The position numbers and the translations under genes were made by a program. The notes under the pieces were generated by a model. The model was not told the DNA's origin. It searched no databases and saw nothing but the letters and a program-made list of their open reading frames with translations. From Prevotellaceae bacterium (GTDB lineage: Bacteria > Bacteroidota > Bacteroidia > Bacteroidales > Bacteroidaceae), in NCBI GenBank assembly GCA_031262785.1, contig JAISHB010000127.1, positions 1 to 64,000 on the forward strand: 64,000 nucleotides of DNA. Reading direction: 5' to 3'. Below are positions 1 through 64,000 of the stretch, piece by piece. Every line of letters begins with the position of its first letter. Within the stretch, counting starts at the first letter, position 1.

Positions 1-571
1 CTATCATCTTGCGCAGGCGGCGGGTGTGGAGCGGGTTGCCCATGGGCAGGAGGCGGCGGTGGTTCTCCACGTGTACGCCTTCGAGCAGATAGTGGGAGTG
101 TTTGTCGGCCGTCTCGGCGGTGACCACTCCCCCGAGTTGTTCGAGCAGGCGGTTGGCGCGGGCAAAGTCGCGCTTACCGATGTACAGGTCGATGTCGCCG
201 CATTGGCGGTGCAACGGGTTGGGGTAGTGGCGGCCGATGCTGCTTCCTTTGAGCAGTACGGGGTGTAGGCCGGCCTGGTCGTAGCACTCCACGATGCGGG
301 CGGTCACCTCCTGCAGGCGGAGGTTGGCTTGCTCGATTTGTACGGTGCGGGCTGCCCATTGCAGGTAGAGGGGACGCGGCGGACGCCACTCGGGGGGAAG
401 GGTCTGCAGTCCGTCGAAGAGCACGGCACTCACGGCATGGATGCGGGCGGCTTCGTAGATATGTTCCCACTCCTGCGGGGTGGGTGTTTTCCCCGTCAGC
501 GTGCGCACCCGTCGGTCTAACAGGCCGTTTTCGAGCAGGGCGATGAAGAGATCTATTTCGTGAAGCGTCAT
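1..571 (-). CDS. Nucleotidyltransferase family protein (NTP_transf_5-like), C-terminus beyond window edge
   Basis: Minus-strand frame open from ATG at 571 to window edge; translation MTLHEIDLFIALLENGLL...LLKGSSIGRHYPNPLHRQCGDIDLYIG carries the LLKG...GDIDLY nucleotidyltransferase signature. Confidence 0.8.
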   Translation of the reverse strand, partial: MTLHEIDLFIALLENGLLDRRVRTLTGKTPTPQEWEHIYEAARIHAVSAVLFDGLQTLPPEWRPPRPLYLQWAARTVQIEQANLRLQEVTARIVECYDQAGLHPVLLKGSSIGRHYPNPLHRQCGDIDLYIGKRDFARANRLLEQLGGVVTAETADKHSHYLLEGVHVENHRRLLPMGNPLHTRRLRKMI

Positions 572-593
572 ATCGGGGGGGCGGGCAGGGGAG

Positions 594-869
594 TTATGCT
601 TGGGTGACGATGCCTGCTTCGAGCCACTGGGAGAGTGATGCCCCGGCATCGCGGGCGGCCGTGTCGCGGTCTACCTCGTAGTGGTCGGTCAAATAGTTGG
701 TGAAGCTCTCCACATCGAATTCCCTGCCGTCGGCAACCTCCTGCCAGAAACCGGCGGCGGTGTCGTTCAGGCTGATGAGGTGGTTGAAGTTGACCTCTTG
801 CTTTCCTTCGTTGATGAGAATGTGCTCGTCGCCTACGTGGTGGAGCTTAAAGTGGGGGTTGACTTTCAT
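594..869 (-). CDS. PqqD family protein (RiPP recognition element-like)
   Basis: 91 aa; small winged-helix PqqD pattern (LISLNDTAAGFWQEV...YEVDRDTAARDAGASLSQWLEAGIV). Confidence 0.75.
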   Translation of the reverse strand: MKVNPHFKLHHVGDEHILINEGKQEVNFNHLISLNDTAAGFWQEVADGREFDVESFTNYLTDHYEVDRDTAARDAGASLSQWLEAGIVTQA

Positions 870-983
870 TGAAATGTGATTAGGAGTGAGGATATGGGGT
901 TGATTGCCACAAAGATACGATTGTTTTTCTATTCAATTAAGTAGAAACACTATCTTTGTTGCTCAAAGAACAAAACCTGCATC

Positions 984-1994
984 ATGCGTATCGCAATTCT
1001 CACTTCGGGGGGCGACTGCCCCGGCATCAACGCCACCATCCGCGGCGTCTGCAAAAGCGCCGTCAATCATTACGGGATGGAAGTGATCGGTATTCACAGC
1101 GGCTTCCAGGGTCTGCTGACCAAAGAGGTGGAACCGCTGACCGAACAATCGTTGTCCGGACTGCTCACCCGCGGGGGGACCATCATCGGCACCTCGCGGG
1201 AAAAACCTTTTAAGAAGACGCCGGGCGACCCGTGTGAGGACAAACCGGCGCGCATCCTCCAAAACCTGCGTGAACTGGCCATCGACTGCTTGGTTTGCAT
1301 CGGGGGCAACGGCACCCTCAAGACGGCTCGCAAGCTCGCCGAGCTGGGGGTAAACATCGTGTCGGTACCCAAGACCATCGACAACGACATCTGGGGCACC
1401 GACGTCTCGTTCGGCTTCGACTCGGCCGTGAGCATCGCCGCCGAGGCCATCGACCGGCTCCACTCCACGGCCAGCTCGCATAAACGGGTGATGGTGATCG
1501 AGGTGATGGGACACAAGGCCGGCTGGATTGCCCTCCACTCGGGCATGGCCGGCGGCGGCGACGTCATCCTGCTGCCGGAAATCCCCTTCGACATCCACAC
1601 CGTGGGCGAGACCATCCGTCGACGCATCCGCGGGGGCAAGCCCTACTCCATTGTGGTGGTGGCCGAGGGCATCGCAACCGACGGCCGGCTACGTCCTGCC
1701 ACGTACATCGCCCGCGCCATCGAAGAGGAGACCGGCATCGAAACGCGCGAGACCGTATTGGGCTATGTGCAGCGCGGCGGTGCCCCTACTCCCTTCGACC
1801 GCATCCTGGCCACCCGCATGGGCAGCCATGCCACCGATCTAATTGCGTGCGGCAAGTTTGGGAGAATGGTCATTCTCCAGGGAAGCGACATCGATTCGGT
1901 GCCCCTCGACCAGGTGGCCGGCCGTCTCAAGCTGGTGAGTGAAACCCACGACCTGGTGGTGCAGGGACGGCGCATGGGGGTCTGCTTCGGATAG
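984..1994 (+). CDS. pfkA: ATP-dependent 6-phosphofructokinase
   Basis: MRIAILTSGGDCPGINATIRG, GGTIIGTSR, PKTIDNDIWGTD, GYVQRGG motifs. Confidence 0.96.
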   Translation: MRIAILTSGGDCPGINATIRGVCKSAVNHYGMEVIGIHSGFQGLLTKEVEPLTEQSLSGLLTRGGTIIGTSREKPFKKTPGDPCEDKPARILQNLRELAIDCLVCIGGNGTLKTARKLAELGVNIVSVPKTIDNDIWGTDVSFGFDSAVSIAAEAIDRLHSTASSHKRVMVIEVMGHKAGWIALHSGMAGGGDVILLPEIPFDIHTVGETIRRRIRGGKPYSIVVVAEGIATDGRLRPATYIARAIEEETGIETRETVLGYVQRGGAPTPFDRILATRMGSHATDLIACGKFGRMVILQGSDIDSVPLDQVAGRLKLVSETHDLVVQGRRMGVCFG

Positions 1995-2245
1995 CACCCG
2001 GAAATCTCTAAAACGGTAACTTCTACTTTTTACTCTACCGAAATGGGGGTGAAAAGTTACTGAAAATAGTGGGGCATTGGTAATTCCCGGTAAGCCAATG
2101 CCCCCTACCTTTGTGGCCACTACTAATCATTGCTTGCTTTTGAAGCAAAAACATAGTTATCCGCATGCATGAAAACATGACCGAACTGTTTCTTTAGGAT
2201 AAGGGCTTTTTAGTAAGCCACTCATCATACATAGGTTTTTTGAGG

Positions 2246-2286
2246 TCGGCAAAGGTATAGGGATATAGCTTTGCCGATGTTTTTTT
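2246..2286 (+). terminator. Rho-independent terminator
   Basis: 9-bp stem TCGGCAAAG/CTTTGCCGA (2246-2254/2269-2277) followed by T-tract 2280-2286. Confidence 0.65.
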
Positions 2287-2388
2287 ATATAGGGGCAAGA
2301 GTGGTTGCGGGCGGGCGCGAGGGGGTTCTACAAGCCGTGGAAACTCTCTTGGGTGCTTGTTTCAACGATGTGAGAACGGGACAAATCG

Positions 2389-3933
2389 TTATCGGGAAGC
2401 CCAGTCTTCGCGGTCGAGGTTGCGGTAGCCGATGGCCTCGGCCAGGTGATGGGATTGTAGCTGTTCACTCCCCTCCAAGTCGGCAATGGTACGCGAAACC
2501 TTGAGGATGCGGTCGTAGGCGCGTGCCGAAAGATTGAGCCGTTGCATGGCGTGCTTGAGCAAGGCCAGCCCTTTGGCCCCGGGACGGGCATAGAGCGCCA
2601 GCAGTTTGCTGTTCATCTGTGCATTACAGTAGATGCCTTTGTAGGATTCGTAGCGTTTGGCCTGAATGGCACGCGCCTGCATCACCCGCCGGCGGATGGT
2701 TTCGCTCGACTCACCGGCACGGGCGTCGGAAATCTTCTCGAAGGGCACGGGTACCACTTCTATCTGCAGGTCGATGCGGTCGAGCAGCGGGCCGGAGATG
2801 CGGTGGAGGTATCTCTGCACCTGCGCCGGCGTGCATACACAGGCTTTCGTGGGATGATTGTAGTAGCCGCAAGGGCAGGGGTTCATGGAGGCAACCAGCA
2901 TGAAGCCCGCCGGATACTCTACATTGCTGCGTACCCGCGAAATGGAGATTTTGCGGTCTTCCAACGGCTGACGGAGCACCTCCAATACGCTGCGGCTAAA
3001 CTCGGGCAGCTCGTCCAAGAAGAGCACGCCGTTGTGCGACAGGCTGATCTCGCCCGGTTGGGGGAAGCTTCCTCCGCCGGTCATGGCTACACTCGAGATG
3101 GTATGGTGCGGATCGCGGAAGGGACGCTTGGTGATCAGTCCGCTACCGGCAGGCAGCTTGCCGGCCACCGAATGTATCTTGGTGGTTTCGAGGCTTTCGC
3201 CCAACGACAGTGGAGGCAGGATGGAGGGGATGCGTTTGGCCAGCATCGATTTGCCGCTTCCCGGGGCACCTACCAGGATGATGTTGTGTCCGCCTGCGGC
3301 GGCCACCTCTACGGCACGCTTGACATTCTCCTGGCCTTTGACATCCGCGAAGTCTGTATCGAAGAGGTTCTGCCGGGCATAGAATTCCGCACGGGTATCG
3401 ACCACGGTAGGCTCCAGGGTGGAACTCTCTTGGGTGAAGAAACGAACCACCTGGGAGAGGTTTTCGGCGCCGTAGACCAGTAGTTGATTCACCACTGCCG
3501 CCTCGCGGGCGTTCTGACGGGGAACAATGATGCCTTCGAACCCCAATTCACGGGCGCGAATAGCCATGGGGAGGGCGCCTTTGATGGGTTGTAGCGTGCC
3601 ATCGAGACTTAATTCGCCCATCACCAAGTAGCGATCGGCACGGTCGGTGTGGATTAGTTCGGTGGCCATCAAAATACCGATTGCCAACGGCAGGTCGTAG
3701 GCCGAACCCTCCTTGCGGATGTCGGCCGGTGCCATGTTGACGACAATACTGGTGGTGGGTAGTTTGTATCCGTTTACCTGTAGGGCGGACAAAATACGTT
3801 GGTAGCTCTCTTTTACGGCTGAGTCGGGCAATCCGACGATACTAAACATACAGCCTCGCGAGCTGTTGACTTCAATGGTGATAAGGGTGGCATCAATTCC
3901 TTGTACGGCGGCTCCGAATGTTTTTGTTAGCAT
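2389..3933 (-). CDS. YifB family Mg chelatase-like AAA ATPase
   Basis: 514 aa; GAPGSGKSMLAKRIPSILPPL, FRDPHHTIS, LFLDELPEF, NPCPCGY motifs. Confidence 0.95.
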   Translation of the reverse strand: MLTKTFGAAVQGIDATLITIEVNSSRGCMFSIVGLPDSAVKESYQRILSALQVNGYKLPTTSIVVNMAPADIRKEGSAYDLPLAIGILMATELIHTDRADRYLVMGELSLDGTLQPIKGALPMAIRARELGFEGIIVPRQNAREAAVVNQLLVYGAENLSQVVRFFTQESSTLEPTVVDTRAEFYARQNLFDTDFADVKGQENVKRAVEVAAAGGHNIILVGAPGSGKSMLAKRIPSILPPLSLGESLETTKIHSVAGKLPAGSGLITKRPFRDPHHTISSVAMTGGGSFPQPGEISLSHNGVLFLDELPEFSRSVLEVLRQPLEDRKISISRVRSNVEYPAGFMLVASMNPCPCGYYNHPTKACVCTPAQVQRYLHRISGPLLDRIDLQIEVVPVPFEKISDARAGESSETIRRRVMQARAIQAKRYESYKGIYCNAQMNSKLLALYARPGAKGLALLKHAMQRLNLSARAYDRILKVSRTIADLEGSEQLQSHHLAEAIGYRNLDREDWASR

Positions 3934-4993
3934 GTTTTCTTTCCTTTTCTCGTTTCAATCGTTCAGTTTCTTGTTTTTCAATCTCTTTTAGTTGGGTGTG
4001 GATAGCTTGTTGGTCTAATTGTCTCTCTTCGATACGTCCGGAGGGCGAAACTAACAGGTTGTAGGGCAGGGTACGTATGGCTAACTGTTGTGCCAGGTCG
4101 CTGTTCCAGCCGGTAAAGTCGCATACCTGTTCCCATTGCAGGGAATCTTTCTGGATGGCATCCTCCCAGGCCTTCTTGTTGGTGTCGAGCGAGATGCCCA
4201 GAAGGGCAAACTGTTTGTTCTTCTTCTCTTTGCGGTAGAGACGACGGTAGTATTGAAGGGTGGTGTCGGTGCGCAACGTGTCCCACGATGCCCAAAAGTG
4301 TATCAGCAGGTATTGTTCGTTGAAGTTGTTGCGCGTTAGCTCCTTTCCTTCGGGGTTGCGCAGCTTGAAGAGGGGAAGCATGCGTCCTTTTTGGGAACGT
4401 TCTTCCTCTTGTATGCGTTTGAGCAGGCTCACCAAGTAGGGGCGGTCTTTGAGTTCGCCGCTCATCCGGTCGATGAGTGTTCGGATGTGTGCAATGTCGG
4501 CGAAAGGTTTCTGCACGAAATAGTTGTCTAACAGATAGAGCGAGGCAAGGGAAGCGGGATGGGTGTTGACAAATGCTTCGGCGCGCTCTTGCAACTTCTT
4601 CTCCGAAGGTTCTGCCAATCCTTGCAGCGATTGTCGGAAGGCGGTTAGTTCGTTGTTCGGCTGATTGCCGGTGATTTGTAGGTAGGGGAGTTCGGCTGCC
4701 GAACCTTTTAGTTTGAGGTTGCCCGTTTTGTTGAGAATGATAGGGCATTGGGTACCGTCGCTAAAGAGCAGATAGGCCGGAAGCAGTGTGTCTACCGAGA
4801 GCACGGCATCAATGGTGTTGCGGCGGACAAGCAACGTGTCGATATGGTCGCGCATGTGGTCGGCACCATACAGGTAAATGGTGTCGTTTCCCAATCCGCT
4901 AATGGTTCCTTGCAGACGGATGGTGCCGGTTGGCGATTGGTCGCAAGCAGATGCGCCGGCAACTAACAATAGGTATAGTGCTATTTTCCTCAT
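3893..4993 (-). CDS. Thioredoxin-like lipoprotein with DUF4369-like N-terminus
   Basis: Lipobox (VAGASACDQ); IRLQGTISGLGNDTIYLYG; thioredoxin-like C-terminal half (LLIHFWASW) lacking the CxxC. Confidence 0.75.
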   Translation of the reverse strand: MRKIALYLLLVAGASACDQSPTGTIRLQGTISGLGNDTIYLYGADHMRDHIDTLLVRRNTIDAVLSVDTLLPAYLLFSDGTQCPIILNKTGNLKLKGSAAELPYLQITGNQPNNELTAFRQSLQGLAEPSEKKLQERAEAFVNTHPASLASLYLLDNYFVQKPFADIAHIRTLIDRMSGELKDRPYLVSLLKRIQEEERSQKGRMLPLFKLRNPEGKELTRNNFNEQYLLIHFWASWDTLRTDTTLQYYRRLYRKEKKNKQFALLGISLDTNKKAWEDAIQKDSLQWEQVCDFTGWNSDLAQQLAIRTLPYNLLVSPSGRIEERQLDQQAIHTQLKEIEKQETERLKREKERKHANKNIRSRRTRN

Positions 4994-5104
4994 AGTTGTT
5001 TTTGTTGTAAAAGGATAAAAAGAAAGTCCGACATTCTCATGCCGGACATTCTATGAAATATTTATTTATGAAAACACATTTACTTTATATAAATGAAGGC
5101 TGAA

Positions 5105-6799
5105 TTACTTAACCAGATTCATAAAGTCGGCATCGGTGAAGTATTTGGCAAACTCCAGGTCGGTGGCGGCTTTCTTAGCCAATGTGGGGTCTTTTGCTAT
5201 GGCAGCCTTCAGGTTTGATGTCACCATCGAAGCATTGTTGGTTCTTGCGCCCAGCACAGCATTCAGATAATCGGTATAGGCATCCTTCTTTTCTACGTTG
5301 GCCAAGGTTGTTTTGGCTTTATTGTAGTCTTTGGCAAGGATTTGTGCCAGAGCGGCGCTGTTGCTGGCTTTGCTTCCAAAGGCGCTTACGGCTCTGTCAT
5401 ACTGACCTTGTGCAATATAGAGGTTTCCTAATGTTTCGTTCAACTCGGGAGTGCCCGATGCTTTACCCAAATAGCTTTCGGCTGCGGCTTTGTCGCCTTT
5501 GGCAAGCGCTACCAAACCGAGGTTCATGTTTACTTCGGGTGTGCTCTTGATAGAGAGTGCTTTTTTCAGGTAGCTGTCGGCTTTGTCGATGTTGCCTGCC
5601 TGATAGGCCAGTTTACCAAGGTTGTTGTAGGCACGGTAGTCGTTGGGGAAGAGTTGGGTGGCTTTGTTGTAGATGGCTTCTTGTTTGGCGGCATCCTTGG
5701 TCAGGGTGGCGGCGTACAGCAACTCCTCGAGAGACAATTGCTTGGCATCGGTGGCGGCCAGGTTGGCAATTTCTTCGTTCGACTTTCCGATTACTTCGTA
5801 GTTCAACGTCAGGCGTGAACGACGCAGTTGCGGCAAGATTTCATCGGCCAATGTCTTGTAGACTGAAGAGATGTTTTTGATTTCCTGTTCGCGACGTTCG
5901 GGGTCTTGATACATCGAGAGCACGCGGAGAATCAACTCTTTATCTTGGATATTCGATTTCGATACCAACTCCTGGAAACCTTCCCAGTCTTCGGCGGTAT
6001 AACGAGTGTCTACATTTACATCCAATTTGTCTTTCTTCAGATTCTTGGCAATCACTTTGGCGGTGTTGTCTTGACGGTGTTCGGCTAAATTGGTGTTCAA
6101 ATCCAACCCACCATCGGGCGATGCATAAGCCGAAATTTCAATGTTGCTAATCTTCTTGTTGGGAGCAGCACTGGTCTCTTTGACGTCGGCATTGAATGCC
6201 TTGGCAGCTTTCAGTTCGCTGGCGCGTACATTGGCTTGTTGAATCAGGAACATGATTTGAGCATCTTTCTTCTCTTTGATGATGCGTTGGAAAGCGTCGG
6301 CACCCGTTGCCGGAGTAGCACTACTTAAGGTTTGCTCTACAAACTCGGAAGTGGAAACAACGCCATCGGCCACTTTCACAGCCGGAACGGTTACGACCTT
6401 ACTACCAACCTTGGCGCTGAATTCGAGGTACAATTCAGACTTTGCCATAGCGGGAACATAATCAAACGAAGTTTTCATGGTGTAGCTACCGCCCATCTTA
6501 TAAGAAATGGTCTGGTCGTTACCTTCCACCTTTTCGCCTTGGAATACAGCAGGTTGACCTTTGGCTTCGCCGCCGTTCCAACGCAGAACCGGCGTTACTT
6601 CTACTACCGCCTTCTTGCTAAAATACTTTTCGGGGAACTTTCCGTTGATAGTGGCGGGAACTTTGCCACCAACAGCTTCGAGTACCTGCGGGGTCACAGT
6701 AAAGTTGTCGTTAGACAATTCACCCAATTTTTTGTCGCACGAACTTAGTGCAACAACAGCTGCCATAAGTAATGGCAAATACAATTTCTTGGTCATCAT
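5105..6799 (-). CDS. Lipoprotein with OmpA-like segment and TPR repeats
   Basis: 564 aa; lipobox VALSSCDKK; ISAYASPDGGLDLNTNLAEHR (OmpA-like) followed by TPR units YRAYNNLGKLAYQAGNIDKADSYLKKAL. Confidence 0.75.
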   Translation of the reverse strand: MMTKKLYLPLLMAAVVALSSCDKKLGELSNDNFTVTPQVLEAVGGKVPATINGKFPEKYFSKKAVVEVTPVLRWNGGEAKGQPAVFQGEKVEGNDQTISYKMGGSYTMKTSFDYVPAMAKSELYLEFSAKVGSKVVTVPAVKVADGVVSTSEFVEQTLSSATPATGADAFQRIIKEKKDAQIMFLIQQANVRASELKAAKAFNADVKETSAAPNKKISNIEISAYASPDGGLDLNTNLAEHRQDNTAKVIAKNLKKDKLDVNVDTRYTAEDWEGFQELVSKSNIQDKELILRVLSMYQDPERREQEIKNISSVYKTLADEILPQLRRSRLTLNYEVIGKSNEEIANLAATDAKQLSLEELLYAATLTKDAAKQEAIYNKATQLFPNDYRAYNNLGKLAYQAGNIDKADSYLKKALSIKSTPEVNMNLGLVALAKGDKAAAESYLGKASGTPELNETLGNLYIAQGQYDRAVSAFGSKASNSAALAQILAKDYNKAKTTLANVEKKDAYTDYLNAVLGARTNNASMVTSNLKAAIAKDPTLAKKAATDLEFAKYFTDADFMNLVK

Positions 6800-7084
6800 T
6801 AGGTATTAATTAAATGTTCGTAATTGAAATTTCTATATGTATATTCTGTATATACGTTTTGGACATAGCACAAATGCTCCGCAAAACTAATAATTATTAA
6901 TGAGATAGTTAATATAAGGGCTAATTTTATTATAATTTAAGACGATTGATGAACCTAAAATGGGTATTGGAAAGGCTAATCGGTGCGAATAACCATTTTT
7001 TTCGAGAAAATAGCTAAAGTCTGCGAGTTTGATCTCGTCGGTTTAAACTAACGGTGTGAAGTAGGCCGACGGGAGAGGGGAATC

Positions 7085-8041
7085 TCATTTTTCTCCCCGC
7101 AGCCTCTTCTCTTTCCGATATTTAATGTTGCGGGGATGGTGCTCGATGATTTCACTGCGAAGCATGCTGCGGTCGATGTGGGTGTAGATTTCGGTGGTGG
7201 CCAGCGATTCGTGCCCGAGCATGGCTTGAATGGCGCGCAGATTAGCGCCTCCTTCGAGCAGATGGGTGGCGAAAGAGTGCCGGAAAGTGTGCGGGCTGAT
7301 ATTTTTTTGAATACCGGCTTTTGCGGCTAATTCTTTAATGAGCTGAAATACCTGAATGCGGGAGATGGCATTTCCCCAGCGCGCCAAGAAAAGGTAATCT
7401 TCAAAGCCGGGTTTGATGCGCCCTTGGTTGCGGTCAAGCAACCAGTAGGTAATCTCTTTGACGGCGCGCGGCGAGATAGGCACCAAGCGCTGCTTGCTTC
7501 CCTTGCCGTTGACTTTGATGAAACCGTCTTCGAAATAGAGGTCGGAGAGTTTGAGGTGGCAGAGTTCCGATACGCGCAGGCCGCAGCTGTAGAGTGTTTC
7601 CAGCATGGCGCGGTTGCGTTGTCCCTCTTTCTTTTCCATGTCAACGGCCTGGATGATGGCATCAATCTCTTCCACGGTTAATACTTCGGGCAGATGGAGG
7701 CCGATTTTAGGACCTTCCAGCAGTTCGCCCGGATTGTCTTCGCGGTATTCGGAGAGCACCAAGAAGTGCAGGAACGATTTAATGCCCGAGAGGATGCGAG
7801 CCTGCGAACGGGGATGAATGCCGATGTCGTGCAAGCCGGCGGCAAAGCGATGCAAATCGTCGAGTGTGACGCGGAGCATCGTATTGTTTTCTGCCTGTAA
7901 AAAGCGCAGCAATTTATCGAGATCGGTGAAGTAAGCATCTACGGTGTTCTCCGAGAGTCCCTTCTCCAACTTAAGGTATTGACGGTATTTACGGATAATT
8001 ACAGCCTCTTTTTCCTTCCGAGCTATGTTTTCGTCTATCAT
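7085..8041 (-). CDS. xerD: Tyrosine recombinase XerD-type
   Basis: SGLRVSELCHL, HTFRHSFATHLLEGG, LGHESLATTEIYTH; start placed at internal ATG 8041 because an apparent -7 box lies at 8081-8088 on the minus strand. Confidence 0.92.
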   Translation of the reverse strand: MIDENIARKEKEAVIIRKYRQYLKLEKGLSENTVDAYFTDLDKLLRFLQAENNTMLRVTLDDLHRFAAGLHDIGIHPRSQARILSGIKSFLHFLVLSEYREDNPGELLEGPKIGLHLPEVLTVEEIDAIIQAVDMEKKEGQRNRAMLETLYSCGLRVSELCHLKLSDLYFEDGFIKVNGKGSKQRLVPISPRAVKEITYWLLDRNQGRIKPGFEDYLFLARWGNAISRIQVFQLIKELAAKAGIQKNISPHTFRHSFATHLLEGGANLRAIQAMLGHESLATTEIYTHIDRSMLRSEIIEHHPRNIKYRKEKRLRGEK

Positions 8042-8106
8042 TTCTTTTCCGTACCTTTGCGGCTCTAATAAAACTGCTTGCAAAGGTAGGAATAAACCCA
8101 GGATAT

Positions 8107-8538
8107 ATGAACATACAAATAGTAAATGGCCCCAATATTAATTTACTGGGCAAGCGGGAGCCGGAAGTGTACGGCTCGGTTACGTTCGAGAGTTACTTGG
8201 ACGAACTTCGCAAGCATTACCCCGAGGTACAAATTGATTACTTCCAATCGAACAGCGAAGGCGCGCTTATCGACATTCTGCAGGATGCCGGCTTCACGAC
8301 CGACGGTATTATCTTGAATGCCGGCGCCTACACGCACACCTCCATCGCTTTGCAAGATGCCATCCGCGCCCTGCCGGCTCCGGTCATCGAAGTGCATATT
8401 TCCAACGTGCATGCCCGCGAGAGCTACCGGCACACCTCGCTGATTGCTTCGGCGTGCAAGGGCGTTGTTTGCGGCTTCGGCCTGAACTCCTACCGGTTGG
8501 CGCTCGAAGCGCTTATTCACCCCGATTTCTCATTTTAA
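8107..8538 (+). CDS. aroQ: Type II 3-dehydroquinate dehydratase
   Basis: NGPNINLLGKREPEVYG, FQSNSEGALID, NAGAYTHTSIAL, EVHISN. Confidence 0.97.
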   Translation: MNIQIVNGPNINLLGKREPEVYGSVTFESYLDELRKHYPEVQIDYFQSNSEGALIDILQDAGFTTDGIILNAGAYTHTSIALQDAIRALPAPVIEVHISNVHARESYRHTSLIASACKGVVCGFGLNSYRLALEALIHPDFSF

Positions 8539-8551
8539 CGTATAAACCAAC

Positions 8552-10009
8552 ATGCTACTCAAACAAACTAAAATTGTAGCCACCATCTCGGATCAACGTT
8601 GCGAAGTAGACTTCATCCGGTCGCTTTTCGAGGCGGGAATGAACGTGGCACGTATGAATACGGCTCATCTCGGACCGGAAGGGTTAGACCGGCTCATCAC
8701 CAACATCCGGGCGGTGTCGAACCGCATCGCCATTTTGATGGATACCAAAGGACCGGAGGTGCGAACCACCGCCTGCGAGATGCCTCTGCAATACAAAACC
8801 GGCGAACGCATCCATGTGGTGGGTAATCCCGACTTGACGACCACGCACGATGTGATTGCCGTCTCCTATCCCCACTTTGCGGGGGACGTATCGGTGGGCG
8901 TACACATCCTTATCGACGACGGCGAGCTGGAAATGAACGTCATTGGTAAAGAAGACGACCGTTTGGTGTGCGAAGTGCTCAACGACGCCACCGTGGGGAG
9001 TCGCAAGAGCGTGAATGTGCCGGGCGTACGCATCAATTTGCCTTCGCTCACCGAAAAAGACCGCCGCAACATTCTCTACGGCATCGAAAAAGACATCGAC
9101 TTTATTGCCCACTCCTTTGTACGCAACAAGCAAGACGTGCTCGATATTCAGGAGATACTCGAGGCTCACCACAGCGACATCCGCATTATTGCCAAGATAG
9201 AAAACCAAGAGGGCGTCGACAACATCGACGAGATTCTGGAGGTGGCCGACGGGGTGATGGTAGCCCGCGGCGATTTGGGCATCGAAGTCCCCCAAGAGCG
9301 CATCCCCGGCATTCAGCGCCTGCTTATCCGCAAGTGCATTCTGGCCAAAAAGCCGGTGATTGTGGCCACGCAGATGCTGCATACCATGATCACCAATCCG
9401 CGCCCCACCCGTGCCGAGGTCACGGACATCGCCAACGCCATCTACTACCGCACCGACGCCTTGATGCTCAGCGGCGAGACAGCCAACGGAAAATATCCCC
9501 TCGAGGCGATCAGGACCATGACCACCGTGGCAGCCCAAGCCGAGAAAGATAAGCTGGCCGACAACGACATCCGCATCCCCATCGACGAGAACAGCAACGA
9601 CGTCACCGCCTTTTTGGCCAAGCAGGCCGTCAAGGCGACCACCAAGCTGAAGATACGCGCCATTATCACCGACAGTTACAGCGGCCGCACCGCCCGCAAC
9701 TTGGCCGCCTACCGAGGAAAGTACCCCGTGCTGGCCATTTGCTATAAAGAGAAGACGATGCGCCAGCTCGCGCTCTCCTACGGAGTGGAAGCCATCTACA
9801 TGCCCGAGCTTTCCAACGGGCAAGACTACTACTTTGCCGCGCTTCGCCGCCTCTTGAAAGAGAAACGGCTCAAACCCACCGACATGGTGGGCTACCTGAG
9901 CAGCGGCAAGGCCGGTACGCAAACCTCGTTCCTGGAAATCAACGTGGTGGAAGACGCGCTCAAGTATGCCCCCGAGAGCGTGCTTCCCAATCACAACAGA
10001 TACCTGTAA
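8552..10009 (+). CDS. pyk: Pyruvate kinase
   Basis: MDTKGPEVRT, MVARGDLGIEVP, VIVATQMLHTMI, LSGETANGKYP motifs. Confidence 0.97.
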   Translation: MLLKQTKIVATISDQRCEVDFIRSLFEAGMNVARMNTAHLGPEGLDRLITNIRAVSNRIAILMDTKGPEVRTTACEMPLQYKTGERIHVVGNPDLTTTHDVIAVSYPHFAGDVSVGVHILIDDGELEMNVIGKEDDRLVCEVLNDATVGSRKSVNVPGVRINLPSLTEKDRRNILYGIEKDIDFIAHSFVRNKQDVLDIQEILEAHHSDIRIIAKIENQEGVDNIDEILEVADGVMVARGDLGIEVPQERIPGIQRLLIRKCILAKKPVIVATQMLHTMITNPRPTRAEVTDIANAIYYRTDALMLSGETANGKYPLEAIRTMTTVAAQAEKDKLADNDIRIPIDENSNDVTAFLAKQAVKATTKLKIRAIITDSYSGRTARNLAAYRGKYPVLAICYKEKTMRQLALSYGVEAIYMPELSNGQDYYFAALRRLLKEKRLKPTDMVGYLSSGKAGTQTSFLEINVVEDALKYAPESVLPNHNRYL

Positions 10010-10630
10010 GTGGAAGAATACATCCTGTCTCACATTGATGCGGAGAGCGAGTATCTGCGGCGCCTCTACCGCGATACCCATCTCCAGCTGCTCTATCCCC
10101 ACATGGTCTCGGGCCATCTGCAGGGGCGGGTGTTGAAGATGCTGACCGCCTTGCTCGCTCCCAAACAGGTATTGGAAATCGGGACGTACAGCGGCTATTC
10201 AGCCCTCTGTATGGCCGAAGCGCTGCCCGAAGACGGCCTGTTGCACACCATCGAGATCAACGACGAGCAGGAAACCTTCACCCGCAAGTGGTTGGAGGGA
10301 TCGCCGCAGGCCGCCAAGATTCGCTTCTACATCGGGGACGCCCTGCAACTCGCCCCCGCCTTGGGCATTGGGTTCGATTTGATCTACATCGACGGCGACA
10401 AACGCTCCTACATCGACTATTACGAGATGTCGCTCGCCCTCTTGAACGAGGGCGGATGCATCCTGGTCGACAATACCCTGTGGGACGGACATGTGCTGGA
10501 GGCGCATCCCGCCAGTGCACAGACCCTCTCGATTCAGGCCTTTAACGATTACGTGGCCGCCGACCAGCGGGTAGAGAAAGTGATTCTTCCGCTGCGCGAC
10601 GGGCTGAGTATTGTTCGCAAGAGAGCCTGA
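10010..10630 (+). CDS. O-methyltransferase (class I SAM-dependent, COMT-like)
   Basis: GTG start; VLEIGTYSGYSALCMAEALPEDG, DLIYIDGDK, ILVDNTLWDG. Confidence 0.92.
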   Translation: MEEYILSHIDAESEYLRRLYRDTHLQLLYPHMVSGHLQGRVLKMLTALLAPKQVLEIGTYSGYSALCMAEALPEDGLLHTIEINDEQETFTRKWLEGSPQAAKIRFYIGDALQLAPALGIGFDLIYIDGDKRSYIDYYEMSLALLNEGGCILVDNTLWDGHVLEAHPASAQTLSIQAFNDYVAADQRVEKVILPLRDGLSIVRKRA

Positions 10631-10669
10631 AATGGTTTTATTTACCCCGTTTACTAACCCCCCTACGTT

Positions 10670-11002
10670 ATGGAAACTACCAGACAGAACCGCATCGCCC
10701 GCTTGCTGCAAAAAGAGCTGAGCGAAATCTTCCTTTTGCAAACCAAAGCCATGCACGGCACCCTGATTTCGGTCAGCGCCGTGCGCATCAGTCCCGATCT
10801 GAGCATTGCGCGGGTCTACCTGAGCATCTTCCCCTCCGAAAAGAGCGGCGAGCTGCTGGCCAACATCAGCGGCAACATGCGGGCGATACGCTACGAGCTG
10901 GGCGCACGCGTGCGCCACCAGCTGCGCATCATCCCCGAGCTGAAATTCTTCTTGGACGATTCGCTCGACTACCTGGATAAGATAGACGAACTGCTCAAGT
11001 GA
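10670..11002 (+). CDS. rbfA: Ribosome-binding factor A
   Basis: QNRIARLLQKELSEIF...VSAVRISPDLSIARVYLSIFP...IRYELGARVRHQLRIIPELKFFLDDSLDY. Confidence 0.93.
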   Translation: METTRQNRIARLLQKELSEIFLLQTKAMHGTLISVSAVRISPDLSIARVYLSIFPSEKSGELLANISGNMRAIRYELGARVRHQLRIIPELKFFLDDSLDYLDKIDELLK

Positions 11003-12228
11003 ACCTCTCCCTGTACATCGCCCGCCGCTACCTCTTTGCCCCCAAGAAACACCGCGCGGTCAACATCATCTCCATCGTCTCGGTGTGCGGAGTGGCGCTC
11101 TCGACGATGGCGCTGGTGTGCACGCTCTCGGTTTTCAACGGTTTCCAGGAGATGGTGGCCGGCTTCTTCACCTCGTTCGATCCGCAGCTCAAGATTACCC
11201 CCCGCCGGGGAAAGGTGTTTGATCCGCGCACGGCGCGCTTCGATTCGCTGCGCGCGCTGCCCGCCGTGGCCGTCTGCTGCGAAACGCTCGAAGAGAACGT
11301 GATGCTTCAATACAAAGATCGCCAGGCGATGGTCATCCTCAAAGGCGTTGACGACTCGTTCCGGAGGCTCACCACCATCGACAGTGTGCTTTTCGGGGCG
11401 GGGGAGTTCCTGCTCCACGATCCGGTGGTCGACTATGCCGTGTTGGGCGGGCAGTTGGTTTCTGAGTTGGGATGCGGGGTTCGCTTTGTCGATCCCTTGC
11501 AGGTTTATGTCCCCAAGCGGCAGGCGCGCATCAATTTGGCCAACCCTTCGGCAGCCTTCAATCGGGGCTACCTCTATTCGCCCGGGGTGGTTTTTGTGGT
11601 CAATCAGGAGAAATACGACGCCCACTATGTGCTCACCTCGCTGAAGTTTGCCCGCGGGCTGTTCGACTACGAGCAGGAGGTGACCGCGCTCGAGCTTCGC
11701 CTGCACCCCGGGGCTGATTTGGCCGCGGTGCAAGCGGAAATTGTCGGCTTGCTGGGTGATGAGTTCCGCGTGGAGAACCGCTACGAGCAGCAGGCCGATG
11801 TGTTTCGCATCATGGAGATTGAAAAGCTCATCTCCTACCTCTTTCTCACCTTCATTCTGGCCGTAGCCTGCTTCAATGTGATCGGTTCGCTCTCGATGCT
11901 GATGCTCGACAAGCGCGACGATGTGCAAACCTTGCGCAAGTTGGGCGCCGACGACCGCCTCGTAGCCCGCATCTTCCTGGTGGAGGGGCGCCTCATCTCG
12001 TTTTCGGGTGCCCTCCTTGGCATTGCGCTGGGATGGTTGCTCTGTGTGATGCAGCAACAGTTCGGGCTGCTCTCGCTCGGGGGCGGCGGCTTTGTGGTGG
12101 ATGCCTATCCGGTGAGCGTGCACGTAGGCGATGTGCTGCTGGTCTTGGCCACCGTGGTCACCGTGGGCTTTCTGTCTGTTTGGTGGCCGGTGCGGTACAT
12201 GACGAAGAGGCTGCTGGCGCGGGCGTAA
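10999..12228 (+). CDS. FtsX/LolE-type ABC transporter permease
   Basis: 409 aa; N-terminal LSLYIARRYLF...NIISIVSVCGVALSTMAL and C-terminal FtsX-like membrane domain. Confidence 0.9.
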   Translation: MNLSLYIARRYLFAPKKHRAVNIISIVSVCGVALSTMALVCTLSVFNGFQEMVAGFFTSFDPQLKITPRRGKVFDPRTARFDSLRALPAVAVCCETLEENVMLQYKDRQAMVILKGVDDSFRRLTTIDSVLFGAGEFLLHDPVVDYAVLGGQLVSELGCGVRFVDPLQVYVPKRQARINLANPSAAFNRGYLYSPGVVFVVNQEKYDAHYVLTSLKFARGLFDYEQEVTALELRLHPGADLAAVQAEIVGLLGDEFRVENRYEQQADVFRIMEIEKLISYLFLTFILAVACFNVIGSLSMLMLDKRDDVQTLRKLGADDRLVARIFLVEGRLISFSGALLGIALGWLLCVMQQQFGLLSLGGGGFVVDAYPVSVHVGDVLLVLATVVTVGFLSVWWPVRYMTKRLLARA

Positions 12229-12244
12229 CGGCGCGGTCGGCGCC

Positions 12245-12490
12245 GTTGGTACCCGTTAACAATTGACGTGGGCGCACGCCGCGCCGTTCATACCGATTAA
12301 CAAGTGAGGTGGACGCACGCTGCGCCGTTCATACCGATTAACAGTTGACGTTTGCGCACGCCGCGCCGTTAGCACCGGTTAACAAAGTGTGCTTTGCGCA
12401 CGCCGCGCCGGGGCTACGCATTAACAAGTAACGTTTGCGCACGCCGCGCCGATGGTTTTTCGCCCCGCGTATCCTTGGCGCACGCAGTAC
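12245..12490. repeat. Array A: 41-bp tandem repeat, 5 clear units plus a degenerate sixth
   Basis: Units start at 12245, 12286, 12327, 12368, 12410, 12451; e.g. GTTCATACCGATTAACAGTTGACGTTTGCGCACGCCGCGCC. Confidence 0.9.
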
Positions 12491-12530
12491 TAACCCCGCC
12501 CGTTTTCGTCTCTTTTGGAAATCAACCCTC

Positions 12531-13439
12531 ATGAATAAGAATAGAACAGTTACCTATGCCGGGGTGGTCATCCCCATGATTACGCCCGTGCATGCCGACT
12601 TCGCGGTGGACACCGCCGCTGTGACCCGCATCGCCCGCCGCTTTGCGGCGTGCGGCGTATCGCCCCTGCTGATGGGTACCACCGGCGAGGGCAACTCCCT
12701 TTCGGCCACCCAAGGGCTTCGGTTGGTGGAGGCGGCGGTAGCGGCGGCCGGCGGACGCATTCCCGTCTATGCGGGGCTGACCGGCTGCTGCGTGAGCGAA
12801 CAACTCGCGGCCGCGGCGCACTACGCCCGCCTCGGAGTGGATGTGCTGGTGGCCACGCTGCCCGCCTACTATGCCCTCACCGATGCGCAGATGACGGGCT
12901 ACTACCGCACGCTGGCCGATGCGGTTCCCCTGCCGCTGATGCTCTACAACATTCCCTCCACCACACATCTGTCTATTCCGCTGGCCGTGGTGGAACAATT
13001 GGCCGCGCATCCCAACATCGTGGGGATCAAGGATTCCGAGCGCGACGCCGGGCGGATGGAGGCTTGCATCGCGCTGGCCAAACGTACCGGGGGTTTTGCC
13101 TACTTCTGCGGCTGGGCCGCACAGTCGGCCGCCAGTCTGGCGCTCGGAGGCGACGGCATCGTGCCCAGCACCGGCAACTATGTGCCCGAGTTGTTTGCCG
13201 ACCTCTATCGGGCGGCAACCGCAGGCAACCGGGCGCGCGCCGACGAACTGCAGCAAACCACCGACGCGGTTGCGCGCATCTACCAAGAGGGGCGCACACT
13301 GGGCCAGTCGCTGGCCGCGCTCAAGGTAATGATGAGCACCCAAGGGCTGTGCGAGCCTTATATGCTGCCCCCGCTCACCCGCCTGTCGGCGGCCGACGAA
13401 GAAACCATTATCCTCAAACTGCATACAACTCATGAATAA
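12531..13439 (+). CDS. Dihydrodipicolinate synthase/N-acetylneuraminate lyase family aldolase
   Basis: GTTGEGNSLS, YNIPSTTHLSIP, NIVGIKDSERD; start at ATG 12531. Confidence 0.92.
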   Translation: MNKNRTVTYAGVVIPMITPVHADFAVDTAAVTRIARRFAACGVSPLLMGTTGEGNSLSATQGLRLVEAAVAAAGGRIPVYAGLTGCCVSEQLAAAAHYARLGVDVLVATLPAYYALTDAQMTGYYRTLADAVPLPLMLYNIPSTTHLSIPLAVVEQLAAHPNIVGIKDSERDAGRMEACIALAKRTGGFAYFCGWAAQSAASLALGGDGIVPSTGNYVPELFADLYRAATAGNRARADELQQTTDAVARIYQEGRTLGQSLAALKVMMSTQGLCEPYMLPPLTRLSAADEETIILKLHTTHE

Positions 13440-15009
13440 CACTCCCCTTGTGTCGCTCCATTGGATCGACTGGACGATTATCCTCGTCACCGTCGCGCTG
13501 ACCCTGATTGTCGGCGCCTACTTTGCCCGCCGGCAGAAGAGTACCGACAACTATTTCGCCGGAGGCCGCAACATCCCCGCCTGGGCTATCGGCATGTCTA
13601 TCTTTGCCACGCTCATCAGCAGCGTTACCTTCCTGGCCTATCCGGGGTCGGCCTACGCCGGCAACTGGATCTTGCTGGTGCAGGGATTGATGGTTCCCAT
13701 CGTCCTGGTGGCCATGGTGGGTGTGATTGTCCCGTTGTTCCGGCGCGCCATCAAGCTGAGCACCTACGAATACTTCGAGCGGCGCTTCGGACTGTTCGCC
13801 CGCATCTATTCGTCGCTGGCGTTCATCCTCACCCACTTCTCCAAGATGGGTACGGTCTTCTTTCTGGTGTCGCTGGCCTTGGCGCCCTTCTTGGGGGTTA
13901 ATATCTACACCATCCTCGTGGTCTTGGGGGTGGCCATCATCCTGCTCACGCTTATGGGAGGTATCGAAGGAGTGATTTGGATGGATGTGATACAGGGCTT
14001 TTTGCTCATTGGCGGCGGAGTGATTTGCGCGCTTATCTTGCTCTTTGCCCCCGAAGGAGGCCCCTGGGAGTTCTTCGCCGTGGCCAATGCCAACCACAAG
14101 ATTAGCTTTGCGCCCTACACCTGGGACTTCACCCACCTCACGTTCATCGTGATGGTCTTGAACGGCATCTTCTACGCCATCCAGAAATACGGAACCGACC
14201 AAACCATCGTGCAGCGCTACCTCACGGCCAAAGACGATCGCTCGGCCAAGAAGGCGGCCTACATGGGTGTCTTCATGAGTGTGCCTATCTGGGCGCTCTT
14301 TATGTTTATCGGCACGGGATTGTATGTGTTCTATCACGTGAGCGGGGCGCCGGCGCTGCCGGCCGACATGAAAGCCGACGAGGTGTTCCCCTATTTCATC
14401 GGCTCGCAGCTGCCCGTGGGTGTGGTGGGATTGATACTGGCCGCGCTGGCCGCGGCGGCCATCTCCAGCTTGGATTCCGACATGAACTGTCTGGCGGCCA
14501 TCGGCGTGCAAGACTACTATGCCCGTTTCCGTCCCCGGAGCACCGATCGCCAACGCTTGCGCGTGGGACGGTTGCTGGTGCTCTTCTCGGGCGTGGCTTC
14601 GGTGGGCGTGGGCATGCTCTACGTCCATTGGGGCGGCGAAGGAGTGCTCGGCGCGGTGTTCGGACTCTACGCCATCTTCTCGGCCGGCATCGTGGGGTTG
14701 TTCCTGTTGGGCTTGTTCAGCCGCCGCGCCAACAAGCAGGGGCTTTACGTGGGCATCGCCGCCGCTGTCCTGTTCACAGCCTACGCCGTGCTCACCTCCA
14801 CCAAATTCGACTTTGGCGAGGGCAAGCGCCTGTTGCTCGACTTGGGAGCGTGGAATTTCACCCAGCACAAGTACATGCTGGGCGTGTACAGCCATCTCGT
14901 GCTCTTTGTGGTGGGATGGGTGGCCAGCTACTTCTTTAAAGCGCCCTTGGCCGACAAGGAACTAACCATCTACGGCTATCTGGAGCGGCGACGGACAGAA
15001 ACAAAATAA
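13432..15009 (+). CDS. Sodium:solute symporter (SSS family)
   Basis: Multi-TM; NYFAGGRNIPAWAIGMSIFATLISSVTFLAYPG; ISSLDSDMNCLAA; overlaps the preceding stop. Confidence 0.93.
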   Translation: MNNTPLVSLHWIDWTIILVTVALTLIVGAYFARRQKSTDNYFAGGRNIPAWAIGMSIFATLISSVTFLAYPGSAYAGNWILLVQGLMVPIVLVAMVGVIVPLFRRAIKLSTYEYFERRFGLFARIYSSLAFILTHFSKMGTVFFLVSLALAPFLGVNIYTILVVLGVAIILLTLMGGIEGVIWMDVIQGFLLIGGGVICALILLFAPEGGPWEFFAVANANHKISFAPYTWDFTHLTFIVMVLNGIFYAIQKYGTDQTIVQRYLTAKDDRSAKKAAYMGVFMSVPIWALFMFIGTGLYVFYHVSGAPALPADMKADEVFPYFIGSQLPVGVVGLILAALAAAAISSLDSDMNCLAAIGVQDYYARFRPRSTDRQRLRVGRLLVLFSGVASVGVGMLYVHWGGEGVLGAVFGLYAIFSAGIVGLFLLGLFSRRANKQGLYVGIAAAVLFTAYAVLTSTKFDFGEGKRLLLDLGAWNFTQHKYMLGVYSHLVLFVVGWVASYFFKAPLADKELTIYGYLERRRTETK

Positions 15010-15016
15010 CCAAGAT

Positions 15017-16147
15017 ATGACCCCATTAACTCTTCACCAACCGCGGCGCATCCTTTTTGGCGCCGGTTGTTTGTCGCAATTGAGCGACCATTGTCTGGAG
15101 CAAGGTGTGCACCGCCTGCTCATCCTCACCATTCCCGCCGCACGCGCGGCGATTTCCGAACTGTGTGCTTCCCTGCAGAAAGCAGGCGTGGAAACAAGCG
15201 TGTATGAGACCATCAGCCGCGAACCCACCGTGGGCGACTTCGAGCAACTCTTCGCCGCCGTGGCTCCCTTTGGCGCCGACGGGGTGCTGGCTGTAGGCGG
15301 CGGCAGCGTGATGGATGTGGGCAAGCTGCTGGCTGTGTTTCTGCGGAGCGGGCAAACGCTGGACGAGTGTTTCTACCAAGACCGGCCGATAGGCGGCCGC
15401 ACGTTGTGGCTGGCCTGCGCTCCCACCACCTCGGGCACGGGCAGCGAGGTATCGCCCAACGCCATCCTGCTCAACGAGCGGGAGGAGATTAAGAAGGGAT
15501 TAGTCAGCCCCTACCTGATGCCCGATGCGGCCTACCTCGACGCGACACTCACCTTGAGCGTACCTGCCCGCGTCACCGCCGAGACGGGTATGGACGCCCT
15601 CACCCATTGCATCGAAGCTTATACCAACCGCTTTGCCCATCCCATGATCGATTTGTATGCGCTGGAGGGCATCCGCCTGATTGCCCGTCACCTGTTGCGC
15701 GCCGTTGAGGAGGGTAACGACCTGGAAGCGCGCGAAGCACTCATGCTGGGCAGCTACTACGGAGGCATCTGCTTGGGGCCGGTCAACACGGCGGCGGTAC
15801 ATGCGCTCTCTTATCCGCTGGGCGGGGAGTATCACCTCTCGCACGGGCTGGCCAATGCCCTCTTGCTGCCTGCGGTGATGCGGTTTAACTTGCCCTCGCA
15901 GACCGGGAAGTTTGCCCGCATCGCGCTGGCCTGCGGCAAGGAGGCGAAAGCCGAAGCGGCGGTGGAGTATGTAACGCAGCTCTCCAAGGCGTGCGGCATC
16001 CCCGACAAGCTGACCCAAGCGGGCATTCCCGCCGAGGCCGCTCCTCATTTGGCCGAGGCCGCCATGAAGGTGACCCGTCTACTCAAAAACAATCCGCGCG
16101 AACTCACCCGTGCCGACGCACAAACCATCTACGAAAGCCTGTTATGA
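15017..16147 (+). CDS. Iron-containing alcohol dehydrogenase family protein
   Basis: AVGGGSVMDVGK, PTTSGTGSEVSPNAIL, GMDALTHCIEAYTN, HALSYPLGGEYHLSHGLANALLLP. Confidence 0.93.
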   Translation: MTPLTLHQPRRILFGAGCLSQLSDHCLEQGVHRLLILTIPAARAAISELCASLQKAGVETSVYETISREPTVGDFEQLFAAVAPFGADGVLAVGGGSVMDVGKLLAVFLRSGQTLDECFYQDRPIGGRTLWLACAPTTSGTGSEVSPNAILLNEREEIKKGLVSPYLMPDAAYLDATLTLSVPARVTAETGMDALTHCIEAYTNRFAHPMIDLYALEGIRLIARHLLRAVEEGNDLEAREALMLGSYYGGICLGPVNTAAVHALSYPLGGEYHLSHGLANALLLPAVMRFNLPSQTGKFARIALACGKEAKAEAAVEYVTQLSKACGIPDKLTQAGIPAEAAPHLAEAAMKVTRLLKNNPRELTRADAQTIYESLL

Positions 16148-17124
16148 AACCACGTTTAGCCATCACCATGGGCGATCCTGCCGGCATCGGCCCCGAGATA
16201 GTAGTCAAGGCGCTCGCCCAAGAGCGCGTGTATGAACAATGCCGTCCGCTGGTGGTGGGCGACGAAGGGGTGCTGCGCCGCGCCTGCCGCGCCGCCGGTG
16301 TGCAGCCCAAGCAGCTCGAGGTGTACGACATCGGACTGCCCGGGTTGGAGCAGGTGCGCTACGGCGAGGTCTCCGCGCTGGCCGGCGAGGCGGCTTTCCG
16401 ATCGGTGCGCACCGCCATAGAGCTGGCCATGCGCGGCGAGGTTGATGGCACCGTCACCGCCCCGCTGAACAAGGAGGCCATCCACTTGGCCGGTCATCCC
16501 TTCGACGGACACACCGAAATCTACGCCCACTACACCGGCTCCGAGAAGTACGCCATGCTGCTGGCCGACGAGTTCTTGCGGGTGATTCACGTATCCACCC
16601 ACGTCTCGCTGCGCCAGGCGTGCGACCGCGTGAAGCGCGAGCGCATCATCGACGTCACCCGTCTGATGGTCGACGCCTGCCGGCAGTTTGGCATCGAAGA
16701 ACCGCGCATCGGCATTGCCGGATTGAATCCGCACGCCGGCGAAAACGGGCTGTTCGGGCACGAAGAGCAGCAAGAGATTATCCCCGCCGTCAGCGAGTTG
16801 CAGGCGATGGGCTATCGCGTCACCGGCCCGGTGCCGCCCGACACCCTCTTTGCCAAGGCGCGCTGCGGACAGTTCGACGGATGCGTGGCCATGTATCACG
16901 ATCAGGGACACATCCCCTTCAAGGTGGTGGGTTTCCAGTGGGACAGCCTCACCGGCCGCATGAAGAGTGTGCAAGGGGTCAACATCACCTTGGGGCTGCC
17001 CATCATCCGTGTCTCGGTCGACCACGGCACCGCCTTCGACATTGCCGGGCAAGGCATAGCCAGTGCCGATGCCCTGCTACTTTCCATTGACTACGCCGCC
17101 CGCATGGCGGCCCGCAGGGGATGA
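16144..17124 (+). CDS. PdxA family 4-phospho-D-threonate/4-hydroxythreonine-4-phosphate dehydrogenase
   Basis: ITMGDPAGIGPEI, GHTEIYAHYTGS, NPHAGENGLFGHEE, YHDQGHIPFK, SVDHGTAFDIAG; ATGA overlap with upstream gene. Confidence 0.94.
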   Translation: MKPRLAITMGDPAGIGPEIVVKALAQERVYEQCRPLVVGDEGVLRRACRAAGVQPKQLEVYDIGLPGLEQVRYGEVSALAGEAAFRSVRTAIELAMRGEVDGTVTAPLNKEAIHLAGHPFDGHTEIYAHYTGSEKYAMLLADEFLRVIHVSTHVSLRQACDRVKRERIIDVTRLMVDACRQFGIEEPRIGIAGLNPHAGENGLFGHEEQQEIIPAVSELQAMGYRVTGPVPPDTLFAKARCGQFDGCVAMYHDQGHIPFKVVGFQWDSLTGRMKSVQGVNITLGLPIIRVSVDHGTAFDIAGQGIASADALLLSIDYAARMAARRG

Positions 17125-18272
17125 TCCGCACTCCGCTGGTGGTGATTGCCGACGACATCACCGGCGCCGCCGAGTTGGGAGGCATTGCCCTACGTTTGGG
17201 GAGGCATCCGCTCCTGCTGCTCTACCGCAACGAGACGCAGTTGCCCGCATCTGTCCACTCCGACGATGCCTCCTATGATACCTTCATCTTTGCCACCGAC
17301 ACCCGCCAGCAGAGCGAAGCGGCGGCGGTTGCCCAAACCTCCCGCTTAGGCTCCCTCTTGGCCGCTGCGGGTTACACGCATCTCTACAAGAAAACTGATT
17401 CGGTGCTGCGTGGTCACGTGGTGGCTGAGCTGAAGGCATTGATGCAGGCGCTCTCTGTGGAGCAGAGCGTGTTGCTGCCGCAAAACCCCTCGCTGGGGCG
17501 CATCATCCAAGAGGGGCGCTACTACATCCACGGCGTGCCGTTGGATGAAACCGCCTTTGCCCACGACCCCGAGTTTCCGGCCACCAGTGCCGATGCGGCC
17601 GCTTTGTTGGGATTGCACGCCGAGGATAACATCTTGCTGCCGGATGCTGATAGCGTGGCCGAGGTGAAGAGACAGTGTATCCGCTTGGCCCGTGCAGAGG
17701 GGGACGACCGCCGATGGTTGCCCGCCGGTGGCGCCGACTTCTTTGAGGCGTGGGTGCGGCAGCTCGATGGGGTGGCATCTCCTGTTCGCCCTGCACCGTC
17801 CACCCCGTTTCTGCCGCAAAGCAGTTTGCCGGAGGCGGAGGCCGCGGTACTATTGGTTTGCGGTAGCACCGCCCGTCATCCGCTGCCGCAAGGCTTCCTT
17901 CGCTGCAACATGCCCGAGAAACTGTTTGCTGGTCGCATCTCCTCCCGTGCGTGGATCGATTCACTCCTTATTTTATATAGGCAGGGCCGGCCATTGGCAC
18001 TCACCATCGACTATCCCCCGCAGCCGGGAAAGGCCGTTGCCGTGCACCTGCGCAGCGTGATGAGCGAAGTGGTGGCCGCGCTGCTTGCCCAAGGGCTTCC
18101 CCGCACCCTGCTGATAGAGGGGGGCGCCACCGCCTATGCTATCCTTGAGGCACTCCGGTGGGAGAGCTTCGAACTAACCCGCGAGCTTCGGCGCGGGGTG
18201 ATCGGGTTACGCCCGCTACAATGTCGGGAGACGGAGCTGATTATGAAACCGGGGAGTTATTTTTGGGTATAA
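17121..18272 (+). CDS. Four-carbon acid sugar kinase family protein (DUF1537/OtnK-DtnK-like)
   Basis: VVIADDITGAAELGGIALRLG, YKKTDSVLRGHVVAEL, LLIEGGATAYAILEAL; ATGA overlap with pdxA-like gene. Confidence 0.9.
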   Translation: MIRTPLVVIADDITGAAELGGIALRLGRHPLLLLYRNETQLPASVHSDDASYDTFIFATDTRQQSEAAAVAQTSRLGSLLAAAGYTHLYKKTDSVLRGHVVAELKALMQALSVEQSVLLPQNPSLGRIIQEGRYYIHGVPLDETAFAHDPEFPATSADAAALLGLHAEDNILLPDADSVAEVKRQCIRLARAEGDDRRWLPAGGADFFEAWVRQLDGVASPVRPAPSTPFLPQSSLPEAEAAVLLVCGSTARHPLPQGFLRCNMPEKLFAGRISSRAWIDSLLILYRQGRPLALTIDYPPQPGKAVAVHLRSVMSEVVAALLAQGLPRTLLIEGGATAYAILEALRWESFELTRELRRGVIGLRPLQCRETELIMKPGSYFWV

Positions 18273-18492
18273 AAGAAGGTTCGTTACTTGTTTATGAATG
18301 GGTACAACTTGTAAAATAGTATCAAACTATATTTTTTAACATAGTAGTATTATTCTTTTTCACTGATAACTAATACTTTTGCCGCCGTTAATGTGAAATA
18401 CCTAACGCCTACACCTCCTAGAGGACAATAACCTGAAGAAGACGGAGCTATGTATTTTGCACATATATATACGACAAATAAATTATAATAAA

Positions 18493-21114
18493 ATGAAAAA
18501 GAAGGATTATTTAATGTTTCTGTTGATGACGGCGTCCGCCGTCATGTCTTGTACAGAGCAAGAACCCTTTCCTAAAAATGAAGTTGATGAGACGGTTTTG
18601 GAATGCCAATTGGATGTTTCCGGAATCAACACTGTCTCAACTCGATCTGCTTCCTACGAGCAAGATTGTCAGGTGGCCTCGGTCACTGCTTTGGTCTTTG
18701 ACAGTGGTGACAAGTTCGCTTATGCCGCTTCTACTACATTAGACAGTAGTGGAAAAAAGCTAAAGGTAAAACTTCGTCAATCCACGTCTTCTACGGATAA
18801 CTACAGCGTGATGATTGTGGCTAATGCCACCGCCTCCCTGTCCGAAGGAGAGGCTAAAGCCGATGTTTGGTCGAAATTGATCTTTGCAAGCAACGGCAAG
18901 GTAGAGATCACCGCCAAAGGTATCCCTATGTGGGGAGAGGTAGACGGATTAAATGCAAAGCCGGGCGTGACCACCACCGTGAAATTGATGCGTGCGCTGG
19001 CGCGTATAGACATTGGAATGAATTTTTCCAATACCACTAACGGTCAAGAGGCTGTATCCGGCCTGACCGATGGCAAAGGAAATGCCTATACACTTTCGGA
19101 AATCTATCTCTATCGCACCCGTACAAGCGGTTGCATCGTTCCCAACAGCAGCAACCTCACCAACTTAGGAGTGCCCAAAGCGCCTACACTTCCCACCACT
19201 CCGGTGGCAGGCACCTATGGTGAGGCTATTTCCTATACTCCGGAAGGAAATATGTCGGTACGCGACATCTACCTTGCCGAAAACGCTGCCGACGGAGCTT
19301 CCAACAACCCAACCACCTTGGTTGTGGGTATTACCTATCAAGGCACGCTCTCGTATTACCGCGTAGACATCACCAAAGATCAGAAAACGGCACGTTTGCC
19401 CATTCTGCGTAACTTCCGTTACCTCTTTAATATCGTCAGTGTCATCGGCACCGGCTACGACACCAAAGAGAAAGCACTGGCTTCTACAGCCGGAAATCTG
19501 AAATGGACGCTTACCGTCGATGATTTGGAAAATACCGGCACCTATGTATCGGGCGACTACTACTTCGAGATGAATTACAGCGTATTGGTTCCGGGTAGTT
19601 TAGGTCAATCAACCATTCTTCCCTTTAAAACCAACATTCCCGACTTTGCCGAAAAGTATATGGCATTCAAAGAGGAAACGGCCAATGTGACCTTTAAGAT
19701 TACCAAGCAGACCACACCCGATGCCAACGGCGTGTACACCGGTGAGATCACCTTCACCTCCACTACGCCCAACAACGGAGATGCTCCCTTGCATTACACC
19801 CTGCAAGTAACCTTCCCACCACTCGACCTGTTTACAGTGGATGTTACCCAAGACATTGGACGTCTGCAATATGATATCACCAATGTGCAGGTAAACGGCA
19901 TCTACCTGCCCATTATGAATTTGGGTGGCACCACCACCAAGTATGAATTGATTGGTGGGGTACACACCATGACGGTTACATTGCGCTCCAAGATAGACTA
20001 TACCGGCAAGGCGTACACCATCACCACCAATAAAGTGAATGACTACTCCTTCTCTGCAGAGGGTAATCTGCCCGCACCGGATAGAACCGAGAGCGGGTAT
20101 TACTACTACACGGTTACCTTGCAAGGCGAAGGCACTCCGGCTGCCTCCGGCTTCAACTTCTTTATGCTCACCACCGACGGTATGACCATTGCAGATGTAA
20201 ATACGCCCTCGACCTACAAAGATGTACGAGTGTTGGTAGGCTATAATACCAAGCGGATATTGACCTACTCCTATTATCAAGGCACGTATGGATACAGTGC
20301 CGAAAGCGGTGCTCCCAATGTCTTCCTGACCAAAGGAGGCAACTTTGGATTGAATAACTGTGTGGTGCCGATACAAGATCTTCCCCGTACGGCCATACCA
20401 ACCTCTTACGTATATGACTATGCACTGCCCGCCACCTTCTACAACGGATTGGCGGCAACCCCCAAACCCGACATTGTGATTCTGGGTTTCGAATTTAATT
20501 TCGATAGTGGGGGAGGAACCACACTGGCCAATTTCATCAAGAATGGAGGTGTGGTGATTCTGTTCTGCAATAACAACCATGCAACCAGCAATATCACCAA
20601 CTTTGTTCAAAAAGTAACAGGAGGCACGTTGGGATACACGCAGGCACAGGCCTATTACGGCATCGGTGGTACGTATAACTTCCCCGCCAAGAACGGAAGC
20701 TATGCCACGCAAGCTCCCGCAGCCAACGACCCTGTGCTGAGTGGTCCTTTCGGCAGTTTGTGGGGAAAAGCATGGGGACAAGATTGGGATGATTCTGCCG
20801 GGGTAACCGGACTGGGCAGCAGTGCTATTGTCTACTCTCGTAAGGGTAGCGACTACACGGCCGGCAATTATGCCTCCATGTTCCGCCAAGGAGGATTGTT
20901 CTTTGTGGGTGACGGAGGCTTCATCGCGCAGTATTACCATCAGGACGGCGGTGCCACACAACCCTTTGCCATTGACAATAACGGGAAAGCCATACCCAAG
21001 ACCGACTACGAACCGGATGTCTACAACTCGGCCGCCTTCGGCAACATCTTATATTGGGCAATTGATTATCTGGAGTTCCGCAACCAAACCGGCTACTCCG
21101 CATGGGGCAAATAA
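18493..21114 (+). CDS. Fimbrillin-like (DUF4906-type) lipoprotein with GATase1-like C-terminal region
   Basis: Lipobox (SAVMSCTEQ); RALARIDIGMNF; VREIYLAEN; C-terminal PDIVILGFEF...FIKNGGVVILFCNNNH...GGLFFVGDGGFIAQ. Confidence 0.75.
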   Translation: MKKKDYLMFLLMTASAVMSCTEQEPFPKNEVDETVLECQLDVSGINTVSTRSASYEQDCQVASVTALVFDSGDKFAYAASTTLDSSGKKLKVKLRQSTSSTDNYSVMIVANATASLSEGEAKADVWSKLIFASNGKVEITAKGIPMWGEVDGLNAKPGVTTTVKLMRALARIDIGMNFSNTTNGQEAVSGLTDGKGNAYTLSEIYLYRTRTSGCIVPNSSNLTNLGVPKAPTLPTTPVAGTYGEAISYTPEGNMSVRDIYLAENAADGASNNPTTLVVGITYQGTLSYYRVDITKDQKTARLPILRNFRYLFNIVSVIGTGYDTKEKALASTAGNLKWTLTVDDLENTGTYVSGDYYFEMNYSVLVPGSLGQSTILPFKTNIPDFAEKYMAFKEETANVTFKITKQTTPDANGVYTGEITFTSTTPNNGDAPLHYTLQVTFPPLDLFTVDVTQDIGRLQYDITNVQVNGIYLPIMNLGGTTTKYELIGGVHTMTVTLRSKIDYTGKAYTITTNKVNDYSFSAEGNLPAPDRTESGYYYYTVTLQGEGTPAASGFNFFMLTTDGMTIADVNTPSTYKDVRVLVGYNTKRILTYSYYQGTYGYSAESGAPNVFLTKGGNFGLNNCVVPIQDLPRTAIPTSYVYDYALPATFYNGLAATPKPDIVILGFEFNFDSGGGTTLANFIKNGGVVILFCNNNHATSNITNFVQKVTGGTLGYTQAQAYYGIGGTYNFPAKNGSYATQAPAANDPVLSGPFGSLWGKAWGQDWDDSAGVTGLGSSAIVYSRKGSDYTAGNYASMFRQGGLFFVGDGGFIAQYYHQDGGATQPFAIDNNGKAIPKTDYEPDVYNSAAFGNILYWAIDYLEFRNQTGYSAWGK

Positions 21115-21134
21115 TAATTTAAGGAGGAATAACA

Positions 21135-23855
21135 ATGAAACATGTAATGTGGAGCCTCGCACTGGCAGTGTGGATGCTCCTTTCAATCTCCTGCAGCGAC
21201 AACATAGAACCTGCAGGCACACTTTCCAACGGAAAAGTGAGCGTTACCCTCACACTGGCTGTAGGGAACACCACACCACTCAGTAGCCGTAGCATGACGG
21301 TCGACGAAGAGAAGAAGATAGACAACCTGTCTATACTGGTCTTCCGCAAAGAAGCAGGTACCGACGACAGCACCGGTACACTCTACTATCAGGCTGCCGT
21401 AACCCCCGTCGAAGGGACCTCGTCCTACACCGTGGGGCTATATGCTACGACGAAAGACGAAGAGTATAGTGTGATGGTCATAGCCAATGCAGGAAACGCC
21501 ATTGGATACAACTATATCGGGCAAACGAAGCAAGCCATTGTAGCACAGCTTACCACGAACTGCACCACCGCATGGCCTGCCCGTCAAAACAGCAGCACGG
21601 CGTTCAAGCCGATTCCCATGTGGGGTGAAACGGCCTACGGCAAGATAACCACCAATTCGCTGCCGGGTGGCAACACCATCCAGTTGTTACGATCGCTGGC
21701 ACGTTTCGATGTGGGACTGAACTATGCAAGCACGGACGGGTCGGAAGGCTTTAAAGGCATTACGGGCTATACCTTGAAGAAGGTGATCCTGTTCCGCACC
21801 CGCAGTGCCAGTCTCATTGTACCCGCTTCCGTGGTCACCGGCAGTGCGGGTCATTTGAGCGTAAATACCCCTTCACTGCCGGCATCGGCCACCATTATCA
21901 ATGCGGGTGCAGTGGGCAGCAGCGGAGGCGGATTCAGCTATGATGTGTCCGGTGGAGAGTCGGTACGTGAGATTTATCTGCCCGAGAACGACGCTACCAC
22001 ACCCACGGTAGCGGTCGTGGGCATTGAAGATGCCGGCGGAAAGCTGGGCTACTATCGCTTGGAGAATGTAGATACTTCGGGCAAAGCCCGTCCCATATTG
22101 CGTAACCATCGCTATATCTTCAATGTAACAGGTGTCACCGGCAGCGGGCAAGATACTCCTGAAGATGCCCTGAATGCCGTCTACGCAAACATCAACTATA
22201 CGGTAGTTGAATATGAGATCAATGAATCCAACCTGTGGATGTCGGGCAAATACTATCTAAAGGTATCGCAACGCGAGGTAGACCTCTCGCCGCTCATCAA
22301 TGAAGGCATCTCCTTCACCTATGAAACCAACCTGCCCACCCACGAAGTGAAGTGGGCCTGGAAAGATGCGGAAACCGAAGACCCCTTTACCCGTCAGCAC
22401 ATCACCTTTGCCGACGAGGGCAGAACAACCAATGCGGCGGGCATCACCACAGGTACCATCACCTTGTCGGCACCGGCCAACAACACCAAGAGCGACCGCA
22501 CCAACGAATTGCAGTTTACGGGAGGCGCCGTCACCGGCGTGGTCACCGTGTACCAACCGCGCATTCCCATGGAGTTTAGCATTCTCAAAGGTTCCATCAA
22601 GGTAAACGGCAACTACATGGTGGGCGCTACGCCCGATCCGTCGACCAACTACATCGAACTAACCTTGAACCACATCGCCCCCAATGCCTTAGGAGCGGAA
22701 TGGATTGTACAGACCGATACCCAAAACGGGTTGCACTTTAGCGGCAGCGGGATATTCACCTCCTCGCCCACGCAAACCATCCGCATCTATGCCGATACCA
22801 CCACCCCCATGACGCCGGGCGGACTGGCGATACTCACCATTAGCACGAACAGTACCCTCACCACCCCTGCGGATGCCCAGTCTGTATTGACACCTACCGT
22901 AGAGATTGTCATCGGCTTCTCCACCAAGCACATCCTGAGTACGGCCGGATGGAACTCCGACGGCATCTTCTATGGAGCGGCTACCGATTCGGAGTTTTCA
23001 TCGTGGTGGCTGCTGTTTGGCGGAACGGGCCGAACCGGCAGCAATAACGTGGGCAATACCGCGACGGATGATCCGCTGCAGAACACCAATCCCAATTTCT
23101 CTCTGAAAGGGAGAATGCCGGTGTATAACATGACGCTGTGGTATACCGAAGATGTGGAGTACGGCATCACCACCAATTCCACGCTCTACAAAAAGATTAC
23201 GGCCACCCCGCCGCCCGACATCATCTTTATCGGATGGAGCAACTATGTGGAGGTCAATACCTCTTCGTCCACCAGTGTGTATAATGCCCTGATGGATTAC
23301 GTCAACCGCGGAGGCGTGCTCATCTATTGCATGGAAGAGGCCAACACCAGTTCTGCTGCCAAAGCATTGGCCAATCTGTTTGACGGCACCATCACCATAC
23401 AAGCACCCGGCTCTACGGTGGTGGATGGCAACACCAATACCATGGTTCCCCTGTCGGCCCATCCCGACGACCCCATCTTGAGCGGAACCATTGGCGGGCA
23501 GCACTATTTCGATGCGGTGGGCGGACTCAAGTGGGTGCACAACAACAGCACCTACCTGTCTGCCGCCATCACACCCGGACACGAGAACGATGTGGTGGCC
23601 TATTCCTATCTGGCAGACGACGGAAGCCATATCTCGATGCTGCGTTCCACCAAGAAGAACATCCTTTGGTGTGCCGACGGCGGTTTGCTCTATCAAGTGC
23701 GGGTGAGCAGCGGCACCTACGAGCCTCGTACCTACCGTAACGGCAACAACGGCGCCATTTTCCGCAACATCATGGGATGGGCAATCTACCAAGCCGAGTT
23801 TCACGGCATCAATAGCGGCGGGTTAAACCCGGGCGGAGCCGATCGCAACGAATAA
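21135..23855 (+). CDS. Second fimbrillin-like (DUF4906-type) lipoprotein with GATase1-like C-terminal region, paralogue of upstream gene
   Basis: Lipobox (LLSISCSDN); RSLARFDVGLNY; VREIYLPEND; C-terminal PDIIFIGWSN...YVNRGGVLIYCMEE...KNILWCADGGLLYQ. Confidence 0.75.
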   Translation: MKHVMWSLALAVWMLLSISCSDNIEPAGTLSNGKVSVTLTLAVGNTTPLSSRSMTVDEEKKIDNLSILVFRKEAGTDDSTGTLYYQAAVTPVEGTSSYTVGLYATTKDEEYSVMVIANAGNAIGYNYIGQTKQAIVAQLTTNCTTAWPARQNSSTAFKPIPMWGETAYGKITTNSLPGGNTIQLLRSLARFDVGLNYASTDGSEGFKGITGYTLKKVILFRTRSASLIVPASVVTGSAGHLSVNTPSLPASATIINAGAVGSSGGGFSYDVSGGESVREIYLPENDATTPTVAVVGIEDAGGKLGYYRLENVDTSGKARPILRNHRYIFNVTGVTGSGQDTPEDALNAVYANINYTVVEYEINESNLWMSGKYYLKVSQREVDLSPLINEGISFTYETNLPTHEVKWAWKDAETEDPFTRQHITFADEGRTTNAAGITTGTITLSAPANNTKSDRTNELQFTGGAVTGVVTVYQPRIPMEFSILKGSIKVNGNYMVGATPDPSTNYIELTLNHIAPNALGAEWIVQTDTQNGLHFSGSGIFTSSPTQTIRIYADTTTPMTPGGLAILTISTNSTLTTPADAQSVLTPTVEIVIGFSTKHILSTAGWNSDGIFYGAATDSEFSSWWLLFGGTGRTGSNNVGNTATDDPLQNTNPNFSLKGRMPVYNMTLWYTEDVEYGITTNSTLYKKITATPPPDIIFIGWSNYVEVNTSSSTSVYNALMDYVNRGGVLIYCMEEANTSSAAKALANLFDGTITIQAPGSTVVDGNTNTMVPLSAHPDDPILSGTIGGQHYFDAVGGLKWVHNNSTYLSAAITPGHENDVVAYSYLADDGSHISMLRSTKKNILWCADGGLLYQVRVSSGTYEPRTYRNGNNGAIFRNIMGWAIYQAEFHGINSGGLNPGGADRNE

Positions 23856-23876
23856 TCAGGCAAGAATCTTTCAAAA

Positions 23877-23921
23877 CAGGCTGAGGAGGTGTAAAGCTCA
23901 ACACCTCCTCAGCCTGTTTTT
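23877..23921 (+). terminator. Strong rho-independent terminator
   Basis: Perfect 16-bp stem CAGGCTGAGGAGGTGT / ACACCTCCTCAGCCTG, 8-nt loop, T5. Confidence 0.95.
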
Positions 23922-23930
23922 GGTTAGCGC

Positions 23931-24014
23931 CAAGCTTGCCCCAAGCAGGGCAAGGCTGTCCCAAGGTAAAAACAAGCTTGCCCTAAGCAGGGCAAGGCTG
24001 TTTCAAGGTAAAAA
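23931..24014. repeat. Array B: 42-bp tandem repeat, 2 copies
   Basis: CAAGCTTGCCCCAAGCAGGGCAAGGCTGTCCCAAGGTAAAAA (23931-23972) and CAAGCTTGCCCTAAGCAGGGCAAGGCTGTTTCAAGGTAAAAA (23973-24014). Confidence 0.95.
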
Positions 24015-24025
24015 CAAAGTATGGA

Positions 24026-25318
24026 TTAGTTTACCCGCACCAAGTAGTAGTTCTTCTTGCCCCGCTGCACCAGCAAATAGCGGTCGTTGAGCAAATCGTC
24101 GGGGGTGATGAGGCGGTCGGGAGCCTCGAGCTTCTCTTTGTTGAGTGAAACGCCGCCCCCTTGCACCAATTTGCGCATCTCGCCCTTGGAGGCAAAGACG
24201 GGCGCCTGCTCGGTCAAGAGGTCGATGGCTTTGATGCCTGCGGCGAGTACCTCACGCGATACTTCGTATTGCGGAACCCCCTCGAAGACCGAGAGCAGGG
24301 TGGCTTCATCGAGCTTCTTGAGCATCTCCGAGGTGCCGCTGCCAAACAGGATGCCGGAGGCCTCGACGGCCAAGTGGTATTCCTCCTGGGAGTGTACCAT
24401 GATGGTGACCTCTTTGGCCAGCCGCTTCTGCAGCACGCGCAGGTGCGGGGCGGCCTCGTGCTCGGTGAGGAGGGCGTCGATCTCCTCTTTGCTTAGCGAG
24501 GTAAATATCTTGATGTAGCGGGCGGCATCGGCGTCGCTCACGTTAAGCCAGAACTGATAGAACTTGTAGGGCGAGGTGTAGCGGGCGTCGAGCCATACGT
24601 TGCCGCTTTCGGTCTTGCCAAACTTGCCGCCGTCGGCCTTGGTGATGAGCGGACAGGTGAGGGCGTAGGCTTCGCCTCCGCCGGTGCGGCGAATCAGTTC
24701 GGTGCCGGTGGTGATGTTGCCCCACTGGTCGGAGCCGCCCATCTGCAGCTTGCACCCTTTGGTTTGGTTGAGGTACTGGAAGTCGTAGGCTTGCAGCAGC
24801 TGGTAGGTAAACTCAGTGAACGAGAGGCCGTCGCGTGCCTCGCCGTTGAGACGCTTCTTGACCGAGTCTTTGGCCATCATGTAGTTGACGGTGATGTGCT
24901 TGCCAACTTGGCGAACGAAGTCCAGGAAGGTGAACTCTTTCATCCAGTCGTAGTTGTTGACCAGCTCGGCACGGTTGGGAGCGTCCGATTCAAAGTCGAG
25001 AAACTTGGCCAGTTGCTGCTTGATGCAGGCTTGGTTGTGGCGCAGGGTCTCTTCGTCGAGTAGGTTGCGTTCGGCCGATTTACCCGAAGGGTCGCCAATC
25101 ATGCCGGTGGCGCCGCCTACGAGCGCCAGCGGTTTGTGACCGCAACGTTGCAGGTGACGGAGCATCATCACGCCGCAAAGGTGTCCGATGTGCAACGAGT
25201 CGGCGGTGGGATCGATGCCCAAATAGGCGGTTACCTGCTCTTTGGCCAGTAGTTCTTCGGTGCCGGGCATCATATCGTGGAGCATGCCACGCCATCTTAG
25301 TTCTTCTACGAAGTTCAT
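24026..25318 (-). CDS. tyrS: Tyrosyl-tRNA synthetase
   Basis: [49 protein letters not shown] (KFGKS-like). Confidence 0.97.
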
Positions 25319-25387
25319 GGATTTATCGGTGATTAGTGAATAAATGCTTTTTTGATTAGGAAGCGCAAAAGTACGACAATTCCTTAT

Positions 25388-26041
25388 TTATTGGTACACC
25401 CCTCCGAGGAAAAGACGGAGCACGTTGGCGGTGACACGCTCGCGTAACCGCTCGGGAGGGGTGGCGCGCACCGCTGCCGCCCGCTCATACAGCGCAGGCA
25501 GGGGCACGCTGCTCTCGTCGGTTTCCAGAAAGAGGCGGTCGTCGGGTACGAGGCTAAGCGCCTCTTCATGGTAGTGTTCTCCAAAGGAGAGGTAGCAGCC
25601 GGCGCGCAAAAGCTGTTCGGCCTGTTGGGGTTTGCCGCGGAAGCCGTGGAGAATCCAAGGGGAGGCAGTGGGGTGTAGCTGCTTTCGCACGGCCAGCAAC
25701 TCGTCGGTGGCGCGTACCAAGTGGATGATGAGCGGCTTGTGCAGCGCTTCGGCCAGCATAGCCTGACGGGTGAAGAGGTCGATTTGGGCGCTCATCGGAG
25801 CCTCGGCCAACTTGTCGAGACCCGCTTCACCCAGCGCCAGCACTTGCCGATGAGTCAGCTGGCGGTGTAACGTGCGCAGCATCGCCTCTTCGTCCGGCTT
25901 CGCCGGCAGGTAGCGGGGATGAATGCCCACCGAATAGAGGTGCCCCGCCTCGGGGACAAAGGTCTCGGGCGTGCAGCTCACGATGGCGGTGCCGGGGCGT
26001 TCGGGCAGGCGATGGGTGTGTATGTCAAGGGGAACAATCAT
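25388..26041 (-). CDS. TatD family hydrolase
   Basis: DIHTHRLPE, VLALGEAGLDKLAEAP, WILHGFRGKPQQAEQLL, LFLETDES. Confidence 0.85.
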   Translation of the reverse strand: MIVPLDIHTHRLPERPGTAIVSCTPETFVPEAGHLYSVGIHPRYLPAKPDEEAMLRTLHRQLTHRQVLALGEAGLDKLAEAPMSAQIDLFTRQAMLAEALHKPLIIHLVRATDELLAVRKQLHPTASPWILHGFRGKPQQAEQLLRAGCYLSFGEHYHEEALSLVPDDRLFLETDESSVPLPALYERAAAVRATPPERLRERVTANVLRLFLGGVYQ

Positions 26042-26071
26042 GGGCGATGTGTGGGATGCGTGTATGAGGGA

Positions 26072-26293
26072 TTAAGGCACCGGATCGTAGCCCGAACCTC
26101 CCCACGGATGGCAGCGCAAGATGCGGCGGATGGCCAGGTAAAGCCCCTTGAGGGGGCCGTGCTTTTGAATGGCCTCGATGGCATATTGCGAGCAGGTAGG
26201 CACGAACCGGCAAGAGGGAGGGGTGAACGGCGAGATGCACCGCCGGTAGAAATAGACGGGAAGTAGTAGCAGGAAAGAGAACAACCGTTTCAC
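26072..26293 (-). CDS. yidD: Membrane protein insertion efficiency factor YidD
   Basis: [58 protein letters not shown]. Confidence 0.97.
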
Positions 26294-26679
26294 GAGGTTT
26301 CGCGGTTAATCTGTTCGGCAATGCGCGCCAAGGCGGTCTGCACACAGGCTTCGAGCTGCGCCGTGTCGGCCGGTCGGTCGGAGAGGTAGATGAAGGCGAT
26401 GGCCAGCCGGATTCCTTTGGCTTCGAGGGTTGGCAGCAGCAACTGCTGCTGCTTGCGGTAGGCTTCGCGCAGTTGCCGCTTCACCCGATTGCGCCGGACG
26501 GCTTGCTTGAAGCGTCGCTTCGAGACGCTCAGCAGCACGGCGGCCGGTGCCTCCAAATCAGGGGCCGGCAGGTAGATGACACGTAAGGGGAAGATGGCAA
26601 ACGAGCGTGAACCGCCCGCAAACATCTGTTCGATGATTTTTTGCTTGTTTAGCCGCTGGGATTTGCACAGGGTATTCAC
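26290..26679 (-). CDS. rnpA: Ribonuclease P protein component
   Basis: [24 protein letters not shown] signature. Confidence 0.95.
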
Positions 26680-26692
26680 ACCTGCGGAAGGA

Positions 26693-27442
26693 TTATTTGT
26701 TCTGATCCTTCAGGTAGAGATCCAGTGCGGTGGTCATCGAGGGAGCCTGTGCAGTGGGAGCCTCTACATCTAAACGCAAGCCGGCATCCCGCACCGCCTG
26801 CGCGGTGGCGGCGCCGAACGCCCCGATTTTAATCTCGTCTTGCTTGAAGTCGGGGAAGTTCTTTTGCAGTGAGTGGACACCTGCCGGACTGAAGAAGAGC
26901 ACCATGTCGTAGTCGAACGGCTCGTCTTTGGGAAACTCATTGCTCACTGTGCGGTACATCACCGATTCGGTGTGATGAATCTTGCCTTTGTCCAACAACA
27001 GCTTCAAGTCATCGGAATGAATATCCGACATGGGCACCAGATACTTTTCGGATTTGTGCTTGCAGATCACACTCACCAAGTCTTCGATCTTGCCGGAACG
27101 GCCGAAGAAGATTTTCCGTTTGCGATATTGGACATATTTCTGGATATACAAAGCCACCGCTTCGGTGACGCAGAAATACTTCATGGTTTCGGGAATGGCA
27201 ACGCGCAGTTCGCCGCACAGGTGGAAGAAATGATCGATGGCGTGGCGGGAGGTCAGCACGATGGCCGTGTAATCTAATATGGCAATCTTTTGTTTGCGGA
27301 ACTCTTTGGCCGACAAGCTCTCTACCTTGATAAACGGGCGGAACCCGATTTCCACTCCATACTTCTGCGCAAGGTCATAATACGGAGACTTGTCCGAAGC
27401 CGGCTTCGGTTGCGAGACAAGAATTTTTTTTATCTTCACCAT
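26693..27442 (-). CDS. hemD: Uroporphyrinogen-III synthase
   Basis: HemD-type fold; AIVLTSRHAIDHFF, MVLFFSPAGVHSL, IGAFGAATAQAVRDAGL. Confidence 0.88.
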   Translation of the reverse strand: MVKIKKILVSQPKPASDKSPYYDLAQKYGVEIGFRPFIKVESLSAKEFRKQKIAILDYTAIVLTSRHAIDHFFHLCGELRVAIPETMKYFCVTEAVALYIQKYVQYRKRKIFFGRSGKIEDLVSVICKHKSEKYLVPMSDIHSDDLKLLLDKGKIHHTESVMYRTVSNEFPKDEPFDYDMVLFFSPAGVHSLQKNFPDFKQDEIKIGAFGAATAQAVRDAGLRLDVEAPTAQAPSMTTALDLYLKDQNK

Positions 27443-27446
27443 CCTG

Positions 27447-28169
27447 TTACTTTAATATCAAATAGTCATTCAGCTGTAATAAGCCTTGATAAATCATAAG
27501 ATAGGGTATCATTTCAAGGGCGCAAAAGTACACAATTAATAGCAAACAGCCATACCAACTTTGACAAAAAAGCTTCAGCCACTTATAGAATATCAAAATC
27601 TTCATCAGAATCAGCACCGACAACCCAATGATGGCCGCCGTTTGCAGGGGAAGGTTGAAATAGATAAGCATCAAAGCCAGTGGAAAGAGCACCAATCCGA
27701 GGTAATAGAGCAGGGTGGAGTAGGATTCCATCCAGTGTGCAATCTTGGCTTTGTCGAAAAATATCCATCCCAGCAACGTATAAACCAGCCATTTCATCAA
27801 CAGGTAGGTTGCGCAGGCGGCGACGTAGAAGAACAGCAGCCGGTAGGGCGGAGCGTCTGCAATCAGCGCCGGTCGCGCCCGGATAAAATAGAGAAAGAGA
27901 CAAAGTCCGCACAACAGACAGGTTTGCAAGATAAGCACCACCTGATAGCGCATGTCGGCCGAGGTGAAGTTGGCAAAGATGCTGATGCGTTCGCGGTTGA
28001 GCAGGAAATTTTTGGCCAGCTGCACCAACAACCGTTGGCTGCGCGCCAAGGCGTAGGCCGATAAAAGGAAGCAGAACAGCAGGAGCAACAAAATGCCGTC
28101 GTCTAATCGGGGCGAATAGGGAATGGGGATTCCTTCAATTCCGATGGCTGCTGCGAACAGATGGGTCAT
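27447..28169 (-). CDS. DUF4271-like integral membrane protein
   Basis: 240 aa multi-TM, adjacent to hemD as in other Bacteroidales. Confidence 0.7.
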   Translation of the reverse strand: MTHLFAAAIGIEGIPIPYSPRLDDGILLLLLFCFLLSAYALARSQRLLVQLAKNFLLNRERISIFANFTSADMRYQVVLILQTCLLCGLCLFLYFIRARPALIADAPPYRLLFFYVAACATYLLMKWLVYTLLGWIFFDKAKIAHWMESYSTLLYYLGLVLFPLALMLIYFNLPLQTAAIIGLSVLILMKILIFYKWLKLFCQSWYGCLLLIVYFCALEMIPYLMIYQGLLQLNDYLILK

Positions 28170-28756
28170 ATTGCGGCAAACTTACGCAAAGAGGTGTCCC
28201 AATCGGGAGTGGTTTGGATGAGCGCTACCGCCTCTTGCGGCGTGGCAGCCACACTCCACAAGTTGGCGTGTTGCGGACGCATGAAGTGTTGGTCGACAGC
28301 CCGTTCGAGCAGGGCAAACAGCGGGTCGTAGTAGCCGTTGGTATTGACAATGACCACGGGATGGGTGTAAAGTCCCAACTGTTTCCACGTGATAATCTCC
28401 AGCAGCTCGTCCAGCGTGCCGCATCCGCCGGGCAGGGCAATGACCGCCTGGCTGTGGTCGGCCATCCATTGCTTGCGCTGGTGCATGGTCTCGACCTCGA
28501 TGAGGCGGGTTAGTCCGGTGTGTTGCCAGCCCTCTTTGACCATGAATCGGGGAATGACGCCGGTGACCTCGCCGCCGGCGGCTAATGCCGCATCCGCCAC
28601 GGTGCGCATCAATCCGATGCTTCCCGCTCCGTTAATCAGATGGATGTGTTGCTGTCCAAGCAGCGTGCCCAGCTCGCGGGCTGCCTCATAATAGATCTTA
28701 TCGAGCTGCGTGCTGGAGGCACAATATACGCAAACCGATGCTATCTGGTTATTCAT
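28166..28756 (-). CDS. LOG family (TIGR00730) Rossmann-fold protein
   Basis: VCVYCASS, GAGSIGLMRTVADAAL, MHQRKQWMADHSQAVIALPGGCGTLDELLEIITWKQLG (PGGxGTxxE). Confidence 0.95.
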   Translation of the reverse strand: MNNQIASVCVYCASSTQLDKIYYEAARELGTLLGQQHIHLINGAGSIGLMRTVADAALAAGGEVTGVIPRFMVKEGWQHTGLTRLIEVETMHQRKQWMADHSQAVIALPGGCGTLDELLEIITWKQLGLYTHPVVIVNTNGYYDPLFALLERAVDQHFMRPQHANLWSVAATPQEAVALIQTTPDWDTSLRKFAAI

Positions 28757-28780
28757 GGGCGCAAAGGTAGCGATTATTCG

Positions 28781-31402
28781 TCACTTGCCTTTGACAATCT
28801 TTTTAATATCGTTGAGCTTGTTGAGCGCCATCAGCGGGGTGAGGCTGTCGATGTCTAAGTGGAGCACCTCGTCGCGTATTTGACAGAGCACCGGATCGTC
28901 CAACTGGAAGAAGCTCAGTTGCATGCCGCCGCGTGTTTCGCTCACTTGGGTCAGCGGTTTGGCCGGTACGGTGCCGGTTTGGCGGTTGTTGGCCTCGAGT
29001 TGCTTTAAGATGTCATCGGCGCGTTTGACAATGCTCTTGGGCATGCCCGCCATCTTGGCCACATGAATACCGAACGAGTGTTCACTGCCCCCACGCACCA
29101 GCTTGCGCAGGAAAAGGATGCGGTTGTCCACCTCCTTGACCGACACGTTGTAGTTTTTGATGCGCGGAAAGCTCTTTTCCATCTCGTTGAGTTCGTGGTA
29201 GTGGGTGGCAAACAACGTGCGTGCCTTGGCTTTGGGATGTTCGTGGATGTATTCGACAATAGCCCAGGCAATGGAGATGCCGTCGTAGGTGGAGGTGCCC
29301 CGTCCCAATTCGTCGAAAAGCACCAGGCTGCGCGCCGACAGGTTGTTCAGGATGTCGGCCGCCTCGTTCATCTCCACCATAAAGGTAGATTCTCCGGCCG
29401 AGATGTTGTCGCTGGCTCCCACGCGGGTAAATATCTTGTCGACCAGTCCGATGTGTGCACTTTCGGCCGGCACAAAACTGCCCACTTGTGCCAGCAACGT
29501 AATCAGTGCTGTTTGGCGCAGCAAGGCCGACTTACCCGCCATGTTGGGGCCGGTGAGGATGATGATTTGCTGACTTTTGTCGTCGAGTAGTACGTCGTTG
29601 GCGATATAGGGTTCACCCACGGGAAGCTGCTGCTCGATGACCGGATGGCGTCCCTGCCGGATGTCGAGCAAATTGCTCTCGTCGAGCACCGGACGGATGT
29701 AGTGATTGGCCTGCGCCACCCGGGCAAACGACAGCAGGCAATCCATGCGGGCAATCTGCGTGGCGTTGATCTGGATGGCGGGAATGTATTCGAGCAATGC
29801 CCGCATCAACTCGGTGTAGAGGCGTGTTTCGAGCACAGCTATCTTCTCTTCGGCGCCCAAGATTTTCTCTTCGTACTCTTTCAGCTCTTGGGTGATGTAG
29901 CGCTCGGCATTCACGAGTGTCTGTTTGCGTATCCACTGGGCGGGCACCTTCTCTTTGTGGATGTTGCGCACCTCGATGTAGTAGCCGAACACGTTGTTGT
30001 AGGCAATCTTGAGGCTGGGAATGCCGGTGGCTTCGCTTTCGCGCTGTTGCATCTGCAGCAGGTACTCTTTTCCGGAGTAGGCCAGCGTGCGCAGTTCGTC
30101 CAATTCGTCGTTTACCCCTTTTTTTATCACGCCTCCTTTGTTGAGAAGCAGCGGCGGGTCGCCAATGATTTCGCGCTCGATGCGGTCGCGGATGGAGGCG
30201 CACACGTTGAGCTGTTCGCCCATGCGGTTCAGGGCGGCGTTGTCTGCCTCCATCGCGGCTTTCTTGATGGGCTCGATGGCTTGGAGTGCCAGTTTGAGCG
30301 TCACCATCTCACGGGGCGAGATGCGCCCTACGGCCGCCTTGGCGAGGATGCGTTCGAGGTCACCGATGCGGTGGAGCTGTTCTTCAATCAGCTCTTTGAA
30401 GTCGGGACGGCGGAAGAAATACTCCACCACGTTGAGGCGTTCCTGGATGGGCTGCAACTCTTTGAGCGGAAAGAGCAGCCAGCGTCGCATCAAGCGGGCG
30501 CCCATGGCGCTGATGGTGTGGTCCATCACACCCAGCAGGCTGCTGCCCTCTTCGTTCATGGGGGCGATGAGTTCGAGGTTGCGGGCGGTGAACTTGTCGA
30601 TGCGTACATAGCGTTCCTCTTCGATGCGTGCCAAGCCGGTGATGTGACCAATTTGGGTGTGCTCCGTGTAGAGGAGGTATTGCAGGATAGCCCCCGCCGC
30701 CACAATGGCAAGGGGTAGCTGTTCAATGCCGAATCCTTTGAGGTTTTGGGTGTCGAAGTGTTTAAGCAGTCGCTCGCGGGCGGCGCTCTGGGTGAAGACC
30801 CAGTCTTCGAGGCTGTCGGTGAGCAGCAGCTTGTTGTCGAACAGGCTTTGGAATTGACCGCGCCGGCCGCGCTGGCAGAGCACCTCTTTGGGGGCGAAGC
30901 TGCCCAGCAGCTTGTCGACGTAGTCGGTGGTGCCTTCGGCAGCGAGGAACTGGCCGGTGGAGATGTCTAAGAAAGCGACCCCACACATGCTCTTGCCTAA
31001 GTGTACGGCGGCCAACCAGTTGTTTTCGCGGTAGTTGAGGATGTTGTCGTTGATGGCCACGCCCGGGGTGACTAATTCGGTGATGCCCCGCTTGACCAAT
31101 TTCTTGGTTAGGCGCGGGTCTTCCAGCTGGTCGCAGATGGCCACGCAGTGGCCTGCCCTCACTAACTTGGGAAGGTAGGTATCCAAGGCATGATAGGGGA
31201 ATCCGGCCATCTCGATGGTCTTTGCCTGGCCGTTGTTTCGTTTGGTGAGCGTGATGCCCAGTATTTCGGCTGCCTTGACGGCATCGGTGGAATAGGTTTC
31301 GTAGAAATCTCCGCAACGAAACAGCATAATGGCATGAGGATGTATGGCTTTCAGCTCCATGAATTGCTTCATCATGGGGGTGAGCACTATCTCTTCTTTC
31401 AC
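28781..31402 (-). CDS. mutS: DNA mismatch repair protein MutS
   Basis: [71 protein letters not shown] start at 31402 preferred, since an apparent -7 box overlaps the longer ORF at 31456-31463. Confidence 0.95.
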
Positions 31403-31586
31403 GGTATGAATCTTGTTTTTAATCAATAGAGTAATGGATCTGTTGGGAATGGTCACAAAGGTAGCTCTTTTTTGCAAAAATGCCTTGCCGCAGGAGGGCA
31501 TTACTTAAAAAGCGAATAAACTCACTAAAAGAGGTTATAAAATTGTTTTTTTTAGGGTCGATACTTGCGGGTTTTTTAAAGAGCCG

Positions 31587-31744
31587 TATCTTTGCAACGT
31601 GTTTTTCATAGTATTAGATTTAAGGTTAACAAAGGTTGGAGTACAGCGGTACTCCTTTTTTTTGCCTTTAAGGAAACATGAGTAGAACACCGACTTAGTT
31701 GCGTCTAAAAAAAGGGTGTGTCGAGGACGACACGCCCTTTTTTT
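31587..31744 (+). ncRNA. Candidate small RNA or orphan leader: -7 box TATCTTTG followed by two intrinsic terminators
   Basis: CTTG-N19-TATCTTTG (31564-31594); hairpin GGAGTAC-AGCG-GTACTCC + T8 (31638-31663); second hairpin GGGTGTGTCG-AGGA-CGACACGCCC + T7 (31714-31744); only a 6-codon ORF inside. Confidence 0.5.
31714..31744 (+). terminator. Intrinsic terminator, possibly bidirectional
   Basis: 10-bp stem (one wobble) flanked by A7 upstream and T7 downstream. Confidence 0.8.
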
Positions 31745-31767
31745 GTGCCGTTGCACTTTGCGGCAAT

Positions 31768-32170
31768 GATTCCCCGTCGTGGGAAAGGCTCGGTGGGTGC
31801 AAGAACAAGGTTATTTTTGTGAGGGAAAGACAGTTTGTGCATACAAACAAGCTTGCCTTCGTTGCGGAAAATCTGCTTTTGCATAAAAAGAGCCTTTCCC
31901 ACAGGTGGGAAACCTTGTTTTCGGAGAAAAAGTGGCTTCCCCAATTTGTTAAAACGTAGATCTGTCCGAAGGACAAGCTTTCCCAATTTAGGGAACCGTA
32001 TACACATCCAAAAAGTAGCTTTCCCAATTTAGGGAACCGTATACATATCCAAAAGGTAGCTTTCCCATTTTAGGGAATCGTATACATATCCAAAAAAGTA
32101 ACTTTCCCAACTTTGGGAGAGTTACTTTTTGTGGGAAAACAAGGTTTCCCACACGCATACCCCACCCCCA
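31768..32170. repeat. Array C: degenerate 41-43 bp tandem repeat, about 9 units, last partial
   Basis: Units start near 31768, 31810, 31851, 31892, 31935, 31977, 32018, 32059, 32101; best copies GCTTTCCCAATTTAGGGAACCGTATACATATCCAAAAGGTA; TTTCCC...GGGAAA dyad in most. Confidence 0.85.
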
Positions 32171-32171
32171 C

Positions 32172-32214
32172 AAAAAAAACTCCTCCCGATGCAACCGATG
32201 CATCGGGAGGAGTT
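32172..32214 (-). terminator. Rho-independent terminator of the OmpA-family gene
   Basis: 16-bp perfect stem AACTCCTCCCGATGCA/TGCATCGGGAGGAGTT (32178-32193/32199-32214); A-tract 32172-32179 reads as T8 on the minus strand. Confidence 0.93.
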
Positions 32215-32253
32215 ACGTGTTGTACACGTTTAGTAAATCGTTGATTACTCGCT

Positions 32254-33417
32254 TTATTCTACGTTATCCGTTTTGTCTGTAATGGTGCAAATGCTTACGC
32301 GGTTCCAGTCGGGTTCGGAGAACATGTCACCGACGCCCTGGCCTTCGGCCGTGATGCGTTTGGCATCAATACGATACTTGGTGGTGAGAATCTTCTGCAC
32401 AGCCTCGGCACGTTGCTTGGCGATGCGTTCGTTCACCTCTACACTACCTTCGGGCGAAGCGTAGCCTTTAATCGTCACCGTTGTTTCGGGGTGCTTGTTC
32501 ATGTAGGAAGCTACGCGCTCTACATTGGGCAGTTGCGAAGCATCAATGGTGACGCGACCCTGCTTGAAGGTAACGATGGTTTCGGGGATGCGCACGCTGT
32601 TGGTCTCCACCACGGTTTCCACAGGGATTTCGCGGTTGTTGCACTCCTCAAGTGCCCTTTTCAGATCGTCGATGGCTTGTGCATCGCGGCCGATCTGGTT
32701 GTTTTTGTTGCTCAACTCGCCGCGCAAGCTGTTGATCGACGCATTCAGGTTGTCAATCTCTGCCTGATTGTAGGTTTGAACCTTCGTCAGGTGATGCTCG
32801 CCTGTGCTGCACACGAAGTGATAGGTCAAACCGGCGGTCAGCTCAAAGACGGCGTTGTTGGCATTGAATCGACTGGCACTCTGCGGCATGTCGCCCTGCA
32901 TGTCGTAAATCAAGGCAGGTTTCAGCGCCAACGTCCAGGCTTTTTGTTCGCCCAAGTTGAAGTTGAGGTTCAACCCCATGCGGGTAGACCACGAATTGCT
33001 GTCGCCTGTGCCGTTTACGTAGCCGTGCAACCAACCAATACCAGCCACCGCTTCGATTTCGAACAGGCGGGGTGTACCGTTGTAGGCCGAGAAGAGATTC
33101 ATCAGGTTGATTCTACCCAATGCACTTACTTCCGAAGCATCGAAAGCGGTTTTGCTAAATGAAGTATTCACATACGTCATACCTTGCAACGTAGCACCCA
33201 CAATGGGGGTAAGCTGCTTGTCGAGGTGAAGCCCGAAGGCCGGACGGGCGTTCTTGAAGAACGCACTGTGAGTGAGAGGGGTAACTGCTCCAACATTGAG
33301 GCCTAACGCCCAGTTGTCGCCGAATTTGGTACCTTGGATAACATTCTGAGCATTCAGGGCGAATGCTCCCATTACTAAAGCGAAGGAAAATACGATTTTC
33401 TTCATAATTGGTTTCAA
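32254..33417 (-). CDS. OmpA family outer-membrane protein
   Basis: Signal peptide; beta-barrel N-half; C-terminal TVTIKGYASPEGSVEVNERIAKQRAEAV. Confidence 0.92.
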   Translation of the reverse strand: MKPIMKKIVFSFALVMGAFALNAQNVIQGTKFGDNWALGLNVGAVTPLTHSAFFKNARPAFGLHLDKQLTPIVGATLQGMTYVNTSFSKTAFDASEVSALGRINLMNLFSAYNGTPRLFEIEAVAGIGWLHGYVNGTGDSNSWSTRMGLNLNFNLGEQKAWTLALKPALIYDMQGDMPQSASRFNANNAVFELTAGLTYHFVCSTGEHHLTKVQTYNQAEIDNLNASINSLRGELSNKNNQIGRDAQAIDDLKRALEECNNREIPVETVVETNSVRIPETIVTFKQGRVTIDASQLPNVERVASYMNKHPETTVTIKGYASPEGSVEVNERIAKQRAEAVQKILTTKYRIDAKRITAEGQGVGDMFSEPDWNRVSICTITDKTDNVE

Positions 33418-33639
33418 TTTAAATGTTTATAAATAAAGAAAAAATCACGTTTTATTTTTAATTCCACATCTGCACTGTAGACGCTGGGAGATAAGATTTT
33501 CCAGTCATTGCTTTTTGGCACAATGTCATTCATAAACATCTCTATCGCCCCTTTGTTCACAAAGCAGTTTTGGTTATTTATGTTTTATGTAAGTTTGTTG
33601 GTGATGTTAACGAACGATTAACCCCGTTAAAATCGGGCG

Positions 33640-33670
33640 CAAAGATAAACGATTCGATTGATATGGCAAA
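33640..33670 (-). promoter_or_regulatory. Bacteroidetes-type promoter upstream of OmpA-family gene
   Basis: On minus strand TTTG-N19-TATCTTTG, matching the Bacteroides consensus TTTG-N19-21-TAnnTTTG. Confidence 0.75.
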
Positions 33671-33690
33671 CAGGGTAGAACAGAAAAAAA

Positions 33691-34878
33691 TCATTGGCCG
33701 GCGTAGGACACCTTATCTAATATCCCGCTCAGATAGGCAATGGCCACTCCGTAGTTGGTCATGGGAATGCCCTGCGTGCGAGCCTGCCCGATGCGATGAA
33801 GCACATACCGGCGGTTAAACATGCAGGCGCCACACTGAATGACAAGTTGATAGGCCGACAGATCGGCGGGAAAATCGTTGCCCGAGACCACATCGATGCG
33901 CAACGCTTTCCCCACGCGGGCGCGTAACATGCCGGGCAACTTCTCCCGCCCGATGTCTTCGGTGAGCGGCGCATGCGTGCAAGCCTCGGCAATCAACACG
34001 CGCGAGTGCTCGGTGAGCCGCCCGATGGCAGCTGCGCTCTCTATATAATAATGTATATCTCCCTTGTATCCGGCAAAAAGCACCGAGAAAGAGGTGAGCA
34101 AACTCTCCGGCGGCTTCTGCTGGTAGACGGTGCGGAACACCTGCGAGTCGGTGATGATAAGATGTGGCGGATGTGCCAAGGCTTGCAGCGTTTGGGCTAA
34201 CTTATCGGTGGTACAACTCATCACCAAACACTTCTTGTCGAGCAGTTCGCGCAGGGTTTGCACCTGCGGCAAGATGAGGCGTCCTTTGGGTGCCTGGATG
34301 TCCTGCGGCATCACCAGCAACACCAAATCTCCCTCGCCGGCAAGTCCTCCAGTGATGGTTTGTGCGTCGAACTCCCCGGGAAGTTTGGCCATAATAGCCC
34401 GACGGATGTCGTCCATGCCGATGCCCTCTTTGGCGCTGACCACCAAGGGGATTTCCCCGCAAAGTTGTTCGATGCGGCGCACTTGCACCTGTGTGTCGAT
34501 GCGGATGTCGGCTTTGTTCAGCACAAGGATAGTGGGAATTCCCACTCCTTCGAGTTTCTCCTTCCACTCCTTGTCGATGGCCTCGCCCTCGCAGAGCAGC
34601 AGGGCGATGTCGCTCTTCTCCACCATCTGCAAGGTGCGCTCCACCCGCAGCTCGCCCAAGCTGCCGCTGTCGTCGAATCCCGGGGTGTCAATCAACAAAC
34701 AGGCACCCAGGGGATAGATTTCCATGGCTTTCTGTACGGGGTCGGTGGTGGTGCCGGGGGTGGGCGAAACCAATGCGGTGTCTTGTCCGGTTAGCGCATT
34801 GATGAGGGAAGACTTCCCGCTGTTTCGGCGCCCGAACAGCGCGATGTGCAAACGATTGGCGTTGGGAGTGCGATGCAT
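33691..34878 (-). CDS. hydF: [FeFe] hydrogenase H-cluster maturation GTPase HydF
   Basis: IALFGRRNSGKSSLINALTGQDTALVSPTPGTTTDPV; C-terminal cysteine-containing region (HAPLTED..., QCGACMFNRR). Confidence 0.93.
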   Translation of the reverse strand: MHRTPNANRLHIALFGRRNSGKSSLINALTGQDTALVSPTPGTTTDPVQKAMEIYPLGACLLIDTPGFDDSGSLGELRVERTLQMVEKSDIALLLCEGEAIDKEWKEKLEGVGIPTILVLNKADIRIDTQVQVRRIEQLCGEIPLVVSAKEGIGMDDIRRAIMAKLPGEFDAQTITGGLAGEGDLVLLVMPQDIQAPKGRLILPQVQTLRELLDKKCLVMSCTTDKLAQTLQALAHPPHLIITDSQVFRTVYQQKPPESLLTSFSVLFAGYKGDIHYYIESAAAIGRLTEHSRVLIAEACTHAPLTEDIGREKLPGMLRARVGKALRIDVVSGNDFPADLSAYQLVIQCGACMFNRRYVLHRIGQARTQGIPMTNYGVAIAYLSGILDKVSYAGQ

Positions 34879-34967
34879 ACTTTTTATTTATTATCGGACA
34901 AATGTACAACGTTTTCCGATAATTGTAGGGAGGATAGCGTTTTTTATGTAATTTTGCGCAGAACTAA

Positions 34968-36275
34968 ATGAATAGAGCCATGTATATTGATAAGCTTCAG
35001 CTAAAAAACTTCCGTTGCTACGAGCAAATTGACGTAGCATTTCATCCCCGCTTCAATGTGTTTGTGGGAGTAAACGGAACGGGAAAAACCTCCATGTTAG
35101 AGGCGCTCCGTATCGCTATCGGCTCACTTTTTCTGGGCGTTGATAAATATAAAGAGAAAATAGCTAGCCCCAGTATCCTGCTTGATGATGCGCGCTTAGC
35201 CAATCTTGAGGCGCAATATCCTGTAGTTATTCAAGCTGAGGGCGTTTTGGAAGCAATACCGGATGCTTCGCCTTACCCAATATTTAGGGAACAATCCTTG
35301 GATACCATGGAAGGCAATGCCCGCATAGTTTGGGAACGCTCTTTGGATACCAGAAGAGGTAATACCCGCTCGTTGAAAGCAAAAGAGATAAAGAATTACT
35401 CTTTACAGATGCAAAAGAAGATTCGTCAAGCGGATACCGTCAATATCCCTTTGGTAACCTATTACTCCACCGATCGTTTTAAGAAAGAGCGGAAAGACTA
35501 CGGTATTGAGCCTGATGGTAGTCGTTTGCGCGGCTATTTCAATGCGCTGGACCCCACAACAAACATCAAGTTCTTTCTCGACTTGTATTATACCGAAACA
35601 CTTTCAGTGCTTCAGCAACAAACCACCCATTCTGCAGTGTTGGAGGCTGTGAATGAGGCTGTGAAGAAATGTATTGATTGCGATGACTTGTTCTTTGATA
35701 TCAAGTTAGGGGAATTGTTGCTTGTTCAACGCGACTCACACGAACGCATGCCGTTTCATTTATTATCCGATGGCGTACGCAGCATGTTGGCGCTTGTGAT
35801 GGAGATGGCTTTCCGATGTTACCTGTTAAACCCGCATTTTGGCAAAGAGGCAGCCCTGAAAACAACCGGTGTAGTGCTTCTTGATGAAATAGATCTGCAT
35901 TTGCATCCGCAATGGCAGAAAAAGGTGATTGGTGATTTGCGTTCCGCCTTTCCGCAACTTCAGTTTATCGTAACCACGCACGCCCCGCTGGTTATCGGCT
36001 CCTTGAACGACGGGAAAATTTTCAGTATAAAGGGAAACGACGTATATGACTTTCCTTTACAGCATGGAAGAGATGCCAATTACATCCTAAATGAACTTGG
36101 CGTAGCCGAAATGGACGAGCGCATAAAGAATGATTTGGCCAACTATTACCTTTTAATAGAGGAGGGCAAGGGGGGAAGCACAAATGCCTTGGCTTTGAGG
36201 CAGGAACTTGAAGAATTACTGGGGATAGATCATACCGCGTTGCAAAGGGCGGATATGATGCTAAGTTTCTTTTAG
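34968..36275 (+). CDS. AAA family ATPase, PtuA-like (Septu)
   Basis: Walker A VGVNGTGKTSMLEALRIA; VVLLDEIDLHLHPQWQKKVIGDLRSAFPQLQFIVTTHAPLVIGSL; directly followed by an HNH gene. Confidence 0.82.
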   Translation: MNRAMYIDKLQLKNFRCYEQIDVAFHPRFNVFVGVNGTGKTSMLEALRIAIGSLFLGVDKYKEKIASPSILLDDARLANLEAQYPVVIQAEGVLEAIPDASPYPIFREQSLDTMEGNARIVWERSLDTRRGNTRSLKAKEIKNYSLQMQKKIRQADTVNIPLVTYYSTDRFKKERKDYGIEPDGSRLRGYFNALDPTTNIKFFLDLYYTETLSVLQQQTTHSAVLEAVNEAVKKCIDCDDLFFDIKLGELLLVQRDSHERMPFHLLSDGVRSMLALVMEMAFRCYLLNPHFGKEAALKTTGVVLLDEIDLHLHPQWQKKVIGDLRSAFPQLQFIVTTHAPLVIGSLNDGKIFSIKGNDVYDFPLQHGRDANYILNELGVAEMDERIKNDLANYYLLIEEGKGGSTNALALRQELEELLGIDHTALQRADMMLSFF

Positions 36276-36280
36276 GAGGT

Positions 36281-36994
36281 GTGGGGATGCGTTATATAAA
36301 GAAAGGCAAGGAGCCTGCCTACATGTCTGAGTGGAAAAAACAGCGGAATCAAATGGATCCGCCACAGTCACTTTCGTACAACCAATTTGATCGTAAGGCT
36401 GCGTTAAATGAGCAGCTTCGCAAGGAACAACATTTCATCTGTTGCTATTGCCAACAACGGATCACTCATTTTCAAGGCGACAAGACTGGTGGTGCACATA
36501 ATGAGCACCTCATACCTGAAAAAGGAGTGTACGGTATTTTTGAAAAGCAGATGGATTACCAAAATTTGTACGCTTGTTGCATAGATTCTCGTGGGTTGAA
36601 GAAGAAAGAAAGAAGCAAACGACATTGTGGAGAAGCAAAAGAGGATAAATTGATACGGGGGTTTATTCAAGAAGAAACATGTAGCAGTTTCTTTCGATAT
36701 AATACCTTGGGAGAAATCATACCAAATGGCCCGTATAGGCAATGGAAAGAATATTTGGAAAAGAAAGTGTCTCTTTCGCAAGATTTGAAGGAGGCAGTAG
36801 AAGCTATTGATGTTTTGAATCTAAACTGCCATTCTTTAGTGGCGGACAGAAAAGCAGAGCAAGAAAAACTGATTCCCCTCCTGATTAAACTTCCTAAAGC
36901 AACTGTGAATGCGAAAATAGCGGAATATGAAGCGGCGGAAATGTATCCCCGCTACTTAGATATGCTCTTATATTTTATGAAGCAAAAGAAATAG
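36281..36994 (+). CDS. HNH endonuclease, PtuB-like (TIGR02646-type)
   Basis: FICCYCQQRI...AHNEHLIPEKG...DYQNLYACC; 5-nt gap after the ATPase gene. Confidence 0.82.
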   Translation: MGMRYIKKGKEPAYMSEWKKQRNQMDPPQSLSYNQFDRKAALNEQLRKEQHFICCYCQQRITHFQGDKTGGAHNEHLIPEKGVYGIFEKQMDYQNLYACCIDSRGLKKKERSKRHCGEAKEDKLIRGFIQEETCSSFFRYNTLGEIIPNGPYRQWKEYLEKKVSLSQDLKEAVEAIDVLNLNCHSLVADRKAEQEKLIPLLIKLPKATVNAKIAEYEAAEMYPRYLDMLLYFMKQKK

Positions 36995-37057
36995 CTATCC
37001 TATAAATAGAGTTAAAGAAAGCATTAATTTTGCGGAACATCTCAACACCCCTTTCTT

Positions 37058-38947
37058 ATGAAACCACTACGATTTATCACACTCCTTTGCCTGATGCTTT
37101 CGGCAAACATGCTGCTTACCGGGCAAATCAAGGTCAACACCACGGCCGAACAGGTCACCCTGTTTATCGAAGGTGCTCAAGTGACCCGCACCAAACAGGT
37201 AACAATCCCTGCGGGCGATGTCACCTTGCTGTTTACCGGACTGTCGCCCTACTTAGATGCCAAAAGCATACAGGTTGGCGTCAAAGGACAACTCACTGTG
37301 ACGGCAGTGAACCGGCAATTCAACTATACCGACAGCTTGGCTGTCAGCGGACAGCAACAACAGCTTCAAGACGAGCTGAAAAAAGTGGAGAAGTTGTTGA
37401 AAGAGCAAAATGCCGCGCTCCAACTCATCAAAGCCGAGCAAGAGATGGTTAAAACCAACTGCACCATCGGCGACAAAACCACCTCGCCCGCGACCATCAA
37501 AGAGATTAATCAATACTATGCCGACCGACAACAAGCGCTGAAGAGTAAAGAGCTGGCTGTTGACCAGCAACTCGCCGAACTCAACCAGCGCAAAAACCAG
37601 CTCACCGGAGAATTGGAACAACTCGCCGGCAGACGCGAGAAACCGATGAGCGAGATAGCCGTTTCCGTTGTTGCACCCGTTGCAGGCACGGCCACTTTCA
37701 CGCTGACCTACTACGTGAAGAATGCCGGCTGGTTCCCCGGCTACGACATCCGCTCCACCGGTCTTACTTCTCCGGTTAGTATCGTTTATAAAGCCAATCT
37801 CTTTCAAAACACACGGGAAGAGTGGAAGAATGTCCGCCTTAAACTTTCGTCGTCAAACCCTTCTGTCGACAATGTAGCGCCCCAACTGCAAACCTATTGG
37901 CTCGATTACGGACTGGCCGCCCCGCGCTACAGTACAAACATAGTAGGAAACACCGTATCCGGAAGGGTAATAGCCGACTCCGACAAAGAGCCGATTATCG
38001 GCGCGTCGGTAATAATACCAGGTACTACCATTGGAACAATTACCGACGTCAACGGGAACTATTCGCTTACTGTTCCCAACGGTGCTAAAAGCCTTGAATT
38101 TGCCTTTATCGGTATGGTGACACAAACAAAGCCCATACAAAGCAGCGTAATGAATGTGACCCTGAAAGAAGATGTGCAAAGGTTGGAGGAGGTGGTGGTG
38201 ACCGGCTATGGCAGTGGACTTACAGGCGCACTACAAGGAAGAGCTGCTGGTATAACAATCCGTGGAAGAGGCACACGATCGGTTAAACAACTCGAAGAAG
38301 AACCCGCCGCGCCGCTTGCCGTAGAGCAAACCCAAACCCAAACGGGTTATGAGTTCGACATTCAACAATCCTACACCATTCCGTCGAACAACAAGCCGGT
38401 GGTTGCCGAAATCGGGCGTTACGAAGTGCCTGCTTCCTACACCTACGAGAGCACTCCCAAGCTCGACAAAGATGCCTTCCTCACCGCCCGCATCACCGAC
38501 TGGGAGCGTCTGAATCTGTTGGAGGGCGAAGCCAATATCTACTTTGAAGAGACCTTCATCGGCAAATCCATTGTGAATGCCGGGCAGCTAAACGACACCC
38601 TCTCCTTCTCGTTGGGACGAGACCGGCGCATTGCGGTGCAACGCACCAAAGAGAAAGCATTCACCTCGCGTCAATTCATCGGTAGCAACCAAACACAATC
38701 GCTCGCCTGGAAGCTTACGGTACGCAACACCCGCCAAGAGCCGGTTACACTCACGTTATACGACCAATTACCCGTCTCGCGGAGCAACGACATCACCGTC
38801 AGCCCCGAAGAGTTGGGAGGCGGCAAGTTAAACGACCAGACCGGCATCATCACCTGGCAACTTACGCTCCGGCCGGGTGAACAACGCGAAATTCCGCTCC
38901 GCTATCGGGTGAAATCTTCCAAATACCGTCGGTTGGTTATCGAATGA
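37058..38947 (+). CDS. DUF4139/MuiA-like protein with an internal carboxypeptidase-regulatory/SusC-like segment
   Basis: TAEQVTLFIEGAQVTRTKQVTIPAG and C-terminal DUF4139-like region; internal SGRVIADSDKEPIIGASVIIPGTTIGTITDVNGNYSLTVP...LEEVVVTGYG. Confidence 0.82.
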   Translation: MKPLRFITLLCLMLSANMLLTGQIKVNTTAEQVTLFIEGAQVTRTKQVTIPAGDVTLLFTGLSPYLDAKSIQVGVKGQLTVTAVNRQFNYTDSLAVSGQQQQLQDELKKVEKLLKEQNAALQLIKAEQEMVKTNCTIGDKTTSPATIKEINQYYADRQQALKSKELAVDQQLAELNQRKNQLTGELEQLAGRREKPMSEIAVSVVAPVAGTATFTLTYYVKNAGWFPGYDIRSTGLTSPVSIVYKANLFQNTREEWKNVRLKLSSSNPSVDNVAPQLQTYWLDYGLAAPRYSTNIVGNTVSGRVIADSDKEPIIGASVIIPGTTIGTITDVNGNYSLTVPNGAKSLEFAFIGMVTQTKPIQSSVMNVTLKEDVQRLEEVVVTGYGSGLTGALQGRAAGITIRGRGTRSVKQLEEEPAAPLAVEQTQTQTGYEFDIQQSYTIPSNNKPVVAEIGRYEVPASYTYESTPKLDKDAFLTARITDWERLNLLEGEANIYFEETFIGKSIVNAGQLNDTLSFSLGRDRRIAVQRTKEKAFTSRQFIGSNQTQSLAWKLTVRNTRQEPVTLTLYDQLPVSRSNDITVSPEELGGGKLNDQTGIITWQLTLRPGEQREIPLRYRVKSSKYRRLVIE

Positions 38948-39312
38948 AAGCGTTTCACACCATCCTGTTGCTGGTCATCTCCAATTTGTTTATGACCTTC
39001 GCTTGGTACGGCCATCTCAAGTTGCAGGAGATGAAAGTCATCTCTTCTTGGCCGCTCTATGCGGTGATTCTCTTCTCGTGGTCGATTGCGCTGGCCGAAT
39101 ATGCCTTTCAGGTGCCGGCCAACCGCATGGGATTTGTCGGCAACGGAGGCCCTTTTACGCTGATGCAGCTCAAAGTGATTCAAGAGGTGGTGACCTTGGT
39201 GGTTTTCACCCTTTTCTCCACCCTGCTGTTTAAGGGGGAAGCGCTCCACTGGAATCATTTGGCTGCCTTCGTCTGCTTGGTGTTAGCCGTCTACTTTGTT
39301 TTTTATAAATAG
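38944..39312 (+). CDS. DMT family protein (DUF486)
   Basis: FMTFAWYGHLK...WSIALAEYAFQVPANRMGF...FTLMQLKVIQEVVTL. Confidence 0.9.
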   Translation: MKAFHTILLLVISNLFMTFAWYGHLKLQEMKVISSWPLYAVILFSWSIALAEYAFQVPANRMGFVGNGGPFTLMQLKVIQEVVTLVVFTLFSTLLFKGEALHWNHLAAFVCLVLAVYFVFYK

Positions 39313-39329
39313 CTCCTTCTATTGGCACC

Positions 39330-41768
39330 ATGAAAAAGAGAATCCTTACGTTCCTCTTCTGGGGATGCCTTAGCGGCACTCTGGCCGCACAATCTGTGCG
39401 GCAACAACTGTTGCTGAACAACGACTGGCGATTTGCCTACGGTCATGCCGCCGACAAGCAGAAAGATTTCACCCACGGCACCGAATACTTTACCTATCTG
39501 ACCAAGGCGCAAGCCCATAACCAGAACAGGGGACCCAGTTGGACAGCGTTCAACGACAGCACCTGGGCGCGCATCTCCCTGCCGCACGATTGGGTGGTGG
39601 ATTTGCCCTACAGTGCAGCGGCAAGTCACAGCCACGGCTACAAAACCGTGGGTTGGAACCATCCCGAAAACAGCGTCGGCTGGTATCGCCGCCGCTTCTA
39701 TCTCCCCGAAAGCGACCGCGGAAGCCACATCGAGGTGCGATTCGACGGCATCTTTCGCGATGCGCAGGTGTTCTGCAACGGATTCTACCTTGGAGGCGAG
39801 CCGAGCGGATATGCCACGCAGCTCTACGACCTGACCGAGTATCTGAACTACGGCGGCGAGAACATTCTTTGTGTGCGCGTTGACGCCTCGATGGAAGAGG
39901 GTTGGTTTTATGAAGGTGCCGGCATCTACCGCAATGTGTGGCTGTTGAAAACCGCGCCGCTACACGTCAAAGAGTTTGGCACCTTCGTGACCTCCACGTT
40001 GAACGACTCCCTGACCTGTGCCCAACTGCACATCTCCACCCAGGTGGCGAACGATGCGCTCGAGGCACTTCACTTTGAGGTGATTCAACGCCTCCTTGCG
40101 GCCGACGGAAGAGAGGTTGCCCGCACACGCGCCGCCGCCCGGGCTTCGGCACGAACCTCCGCTCATCTGCAACAAAGCCTCACGGTGAATCAACCCCTGT
40201 TATGGAGTTTGGAGCAGCCCCATCTCTACACCCTGCAAACCGAAATCTATCGGGAGGGCGTCCTAACCGACAGCTATCCCACCTCCGTGGGTATTCGCAC
40301 CGTCCGCTTCGATGCCGACCGTGGTTTTTTCCTCAACGGCCGTGCCGTGAAGCTCAAGGGCACCAACATTCATCAAGATCACGCCGGCGTGGGCAGCGGC
40401 ATTCCCGACGAATTGTGGAGGTACCGCCTCGAACGCCTCAAAGAGCTGGGGTGTAACGCCATTCGCTGCTCCCACAACCCTGCCTCACCTGCTCTTTTGG
40501 ATTTGTGCGACCGCATGGGCGTGTTGGTGATTGCGGAAAACCGTTTGATGGGCGTCAACGACGTTCACTTCGACCTGCTTAGCCGTATGGTGGTGCGCGA
40601 CCGCAATCACCCTTCCATCATTCTTTGGAGTGTAGGCAACGAAGAGTGGGCTATTGAGGGGAATGAGCGCGGGCGCGACATCGCCCGCACTATGACGGCC
40701 TTCCTACACACGCTCGACACTACGCGTCTGTCTACCTACGGCAACTCGGGCGGCCGCACCCTCGAGCAAGGCGTGGAAGTGGCGGGCTATAACTATTTCA
40801 TCCAAAACGGAGTGGACAATGAACGGCGCCGTTTTCCCCAACGCCGTGCGTATGGGTCCGAAGAGACCACCGGAAGCGGCACCCGCGGCGTCTATTTCCC
40901 CCAGGCGGGCAGCGGACGAATGGTTTCTCTCAATCGTCTTCCGGCCGATGCCTCCCAACCGCTTCAGGTCATTGAGCGCGGCTGGAAGTTCTATGCCGGT
41001 CGCCCTTGGTTGGCCGGAGTTTTCTTTTGGACGGGGTTTGATTACCGCGGCGAACCCAATCCGCTTAGTTTCCCCGCCACCGGATCGCAATTCGGCATTC
41101 TGGACTATTGCGGCTTCCCCAAAGATGAGGCTTTTTACCTGCAGGCCTGGTGGAGCCAGAGGCCGGTATTGCATCTTTCGCCGCACTGGAACCTTCAAGG
41201 CCACGAAGGCGACACCGTTCGGGTGTGCGCCTACACCAACTGCGATGAGGTGGAGCTTTGGGTCAACGCAAAACGGCTGAAGAAGCAGAGGGTTCCGCCC
41301 AATGGACACGTCAGCTGGACTACTCGTTACATGCCCGGCCGTTTGCTGGCCAAAGGATATAAAAACGGTCGTTTGCAACTGCGGCGGGAAATCGCCACCA
41401 CCACTGCGCCCGCACACATCGTGCTGCGCCCGCACAAAGATTCGTTGCGTGCCGACGGGCAAGACCTCATCGTGGTCGATTTGAGCATTACCGACGCCAA
41501 GGGACGCGAAGTGCCCGATGCCAACCTCGCACTGGAGGTGACGGTTAGCGGCGGCGCCGTTATCTTGGGCTACGGCAACGGCGATTCGGCCTTCGACCAC
41601 GTAGAGCGTCCCCTTCCCGCCGACCACCCGCAACCTTTCGGCATCCACACCTTCAACGGCAAGGCGCAACTGCTGCTCCGCTCGGTCGAAGGAGCCGCCG
41701 GAACGGTTCAATTGAGCGTCGTCGGCGGCGCCCGGATGCATACTCACTACACCATTCCCCTCTTCTAA
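39330..41768 (+). CDS. Glycoside hydrolase family 2 (beta-galactosidase-like)
   Basis: LPHDWVVDLPY, LKGTNIHQDHAGVGSGIPDELWRYRLERLKELGCNAIRCSHNPASP, LWSVGNEEW. Confidence 0.93.
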   Translation: MKKRILTFLFWGCLSGTLAAQSVRQQLLLNNDWRFAYGHAADKQKDFTHGTEYFTYLTKAQAHNQNRGPSWTAFNDSTWARISLPHDWVVDLPYSAAASHSHGYKTVGWNHPENSVGWYRRRFYLPESDRGSHIEVRFDGIFRDAQVFCNGFYLGGEPSGYATQLYDLTEYLNYGGENILCVRVDASMEEGWFYEGAGIYRNVWLLKTAPLHVKEFGTFVTSTLNDSLTCAQLHISTQVANDALEALHFEVIQRLLAADGREVARTRAAARASARTSAHLQQSLTVNQPLLWSLEQPHLYTLQTEIYREGVLTDSYPTSVGIRTVRFDADRGFFLNGRAVKLKGTNIHQDHAGVGSGIPDELWRYRLERLKELGCNAIRCSHNPASPALLDLCDRMGVLVIAENRLMGVNDVHFDLLSRMVVRDRNHPSIILWSVGNEEWAIEGNERGRDIARTMTAFLHTLDTTRLSTYGNSGGRTLEQGVEVAGYNYFIQNGVDNERRRFPQRRAYGSEETTGSGTRGVYFPQAGSGRMVSLNRLPADASQPLQVIERGWKFYAGRPWLAGVFFWTGFDYRGEPNPLSFPATGSQFGILDYCGFPKDEAFYLQAWWSQRPVLHLSPHWNLQGHEGDTVRVCAYTNCDEVELWVNAKRLKKQRVPPNGHVSWTTRYMPGRLLAKGYKNGRLQLRREIATTTAPAHIVLRPHKDSLRADGQDLIVVDLSITDAKGREVPDANLALEVTVSGGAVILGYGNGDSAFDHVERPLPADHPQPFGIHTFNGKAQLLLRSVEGAAGTVQLSVVGGARMHTHYTIPLF

Positions 41769-41781
41769 CCCCCCTCTGCCC

Positions 41782-43176
41782 ATGCAAACCTTTATCAGTC
41801 AGCTCAACGACTATCTCTGGACCTACCTCCTGATTGCCCTGCTGTTGGGCTGTGCGCTTTGGTTCACCCTGCGCACCCGTTTCGTACAATTCCGCATGCT
41901 GGGCGAAATGATTCGCCTGTTGGGCGAGTCGGCCGGCGGGAAAACAGCCCGGGGCGGGAAACAAATCTCTTCGTTTCAGGCGTTTGCCATCTCCATTGCC
42001 AGCCGGGTGGGCACGGGCAACCTGGCCGGCGTGGCCACGGCCATCACCATGGGTGGTCCGGGCGCGATTTTCTGGATGTGGGTGATTGCTTTGCTGGGGG
42101 CGGCCAGCTCGTTCGTGGAATCTACCCTGGCACAGCTCTACAAGGTGAAGGGAAAAGATTCGTTCGTGGGCGGACCGGCCTACTACATGCGTCGGGGCTT
42201 GAAGCAGCCGTGGATGGGAGCACTCTTTGCGGTACTGATCATCCTGACCTTCGGATTTGCCTTCAACTCGGTGCAGAGCAACACCATTTGCGATGCTTTC
42301 GAACTGGCCTTCGGATGGGATAACCTCACCGTGGGCATTTGCCTGGCGGTGGTCACCCTGCTGATTATCTTCGGAGGGGTGCAGCGCATCGCCCGCGTGA
42401 GCAGCGTGGTGGTGCCGGTGATGGCGCTCGGCTACGTGGCACTGGCGCTGGTGATAGTGGCGATGAACCTGGGCGCGCTGCCCGCGGTCTTCCGCCTGAT
42501 TGTTTCGCATGCTTTCGGCTGGGAACAGGCCTTGGGCGGCGGCGTGGGAGCCGCCCTGATGCAAGGAATCCGCCGCGGCCTCTTCAGTAACGAGGCGGGC
42601 ATGGGGTCGGCGCCCAATGCCGCGGCCACGGCACACACTTCCCATCCGGTCAAGCAGGGACTGATTCAAACCTTGGGGGTTTTCACCGACACGTTGCTGA
42701 TTTGTTCGTGCACCGCCTTCATTATCCTGTGCAGCGACGCTCCGCTGGATGGAACATTCTCCGGAGTCCAGCTCACCCAAGAAGCCCTGAGGCACACTAT
42801 CGGCGCATCCGGCCATATTTTCGTGGCCGTGGCGCTCTTTTTCTTTGCCTTCAGCAGCATTTTGGGCAACTACTACTACGGAGAGGCCAATGTGCGCTAC
42901 CTCACCCCTTCTCCGTGGGTGATGCACGCCTATCGCCTGGCCGTGGGCGCGATGGTGCTCTTCGGCGCCCTGGCCGCCCTGGATTTGGCCTGGGTGTTGG
43001 CCGACATCACCATGGGACTGATGGCCTTGTGCAACCTCATCGCCATTTCGTTGCTGGGCAAGCAGGCATTCCGTCTTTTAGACGACTATCGGGCACAAAA
43101 ACGGGCGGGAATCAAGGATCCGGTCTTTCGTAAAGAACGGATGCCGGAGGTAGAAAGTGAGGTGGAGTGCTGGTAG
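41782..43176 (+). CDS. Sodium:alanine/glycine symporter (AGCS family)
   Basis: RVGTGNLAGVATAITMGGPGAIFWMWVIALLGAASSFVESTLAQLYK; GLFSNEAGMGSAPNAAATAHTSHP. Confidence 0.95.
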   Translation: MQTFISQLNDYLWTYLLIALLLGCALWFTLRTRFVQFRMLGEMIRLLGESAGGKTARGGKQISSFQAFAISIASRVGTGNLAGVATAITMGGPGAIFWMWVIALLGAASSFVESTLAQLYKVKGKDSFVGGPAYYMRRGLKQPWMGALFAVLIILTFGFAFNSVQSNTICDAFELAFGWDNLTVGICLAVVTLLIIFGGVQRIARVSSVVVPVMALGYVALALVIVAMNLGALPAVFRLIVSHAFGWEQALGGGVGAALMQGIRRGLFSNEAGMGSAPNAAATAHTSHPVKQGLIQTLGVFTDTLLICSCTAFIILCSDAPLDGTFSGVQLTQEALRHTIGASGHIFVAVALFFFAFSSILGNYYYGEANVRYLTPSPWVMHAYRLAVGAMVLFGALAALDLAWVLADITMGLMALCNLIAISLLGKQAFRLLDDYRAQKRAGIKDPVFRKERMPEVESEVECW

Positions 43177-43236
43177 GAGATAATAAGCGGCGTAATTCCT
43201 CACTTATATAGTTTATTTTCTACCTTTGTTGCGAAA

Positions 43237-46200
43237 ATGAATATTCCCCTTATGACTTACATGCAATTACTTAACAAGATGGGATTTATCCCTAAAGAAA
43301 ATGCTGTTGGTATATACATAAAGAAATACCAACAACATGAAAACTATTCGCTCGAAGTAAATGTAGAAAAGCAAACCATTCATTACGGCAATCTCATCAC
43401 CTCCGAGAGCAAGACCACCCAAAATTTCTCCCAACCGGAGAATTTTGTTGTATTAGAGTGCGTAGACCGATTACTCACCAAAGGATACCCTCCCCAACAG
43501 ATTGTGTTGGAGAAAACGTGGCCGGCCGGACACGGCACTTCCGGCAGATTGGATATTTGCGTGCGGCGGAGTGACGGCACCGACTATTTACTAATCGAAT
43601 GCAAGACGTTCGGCAAAGAATTCGAGAAAGAATCCGGCAAACTCCATAAAGACGGCGGACAGCTCTTTACTTATTTCAAATTCAGCAATCATGCCGATGT
43701 ACTCATGCTTTATACTTCGCATCTGGACGCACGGCATGAAATTCGGTACCGAAACGAGATTATCAAGATAGAAGAAGCGTATCGGGCAGGAGATGTGAAC
43801 GATTTCTATGAGAAATGGAATAAACTAACGAAAGACAACGGCATTTTCGAAGAGTGGGTGAAGCCATACAACTTTGAGAGCAAAGCACTCACCATGGACG
43901 ATTTGAAAACCATTCAACCGGAAGACAGCGGTTTCATCTTCAACCGGTTTTTGGAGATTCTACGGCACAATGTCGTCTCGGATAAGCCCAATGCCTTCAA
44001 TAAAATATTCACGCTGTTCCTTTGCAAGATATACGATGAGAAAGAGTGCGAAGGGAGCACACGCGAATTGGCTTTTCAATGGAAGGAGGGCATCGATGAC
44101 GACACCTCCTTTCAATTGCGCCTCACCGATTTATATAAGGAGGGGATGTGGGAGTTTCTCGACAAGCACGTCACCGATTTCTCGGAAGAGCAGTTTAAAA
44201 ACCGATACCAAAATCTCACCGATGAAGACAAAAACGACCTTTTGAAAGAGATTAATAAGATTCGTCTGGAAAAAAACAATGAATTTGCCATTAAAGAGGT
44301 CTACGACGAGAAGTCTTTTAAGGAAAACGCCGTGGTGGTTAAGCAAGTGGTAGAGCTTCTGCAGGGTTATAAGATACGTTACGCTGCCAAACAACAATAC
44401 CTTTCCGATTTCTTCGAACTATTGTTGACCACCGGCTTCAAACAAGAATCGGGTCAGTTCTTTACGCCCGTTCCGGTGGCTCAGTTCATTATTAAATCAT
44501 TGCCTGTTGATGCGATTCTAAGCGCAAAACTGCTGGAGGGGAAAAAAGACGATCTGCTGCCCTATATTATCGATTACGCATCGGGTAGCGGTCATTTCAT
44601 CACCGAAAGCATGAATGAGATTCAGTGCCTGCTTCAGGGGCAAGTGCGCAAAGGGTTGAAGACGGAGGCTGTCAAGCTCATCGAGAAGAGCAAGATAGAT
44701 CCCTACGGCTGGGCATTGCAATATGTGTATGGCATCGACAAAGATTACCGCTTGGTCAAGGTAGGCAAGGTAGGTTGCTATTTGCATGGCGACGGATTGG
44801 CCAATGTCATCCACTCCGACGGCTTGGCACGATTCGGTTACCCCGAATACAAAGGGAAACTGGCTGTTAAAGACGCCACATTCCCCCAAGAGAACAAGCA
44901 ATTCGACATCGTCCTATCCAATCCCCCCTATTCGATTTCCGCCTTTAAAAACGTGGCGCGGGAATATTACGGAGCGCAAGACTTTGAGTTATACGACAGC
45001 CTGACAGACAACAGTTCGGAAATAGAGTGTCTTTTTGTGGAACGTGCCAAGCAATTACTCAAGGACGGAGGCGTTGCCGGCATCATTTTGCCCAGCTCCA
45101 TGCTGACGAACGCCGGCATCTACACCAAAACGCGCGAAATCCTCCTGCAATATTTCAACCTGATTGCCATCACAGAGTTTGGCTCCAACACCTTTATGGC
45201 TACGGGGACCAACACGGTGGTACTCTTCCTGCGCCGACGCGGAAACTACGACTGTATCAACATTCGGAAATCTATCCAAGCCTTTCTTGCCAATCCTTCG
45301 GCAGATATTACCATCGGTGGCATAGAACGTCCGGCAGCTAAGTATGTGGAACATGTTTGGAACGGATTACACCTGGATGATTATCTTACGCTGTTGAAGA
45401 AGCATCCCAACGAGCGCGTACTTTCCCATCCGCTATATAAAGCGTATCAAAACCGGATAAAAACCAAGAAAGAGAGCGAGTTTTTTGAGAAAACCCTGGC
45501 AATAGAGGAAGAGAAGCTAACCTATTTCATTCTTGCCTACCCGCAACAGACCGTTCTCATCAAGAGCGGTTCCAAAGAGGAGGAAAAACGCTTCTTGGGC
45601 TATGAATTTTCCGCCCGGCGCGGCAGCGAAGGGATACATGCTATCCAGCGCGGCAAAGAGATTGCCGAATGTACGATGCTCTTCGATGCCGACAGCTATG
45701 ACAATCCGGCAAAAGCAAGTACTTACATCTACAAAGCCTTTAAGGGCGAACCACTTTCGGATATTCCCGAGGAGATGAAAGCACATGTGTTCACGATGAA
45801 CCTGGTAGAACTGCTCACCTTCGATCGGGCGGACTTTGAGAAGACCCTCTCGTTGGCGGCTAAAAAGAGCGTAAAGATTGAGAGCCGCTGGCCGCTATAC
45901 CCGTTGTCTAATCTTGCAACAATAGAATATGGCGATAGAATTGTGCGTAAATCGGAAGCCGGCAAATTATATCCCGTATATGGCGGTGGTGGAGAAACTT
46001 TTAGAGCAGATAAATATAACAGAGAAGATAGATACATCTATTCCCGCTTCGGCATGTCGCCCGAATGCGTACGATTCGTTAAAGGCAGGTTTTTCCTGAA
46101 CGATTCGGGATTAACACTCTCTTCAAAAACAGCCTCACTCTCCAGCAACTATATCGATACGTATTTATCTTTAAACCAGGAAAGAATATATCAATGCGGT

Positions 46201-46962
46201 AGAGGTGTCGCTCAAAAGAATATAGATATGGAGCAATTTTTATCGCTATCTGTTCCCGTTCCCCCCAAAGAAGTCCAAGAGAAGATTGTTAATGAAATAA
46301 TGGAGGTGGAGAAAGAGGTAGCCAGGGCAAAAGAAGAGATAGAGCAGCACGCATCTTATACGGAAGAACTATTCCAAAACCTGAAGGCGACTTCGGTTGA
46401 GCTAAATAAACTTGTATCTTTCAAAAACGGACTGAACTATAACCGTAATAGTGTAGGAGAGACGATCAACATCATCGGCGTAGGTGATTTCCGCGACAAT
46501 ATTGTTCCCGAATGGGAGAAGATTAACCGTATTCAAATTGAAGGTGAATTGCCCGATGATTATCTACTAAAAAAGAATGACTTGTTGATTGTACGCTCTA
46601 ACGGGTCTTCCAATTTAGTGGGTAGAATCCTATTTATCGATAAGACCTTCGCAACCACTTCGTTTTCGGGCTTTACGATTAGATTGCGGCCCGACACCAC
46701 AAAGGTTCATCCCAAATTCCTTTGCTATTATCTGCGAATAAATGCTATTAGAAAGCAATTCGCCACAGGTAGTAGTGGTTCAAACATTAAAAGTTTGAAC
46801 CAGAAACTTATTTCTACCATACCCATACCCCTTCCTTCCTTGGAAGCGCAAAGCAAAATCGCCTCCCAATTAGAAACCATCGAACTTCAAATAGCCCAAG
46901 CCCGGAAGGTCATTGACCAGAGCACGGCGCGCAAGGCAGCAATCCTAAAAACATATCTATAA
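43237..46962 (+). CDS. Single-chain restriction-modification protein: N-terminal PD-(D/E)XK-like region, N6-adenine methylase, two C-terminal specificity (TRD) domains
   Basis: GRLDICVRRSDGTDYLLIECKT; IIDYASGSGHFITES; FDIVLSNPPYSIS; two HsdS-like TRDs each followed by a coiled coil. Start could instead be ATG 43252, since a -7 box TACCTTTG lies at 43221-43228. Confidence 0.85.
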   Translation: MNIPLMTYMQLLNKMGFIPKENAVGIYIKKYQQHENYSLEVNVEKQTIHYGNLITSESKTTQNFSQPENFVVLECVDRLLTKGYPPQQIVLEKTWPAGHGTSGRLDICVRRSDGTDYLLIECKTFGKEFEKESGKLHKDGGQLFTYFKFSNHADVLMLYTSHLDARHEIRYRNEIIKIEEAYRAGDVNDFYEKWNKLTKDNGIFEEWVKPYNFESKALTMDDLKTIQPEDSGFIFNRFLEILRHNVVSDKPNAFNKIFTLFLCKIYDEKECEGSTRELAFQWKEGIDDDTSFQLRLTDLYKEGMWEFLDKHVTDFSEEQFKNRYQNLTDEDKNDLLKEINKIRLEKNNEFAIKEVYDEKSFKENAVVVKQVVELLQGYKIRYAAKQQYLSDFFELLLTTGFKQESGQFFTPVPVAQFIIKSLPVDAILSAKLLEGKKDDLLPYIIDYASGSGHFITESMNEIQCLLQGQVRKGLKTEAVKLIEKSKIDPYGWALQYVYGIDKDYRLVKVGKVGCYLHGDGLANVIHSDGLARFGYPEYKGKLAVKDATFPQENKQFDIVLSNPPYSISAFKNVAREYYGAQDFELYDSLTDNSSEIECLFVERAKQLLKDGGVAGIILPSSMLTNAGIYTKTREILLQYFNLIAITEFGSNTFMATGTNTVVLFLRRRGNYDCINIRKSIQAFLANPSADITIGGIERPAAKYVEHVWNGLHLDDYLTLLKKHPNERVLSHPLYKAYQNRIKTKKESEFFEKTLAIEEEKLTYFILAYPQQTVLIKSGSKEEEKRFLGYEFSARRGSEGIHAIQRGKEIAECTMLFDADSYDNPAKASTYIYKAFKGEPLSDIPEEMKAHVFTMNLVELLTFDRADFEKTLSLAAKKSVKIESRWPLYPLSNLATIEYGDRIVRKSEAGKLYPVYGGGGETFRADKYNREDRYIYSRFGMSPECVRFVKGRFFLNDSGLTLSSKTASLSSNYIDTYLSLNQERIYQCGRGVAQKNIDMEQFLSLSVPVPPKEVQEKIVNEIMEVEKEVARAKEEIEQHASYTEELFQNLKATSVELNKLVSFKNGLNYNRNSVGETINIIGVGDFRDNIVPEWEKINRIQIEGELPDDYLLKKNDLLIVRSNGSSNLVGRILFIDKTFATTSFSGFTIRLRPDTTKVHPKFLCYYLRINAIRKQFATGSSGSNIKSLNQKLISTIPIPLPSLEAQSKIASQLETIELQIAQARKVIDQSTARKAAILKTYL

Positions 46963-46979
46963 CTCAATCCTATTAAAAT

Positions 46980-48083
46980 ATGGCATTACAATGTGGCATA
47001 GTCGGCCTTCCCAACGTAGGAAAATCGACCCTTTTCAACTGTTTGTCGAGCGCCCGGGCGCAAGCGGCCAACTTCCCCTTCTGCACCATCGAACCCAACG
47101 TGGGCGTGATCACCGGTCCCGACGAACGGCTCACGCGCCTGGCCGAGCTGGTACATCCCCGGCGCATCGTGCCCACCACGGTGGAGATTGTGGATATTGC
47201 CGGCTTGGTCAAGGGGGCGAGCAAGGGCGAAGGCTTGGGCAACAAGTTTTTGGCCAACATCCGTGAGACCGACGCCATCCTGCATGTGTTGCGCTGCTTC
47301 GACGACGAGAACGTGACCCATGTCGACGGCTCGGTCGATCCCGTCCGCGACAAAGAGATTATCGATGCCGAATTGCAAATCAAAGACCTCGAGACCATCG
47401 ACGCCCGCATCCAAAAAGTGCAGAAACAGGCACAGACCGGCGGCGACAAGGCGGCCAAACTGCTGCTGGAGGTGCTGCTCAAGTTTAAAGCGGCGCTCAG
47501 TCAGGGTCTTTCGGCGCGTACCGTCAGCTTCGAGACCAAAGATGAGCAGCGCGCCGCCCGCGATCTGTTCCTACTGACGGCCAAACCGGTGCTTTACGTC
47601 TGCAACGTGGACGAGGCATCGGCCGTAAGCGGTAATGCCTACGTCCAGGCCGTTCGCACGGCGGTGAAAAACGAAGAGGCCGACATCCTGGTGGTCGCCG
47701 CCAAGACCGAAGCCGACATTGCCGAGTTGGAAACCTACGAAGACCGGCAGCTTTTCCTGGCGGAAGCGGGACTGGCGGAATCGGGAGTCAACCGCCTCAT
47801 CAAGGCGGCCTACCAACTGCTCAACCTCGAGACGTTTTTGACCGCGGGCGAAGACGAAGTGCGTGCCTGGACCTATCATAAGGGTTGGAAAGCGCCGGGG
47901 TGCGCCGGGGTGATACACACCGACTTCGAGAAAGGCTTCATCCGCGCCGAGGTGATTAAGTATGCCGATTTTCTGGCCTACGGCAGCGAGGCAGCCGTGC
48001 GTGAAGCGGGCAAGCTCAGCGTCGAAGGCAAAGAATACGTGGTGCAAGACGGCGACATCATGCACTTCCGCTTCAACGTCTAA
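46980..48083 (+). CDS. ychF: Redox-regulated ATPase YchF
   Basis: CGIVGLPNVGKSTLFNCLS, FCTIEPNVGVI, VDIAGLVKGASKGEGLGNKFLANIRETDAI. Confidence 0.97.
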   Translation: MALQCGIVGLPNVGKSTLFNCLSSARAQAANFPFCTIEPNVGVITGPDERLTRLAELVHPRRIVPTTVEIVDIAGLVKGASKGEGLGNKFLANIRETDAILHVLRCFDDENVTHVDGSVDPVRDKEIIDAELQIKDLETIDARIQKVQKQAQTGGDKAAKLLLEVLLKFKAALSQGLSARTVSFETKDEQRAARDLFLLTAKPVLYVCNVDEASAVSGNAYVQAVRTAVKNEEADILVVAAKTEADIAELETYEDRQLFLAEAGLAESGVNRLIKAAYQLLNLETFLTAGEDEVRAWTYHKGWKAPGCAGVIHTDFEKGFIRAEVIKYADFLAYGSEAAVREAGKLSVEGKEYVVQDGDIMHFRFNV

Positions 48084-48127
48084 CCCCCTGTCGCCCGATG
48101 AACAGTATCCCTTAAAAAACTCTCCTT

Positions 48128-48958
48128 ATGACCTCACTCTTTATCACCTGGAATCCCGATCCCGAAATCTTCCGTATTTTCGGCATCCCCGTGCGCTACT
48201 ACGGCCTGCTTTGGGTGGTTGGCATCGCGCTTTCCGCCTATGTGGTTCACTACATCTACCGCGACAAGAAGATTGGCGAAGAGAAGTTCGAACCCCTCTT
48301 CTTCTACTGCTTCTTCGGCATCCTCCTGGGGGCACGATTGGGACATTGCCTCTTCTATAACGAGCACGGCTACTACTTTTCCAACTTCTACACCACGCTC
48401 GAGGTTTTCCTGCCCTTTCGACACGATGCCGCCGGCTGGCATTGGACAGGCTACGCCGGACTGGCCAGCCACGGAGGCACGGCCGGCCTGATTGTTTCGC
48501 TCTGGCTCTACTGTCGGAAATACAAAATGCACTTCATGGACGTGTTGGACATCATGGGCGTGGCCGCTCCCGTTTGCGCCTGCTTTATCCGGCTGGCCAA
48601 CCTGATGAATCAAGAGATTGTGGGCGATGCCACCACCGTGCCCTGGGCCTTTGTCTTTCCGCACGTGGACATGCAGCCGCGCCACCCCGCCCAGCTCTAC
48701 GAAGCACTGGCCTACCTGCTGATCTTCGGCATGATGCTCTACCTCTACAAAACACGGGGCAAAACGCTGCGGCGCGGCTTTTTCTTCGGGCTGTGCATCG
48801 CCAGCATCTTCACCTTCCGCTTTTTCATTGAGTTTATCAAGATGGAGCAGGTCGATTTCGAGAAAAACATGGTGCTGGACATGGGACAATGGCTCAGCAT
48901 CCCCTTTATTTTGGCCGGACTCTACTTTATGTTCGGGTATGGGCGCAAACGGGGGTGA
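48128..48958 (+). CDS. lgt: Prolipoprotein diacylglyceryl transferase
   Basis: [55 protein letters not shown]. Confidence 0.96.
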
Positions 48959-50227
48959 TTAAGCGCCCAGGCAACCCAGCGGAACCACCCACACCCCATC
49001 GGGACGCCGGTAAGCGAACTGCCCGCCGGTGACCACCATCAGGAAAGCGGGTTCTCCCACCTTCGAGGTGTCTACCTTGGCACGCAACCGGCACAGGTTC
49101 GCGGCCGCCGCCTCAATCTCACGGCTACCCAGCTTTACCTCCACCCCCGCCCACCGATTGTCGTGCAGGCGGATAATCAGGTCGGCTTCCAGCTTCTCTT
49201 TATCGCGATAGTGATAGATTTCGCCGTCGATGGTTTGCGCATAGATGCGCAAATCGCGCGTAACGAGCGACTCGAAAAGAAATCCGAAGTATTCAAAATC
49301 GTTCAGCAGGCTCTCGGCATTGGCCAACATCACGGCTGCCGCAATCGAGGGGTCGACAAACTGCCGCTTGTCGGAGGTGCGAATGGCCGACTTGGAACGC
49401 AGCGAAGGTTTCCATGCCGGCACATCTTCGATGAGGAAAATGCGTCGCAACGCCTGCAGATAGCTGTGCATCGTCGGTTCCGAAAAGGCGGTGTCGCCCC
49501 CGCGGACATCCTCCAGCAAGGTAGTGAGCGAAGCCAGCGTGGAAAGGTTGCGGGCGTAGGAGCGCAACAGCCCGCGCACGCGCTGCGGATTGCGGTCTAC
49601 GCCATCTACCCGCTGCACATCCAAGTGAATGACCGCCTCTACGTAGTTGCGCGCCACCTGCTCCGAATCCACCCCTTTGACCACCGCCTCAGGCCATCCG
49701 CCGCGACAAATTGCCCGGGCGAGGTCGGGAACGCTCAGTCGGCTCTCACCAGCCATATCCGTCGCCCCGTCGAACAACATTTTGAGCGAGACCACGCCGC
49801 TGGACTCGCCCGATTCAACCAAAGACATCGGTCGCATCCGCAGTCGGGCAATGCGTCCGGTTCCCGTATGTCTGGGTTGCTCATCTTCCCGCGGCACGGC
49901 CGAACCCGTGAGGATGTATTGCCCCCATTCGCCCGTCCGATCTACGTCGAATCGCACTGCATCCCACAAAACGGGCGCCTCTTGCCATTCATCAATCAAA
50001 CGGGGCTTGGGTCCGAGCAGCAAGCGCGAAGGCATGACGTCGGCCAAGCGCAAATAGCCGGCGCTGTGGTCGGGGTCTTGCATGTAAAGGACACTTTCGG
50101 CCGCTTCCCGTCCGGTGCGCGTCTTGCCACACCATTTGGGACCTTCAATCAGCAGCGCGCCCGAAGAGGATAGCTTTGCGCGCACCAGATGGTCGGCCAA
50201 GCGGGGATGATAGGTTGTTTCTGCCAT
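48959..50227 (-). CDS. AAA ATPase with DUF4143 C-terminal domain
   Basis: LLIEGPKWCGKTRTGREAA, RLIDEWQEAPVLWDAVRF, ILTGSAVPRE, C-terminal nuclease-fold-like EADLIIRLHDNRWAGVEVKLG. Confidence 0.92.
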   Translation of the reverse strand: MAETTYHPRLADHLVRAKLSSSGALLIEGPKWCGKTRTGREAAESVLYMQDPDHSAGYLRLADVMPSRLLLGPKPRLIDEWQEAPVLWDAVRFDVDRTGEWGQYILTGSAVPREDEQPRHTGTGRIARLRMRPMSLVESGESSGVVSLKMLFDGATDMAGESRLSVPDLARAICRGGWPEAVVKGVDSEQVARNYVEAVIHLDVQRVDGVDRNPQRVRGLLRSYARNLSTLASLTTLLEDVRGGDTAFSEPTMHSYLQALRRIFLIEDVPAWKPSLRSKSAIRTSDKRQFVDPSIAAAVMLANAESLLNDFEYFGFLFESLVTRDLRIYAQTIDGEIYHYRDKEKLEADLIIRLHDNRWAGVEVKLGSREIEAAAANLCRLRAKVDTSKVGEPAFLMVVTGGQFAYRRPDGVWVVPLGCLGA

Positions 50228-50274
50228 TTCTTTTTCGTTTCAATTCGGCACAAAGGTACGCAGCGCATTCCAAA

Positions 50275-50343
50275 TTTAAGCGATTGGCGCATTTTTATTT
50301 AAGTGATTGGCGCATTTTGGTTTAAGTAGTTGGCGAAAATGGG
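50275..50343. repeat. 23-bp tandem repeat, 3 degenerate copies
   Basis: TTTAAGCGATTGGCGCATTTTTA / TTTAAGTGATTGGCGCATTTTGG / TTTAAGTAGTTGGCGAAAATGGG. Confidence 0.85.
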
Positions 50344-50627
50344 AAGCCGGCGGGAGAAACGGCCTCTTCCCGAACGAAACCGTTTTTCCCGCCGGAAAAG
50401 TCATATCCTTCCGAATAATAGTGTTTTTCCCGCCGGAAAAACGGTTTTATTCCGAATAATAGCGCTACTTCCGCGGGAAAAGTCATATTATTCCGAATAA
50501 AAGGGTTACTCCCGCCGGAAAAGTTGTATAATTTCAGACAAAAGTTATATTCCAACGCGACTTGTCAAACAATTCCAAAAAAAAGGGCGGTTCCTGCCGG
50601 AAAATTAGTTTATTTTGGAATTTTTTT
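50341..50627. repeat. Array D: 41-bp tandem repeat, 7 in-phase units (outer and fifth units degenerate)
   Basis: GGAAAA-type element in phase at 50353 (degenerate), 50394, 50435, 50476, 50517 and 50599 (2x41 further); core TTTTTCCCGCCGGAAAAGTCATATTATTCCGAATAATAG. Confidence 0.9.
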
Positions 50628-50637
50628 ACATTTCCGA

Positions 50638-50669
50638 TTTGCAGGGAATCATTCTTTGCGTTACTTTTG
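50638..50669 (+). promoter_or_regulatory. Bacteroidetes-type promoter
   Basis: TTTG-N20-TACTTTTG immediately downstream of array D and upstream of the 50779 CDS. Confidence 0.8.
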
Positions 50670-50778
50670 CCGCCGAATTCAGCAAATCTCTCCCTGACGC
50701 AACCAAGCAAACCGCGACGTAGAGAGCATCACAACTGTTCAAAACTAATTTTATTATTAACCAAAAAACCATTTTTTC

Positions 50779-51561
50779 ATGGAGACTATTCAAAATCTCA
50801 ACTTGCAGAAGCTCAAACAGATTGAGCTGGCCTCGTTCGGTCAAGCCGTGGAGGAGAAACTGGAAGAGACTCCCGCCATTTTACAGCAGGCGCCGGTGCA
50901 AGCCCGCGCATTTATTGACTTGTTGGGCAAGCTCAATGCCCGTGTGAAGCTTTCTCAAAAGAAAAGCCACACGCAGGAGTTGAGTGTGGCCGATGCCAAG
51001 CGCGACCGCGGATTTAGCGGCTACAAAAGCGCCCTGGCATTCTTCCGTCACGCCGAGGGTGCCGAGCACCAGGCGTATGAGCGATTGTTTGATCACCTGA
51101 ATCTCTACCATTTTTCAAGCAAAATGGCCCGGGTGAAGCAAACGGCCGTGATGCTTCAGTTTATTCCCGACTTGCGCAATGCCGCAGGCTTGGGCAAGGA
51201 TGTGAAATTGTTGAACCTCACGCCCTACGTCGATATGATGGAGCAGGGGAACAACGAAGTGGTGGCACTCGAGAAAGAGGTCAACGAGGAGGCGTCGCAG
51301 ATGCCTCTGGGGCAGACACAGGCCGTGGTGAAAGCCTTTATCGAGTCGTACCACGAGCTTATCAAGACCGTAAATGTGCTCATGGGCCTGAACGGAGAGA
51401 CTAAGTTCGCCGCTTTTCGGGATTACGTCAATGCGGTGATTGTAGAATACAAGCGGAGTGTCTTAGGACAAAAAGCCACCTTAGAGGGTGGCACCGATGG
51501 GGATAATACCCCCGGAAACGGGGGTAACGACGGCGACGAAGAGGAGCCGCCGCAAGGATAA
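50779..51561 (+). CDS. DUF6261-like hypothetical protein
   Basis: 260 aa, helix-rich, low-complexity acidic Gly-rich tail; resembles Bacteroidales DUF6261 proteins. Confidence 0.65.
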   Translation: METIQNLNLQKLKQIELASFGQAVEEKLEETPAILQQAPVQARAFIDLLGKLNARVKLSQKKSHTQELSVADAKRDRGFSGYKSALAFFRHAEGAEHQAYERLFDHLNLYHFSSKMARVKQTAVMLQFIPDLRNAAGLGKDVKLLNLTPYVDMMEQGNNEVVALEKEVNEEASQMPLGQTQAVVKAFIESYHELIKTVNVLMGLNGETKFAAFRDYVNAVIVEYKRSVLGQKATLEGGTDGDNTPGNGGNDGDEEEPPQG

Positions 51562-51583
51562 ATCATCCTCTGGCATACTGGTA

Positions 51584-51651
51584 GTCTCCTTCCCGTCCGG
51601 CGTAGTCTTTCCCTTTGCTTTCAGCTCGCCGGCGGGGAGGGGACTTTTTTT
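51584..51651 (+). terminator. Intrinsic terminator after the DUF6261-like gene
   Basis: GTCTCCTTCCCGTCCGGCG ... CGCCGGCGGGGAGGGGAC (wobbles and one bulge) followed by T7. Confidence 0.7.
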
Positions 51652-51657
51652 GTTTCC

Positions 51658-52617
51658 TCACTCCCCCACATACCGCTCTACAAACTCGCGTACCCGCCGC
51701 GTGTATTCCCCCGGGCGCATCTTATAACTCATGGCATGCGTGGCCTCGGGCACAATCCACAATTCTTTGGGCAATGGTTTGGCTTCATAGAGCGTGTAGG
51801 CCATGCGCGTGGGCACATAGGTGTCGGCATCGCCGTGAATAAAGAGCATCGGGAGCTTACACTTGGCCACTTGCTGCACGGCCGAGGCGCCGGTGAACCA
51901 TACGCCCCAATCATCGGCCAAACGACTCACCACATTGGCCGTATACAGGAGCGGAAAGGCGGGCAGACCAAAATCGCGCTTCATAATGTAGGCGAATTGG
52001 TCGAAGACGTCGGTATAGCCGCAATCTTCTATGATGCAAGCCACATACGGGGGGAGCTGCTCGCCCGAGAGCATCATCACGGCCGAGGCGCCCATGGAAA
52101 TGCCGTGAAGCACCTGCCGGGTTTGTCCGCCGAACCGTTCGTTGGCCAATTGCATCCAGCCGAGCAGATCAAGACGATCGAGCCAGCCCATCCGGATGTA
52201 GGTGCCTTCGCTTTGCCCGTGGGCATGAAGGTCGGGCAAGAGAATGTTGTAGCCAAGATGACGGTGGTAGAGGTATCCTATCATCAACATGCGCACGCTG
52301 CAGTCGGTGTAGCCGTGTACAATCACTGCGGTATGGCTGGTCGGCACGGCGGCGGGCACATAGAGGGCATGCAGGCGGCCTCCCTGCCGGCTGACAAGGA
52401 AAGTGTCGCGCAAGGCGCCTTCGCTCTGCAAGCTATCAATCCATCCGATGGTCTGTGGATAGGTATCGAAGAGGTAGGCATACGATCCCACCGTGTTGCG
52501 CCCCTCGTTCCGGGAGGGATGCAGGGAAAATTCAAACAGATAGACGCCGGCACCGGCCAGCGCCAGTAGCAGCAGGGTCAGGAGCGCACAGAGCGCGTAT
52601 CTAAAGGGCTTCTTCAT
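51658..52617 (-). CDS. Alpha/beta hydrolase
   Basis: VIVHGYTDCSVRML, HGISMGASAVMML (GxSxG), LFIHGDADTYVP. Confidence 0.92.
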   Translation of the reverse strand: MKKPFRYALCALLTLLLLALAGAGVYLFEFSLHPSRNEGRNTVGSYAYLFDTYPQTIGWIDSLQSEGALRDTFLVSRQGGRLHALYVPAAVPTSHTAVIVHGYTDCSVRMLMIGYLYHRHLGYNILLPDLHAHGQSEGTYIRMGWLDRLDLLGWMQLANERFGGQTRQVLHGISMGASAVMMLSGEQLPPYVACIIEDCGYTDVFDQFAYIMKRDFGLPAFPLLYTANVVSRLADDWGVWFTGASAVQQVAKCKLPMLFIHGDADTYVPTRMAYTLYEAKPLPKELWIVPEATHAMSYKMRPGEYTRRVREFVERYVGE

Positions 52618-52653
52618 ACGTGAAAAGGGTGCCGCGGCGCGGCTTTCCCCGGA

Positions 52654-53397
52654 TTATGCGTTCCAGATGTTCCAGGCGGCGAAGGCTTGCAGCAGCAGCA
52701 TCTCCAGGCCGTTCTTCACTTCGGCGCCTTGCGCCTTGCCCCGCTTCATGAAGAGGGTTTCGTTGGGGTTGTAGAGCAAGTCGTAGAGCAGGTGGTCGGC
52801 GGTGAGCTGCCCGTAGGGAATGTCGGGGCAGAAATCGACCTTGGGATACATGCCCACGGGCGTGCAATTGACGATAATGGTGTGGGCGGCCATCACTTCG
52901 GGGGTGAGGTCGTTGTAGGTGATGGTTTCCTGGTCGCGACGGGTGCGCGAGACGTAGGTACAGGCGCGTCCGAGGTTGCACAGCCCGTGATAGGCGGCTT
53001 TAGCGCCTCCGCCCGTGCCCAGAATGAGCGCCCGCTGGTGATGAGGCTTGAGCAGCGGCTCGATGGATTGGGTGAAGCCGATGATATCGGAGTTGTAGCC
53101 TACCAGGCGGACTTTGCCCTTCTGCCGAATCAGTTTGATGACGTTGACCGCTCCAATCTTGGCGGTGTCTTTGTCTAATTCATCGAGGTAGGGAATTACC
53201 TTCTCCTTGTAGGGGATGGTTACGTTGAGGCCGCAAAGGTTCTCGTTCTGGGCAATCACCTCCGTGACATTGCGGATGTCGGGAATCTCGAAGTTGACGT
53301 ATTGGGCATCAATCTGTTCGGATTCAAACTTCTCGTTAAAGTATCCGCAGGAGAACGAATGCTTCAGCGGATAGCCAATGAGTCCATACTTTTTCAT
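52654..53397 (-). CDS. aroE: Shikimate dehydrogenase
   Basis: YGLIGYPLKHSFS, GLNVTIPYKEKVIPYLD, ILGTGGGAKAAYHGL, NCTPVGMYP. Confidence 0.94.
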   Translation of the reverse strand: MKKYGLIGYPLKHSFSCGYFNEKFESEQIDAQYVNFEIPDIRNVTEVIAQNENLCGLNVTIPYKEKVIPYLDELDKDTAKIGAVNVIKLIRQKGKVRLVGYNSDIIGFTQSIEPLLKPHHQRALILGTGGGAKAAYHGLCNLGRACTYVSRTRRDQETITYNDLTPEVMAAHTIIVNCTPVGMYPKVDFCPDIPYGQLTADHLLYDLLYNPNETLFMKRGKAQGAEVKNGLEMLLLQAFAAWNIWNA

Positions 53398-53443
53398 ACT
53401 GTTGAATGTGTTTTATGAGATAGATATAAATATGCGTTTGTCG

Positions 53444-54175
53444 TTACGTTGTTTTGGTTGCTTGGTACAGGGTGCAGATGCCGGCGGTCAGCCTGCGGAA
53501 AGAGACCTCCCCGAAGCCGGCTTTGGCGATAATGGTTTGCAAGGCACGGCCTTGCGGGAAGGCGCGAATGCTTTGCGGCAGATAGGTGTAGGCACTCCCC
53601 CCGCGCGAGAGCAATCGTCCCAGTAGGGGAATCACTACGGCCGAGTAGAGGCCGTAGAGCTGCCGCATGGGGAAGCGCGCAGGAACCGACAGCTCCAAAA
53701 TCACTAACTGTCCGCCCGGGCGCAGCACGCGAAACATCTCTTCGAGGCAACGATTCAGATGCTCGAAGTTGCGCACGCCGAAGGCCACGGTGACGGCGTC
53801 GAAACTGCCGTCGGCAAACGAAAGATGGGTGCAATCTTCGCGGCGCAGGCGGATGCGGTCGGCGAGTCCCGCTTTTTCCACTTTGGCACGCGCCACTTCC
53901 ATCATGCCCTCGGACAGGTCGATGCCGGTAATCTGCCCGGGTCGGAGCAAACGGTAGTTTAAGAGGGCGAAGTCGCCCGTACCGGTTGCCACATCTAAGA
54001 TTTGCCCGGGGCGATAGGGCAACAACGAACGGATGGCCGTCCGTCGCCACCGGCGATCGATACCCAGCGCCAGGGCGTGATTGAGTCGGTCGTAGTCCGT
54101 GGCAATGGTGTTAAACATCTGTTCAACTTGTTGGCTCTTGGTTCCCGGCTGGTTTCCGTAGGGCATGACGGTCAT
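53444..54175 (-). CDS. ubiE: Demethylmenaquinone methyltransferase (UbiE/MenG)
   Basis: [56 protein letters not shown]. Confidence 0.95.
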
Positions 54176-55113
54176 CGCAGATAGGATTCGATGTTCTTTT
54201 CGATGCGGGAGGCAATGTCGGCGCTCTCCTGGCGTATGAAAGCCTCACCGGTGATGTGTTCGTAGAGTTCGATGTAACGGTCACTGATGGAACGGACAAT
54301 CTCCGGGGTCATTTCGGGTACCGTTTGTCCGGTTTTTCCTTGGAAGCCGTTCTCCATGAGCCACTCGCGGACAAATTCTTTGGAGAGCTGGCGCTGCGGC
54401 TGACCGGCGCGAAAACGTTCTTCGTAGCCGTCGGCATAGAAGTAGCGGCTGGAGTCGGGCGTGTGAATCTCGTCCATAAGGAAGATTTCGCCCCCCCGAC
54501 GGCCGAATTCGTACTTGGTATCGACCAATATCAACCCGCGGTTGGCGGCAATCTGGCTTCCCCGTTCAAAAAGAGCGAGCGTATATTTCTCCAGCAGGGC
54601 GTATTCCCCGGGTGTGGCCAATCCTTGGGCTAGAATCTCGGCTTTGGAGATGTCTTCGTCGTGCAATCCTTGCTCGGCTTTGGTAGTAGGGGTGATGATG
54701 GGATGTGGAAAGCGTTGGTTCTCTTTCATTCCTTCGGGCAGGGCTACGCCACAGATTTCCCGCACGCCGTTTTTGTAGGCACGCCAGGCACTTCCGCACA
54801 GGTAGCCGCGCACAATCATTTCTACGGGAAATCCTTCGCAAAGCAATCCGACGGTGACCATGGCATCGGGTGTGGCCAGCTTCCAGTTGGGGCAAATGTC
54901 GGTAGTGGCATCCAGAAACTTGGCGGCCAGCTGGTTGAGCATCTGTCCTTTGTAGGGAATGCCTTCGGGCAGCACGACATCGAAGGCCGAGATGCGATCG
55001 GTGGCCACCATCACCAGGAGATCGCCGTTGATGTTATACACATCGCGTACCTTTCCGTGGTACACGCTTTGTTGACCTTTAAAGCTAAAGTCGGTTCTTG
55101 TTAAAGCATTCAT
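54172..55113 (-). CDS. purC: Phosphoribosylaminoimidazolesuccinocarboxamide synthase
   Basis: [62 protein letters not shown]. Confidence 0.97.
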
Positions 55114-56075
55114 TGTTGTATATCATTAATGAGTTTCTCTTGTTTGTCGAACTTTTCGTAGGCATCCACGATGCGGGTAACCAGCTGATGCCGTACAATG
55201 TCCTTCTTATTTAGCTCCACAAAGCTGACTCCTTTCACCCCTTTGAGTATCTGCATCGATTGCACCAAGCCCGAGCGTTGGGCACGCGGCAGGTCGATCT
55301 GGGTGATGTCGCCCGTCACAATCATCTTGGTGTTGAGTCCCATGCGGGTGAGGAACATCTTGAGTTGCTGGGGGGTGGTGTTTTGCGCCTCATCGAGGAT
55401 GACTACGGCGTCATTCAGGGTGCGTCCGCGCATGAAAGCTAAGGGAGCAATCTGAATGATGTTCAATTCCATATACTCTTTGAGTTTGGCCGCGGGAAGC
55501 ATCTCTTGCAGGGCGTCGTAGAGGGGTTGTAGGTAGGGATCGATTTTATCCTTCATGTCGCCGGGCAAAAAACCGAGTTTTTCGCCTGCTTCCACGGCCG
55601 GACGGCTGAGAATGATCTTCTTAATCGCTTTGTTCTTGAGCGCGCGAACGGCCAGGGCGATGGCCGTGTAGGTCTTTCCCGAACCGGCCGGACCGATGGC
55701 AAAAACCAGGTCGTTCGCGGCGAAAGCTTCGACCAATTTGAGTTGGTTGTCGCTGCGGGGAATGATGGGGCGCCCGGTGACGCTGAAAACAATGACGTTG
55801 TCGGCACGCTGGGCTTGCGGGGCATTGCCTTTGATGATGTCGATAATCACCTCCTCTTTGAGCGAGTTGTATTCGGCGCAGTATTTTTCCAGCTTGAGAA
55901 TGTTCTCCTCAAAGGCGCACATCTCCTGTTCATCGCCCAACACTTTGATGACATTGCCGCGAGCCACAATGCGAAGCTTGGGATACAGGGCTTTAATCAA
56001 CTGCATGTTGGCGTTGTTTACACCGTAGAAGATCACGGGGTCTATCTCTTCGAGGACTATGAGTTTTTCTATCAT
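55110..56075 (-). CDS. PhoH family protein
   Basis: [62 protein letters not shown]. Confidence 0.96.
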
Positions 56076-56174
56076 TTGCTGGAAATAAGAGCCGCAAAGT
56101 TAGTTGTTTATGATTGTTTAGCATTGTCGGGGGCTACTTTTATTAAAAGTAACGCGCATTTGCACGCGGACACC

Positions 56175-56207
56175 AAAAAACCCGAAAGCGGCGCCGCCGC
56201 TTTCGGG
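56175..56207 (-). terminator. Rho-independent terminator of rubrerythrin
   Basis: 13-bp arms CCCGAAAGCGGCG/CGCCGCTTTCGGG (56181-56207) with A6 at 56175-56180 reading as T6 on the minus strand. Confidence 0.9.
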
Positions 56208-56262
56208 TAGTTGGGAAGCAGACCCGTTTATTAGAAGCCGGGGCTGCTGTGGAGGGGGAGTT

Positions 56263-56847
56263 TTACCAATTTTCTTTCTTCACCTCGAAGTAGGCTTGTG
56301 CATGCAAGCAAGCAGGGCATACTTTGGGAGCCTCTTTGCCGACGAAGATGAAACCGCAGTTGCGGCACTGCCATACCACTTCGCCTTCTTTGGCAAATAC
56401 GGTAGCATTCTCGATATTCTTCACAAAAGCAAGGTAGCGCTCTTCGTGTCCCTTTTCGGCTACACAGATGTTGCGATACATGGCAGCTACTTCGGGGAAG
56501 CCTTCTTTTTCGGCTATGTCGGCAAAGTGGGGATAGAGCATGCTCCATTCTTCATTCTCTCCCATGGCTGCTGCTTGCAGATTGGCCAAAGTGGTGCCGA
56601 TAACACCGGCAGGATAGGAAGCCGTGATTTCCACTGCACCGCCCTCGAGGAATTTAAACATCCGTTCGGCATGTTCTTTCTCTTGGTCGGCTGTTTCGGT
56701 GAAGATGGCAGCGATTTGTTCGTAGCCCTCTTTCTTTGCTTTCGATGCGAAATAGGTGTAACGCATTCTTGCCTGAGATTCTCCGGCAAATGAAGTCAAC
56801 AGATTCTTTTCTGTTTGAGTTCCTTTAATACTTTTAGTCATAAACAA
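56263..56847 (-). CDS. Rubrerythrin
   Basis: N-terminal diiron helix motifs (ESQARMRY, DQEKEHAE) and rubredoxin-like WQCRNCGFIFVGKEAPKVCPAC. Confidence 0.96.
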   Translation of the reverse strand: MFMTKSIKGTQTEKNLLTSFAGESQARMRYTYFASKAKKEGYEQIAAIFTETADQEKEHAERMFKFLEGGAVEITASYPAGVIGTTLANLQAAAMGENEEWSMLYPHFADIAEKEGFPEVAAMYRNICVAEKGHEERYLAFVKNIENATVFAKEGEVVWQCRNCGFIFVGKEAPKVCPACLHAQAYFEVKKENW

Positions 56848-56922
56848 TCTTTTTAGTTAGTAAATCACGTGATTAATATAGAATTGCGCTGCAAAGATAG
56901 TATGATTGTGTAAGGATTGCAA

Positions 56923-58341
56923 TTAATCGCCCCATTCTTTGTCAACATACGCTTTGGAAGCATCCACGGCGATGAGCACCTGATCGTTGCCGCTTAGATA
57001 GCCGCTGTCGTGCTGGAAGGTTTCGATTTTATTGTCGAACTCGCCGAGGTATTCGAGCTTGCCGGTTTTGGCGGCGTACCACCACACTTTCTTTTTGGCG
57101 CCGCTGATCTTGCGCAGGTCTATCTGCATGGGACGACCGCTGTAGTTGTAGACCAGCAGGTAGTCTGTGCCGCGGGTGGCGATGGCGCGGTCGTAGCGCT
57201 GGCCGTTCGCCCCTGCAATAACCGACTGATCGGGGATGCGCTCGAAATAGGGGAAGGCCAGCATCAGCCTCTTGAGGTATTGCATCTGATTGAAGCCGGG
57301 ATCCTTCAAAGCTTCCCACCAAGGCTTGGTGGCACCGTAGGCGGCACCGATGCCCGGACGGTAGAATTGCATCAGCGAGTTGTGACCATAGGTGTGGCCG
57401 AACGAACCGGCAAACACCGACCAATAGGCATAACGGCGCACGTCGTAGTCTTGCCAGCGCAATTCATTAGGGTCGTGCAATCCTTGGGGGATGTCTTCGT
57501 AGATGGGTTCACCGTCGATCACCGGTTTGAGGGGTTGCTTCGATTGGCTGAGTTCCACAAAGCGCCAGTTGTCTTCTTCGGTGTTCTCCTCGATGGGATA
57601 GTCGCCGTCACCCTTGCGCTGCCCGTAGCGGCGGTGTCCGCTCTGGAACATGTTGAAGTCGAGCCACTCGGCATCGTTAAACCACGTGGCCGAGGTGGTG
57701 CGTCCGCGGGGATGGAAGGTCATCAGGTGATTGGGGTCGATGGCGCGGATGGTGCGGGCAAGCGTTTCCCATACATCGGTTTTTACGTAGCCCTGTATGT
57801 CGCCTCCGATAAACCAGATGATGTTGGGGGCATTCTTATAGCGCTCGGCCAAAAACTTGCCGTAAGCTTTGGCTTGCTCTACATCCATTTGTCCGCCTTT
57901 GACCAAACCGCCCCAGATGCATACCATGCCAATGTAGATGCCGCGACGCTCGGCACTCTTGATGATATAGTCCATGTGATCCCAGTAGCCGTAAATACCC
58001 GGGCGATTGAGACGACTGAAGTCGTAGCCGTCGGGATGCGAGGATGCCCCGTAGCGGTTCATGGCGGGCACGCCGTTGATGGTTTGTACCTGCACCACAT
58101 TGTAGCCGGCGCGGTGGCATTGTTCGAGGTAATAGTCTGCCTCGTCGCGGTCGAGGCGCTCGGGCAGCAGCCAACCGGTCTCGCCCAGCCAAAAGAAGGG
58201 AGTTCCGTCGGCATGTTTAAGATAACGTCCTTCGGCGGAGACTTGCAGCTTGCCGTGACTCCATGGAAGTGCCGATTGCTGGGCGGAGAGGCCGCTTGCC
58301 AGCAGCCATAGCGCCAGCAGCGAAAAAAGAATTTGCTTCAT
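56923..58341 (-). CDS. Glycoside hydrolase family 140-like (DUF4038) protein
   Basis: LKHADGTPFFWLGETGWLL, GYNVVQVQTINGVPAMN, NIIWFIGGDIQGY; start at MKQILFS. Confidence 0.82.
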   Translation of the reverse strand: MKQILFSLLALWLLASGLSAQQSALPWSHGKLQVSAEGRYLKHADGTPFFWLGETGWLLPERLDRDEADYYLEQCHRAGYNVVQVQTINGVPAMNRYGASSHPDGYDFSRLNRPGIYGYWDHMDYIIKSAERRGIYIGMVCIWGGLVKGGQMDVEQAKAYGKFLAERYKNAPNIIWFIGGDIQGYVKTDVWETLARTIRAIDPNHLMTFHPRGRTTSATWFNDAEWLDFNMFQSGHRRYGQRKGDGDYPIEENTEEDNWRFVELSQSKQPLKPVIDGEPIYEDIPQGLHDPNELRWQDYDVRRYAYWSVFAGSFGHTYGHNSLMQFYRPGIGAAYGATKPWWEALKDPGFNQMQYLKRLMLAFPYFERIPDQSVIAGANGQRYDRAIATRGTDYLLVYNYSGRPMQIDLRKISGAKKKVWWYAAKTGKLEYLGEFDNKIETFQHDSGYLSGNDQVLIAVDASKAYVDKEWGD

Positions 58342-58413
58342 GATTGCGAGGTATATAAATGAAAACAAGAAGACGCAGAGAGCGCACGGGGTGTAATCGC
58401 TTGGCCGACGAGC

Positions 58414-60990
58414 CTACTGGATACGTAGCGAAAGTGTTTGTCCCTCTGCCGCCGAGCTTCCGCCCACCAGCAGCGTGTAATTTCCCGGGGTGAGGGTGAC
58501 GCTGTTGGTGGCTTCGTTCCACCACTCCAGCTCCTTCTCCCCCAACGGGAAGAGCACGTTCACACTCTCTCCTGCCGGCACGGAAACGCGACGGAAGGCG
58601 CGGAGGGTTTTGACAGGTCCCCCGGCATCGCCTTCTTTGCGCAAGTAGAGTTGCACCACCTCGTCGCCCTCGCGCAGGCTGTTATTGGTCAGGGGAACGG
58701 TCAACGTAAGCTGTCCTCCGGCGCTGAACCGATCGGCGCTTAGCGTAGGAGTGCCGTAGACGAAGTTGCTGTAACTCAATCCGTGCCCGAAAGCAAAGAG
58801 AGGCGTCTGGGCGAGATACCGGTAGGTGCGTCCCTTCATGTCGTAGTTTTCAAAGTCGGGCAGTTGGCTCACGTTGCGGTAGAAGGTAACGGGCAGGCGA
58901 CCGGCCGGATTGTATTTGCCCAGCAAGACATCGGCCACGGCCGTGCCGCCGGCTTGTCCGGGATACCAGGCTTGCACAATGGCCTCGCACCGCTCACTTT
59001 CGGGAACCAGTCCGATGGGCGAACCCGAGCAATTAACCAGCACGATGCGTTTACCGGCGCGATGCAGCGCCGCAATGAGTTCGCGCTGCACGGCAGGCAG
59101 CTCGATATCGGTGCGATCGCCCCGTTTGAAGCCGGGTAGGTCGACGCCCATCTCTTCACCCTCGAGGCTGGGCGAGATACCGCCGACAAAGACTACCACG
59201 TCGGCCTCTTTGACGCGCTCTACCGAACGGCGGATGTCCACCTTTTCTTTAAAGCCGAGATCGAAGGCAAGCTGGGCGTCACTGCGCAAATACTCATATT
59301 CCAACTCCACTTCGTAGGCCTCTCCGGCCTTGGCTTTGAGGGTGTAGCTCGATTTGCGGGCGCCGTGTCCGTTGCGGAAGCTTTTCACCTCTTGGCCGTC
59401 GATACGCAGGCGGCCGCTACCGTAGGTATAGAGTTCGAAGACCACCTCGCCCGAACGGTTGGGCGTAAACGTGCTGTGATAGGTTGCCGAGAAATTGGTG
59501 AGGTTGACCCCCGGGGCAAACACCGTGGCACCCGACGTGCAGAACTGGAAGGGGGTGGCAATCTGTGCCACGGCCACCGGTTCACCCTCGCGCTTGGTGT
59601 TGTTCCAGTAACGGGCACTAAAGCCGGCTCCTTGCGGGGTTTTACACTGCGAAAAAGCACTCCGGATGAGCGAACGCTCCACCCACGGACATCCCTGCTC
59701 GTAAATCACCTTGTCGGCGCCCAATGCCGCTTGGATACCCTGCAAAATGGTGACGGTATGCGGGGGCATGCCGTTGTAATTGCCCCATTGCATCACCGAA
59801 TCGTTGGCATTGGGTCCCATCACGGCCACGCGAAGGCCTTCCGGCTTAAGCGGGAGCAATTCGTTGCGATTTTGCAGCAGCACGATGGAACGACGCGCCA
59901 TATCGAGCGCCAGCGAATCGTGCGGGGCCGAACCCACCACCGAAAAAGGTATTTTCGACCACGAAACCTCGTCCAGCTTATCCATCTCGCCCAGTGCAAA
60001 GCGCGCTTTGAGCAATCGCTTGACCGAACGGTCTATTTCCGCTTCGGGAATCAGCCCTTTTTGCACGCTTTCGACCAGTGCCTTGTAGCTGGAGCCACAA
60101 TCCAGGTCGGTGCCGCTGTGTACGGCGGCGGCCGAGGCGGAGGCGGCATCGGCGTGGGTGTGATGCCCGTGGTCGTTATAGAAATCGGCTATGGCGCCGC
60201 AGTCGGCCACCACAATGCCGTCGAATCCCCATTCCTCGCGCAAAATATGGGTGAGCAACCGGTTGCTTCCGCAGCAAGGATCGCCCTCGAAGCGGTTGTA
60301 GGCGCACATCACCTCCTGCACGCGGGCTTCCTTGACCAACGCCTCGAAAGCCGGCAGGTAGGTTTCATACAGGTCGCGCGCAGGGATATTCTCGGCGTTA
60401 TATTCGTGTCGGTTCCATTCGGGGCCGCTGTGCACGGCAAAATGTTTGGCGCAGGCGTGTAATTTGTCATAGTCGCCTTCCGGCCCTTGCAATCCTTTGA
60501 CCACTTCCACTCCCATACGCGCTGTCAGGAAGGGGTCTTCGCCATAGGTCTCGATGCCTCTTCCCCAACGCGGATCGCGGTAGATATTGATGGTGGGCGT
60601 CCAAAAGGTAAGACCCTGATAGCGCTGACGCTCCCCCTTGGAAGCATAGAACGTGTGCTTGGCGCGAGCTTCGTCGGAGACGGCCTCAAAAACACGACGC
60701 ACGGCGGTGGTATCGAAAGAGGCAGCCATGCCGATGGGTTGGGGGAAGACGGTGGCCAAACCCGCACGCGCCACGCCGTGGAGGGCTTCATTCCACCAAT
60801 TATAAGACTGAATACCCAAACGCTCCACCTCAGACGAAACATCTTGCATCAATTGCACCTTTTCTTCCAAGGTGAGCTGTTTGATCAGGTCATCGGCACG
60901 TTCTTCGGGCGAGAGACGGTTGTTTTTGTAGGAGGTGTTGCAAGCTGTCAGCAGCAGCAACCCCACGAGGGAGAGTTGTTTTACTTTCAT
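58414..60990 (-). CDS. Glycoside hydrolase family 3 with inserted PA14-like domain
   Basis: INIYRDPRWGRGIETYGEDPFL, GFDGIVVADCGAI, FGHGLSYSNF; PA14-like insert FSARYWNNTKREGEP... Confidence 0.93.
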   Translation of the reverse strand: MKVKQLSLVGLLLLTACNTSYKNNRLSPEERADDLIKQLTLEEKVQLMQDVSSEVERLGIQSYNWWNEALHGVARAGLATVFPQPIGMAASFDTTAVRRVFEAVSDEARAKHTFYASKGERQRYQGLTFWTPTINIYRDPRWGRGIETYGEDPFLTARMGVEVVKGLQGPEGDYDKLHACAKHFAVHSGPEWNRHEYNAENIPARDLYETYLPAFEALVKEARVQEVMCAYNRFEGDPCCGSNRLLTHILREEWGFDGIVVADCGAIADFYNDHGHHTHADAASASAAAVHSGTDLDCGSSYKALVESVQKGLIPEAEIDRSVKRLLKARFALGEMDKLDEVSWSKIPFSVVGSAPHDSLALDMARRSIVLLQNRNELLPLKPEGLRVAVMGPNANDSVMQWGNYNGMPPHTVTILQGIQAALGADKVIYEQGCPWVERSLIRSAFSQCKTPQGAGFSARYWNNTKREGEPVAVAQIATPFQFCTSGATVFAPGVNLTNFSATYHSTFTPNRSGEVVFELYTYGSGRLRIDGQEVKSFRNGHGARKSSYTLKAKAGEAYEVELEYEYLRSDAQLAFDLGFKEKVDIRRSVERVKEADVVVFVGGISPSLEGEEMGVDLPGFKRGDRTDIELPAVQRELIAALHRAGKRIVLVNCSGSPIGLVPESERCEAIVQAWYPGQAGGTAVADVLLGKYNPAGRLPVTFYRNVSQLPDFENYDMKGRTYRYLAQTPLFAFGHGLSYSNFVYGTPTLSADRFSAGGQLTLTVPLTNNSLREGDEVVQLYLRKEGDAGGPVKTLRAFRRVSVPAGESVNVLFPLGEKELEWWNEATNSVTLTPGNYTLLVGGSSAAEGQTLSLRIQ

Positions 60991-61066
60991 GGTTTTAAAT
61001 GATTGTTAGTGGATGATTGCAATAATTGGGGCAAAGATACACCGATTCTTTTAACCATAAAATTTC

Positions 61067-61312
61067 TTTGTTAAAGGATTGCCTGTCTCCTTTAACAAAA
61101 TACGCTCTTTGTTAAGGGAGACAGGGGAACCTTTAACAATAAACCTTCTTTGTTAAAGGAGACAGGGGAACCTTTAACAATAAGCCTTCTTTGTTAAAGG
61201 AGACAGGGGAACCTTTAACAATAAGCCTTATTTGTTAAAGGAGACAGGGGAACCTTTGACAGTAAACCTTCTTTGTTAAAGGAGTCGGGGGAACCCTTAA
61301 CAATCCGCCCTT
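61067..61312. repeat. Array E: exact 41-bp tandem repeat, 6 units, first unit inverted
   Basis: Units start at 61067, 61108, 61149, 61190, 61231, 61272; TTTGTTAAAGGAGACAGGGGAACCTTTAACAATAAGCCTTC; inverted arms TTGTTAAAGG/CCTTTAACAA. Confidence 0.97.
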
Positions 61313-61354
61313 TTCCTTACCTTTGTGGCAGTTCAATCTTAAAAAAGCAAGCTT

Positions 61355-62728
61355 ATGTTTTCAAAAGCGACTTATCTGGAGCGCAGAGCCACGCTCAAAC
61401 AAAGAATCGGCTCGGGCGTATTGCTCTTTCTGGGCAACGACGACATGGGGCTTAACTACGAAGACAATGCCTTCCGTTACCGTCAGGATTCCTCGTTTCT
61501 CTACTATTTCGGACTCTCGCAGGCCGGATTGGCCGCCGTCATCGATGTAGACGAAGATCGTGAAATCATTTTTGGCGACGAACTCACCATCCACAGCATT
61601 ATCTGGATGGGTACGCTGCCTACGCTTCGCAACCGCAGCTTTGAGGCCGGAATTACCGACGTACGCCCCGCCAAAGAGCTGGCCGACTATCTTACGGGCG
61701 TGGTTCGTCGCGGTCAGTCGATACACTACCTTCCGCCCTATCGTCCCGAGCATCACATCAAGCTGTGGCGCTATCTGGGGCTTCCACCCGATCACCAGGA
61801 AGGTTCCATCCCCTTCATCCGCGCCATCGTCAGCCAACGCAACTATAAGAGCGAAGAAGAGGTTGCCGAAATCGAACGCGCCTGCAATGTAACGGCCGAT
61901 ATGCACATTCGCGCCATGGAAGTGCTTCGTCCGGGCATGTATGAGTATGAGGTGGTGGCCGCCATGAATTATGTGGCCGAGTCGAACAATTGTCAGCTCT
62001 CATTTCCCACCATTGCCACCATCAACGGGCAAACGCTGCATAATCACTACCACGGCAACCGGGTAAAGTCGGGCGACCTCTTCCTCATTGACGCGGGCGC
62101 CGAAGTGGAATCGGGTTATGCCGGCGACATGTCTTCGACCTTCCCCGCCGACAAACAATTCACCGACCGGCAGCGTGCCGTCTACGAAATTCAGAATGCC
62201 ATGCACCTGGAATCGGTTAAGGCCTTGCGTCCGGGCATCCCCTACATGCAAGTGTATGATTTATCGGCGAAAGTGATGGTGGAAGGCCTCCAAACACTCG
62301 GTTTGATGAAAGGCGACGCCGAAGAGGCCGTGCATGAAGGTGCCCACGCCCTTTTTTACCCGCACGGCCTGGGACACATGATGGGATTGGACGTACACGA
62401 CATGGAAAACCTCGGCGAGCAGTGGGTGGGCTACAACGGCCAACCCAAAAGCACGCAATTCGGACGCCGTTCGCAACGCTTGGCCGTTCCGCTCGAGCCG
62501 GGCTTTGTCCACACCGTGGAGCCGGGTATCTACTTCATCCCCGAACTCATCGACCTGTGGAAAGCCGAAAAACGTCACGCCTCGTTTATCAATTATGAAA
62601 AGGTGGAAGCCTACCGCGGCTTCGGCGGCATCCGCAACGAAGAAGATTACCTGATCACCCCCACCGGTGCCCGTCGCTTAGGAAAAAAGATACCGCTGAC
62701 GCCCCAAGAGGTAGAGGCACTGCGCTAA
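61355..62728 (+). CDS. pepP: Aminopeptidase P family protein (Xaa-Pro aminopeptidase)
   Basis: LFLIDAGAEVESGYAGDMSSTFP, GLGHMMGLDVHDMENLG, HTVEPGIYFIP. Confidence 0.95.
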   Translation: MFSKATYLERRATLKQRIGSGVLLFLGNDDMGLNYEDNAFRYRQDSSFLYYFGLSQAGLAAVIDVDEDREIIFGDELTIHSIIWMGTLPTLRNRSFEAGITDVRPAKELADYLTGVVRRGQSIHYLPPYRPEHHIKLWRYLGLPPDHQEGSIPFIRAIVSQRNYKSEEEVAEIERACNVTADMHIRAMEVLRPGMYEYEVVAAMNYVAESNNCQLSFPTIATINGQTLHNHYHGNRVKSGDLFLIDAGAEVESGYAGDMSSTFPADKQFTDRQRAVYEIQNAMHLESVKALRPGIPYMQVYDLSAKVMVEGLQTLGLMKGDAEEAVHEGAHALFYPHGLGHMMGLDVHDMENLGEQWVGYNGQPKSTQFGRRSQRLAVPLEPGFVHTVEPGIYFIPELIDLWKAEKRHASFINYEKVEAYRGFGGIRNEEDYLITPTGARRLGKKIPLTPQEVEALR

Positions 62729-62747
62729 CCGCGCCGGAGGCAAGGCC

Positions 62748-63197
62748 TCACTCCGTTTTGGGCAGTTTTTTGCGTCGCAGGTCGCGCCCCTCATAGGCGC
62801 AGATGGCATCGATCCACTCTCCGGTGAGCGGCTTTGCCTCGTGGCTATCCAAATCGAAGGCCACCATCACCGAGCGGCAAATACATTTCACCTCCCCCGT
62901 GCGCGTATCAATCACCCGCTGGAGGAGGTGAAAACTTTTAGTCCCGATCTCGGTCACCGCCGTTTGCACGGCGATGGCATCGGAGCTGTATATCTGAGCC
63001 AGAAAATCCACCTCGATGTGAACCACTACGATGCCGTCGTGCTCCCAGTCGACGTGGGGGCAAACCGTGGCGAAATAGTCGGTTTTGCCCAAGTCGTAGA
63101 ACGAGAAGTAGACGGTGTTATTCACGTGGCCGAATTTGTCCACGTCGTTGAAACGCAACTGAATGGGTTGGGTGTGATGAAACTTTGTTTCTTCCAT
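62748..63197 (-). CDS. Acyl-CoA thioesterase (4-hydroxybenzoyl-CoA thioesterase-like hotdog)
   Basis: IQLRFNDVDKFGHVNNTVYFSFYDLGKTDYF; start placed at MEETKF (63197). Confidence 0.88.
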   Translation of the reverse strand: MEETKFHHTQPIQLRFNDVDKFGHVNNTVYFSFYDLGKTDYFATVCPHVDWEHDGIVVVHIEVDFLAQIYSSDAIAVQTAVTEIGTKSFHLLQRVIDTRTGEVKCICRSVMVAFDLDSHEAKPLTGEWIDAICAYEGRDLRRKKLPKTE

Positions 63198-63301
63198 GAG
63201 TGTATCCTTTTGCAACTTAACCTGTTTTGGCGTGCAAAAGTAGCATATTCTGTAGAAAAGTGGGATTTCTTGCGTACTTTTGTGCCAAATAAACAGCATC
63301 T

Positions 63302-64000
63302 ATGCGAATCCTCTCTTTCTGTATGATGGCACTCTTGTTGACCGCCTGCCACACGCGACGCCCCGCAACCCCCGCCGAACTAACCATGCTCGTGGGCACC
63401 TACACCAGCGGCGAAAGCCGCGGCATCTACTCCTTTCGTTTCAACCAGGAAACCGGCGCGTCCGCGCCGTTGGCCACCACCGACGTATCCAATCCCTCCT
63501 ACCTCACCGTTTCGGCCGACAAACGCTTTGTCTATGCCGTCAGTGAAGAGTCCGACACCACCTCGGCACTCAACGCCTTCGCGTTGGATGCCGCCACGGG
63601 CAAGCTGCGCCTGCTCAACCGCCGCCCCACCTATTCGGCCGCTCCCTGCTACGTCTCGACCAACGGGCGGGAAGTGTTGACCGCCAACTACGGCGGAGGC
63701 ACCATGGCGGTCTTCCCGTTGAACGCCGACGGAAGCATCGGCCCGGTCGACACGCTCTTCGAGGGGAGCACCGGCGGAACAGATTCTGTTCGACAGGCCA
63801 CGCCCCACATCCATTGCGCCCTCTACTCGCCCGACGGGAAGTATATCTTCGCCACCGACTTCAGCGCCGACCGCATCCTGCGCTTCGCCGTTCATCCCAA
63901 GAACTGCGTGCCCTTCCGCTCGGAAGAGACCTTTTCCGTGGCGCCCGGCTCCGGTCCGCGCCACCTTACCTTTAGCGCCGACGGCGCCTTCGCCTATCTG
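63302..64000 (+). CDS. Lactonase family protein (6-phosphogluconolactonase-like beta-propeller lipoprotein), C-terminus beyond window edge
   Basis: MRILSFCMMALLLTACHT lipobox; LVGTYTSGESRGIYSFRFNQETG; NPSYLTVSADKRFVYAVSE; PHIHCALYSPDGKYIFATDFSADRI; open to window end. Confidence 0.88.
   Translation, partial: MRILSFCMMALLLTACHTRRPATPAELTMLVGTYTSGESRGIYSFRFNQETGASAPLATTDVSNPSYLTVSADKRFVYAVSEESDTTSALNAFALDAATGKLRLLNRRPTYSAAPCYVSTNGREVLTANYGGGTMAVFPLNADGSIGPVDTLFEGSTGGTDSVRQATPHIHCALYSPDGKYIFATDFSADRILRFAVHPKNCVPFRSEETFSVAPGSGPRHLTFSADGAFAYL

Follow-up and report, generated by a model that had tools for sequence, protein, structure and literature searches.

Array E and its flanking genes

Within the window, meaning the whole stretch of 64,000 nucleotides of Prevotellaceae DNA that was analysed, a tandem array, termed array E, occupies a divergent promoter gap between a GH3 gene and pepP, both of them ordinary genes for Bacteroides. 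The two Bacteroides-type −7 boxes that an earlier note on this DNA had claimed, one for each gene, are present by eye. The features of the locus are as follows.

58414–60990, minus strand: GH3 gene (bglX-like, with PA14 and Fn3-like domains), one flank of array E
61032–61039, minus strand: Bacteroides-type −7 box TATCTTTG of the GH3 gene, a motif match only, by eye
61068–61108, plus strand: unit 1, a 31-bp palindrome and a 10-bp linker, with an inverted spacer, TTGTTAAAGG-ATTGCCTGTCT-CCTTTAACAA
61083–61125, no strand assigned: foldback over the linker between units 1 and 2, from the 16/17 complementarity of the half-units and the fold
61109–61149, plus strand: unit 2, with a single arm substitution (AAGGG)
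61150–61190, plus strand: unit 3, consensus
61191–61231, plus strand: unit 4, consensus
61232–61272, plus strand: unit 5, with two substitutions in the right arm
61273–61313, plus strand: unit 6, with three substitutions and a diverged linker
61318–61325, plus strand: Bacteroides-type −7 box TACCTTTG of pepP, a motif match only, by eye
61355–62728, plus strand: pepP, encoding aminopeptidase P (peptidase M24), the other flank of array E

The six units stand in exact 41-bp register (61068–61313; period 41 with 90% matches in TRF), and each is an imperfect 10-11-10 palindrome in which TTGTTAAAGG, 11 bases and CCTTTAACAA are followed by a 10-base linker, with the arms recurring equidistantly every 20.5 bp. 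The earlier description of six exact 41-bp units holds for the spacing but not for the sequences: over 31 bases, units 3 and 4 agree with each other and with the consensus quoted there, whereas units 2, 5 and 6 differ at one, two and three bases, respectively. Array E gave no Rfam match and no terminator-like site, and 61000–61400 holds no inverted repeats beyond the units and their immediate edge. Its only relative, on C29 (L004, 9733 onward), is partial, with a match over 96 bp; in it, an arm change on one side of the linker is matched on the other, CTTTCACA with TGTGAAAG. The nearest relatives of PepP, from B. clarus and B. cutis, show 81% protein identity, which places the genome in or near Bacteroides. 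No match to array E DNA was found among 159 other genomes of the genus, and the array is private to its species among the genomes compared.

The reversed spacer of unit 1

The spacer reads ATTGCCTGTCT in unit 1 and AGACAGGGGAA in the other units, and the former matches the latter at 8/11 positions when inverted compared with 2/11 when read directly; for one comparison, the chance of at least 8/11 matches is about 0.0012. Over 31 bases, unit 1 agrees with units 3 and 4 at 28/31 positions as the reverse complement and at 22/31 directly. The value of 28/31 given in the earlier note is arithmetically right, but it is overstated because the 20 palindromic arm bases match both ways and carry no orientation information, the informative part being the 8/11 spacer bases. 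The linkers of array E do not settle the orientation (direct 4–6/10, inverted 4–5/10), and the dependence of the flip on 8/11 bases in a single unit counts against the explanation of the array favoured below.

The single-strand folding of array E is far beyond chance (z = −7.3 for DNA and −6.5 for RNA), and in the minimum-energy fold the whole of unit 1 is paired with the whole of unit 2 as one long foldback. The half-units that face each other across the linker are complementary: CCTGTCTCCTTTAACAA, which forms the right half of unit 1, agrees at 16/17 positions with the left half of unit 2 when the latter is reverse-complemented. No weight can be given to the suggestion that the arm substitutions are wobble-compatible, as any transition in a perfect stem produces G–U on one strand; the suggestion is further undercut by unit 6, which produces A–C on the plus strand. 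Palindromes are enriched but not universal among the array families of this genome (14/54 at p < 0.05 compared with about three expected), and hairpins therefore leave part of the array class unexplained.

Reversed units are not confined to array E. A scan found reverse-oriented segments in 12/55 arrays of period 41 or 42, mostly at array ends, with some of these calls being ambiguous because palindromic units match in both directions. There are three sets of clear cases. The arrays at L138 and L154 are non-palindromic within the scanned stretch; the 42-bp array at L136 (1390–1740) changes orientation after five forward units and continues with three reversed ones, the register being kept; and in three related arrays (L137, L140 and L019), the final half-unit mirrors the first half. 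The matched arm change in the C29 copy is a comparable event.

Unit lengths across the genome

The census of arrays covered sampled stretches totalling 920 kb of the 2.34 Mb assembly (39% of this one genome; 135 contigs, 76% complete). The periods of the non-coding arrays in this sample are 21–25 or 41–43, with a single array at 82. When the 78 non-coding arrays were grouped by similarity, 55 sequence families were obtained, a count that hinges on the similarity cut-off, with modal periods of 21 (two families), 22 (eight), 23 (five), 25 (one), 41 (17), 42 (18), 43 (three) and 82 (one), so that 38 of the 55 have a modal period of 41–43. It is therefore the unit length that the arrays have in common, and not the sequence. 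The low edge of the peak at 22 is partly a detection limit because TRF scoring requires about two copies of at least 20 bp; the near-absence of periods 26–40 is not such a limit. That unrelated arrays have two unit lengths in common is not accounted for by slippage alone. Phased A-tracts at 10.5 bp are weak (fourth harmonic, z of 1.4–1.7), and a lattice of equidistant arms at 20.5 bp was rejected as a general rule, the arm spacings varying among the other arrays.

Three further period-41 arrays with unrelated sequences lie in the window (12240–12451, 31976–32118 and 50387–50544); a copy related to the first lies at L170 (2240–2460), and 31599–31665, shortly ahead of the second, matches BTncRNA_FopS (Rfam RF04319), a family of paralogous sRNAs of Bacteroidetes. 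A dispersed palindromic repeat of about 115 bp (CCCCCAAACCCCCTAAAGGGGGCTTAG...) abuts several arrays (L016 358–473, L140 736–850, L162 20–116 and L017 2354–2465).

Genomic context and a possible role in gene control

The period-41/42 arrays of the 920-kb sample are all intergenic. With gene calls made approximately by a simple codon-usage script, 23, 13 and 10 of them lie between co-directional, divergent and convergent genes, respectively, compared with 90, 40 and 24 for all gaps of 150 bp or more, and they favour neither divergent promoters nor gene ends. The contexts are proportional to the numbers of gaps, which speaks against arrays of this class acting as promoters or terminators, and a promoter-only or terminator-only function was rejected on this unbiased context together with the lack of a terminator-like site. 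The proposal that array E acts on both flanking promoters is not supported, since arrays of this kind occur proportionally in all gap types; promoter control by array E is likewise unsupported, and caution is warranted in that single arrays found in every type of intergenic gap should not be read as promoter elements.

A more specific form of control would be exerted if the units were repeated operator sites, with a dimeric DNA-binding protein recognizing TTGTTAA-N17-TTAACAA and controlling the divergent gene pair. The position of array E in a divergent promoter gap suits such sites, and when TTGTTAA-N(14–20)-TTAACAA was sought here, all ten matches, at five loci with different centres, had exactly 17 bases between the arms, compared with one match for the reversed-pattern control. 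This constant spacing may simply reflect the common descent of the units; operator sites are kept as a rival because either common descent or a protein site could explain it. However, the motif is missing from most arrays of the same period, many same-period arrays lie between convergent or co-directional genes, and in other genomes the motif gives 0–4 matches with variable spacing. On balance, operator sites are an unlikely explanation of array E.

Comparison with known systems

Tandem repeats of 41, 23 and 22 nt have been described in Porphyromonas gingivalis, some of them within MITEs, and the MITEs BrickBuilt (23 nt) and MITE464/PgRS (41 nt) enclose tandem direct repeats (PMC4596501). The P. 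gingivalis repeats are like array E in that they come from the same order, are intergenic, have near-equal unit lengths, form stem-loops and have sequences restricted to the species or its nearest relatives (PMC4596501). Like those of BrickBuilt and MITE464, the repeats of array E are direct, in tandem and intergenic, with a period of 41, but whereas these elements have a leader and a tail with IS5-like terminal inverted repeats, none were found for array E in 61000–61400. It is therefore not filed as a tandem-repeat MITE, and is filed as a further case of the known intergenic Bacteroidales minisatellite. P. gingivalis has been described with few repeat families, whereas the genome analysed here has at least 55. 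As far as the open-licence papers searched show, unit lengths common to many unrelated families have not been described as a general pattern, the only work found on repeats of such lengths being that on P. gingivalis.

The P. gingivalis precedent and the dispersal of several array families here over 2–6 loci would both suit an origin of array E as a MITE-type element. This origin is nevertheless distinctly improbable: terminal inverted repeats are lacking outside the units, the sole relative, on C29, matches over only 96 bp, and the dispersed copies that were checked share either part of a promoter or a gene duplicate and not transposon ends. L138 (1–680) and L154 (4480–5150) have in common a 42-bp array together with the start of an apparently duplicated gene, and the array therefore appears to have travelled with the gene duplication.

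REP/BIME elements, which are mobilised by Y1 (RAYT) transposases, are short extragenic palindromes with tandem and inverted copies (PMC3733652), and in these respects resemble the arrays described here; they differ in that no sequence is common to the present array families. A REP/RAYT origin was rejected, as this genome, at about 76% completeness, gave no match to Y1_Tnp (PF01797), while control genomes were positive.

Origin of array E

Array E is probably a species-private intergenic palindromic minisatellite that grew by slippage, carries a template-switched spacer and belongs to a genome-wide class defined by unit length. Irrespective of sequence, the units of this class would span about two (22–23 bp) or about four (41–42 bp) helical turns, and the copies in array E would have arisen by tandem duplication, through slippage or unequal exchange. 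Every unit and every unit–linker–unit junction would be able to fold back, and a polymerase would therefore sometimes switch template within the array. A single switch that left the 41-bp register intact could have made a reverse copy of either the unit 1 spacer or, with unit 2 as the template, the right half of that first unit. A true inversion of the spacer and the copying of the left half of unit 2 into unit 1 both fit, and both would be products of template switching. We infer that the array has no specific effect on its neighbouring genes.

Unit 1 appears to owe its reversal to an accident of replication and not to a genetic switch. Phase variation by a site-specific recombinase that flips the spacers is hardly credible: although one unit is inverted in register and Bacteroides makes wide use of invertible promoters, a spacer of 11 bp enclosed by its own arms is not long enough to form the loop that a recombinase needs, the half-unit mirror copies elsewhere point to copying events and not inversions, and the arms differ from one array family to the next. 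Programmed inversion of the spacers is unsupported, and of the two routes first proposed for the flip, recombination is physically unlikely for an 11-bp stretch flanked by its own arms. The other, hairpin template switching, holds up, as inverted or mirror-copied units like this one are present in further arrays of the genome and the process has been documented (PMC8604942). A polymerase that switches template between two short inverted repeats is known to invert spacers and to homogenise arms, and such an event is recognized by a spacer that is reverse-complemented between intact inverted arms of more than 9 bp (PMC8604942). Unit 1 shows this arrangement, with intact 10-bp arms around a spacer that matches better inverted than direct, and mirror-copied half-units are found elsewhere in the genome; the difference is that the event here lies within a tandem array, in which the next unit over the linker may be the template. 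On its own, array E is a modest but well-preserved case of mutation driven by hairpins within a minisatellite.

Unit lengths in other genomes

The fixed unit lengths over unrelated sequences are the most interesting point of this analysis, above array E itself. In small samples of other genomes, period 22 was the commonest in 1.37 Mb of Bacteroides relatives (47 rows, with a few at 44 and 42 and unrelated array sequences), and the peak was again at 22 (17 rows) in a second sample of 20 genomes, while 200 kb of E. coli K-12 contained three arrays (24, 96 and 303 bp) and none at 22 or 41–44. We tentatively raise the possibility that Bacteroides, and perhaps Bacteroidales generally, has a molecular ruler by which tandem arrays between genes are made or retained only if their units measure about two or four helical turns (22–23 or 41–42 bp), independently of sequence, candidates being a DNA-wrapping or filament-forming protein or a fixed-step repair enzyme, with array E as one product. 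If the unit lengths are truly common to unrelated arrays genus-wide, something besides sequence sets the length of a new tandem repeat, and it can be searched for directly.

Arrays of 21–23 or 44 bp with other sequences also lie upstream of pepP in other Bacteroides (L055 5790–5852, L063 5682–5768, L096 2748–2828 and L026 1304–1451), and the 24-bp arrays upstream of pepP in relatives look coding.
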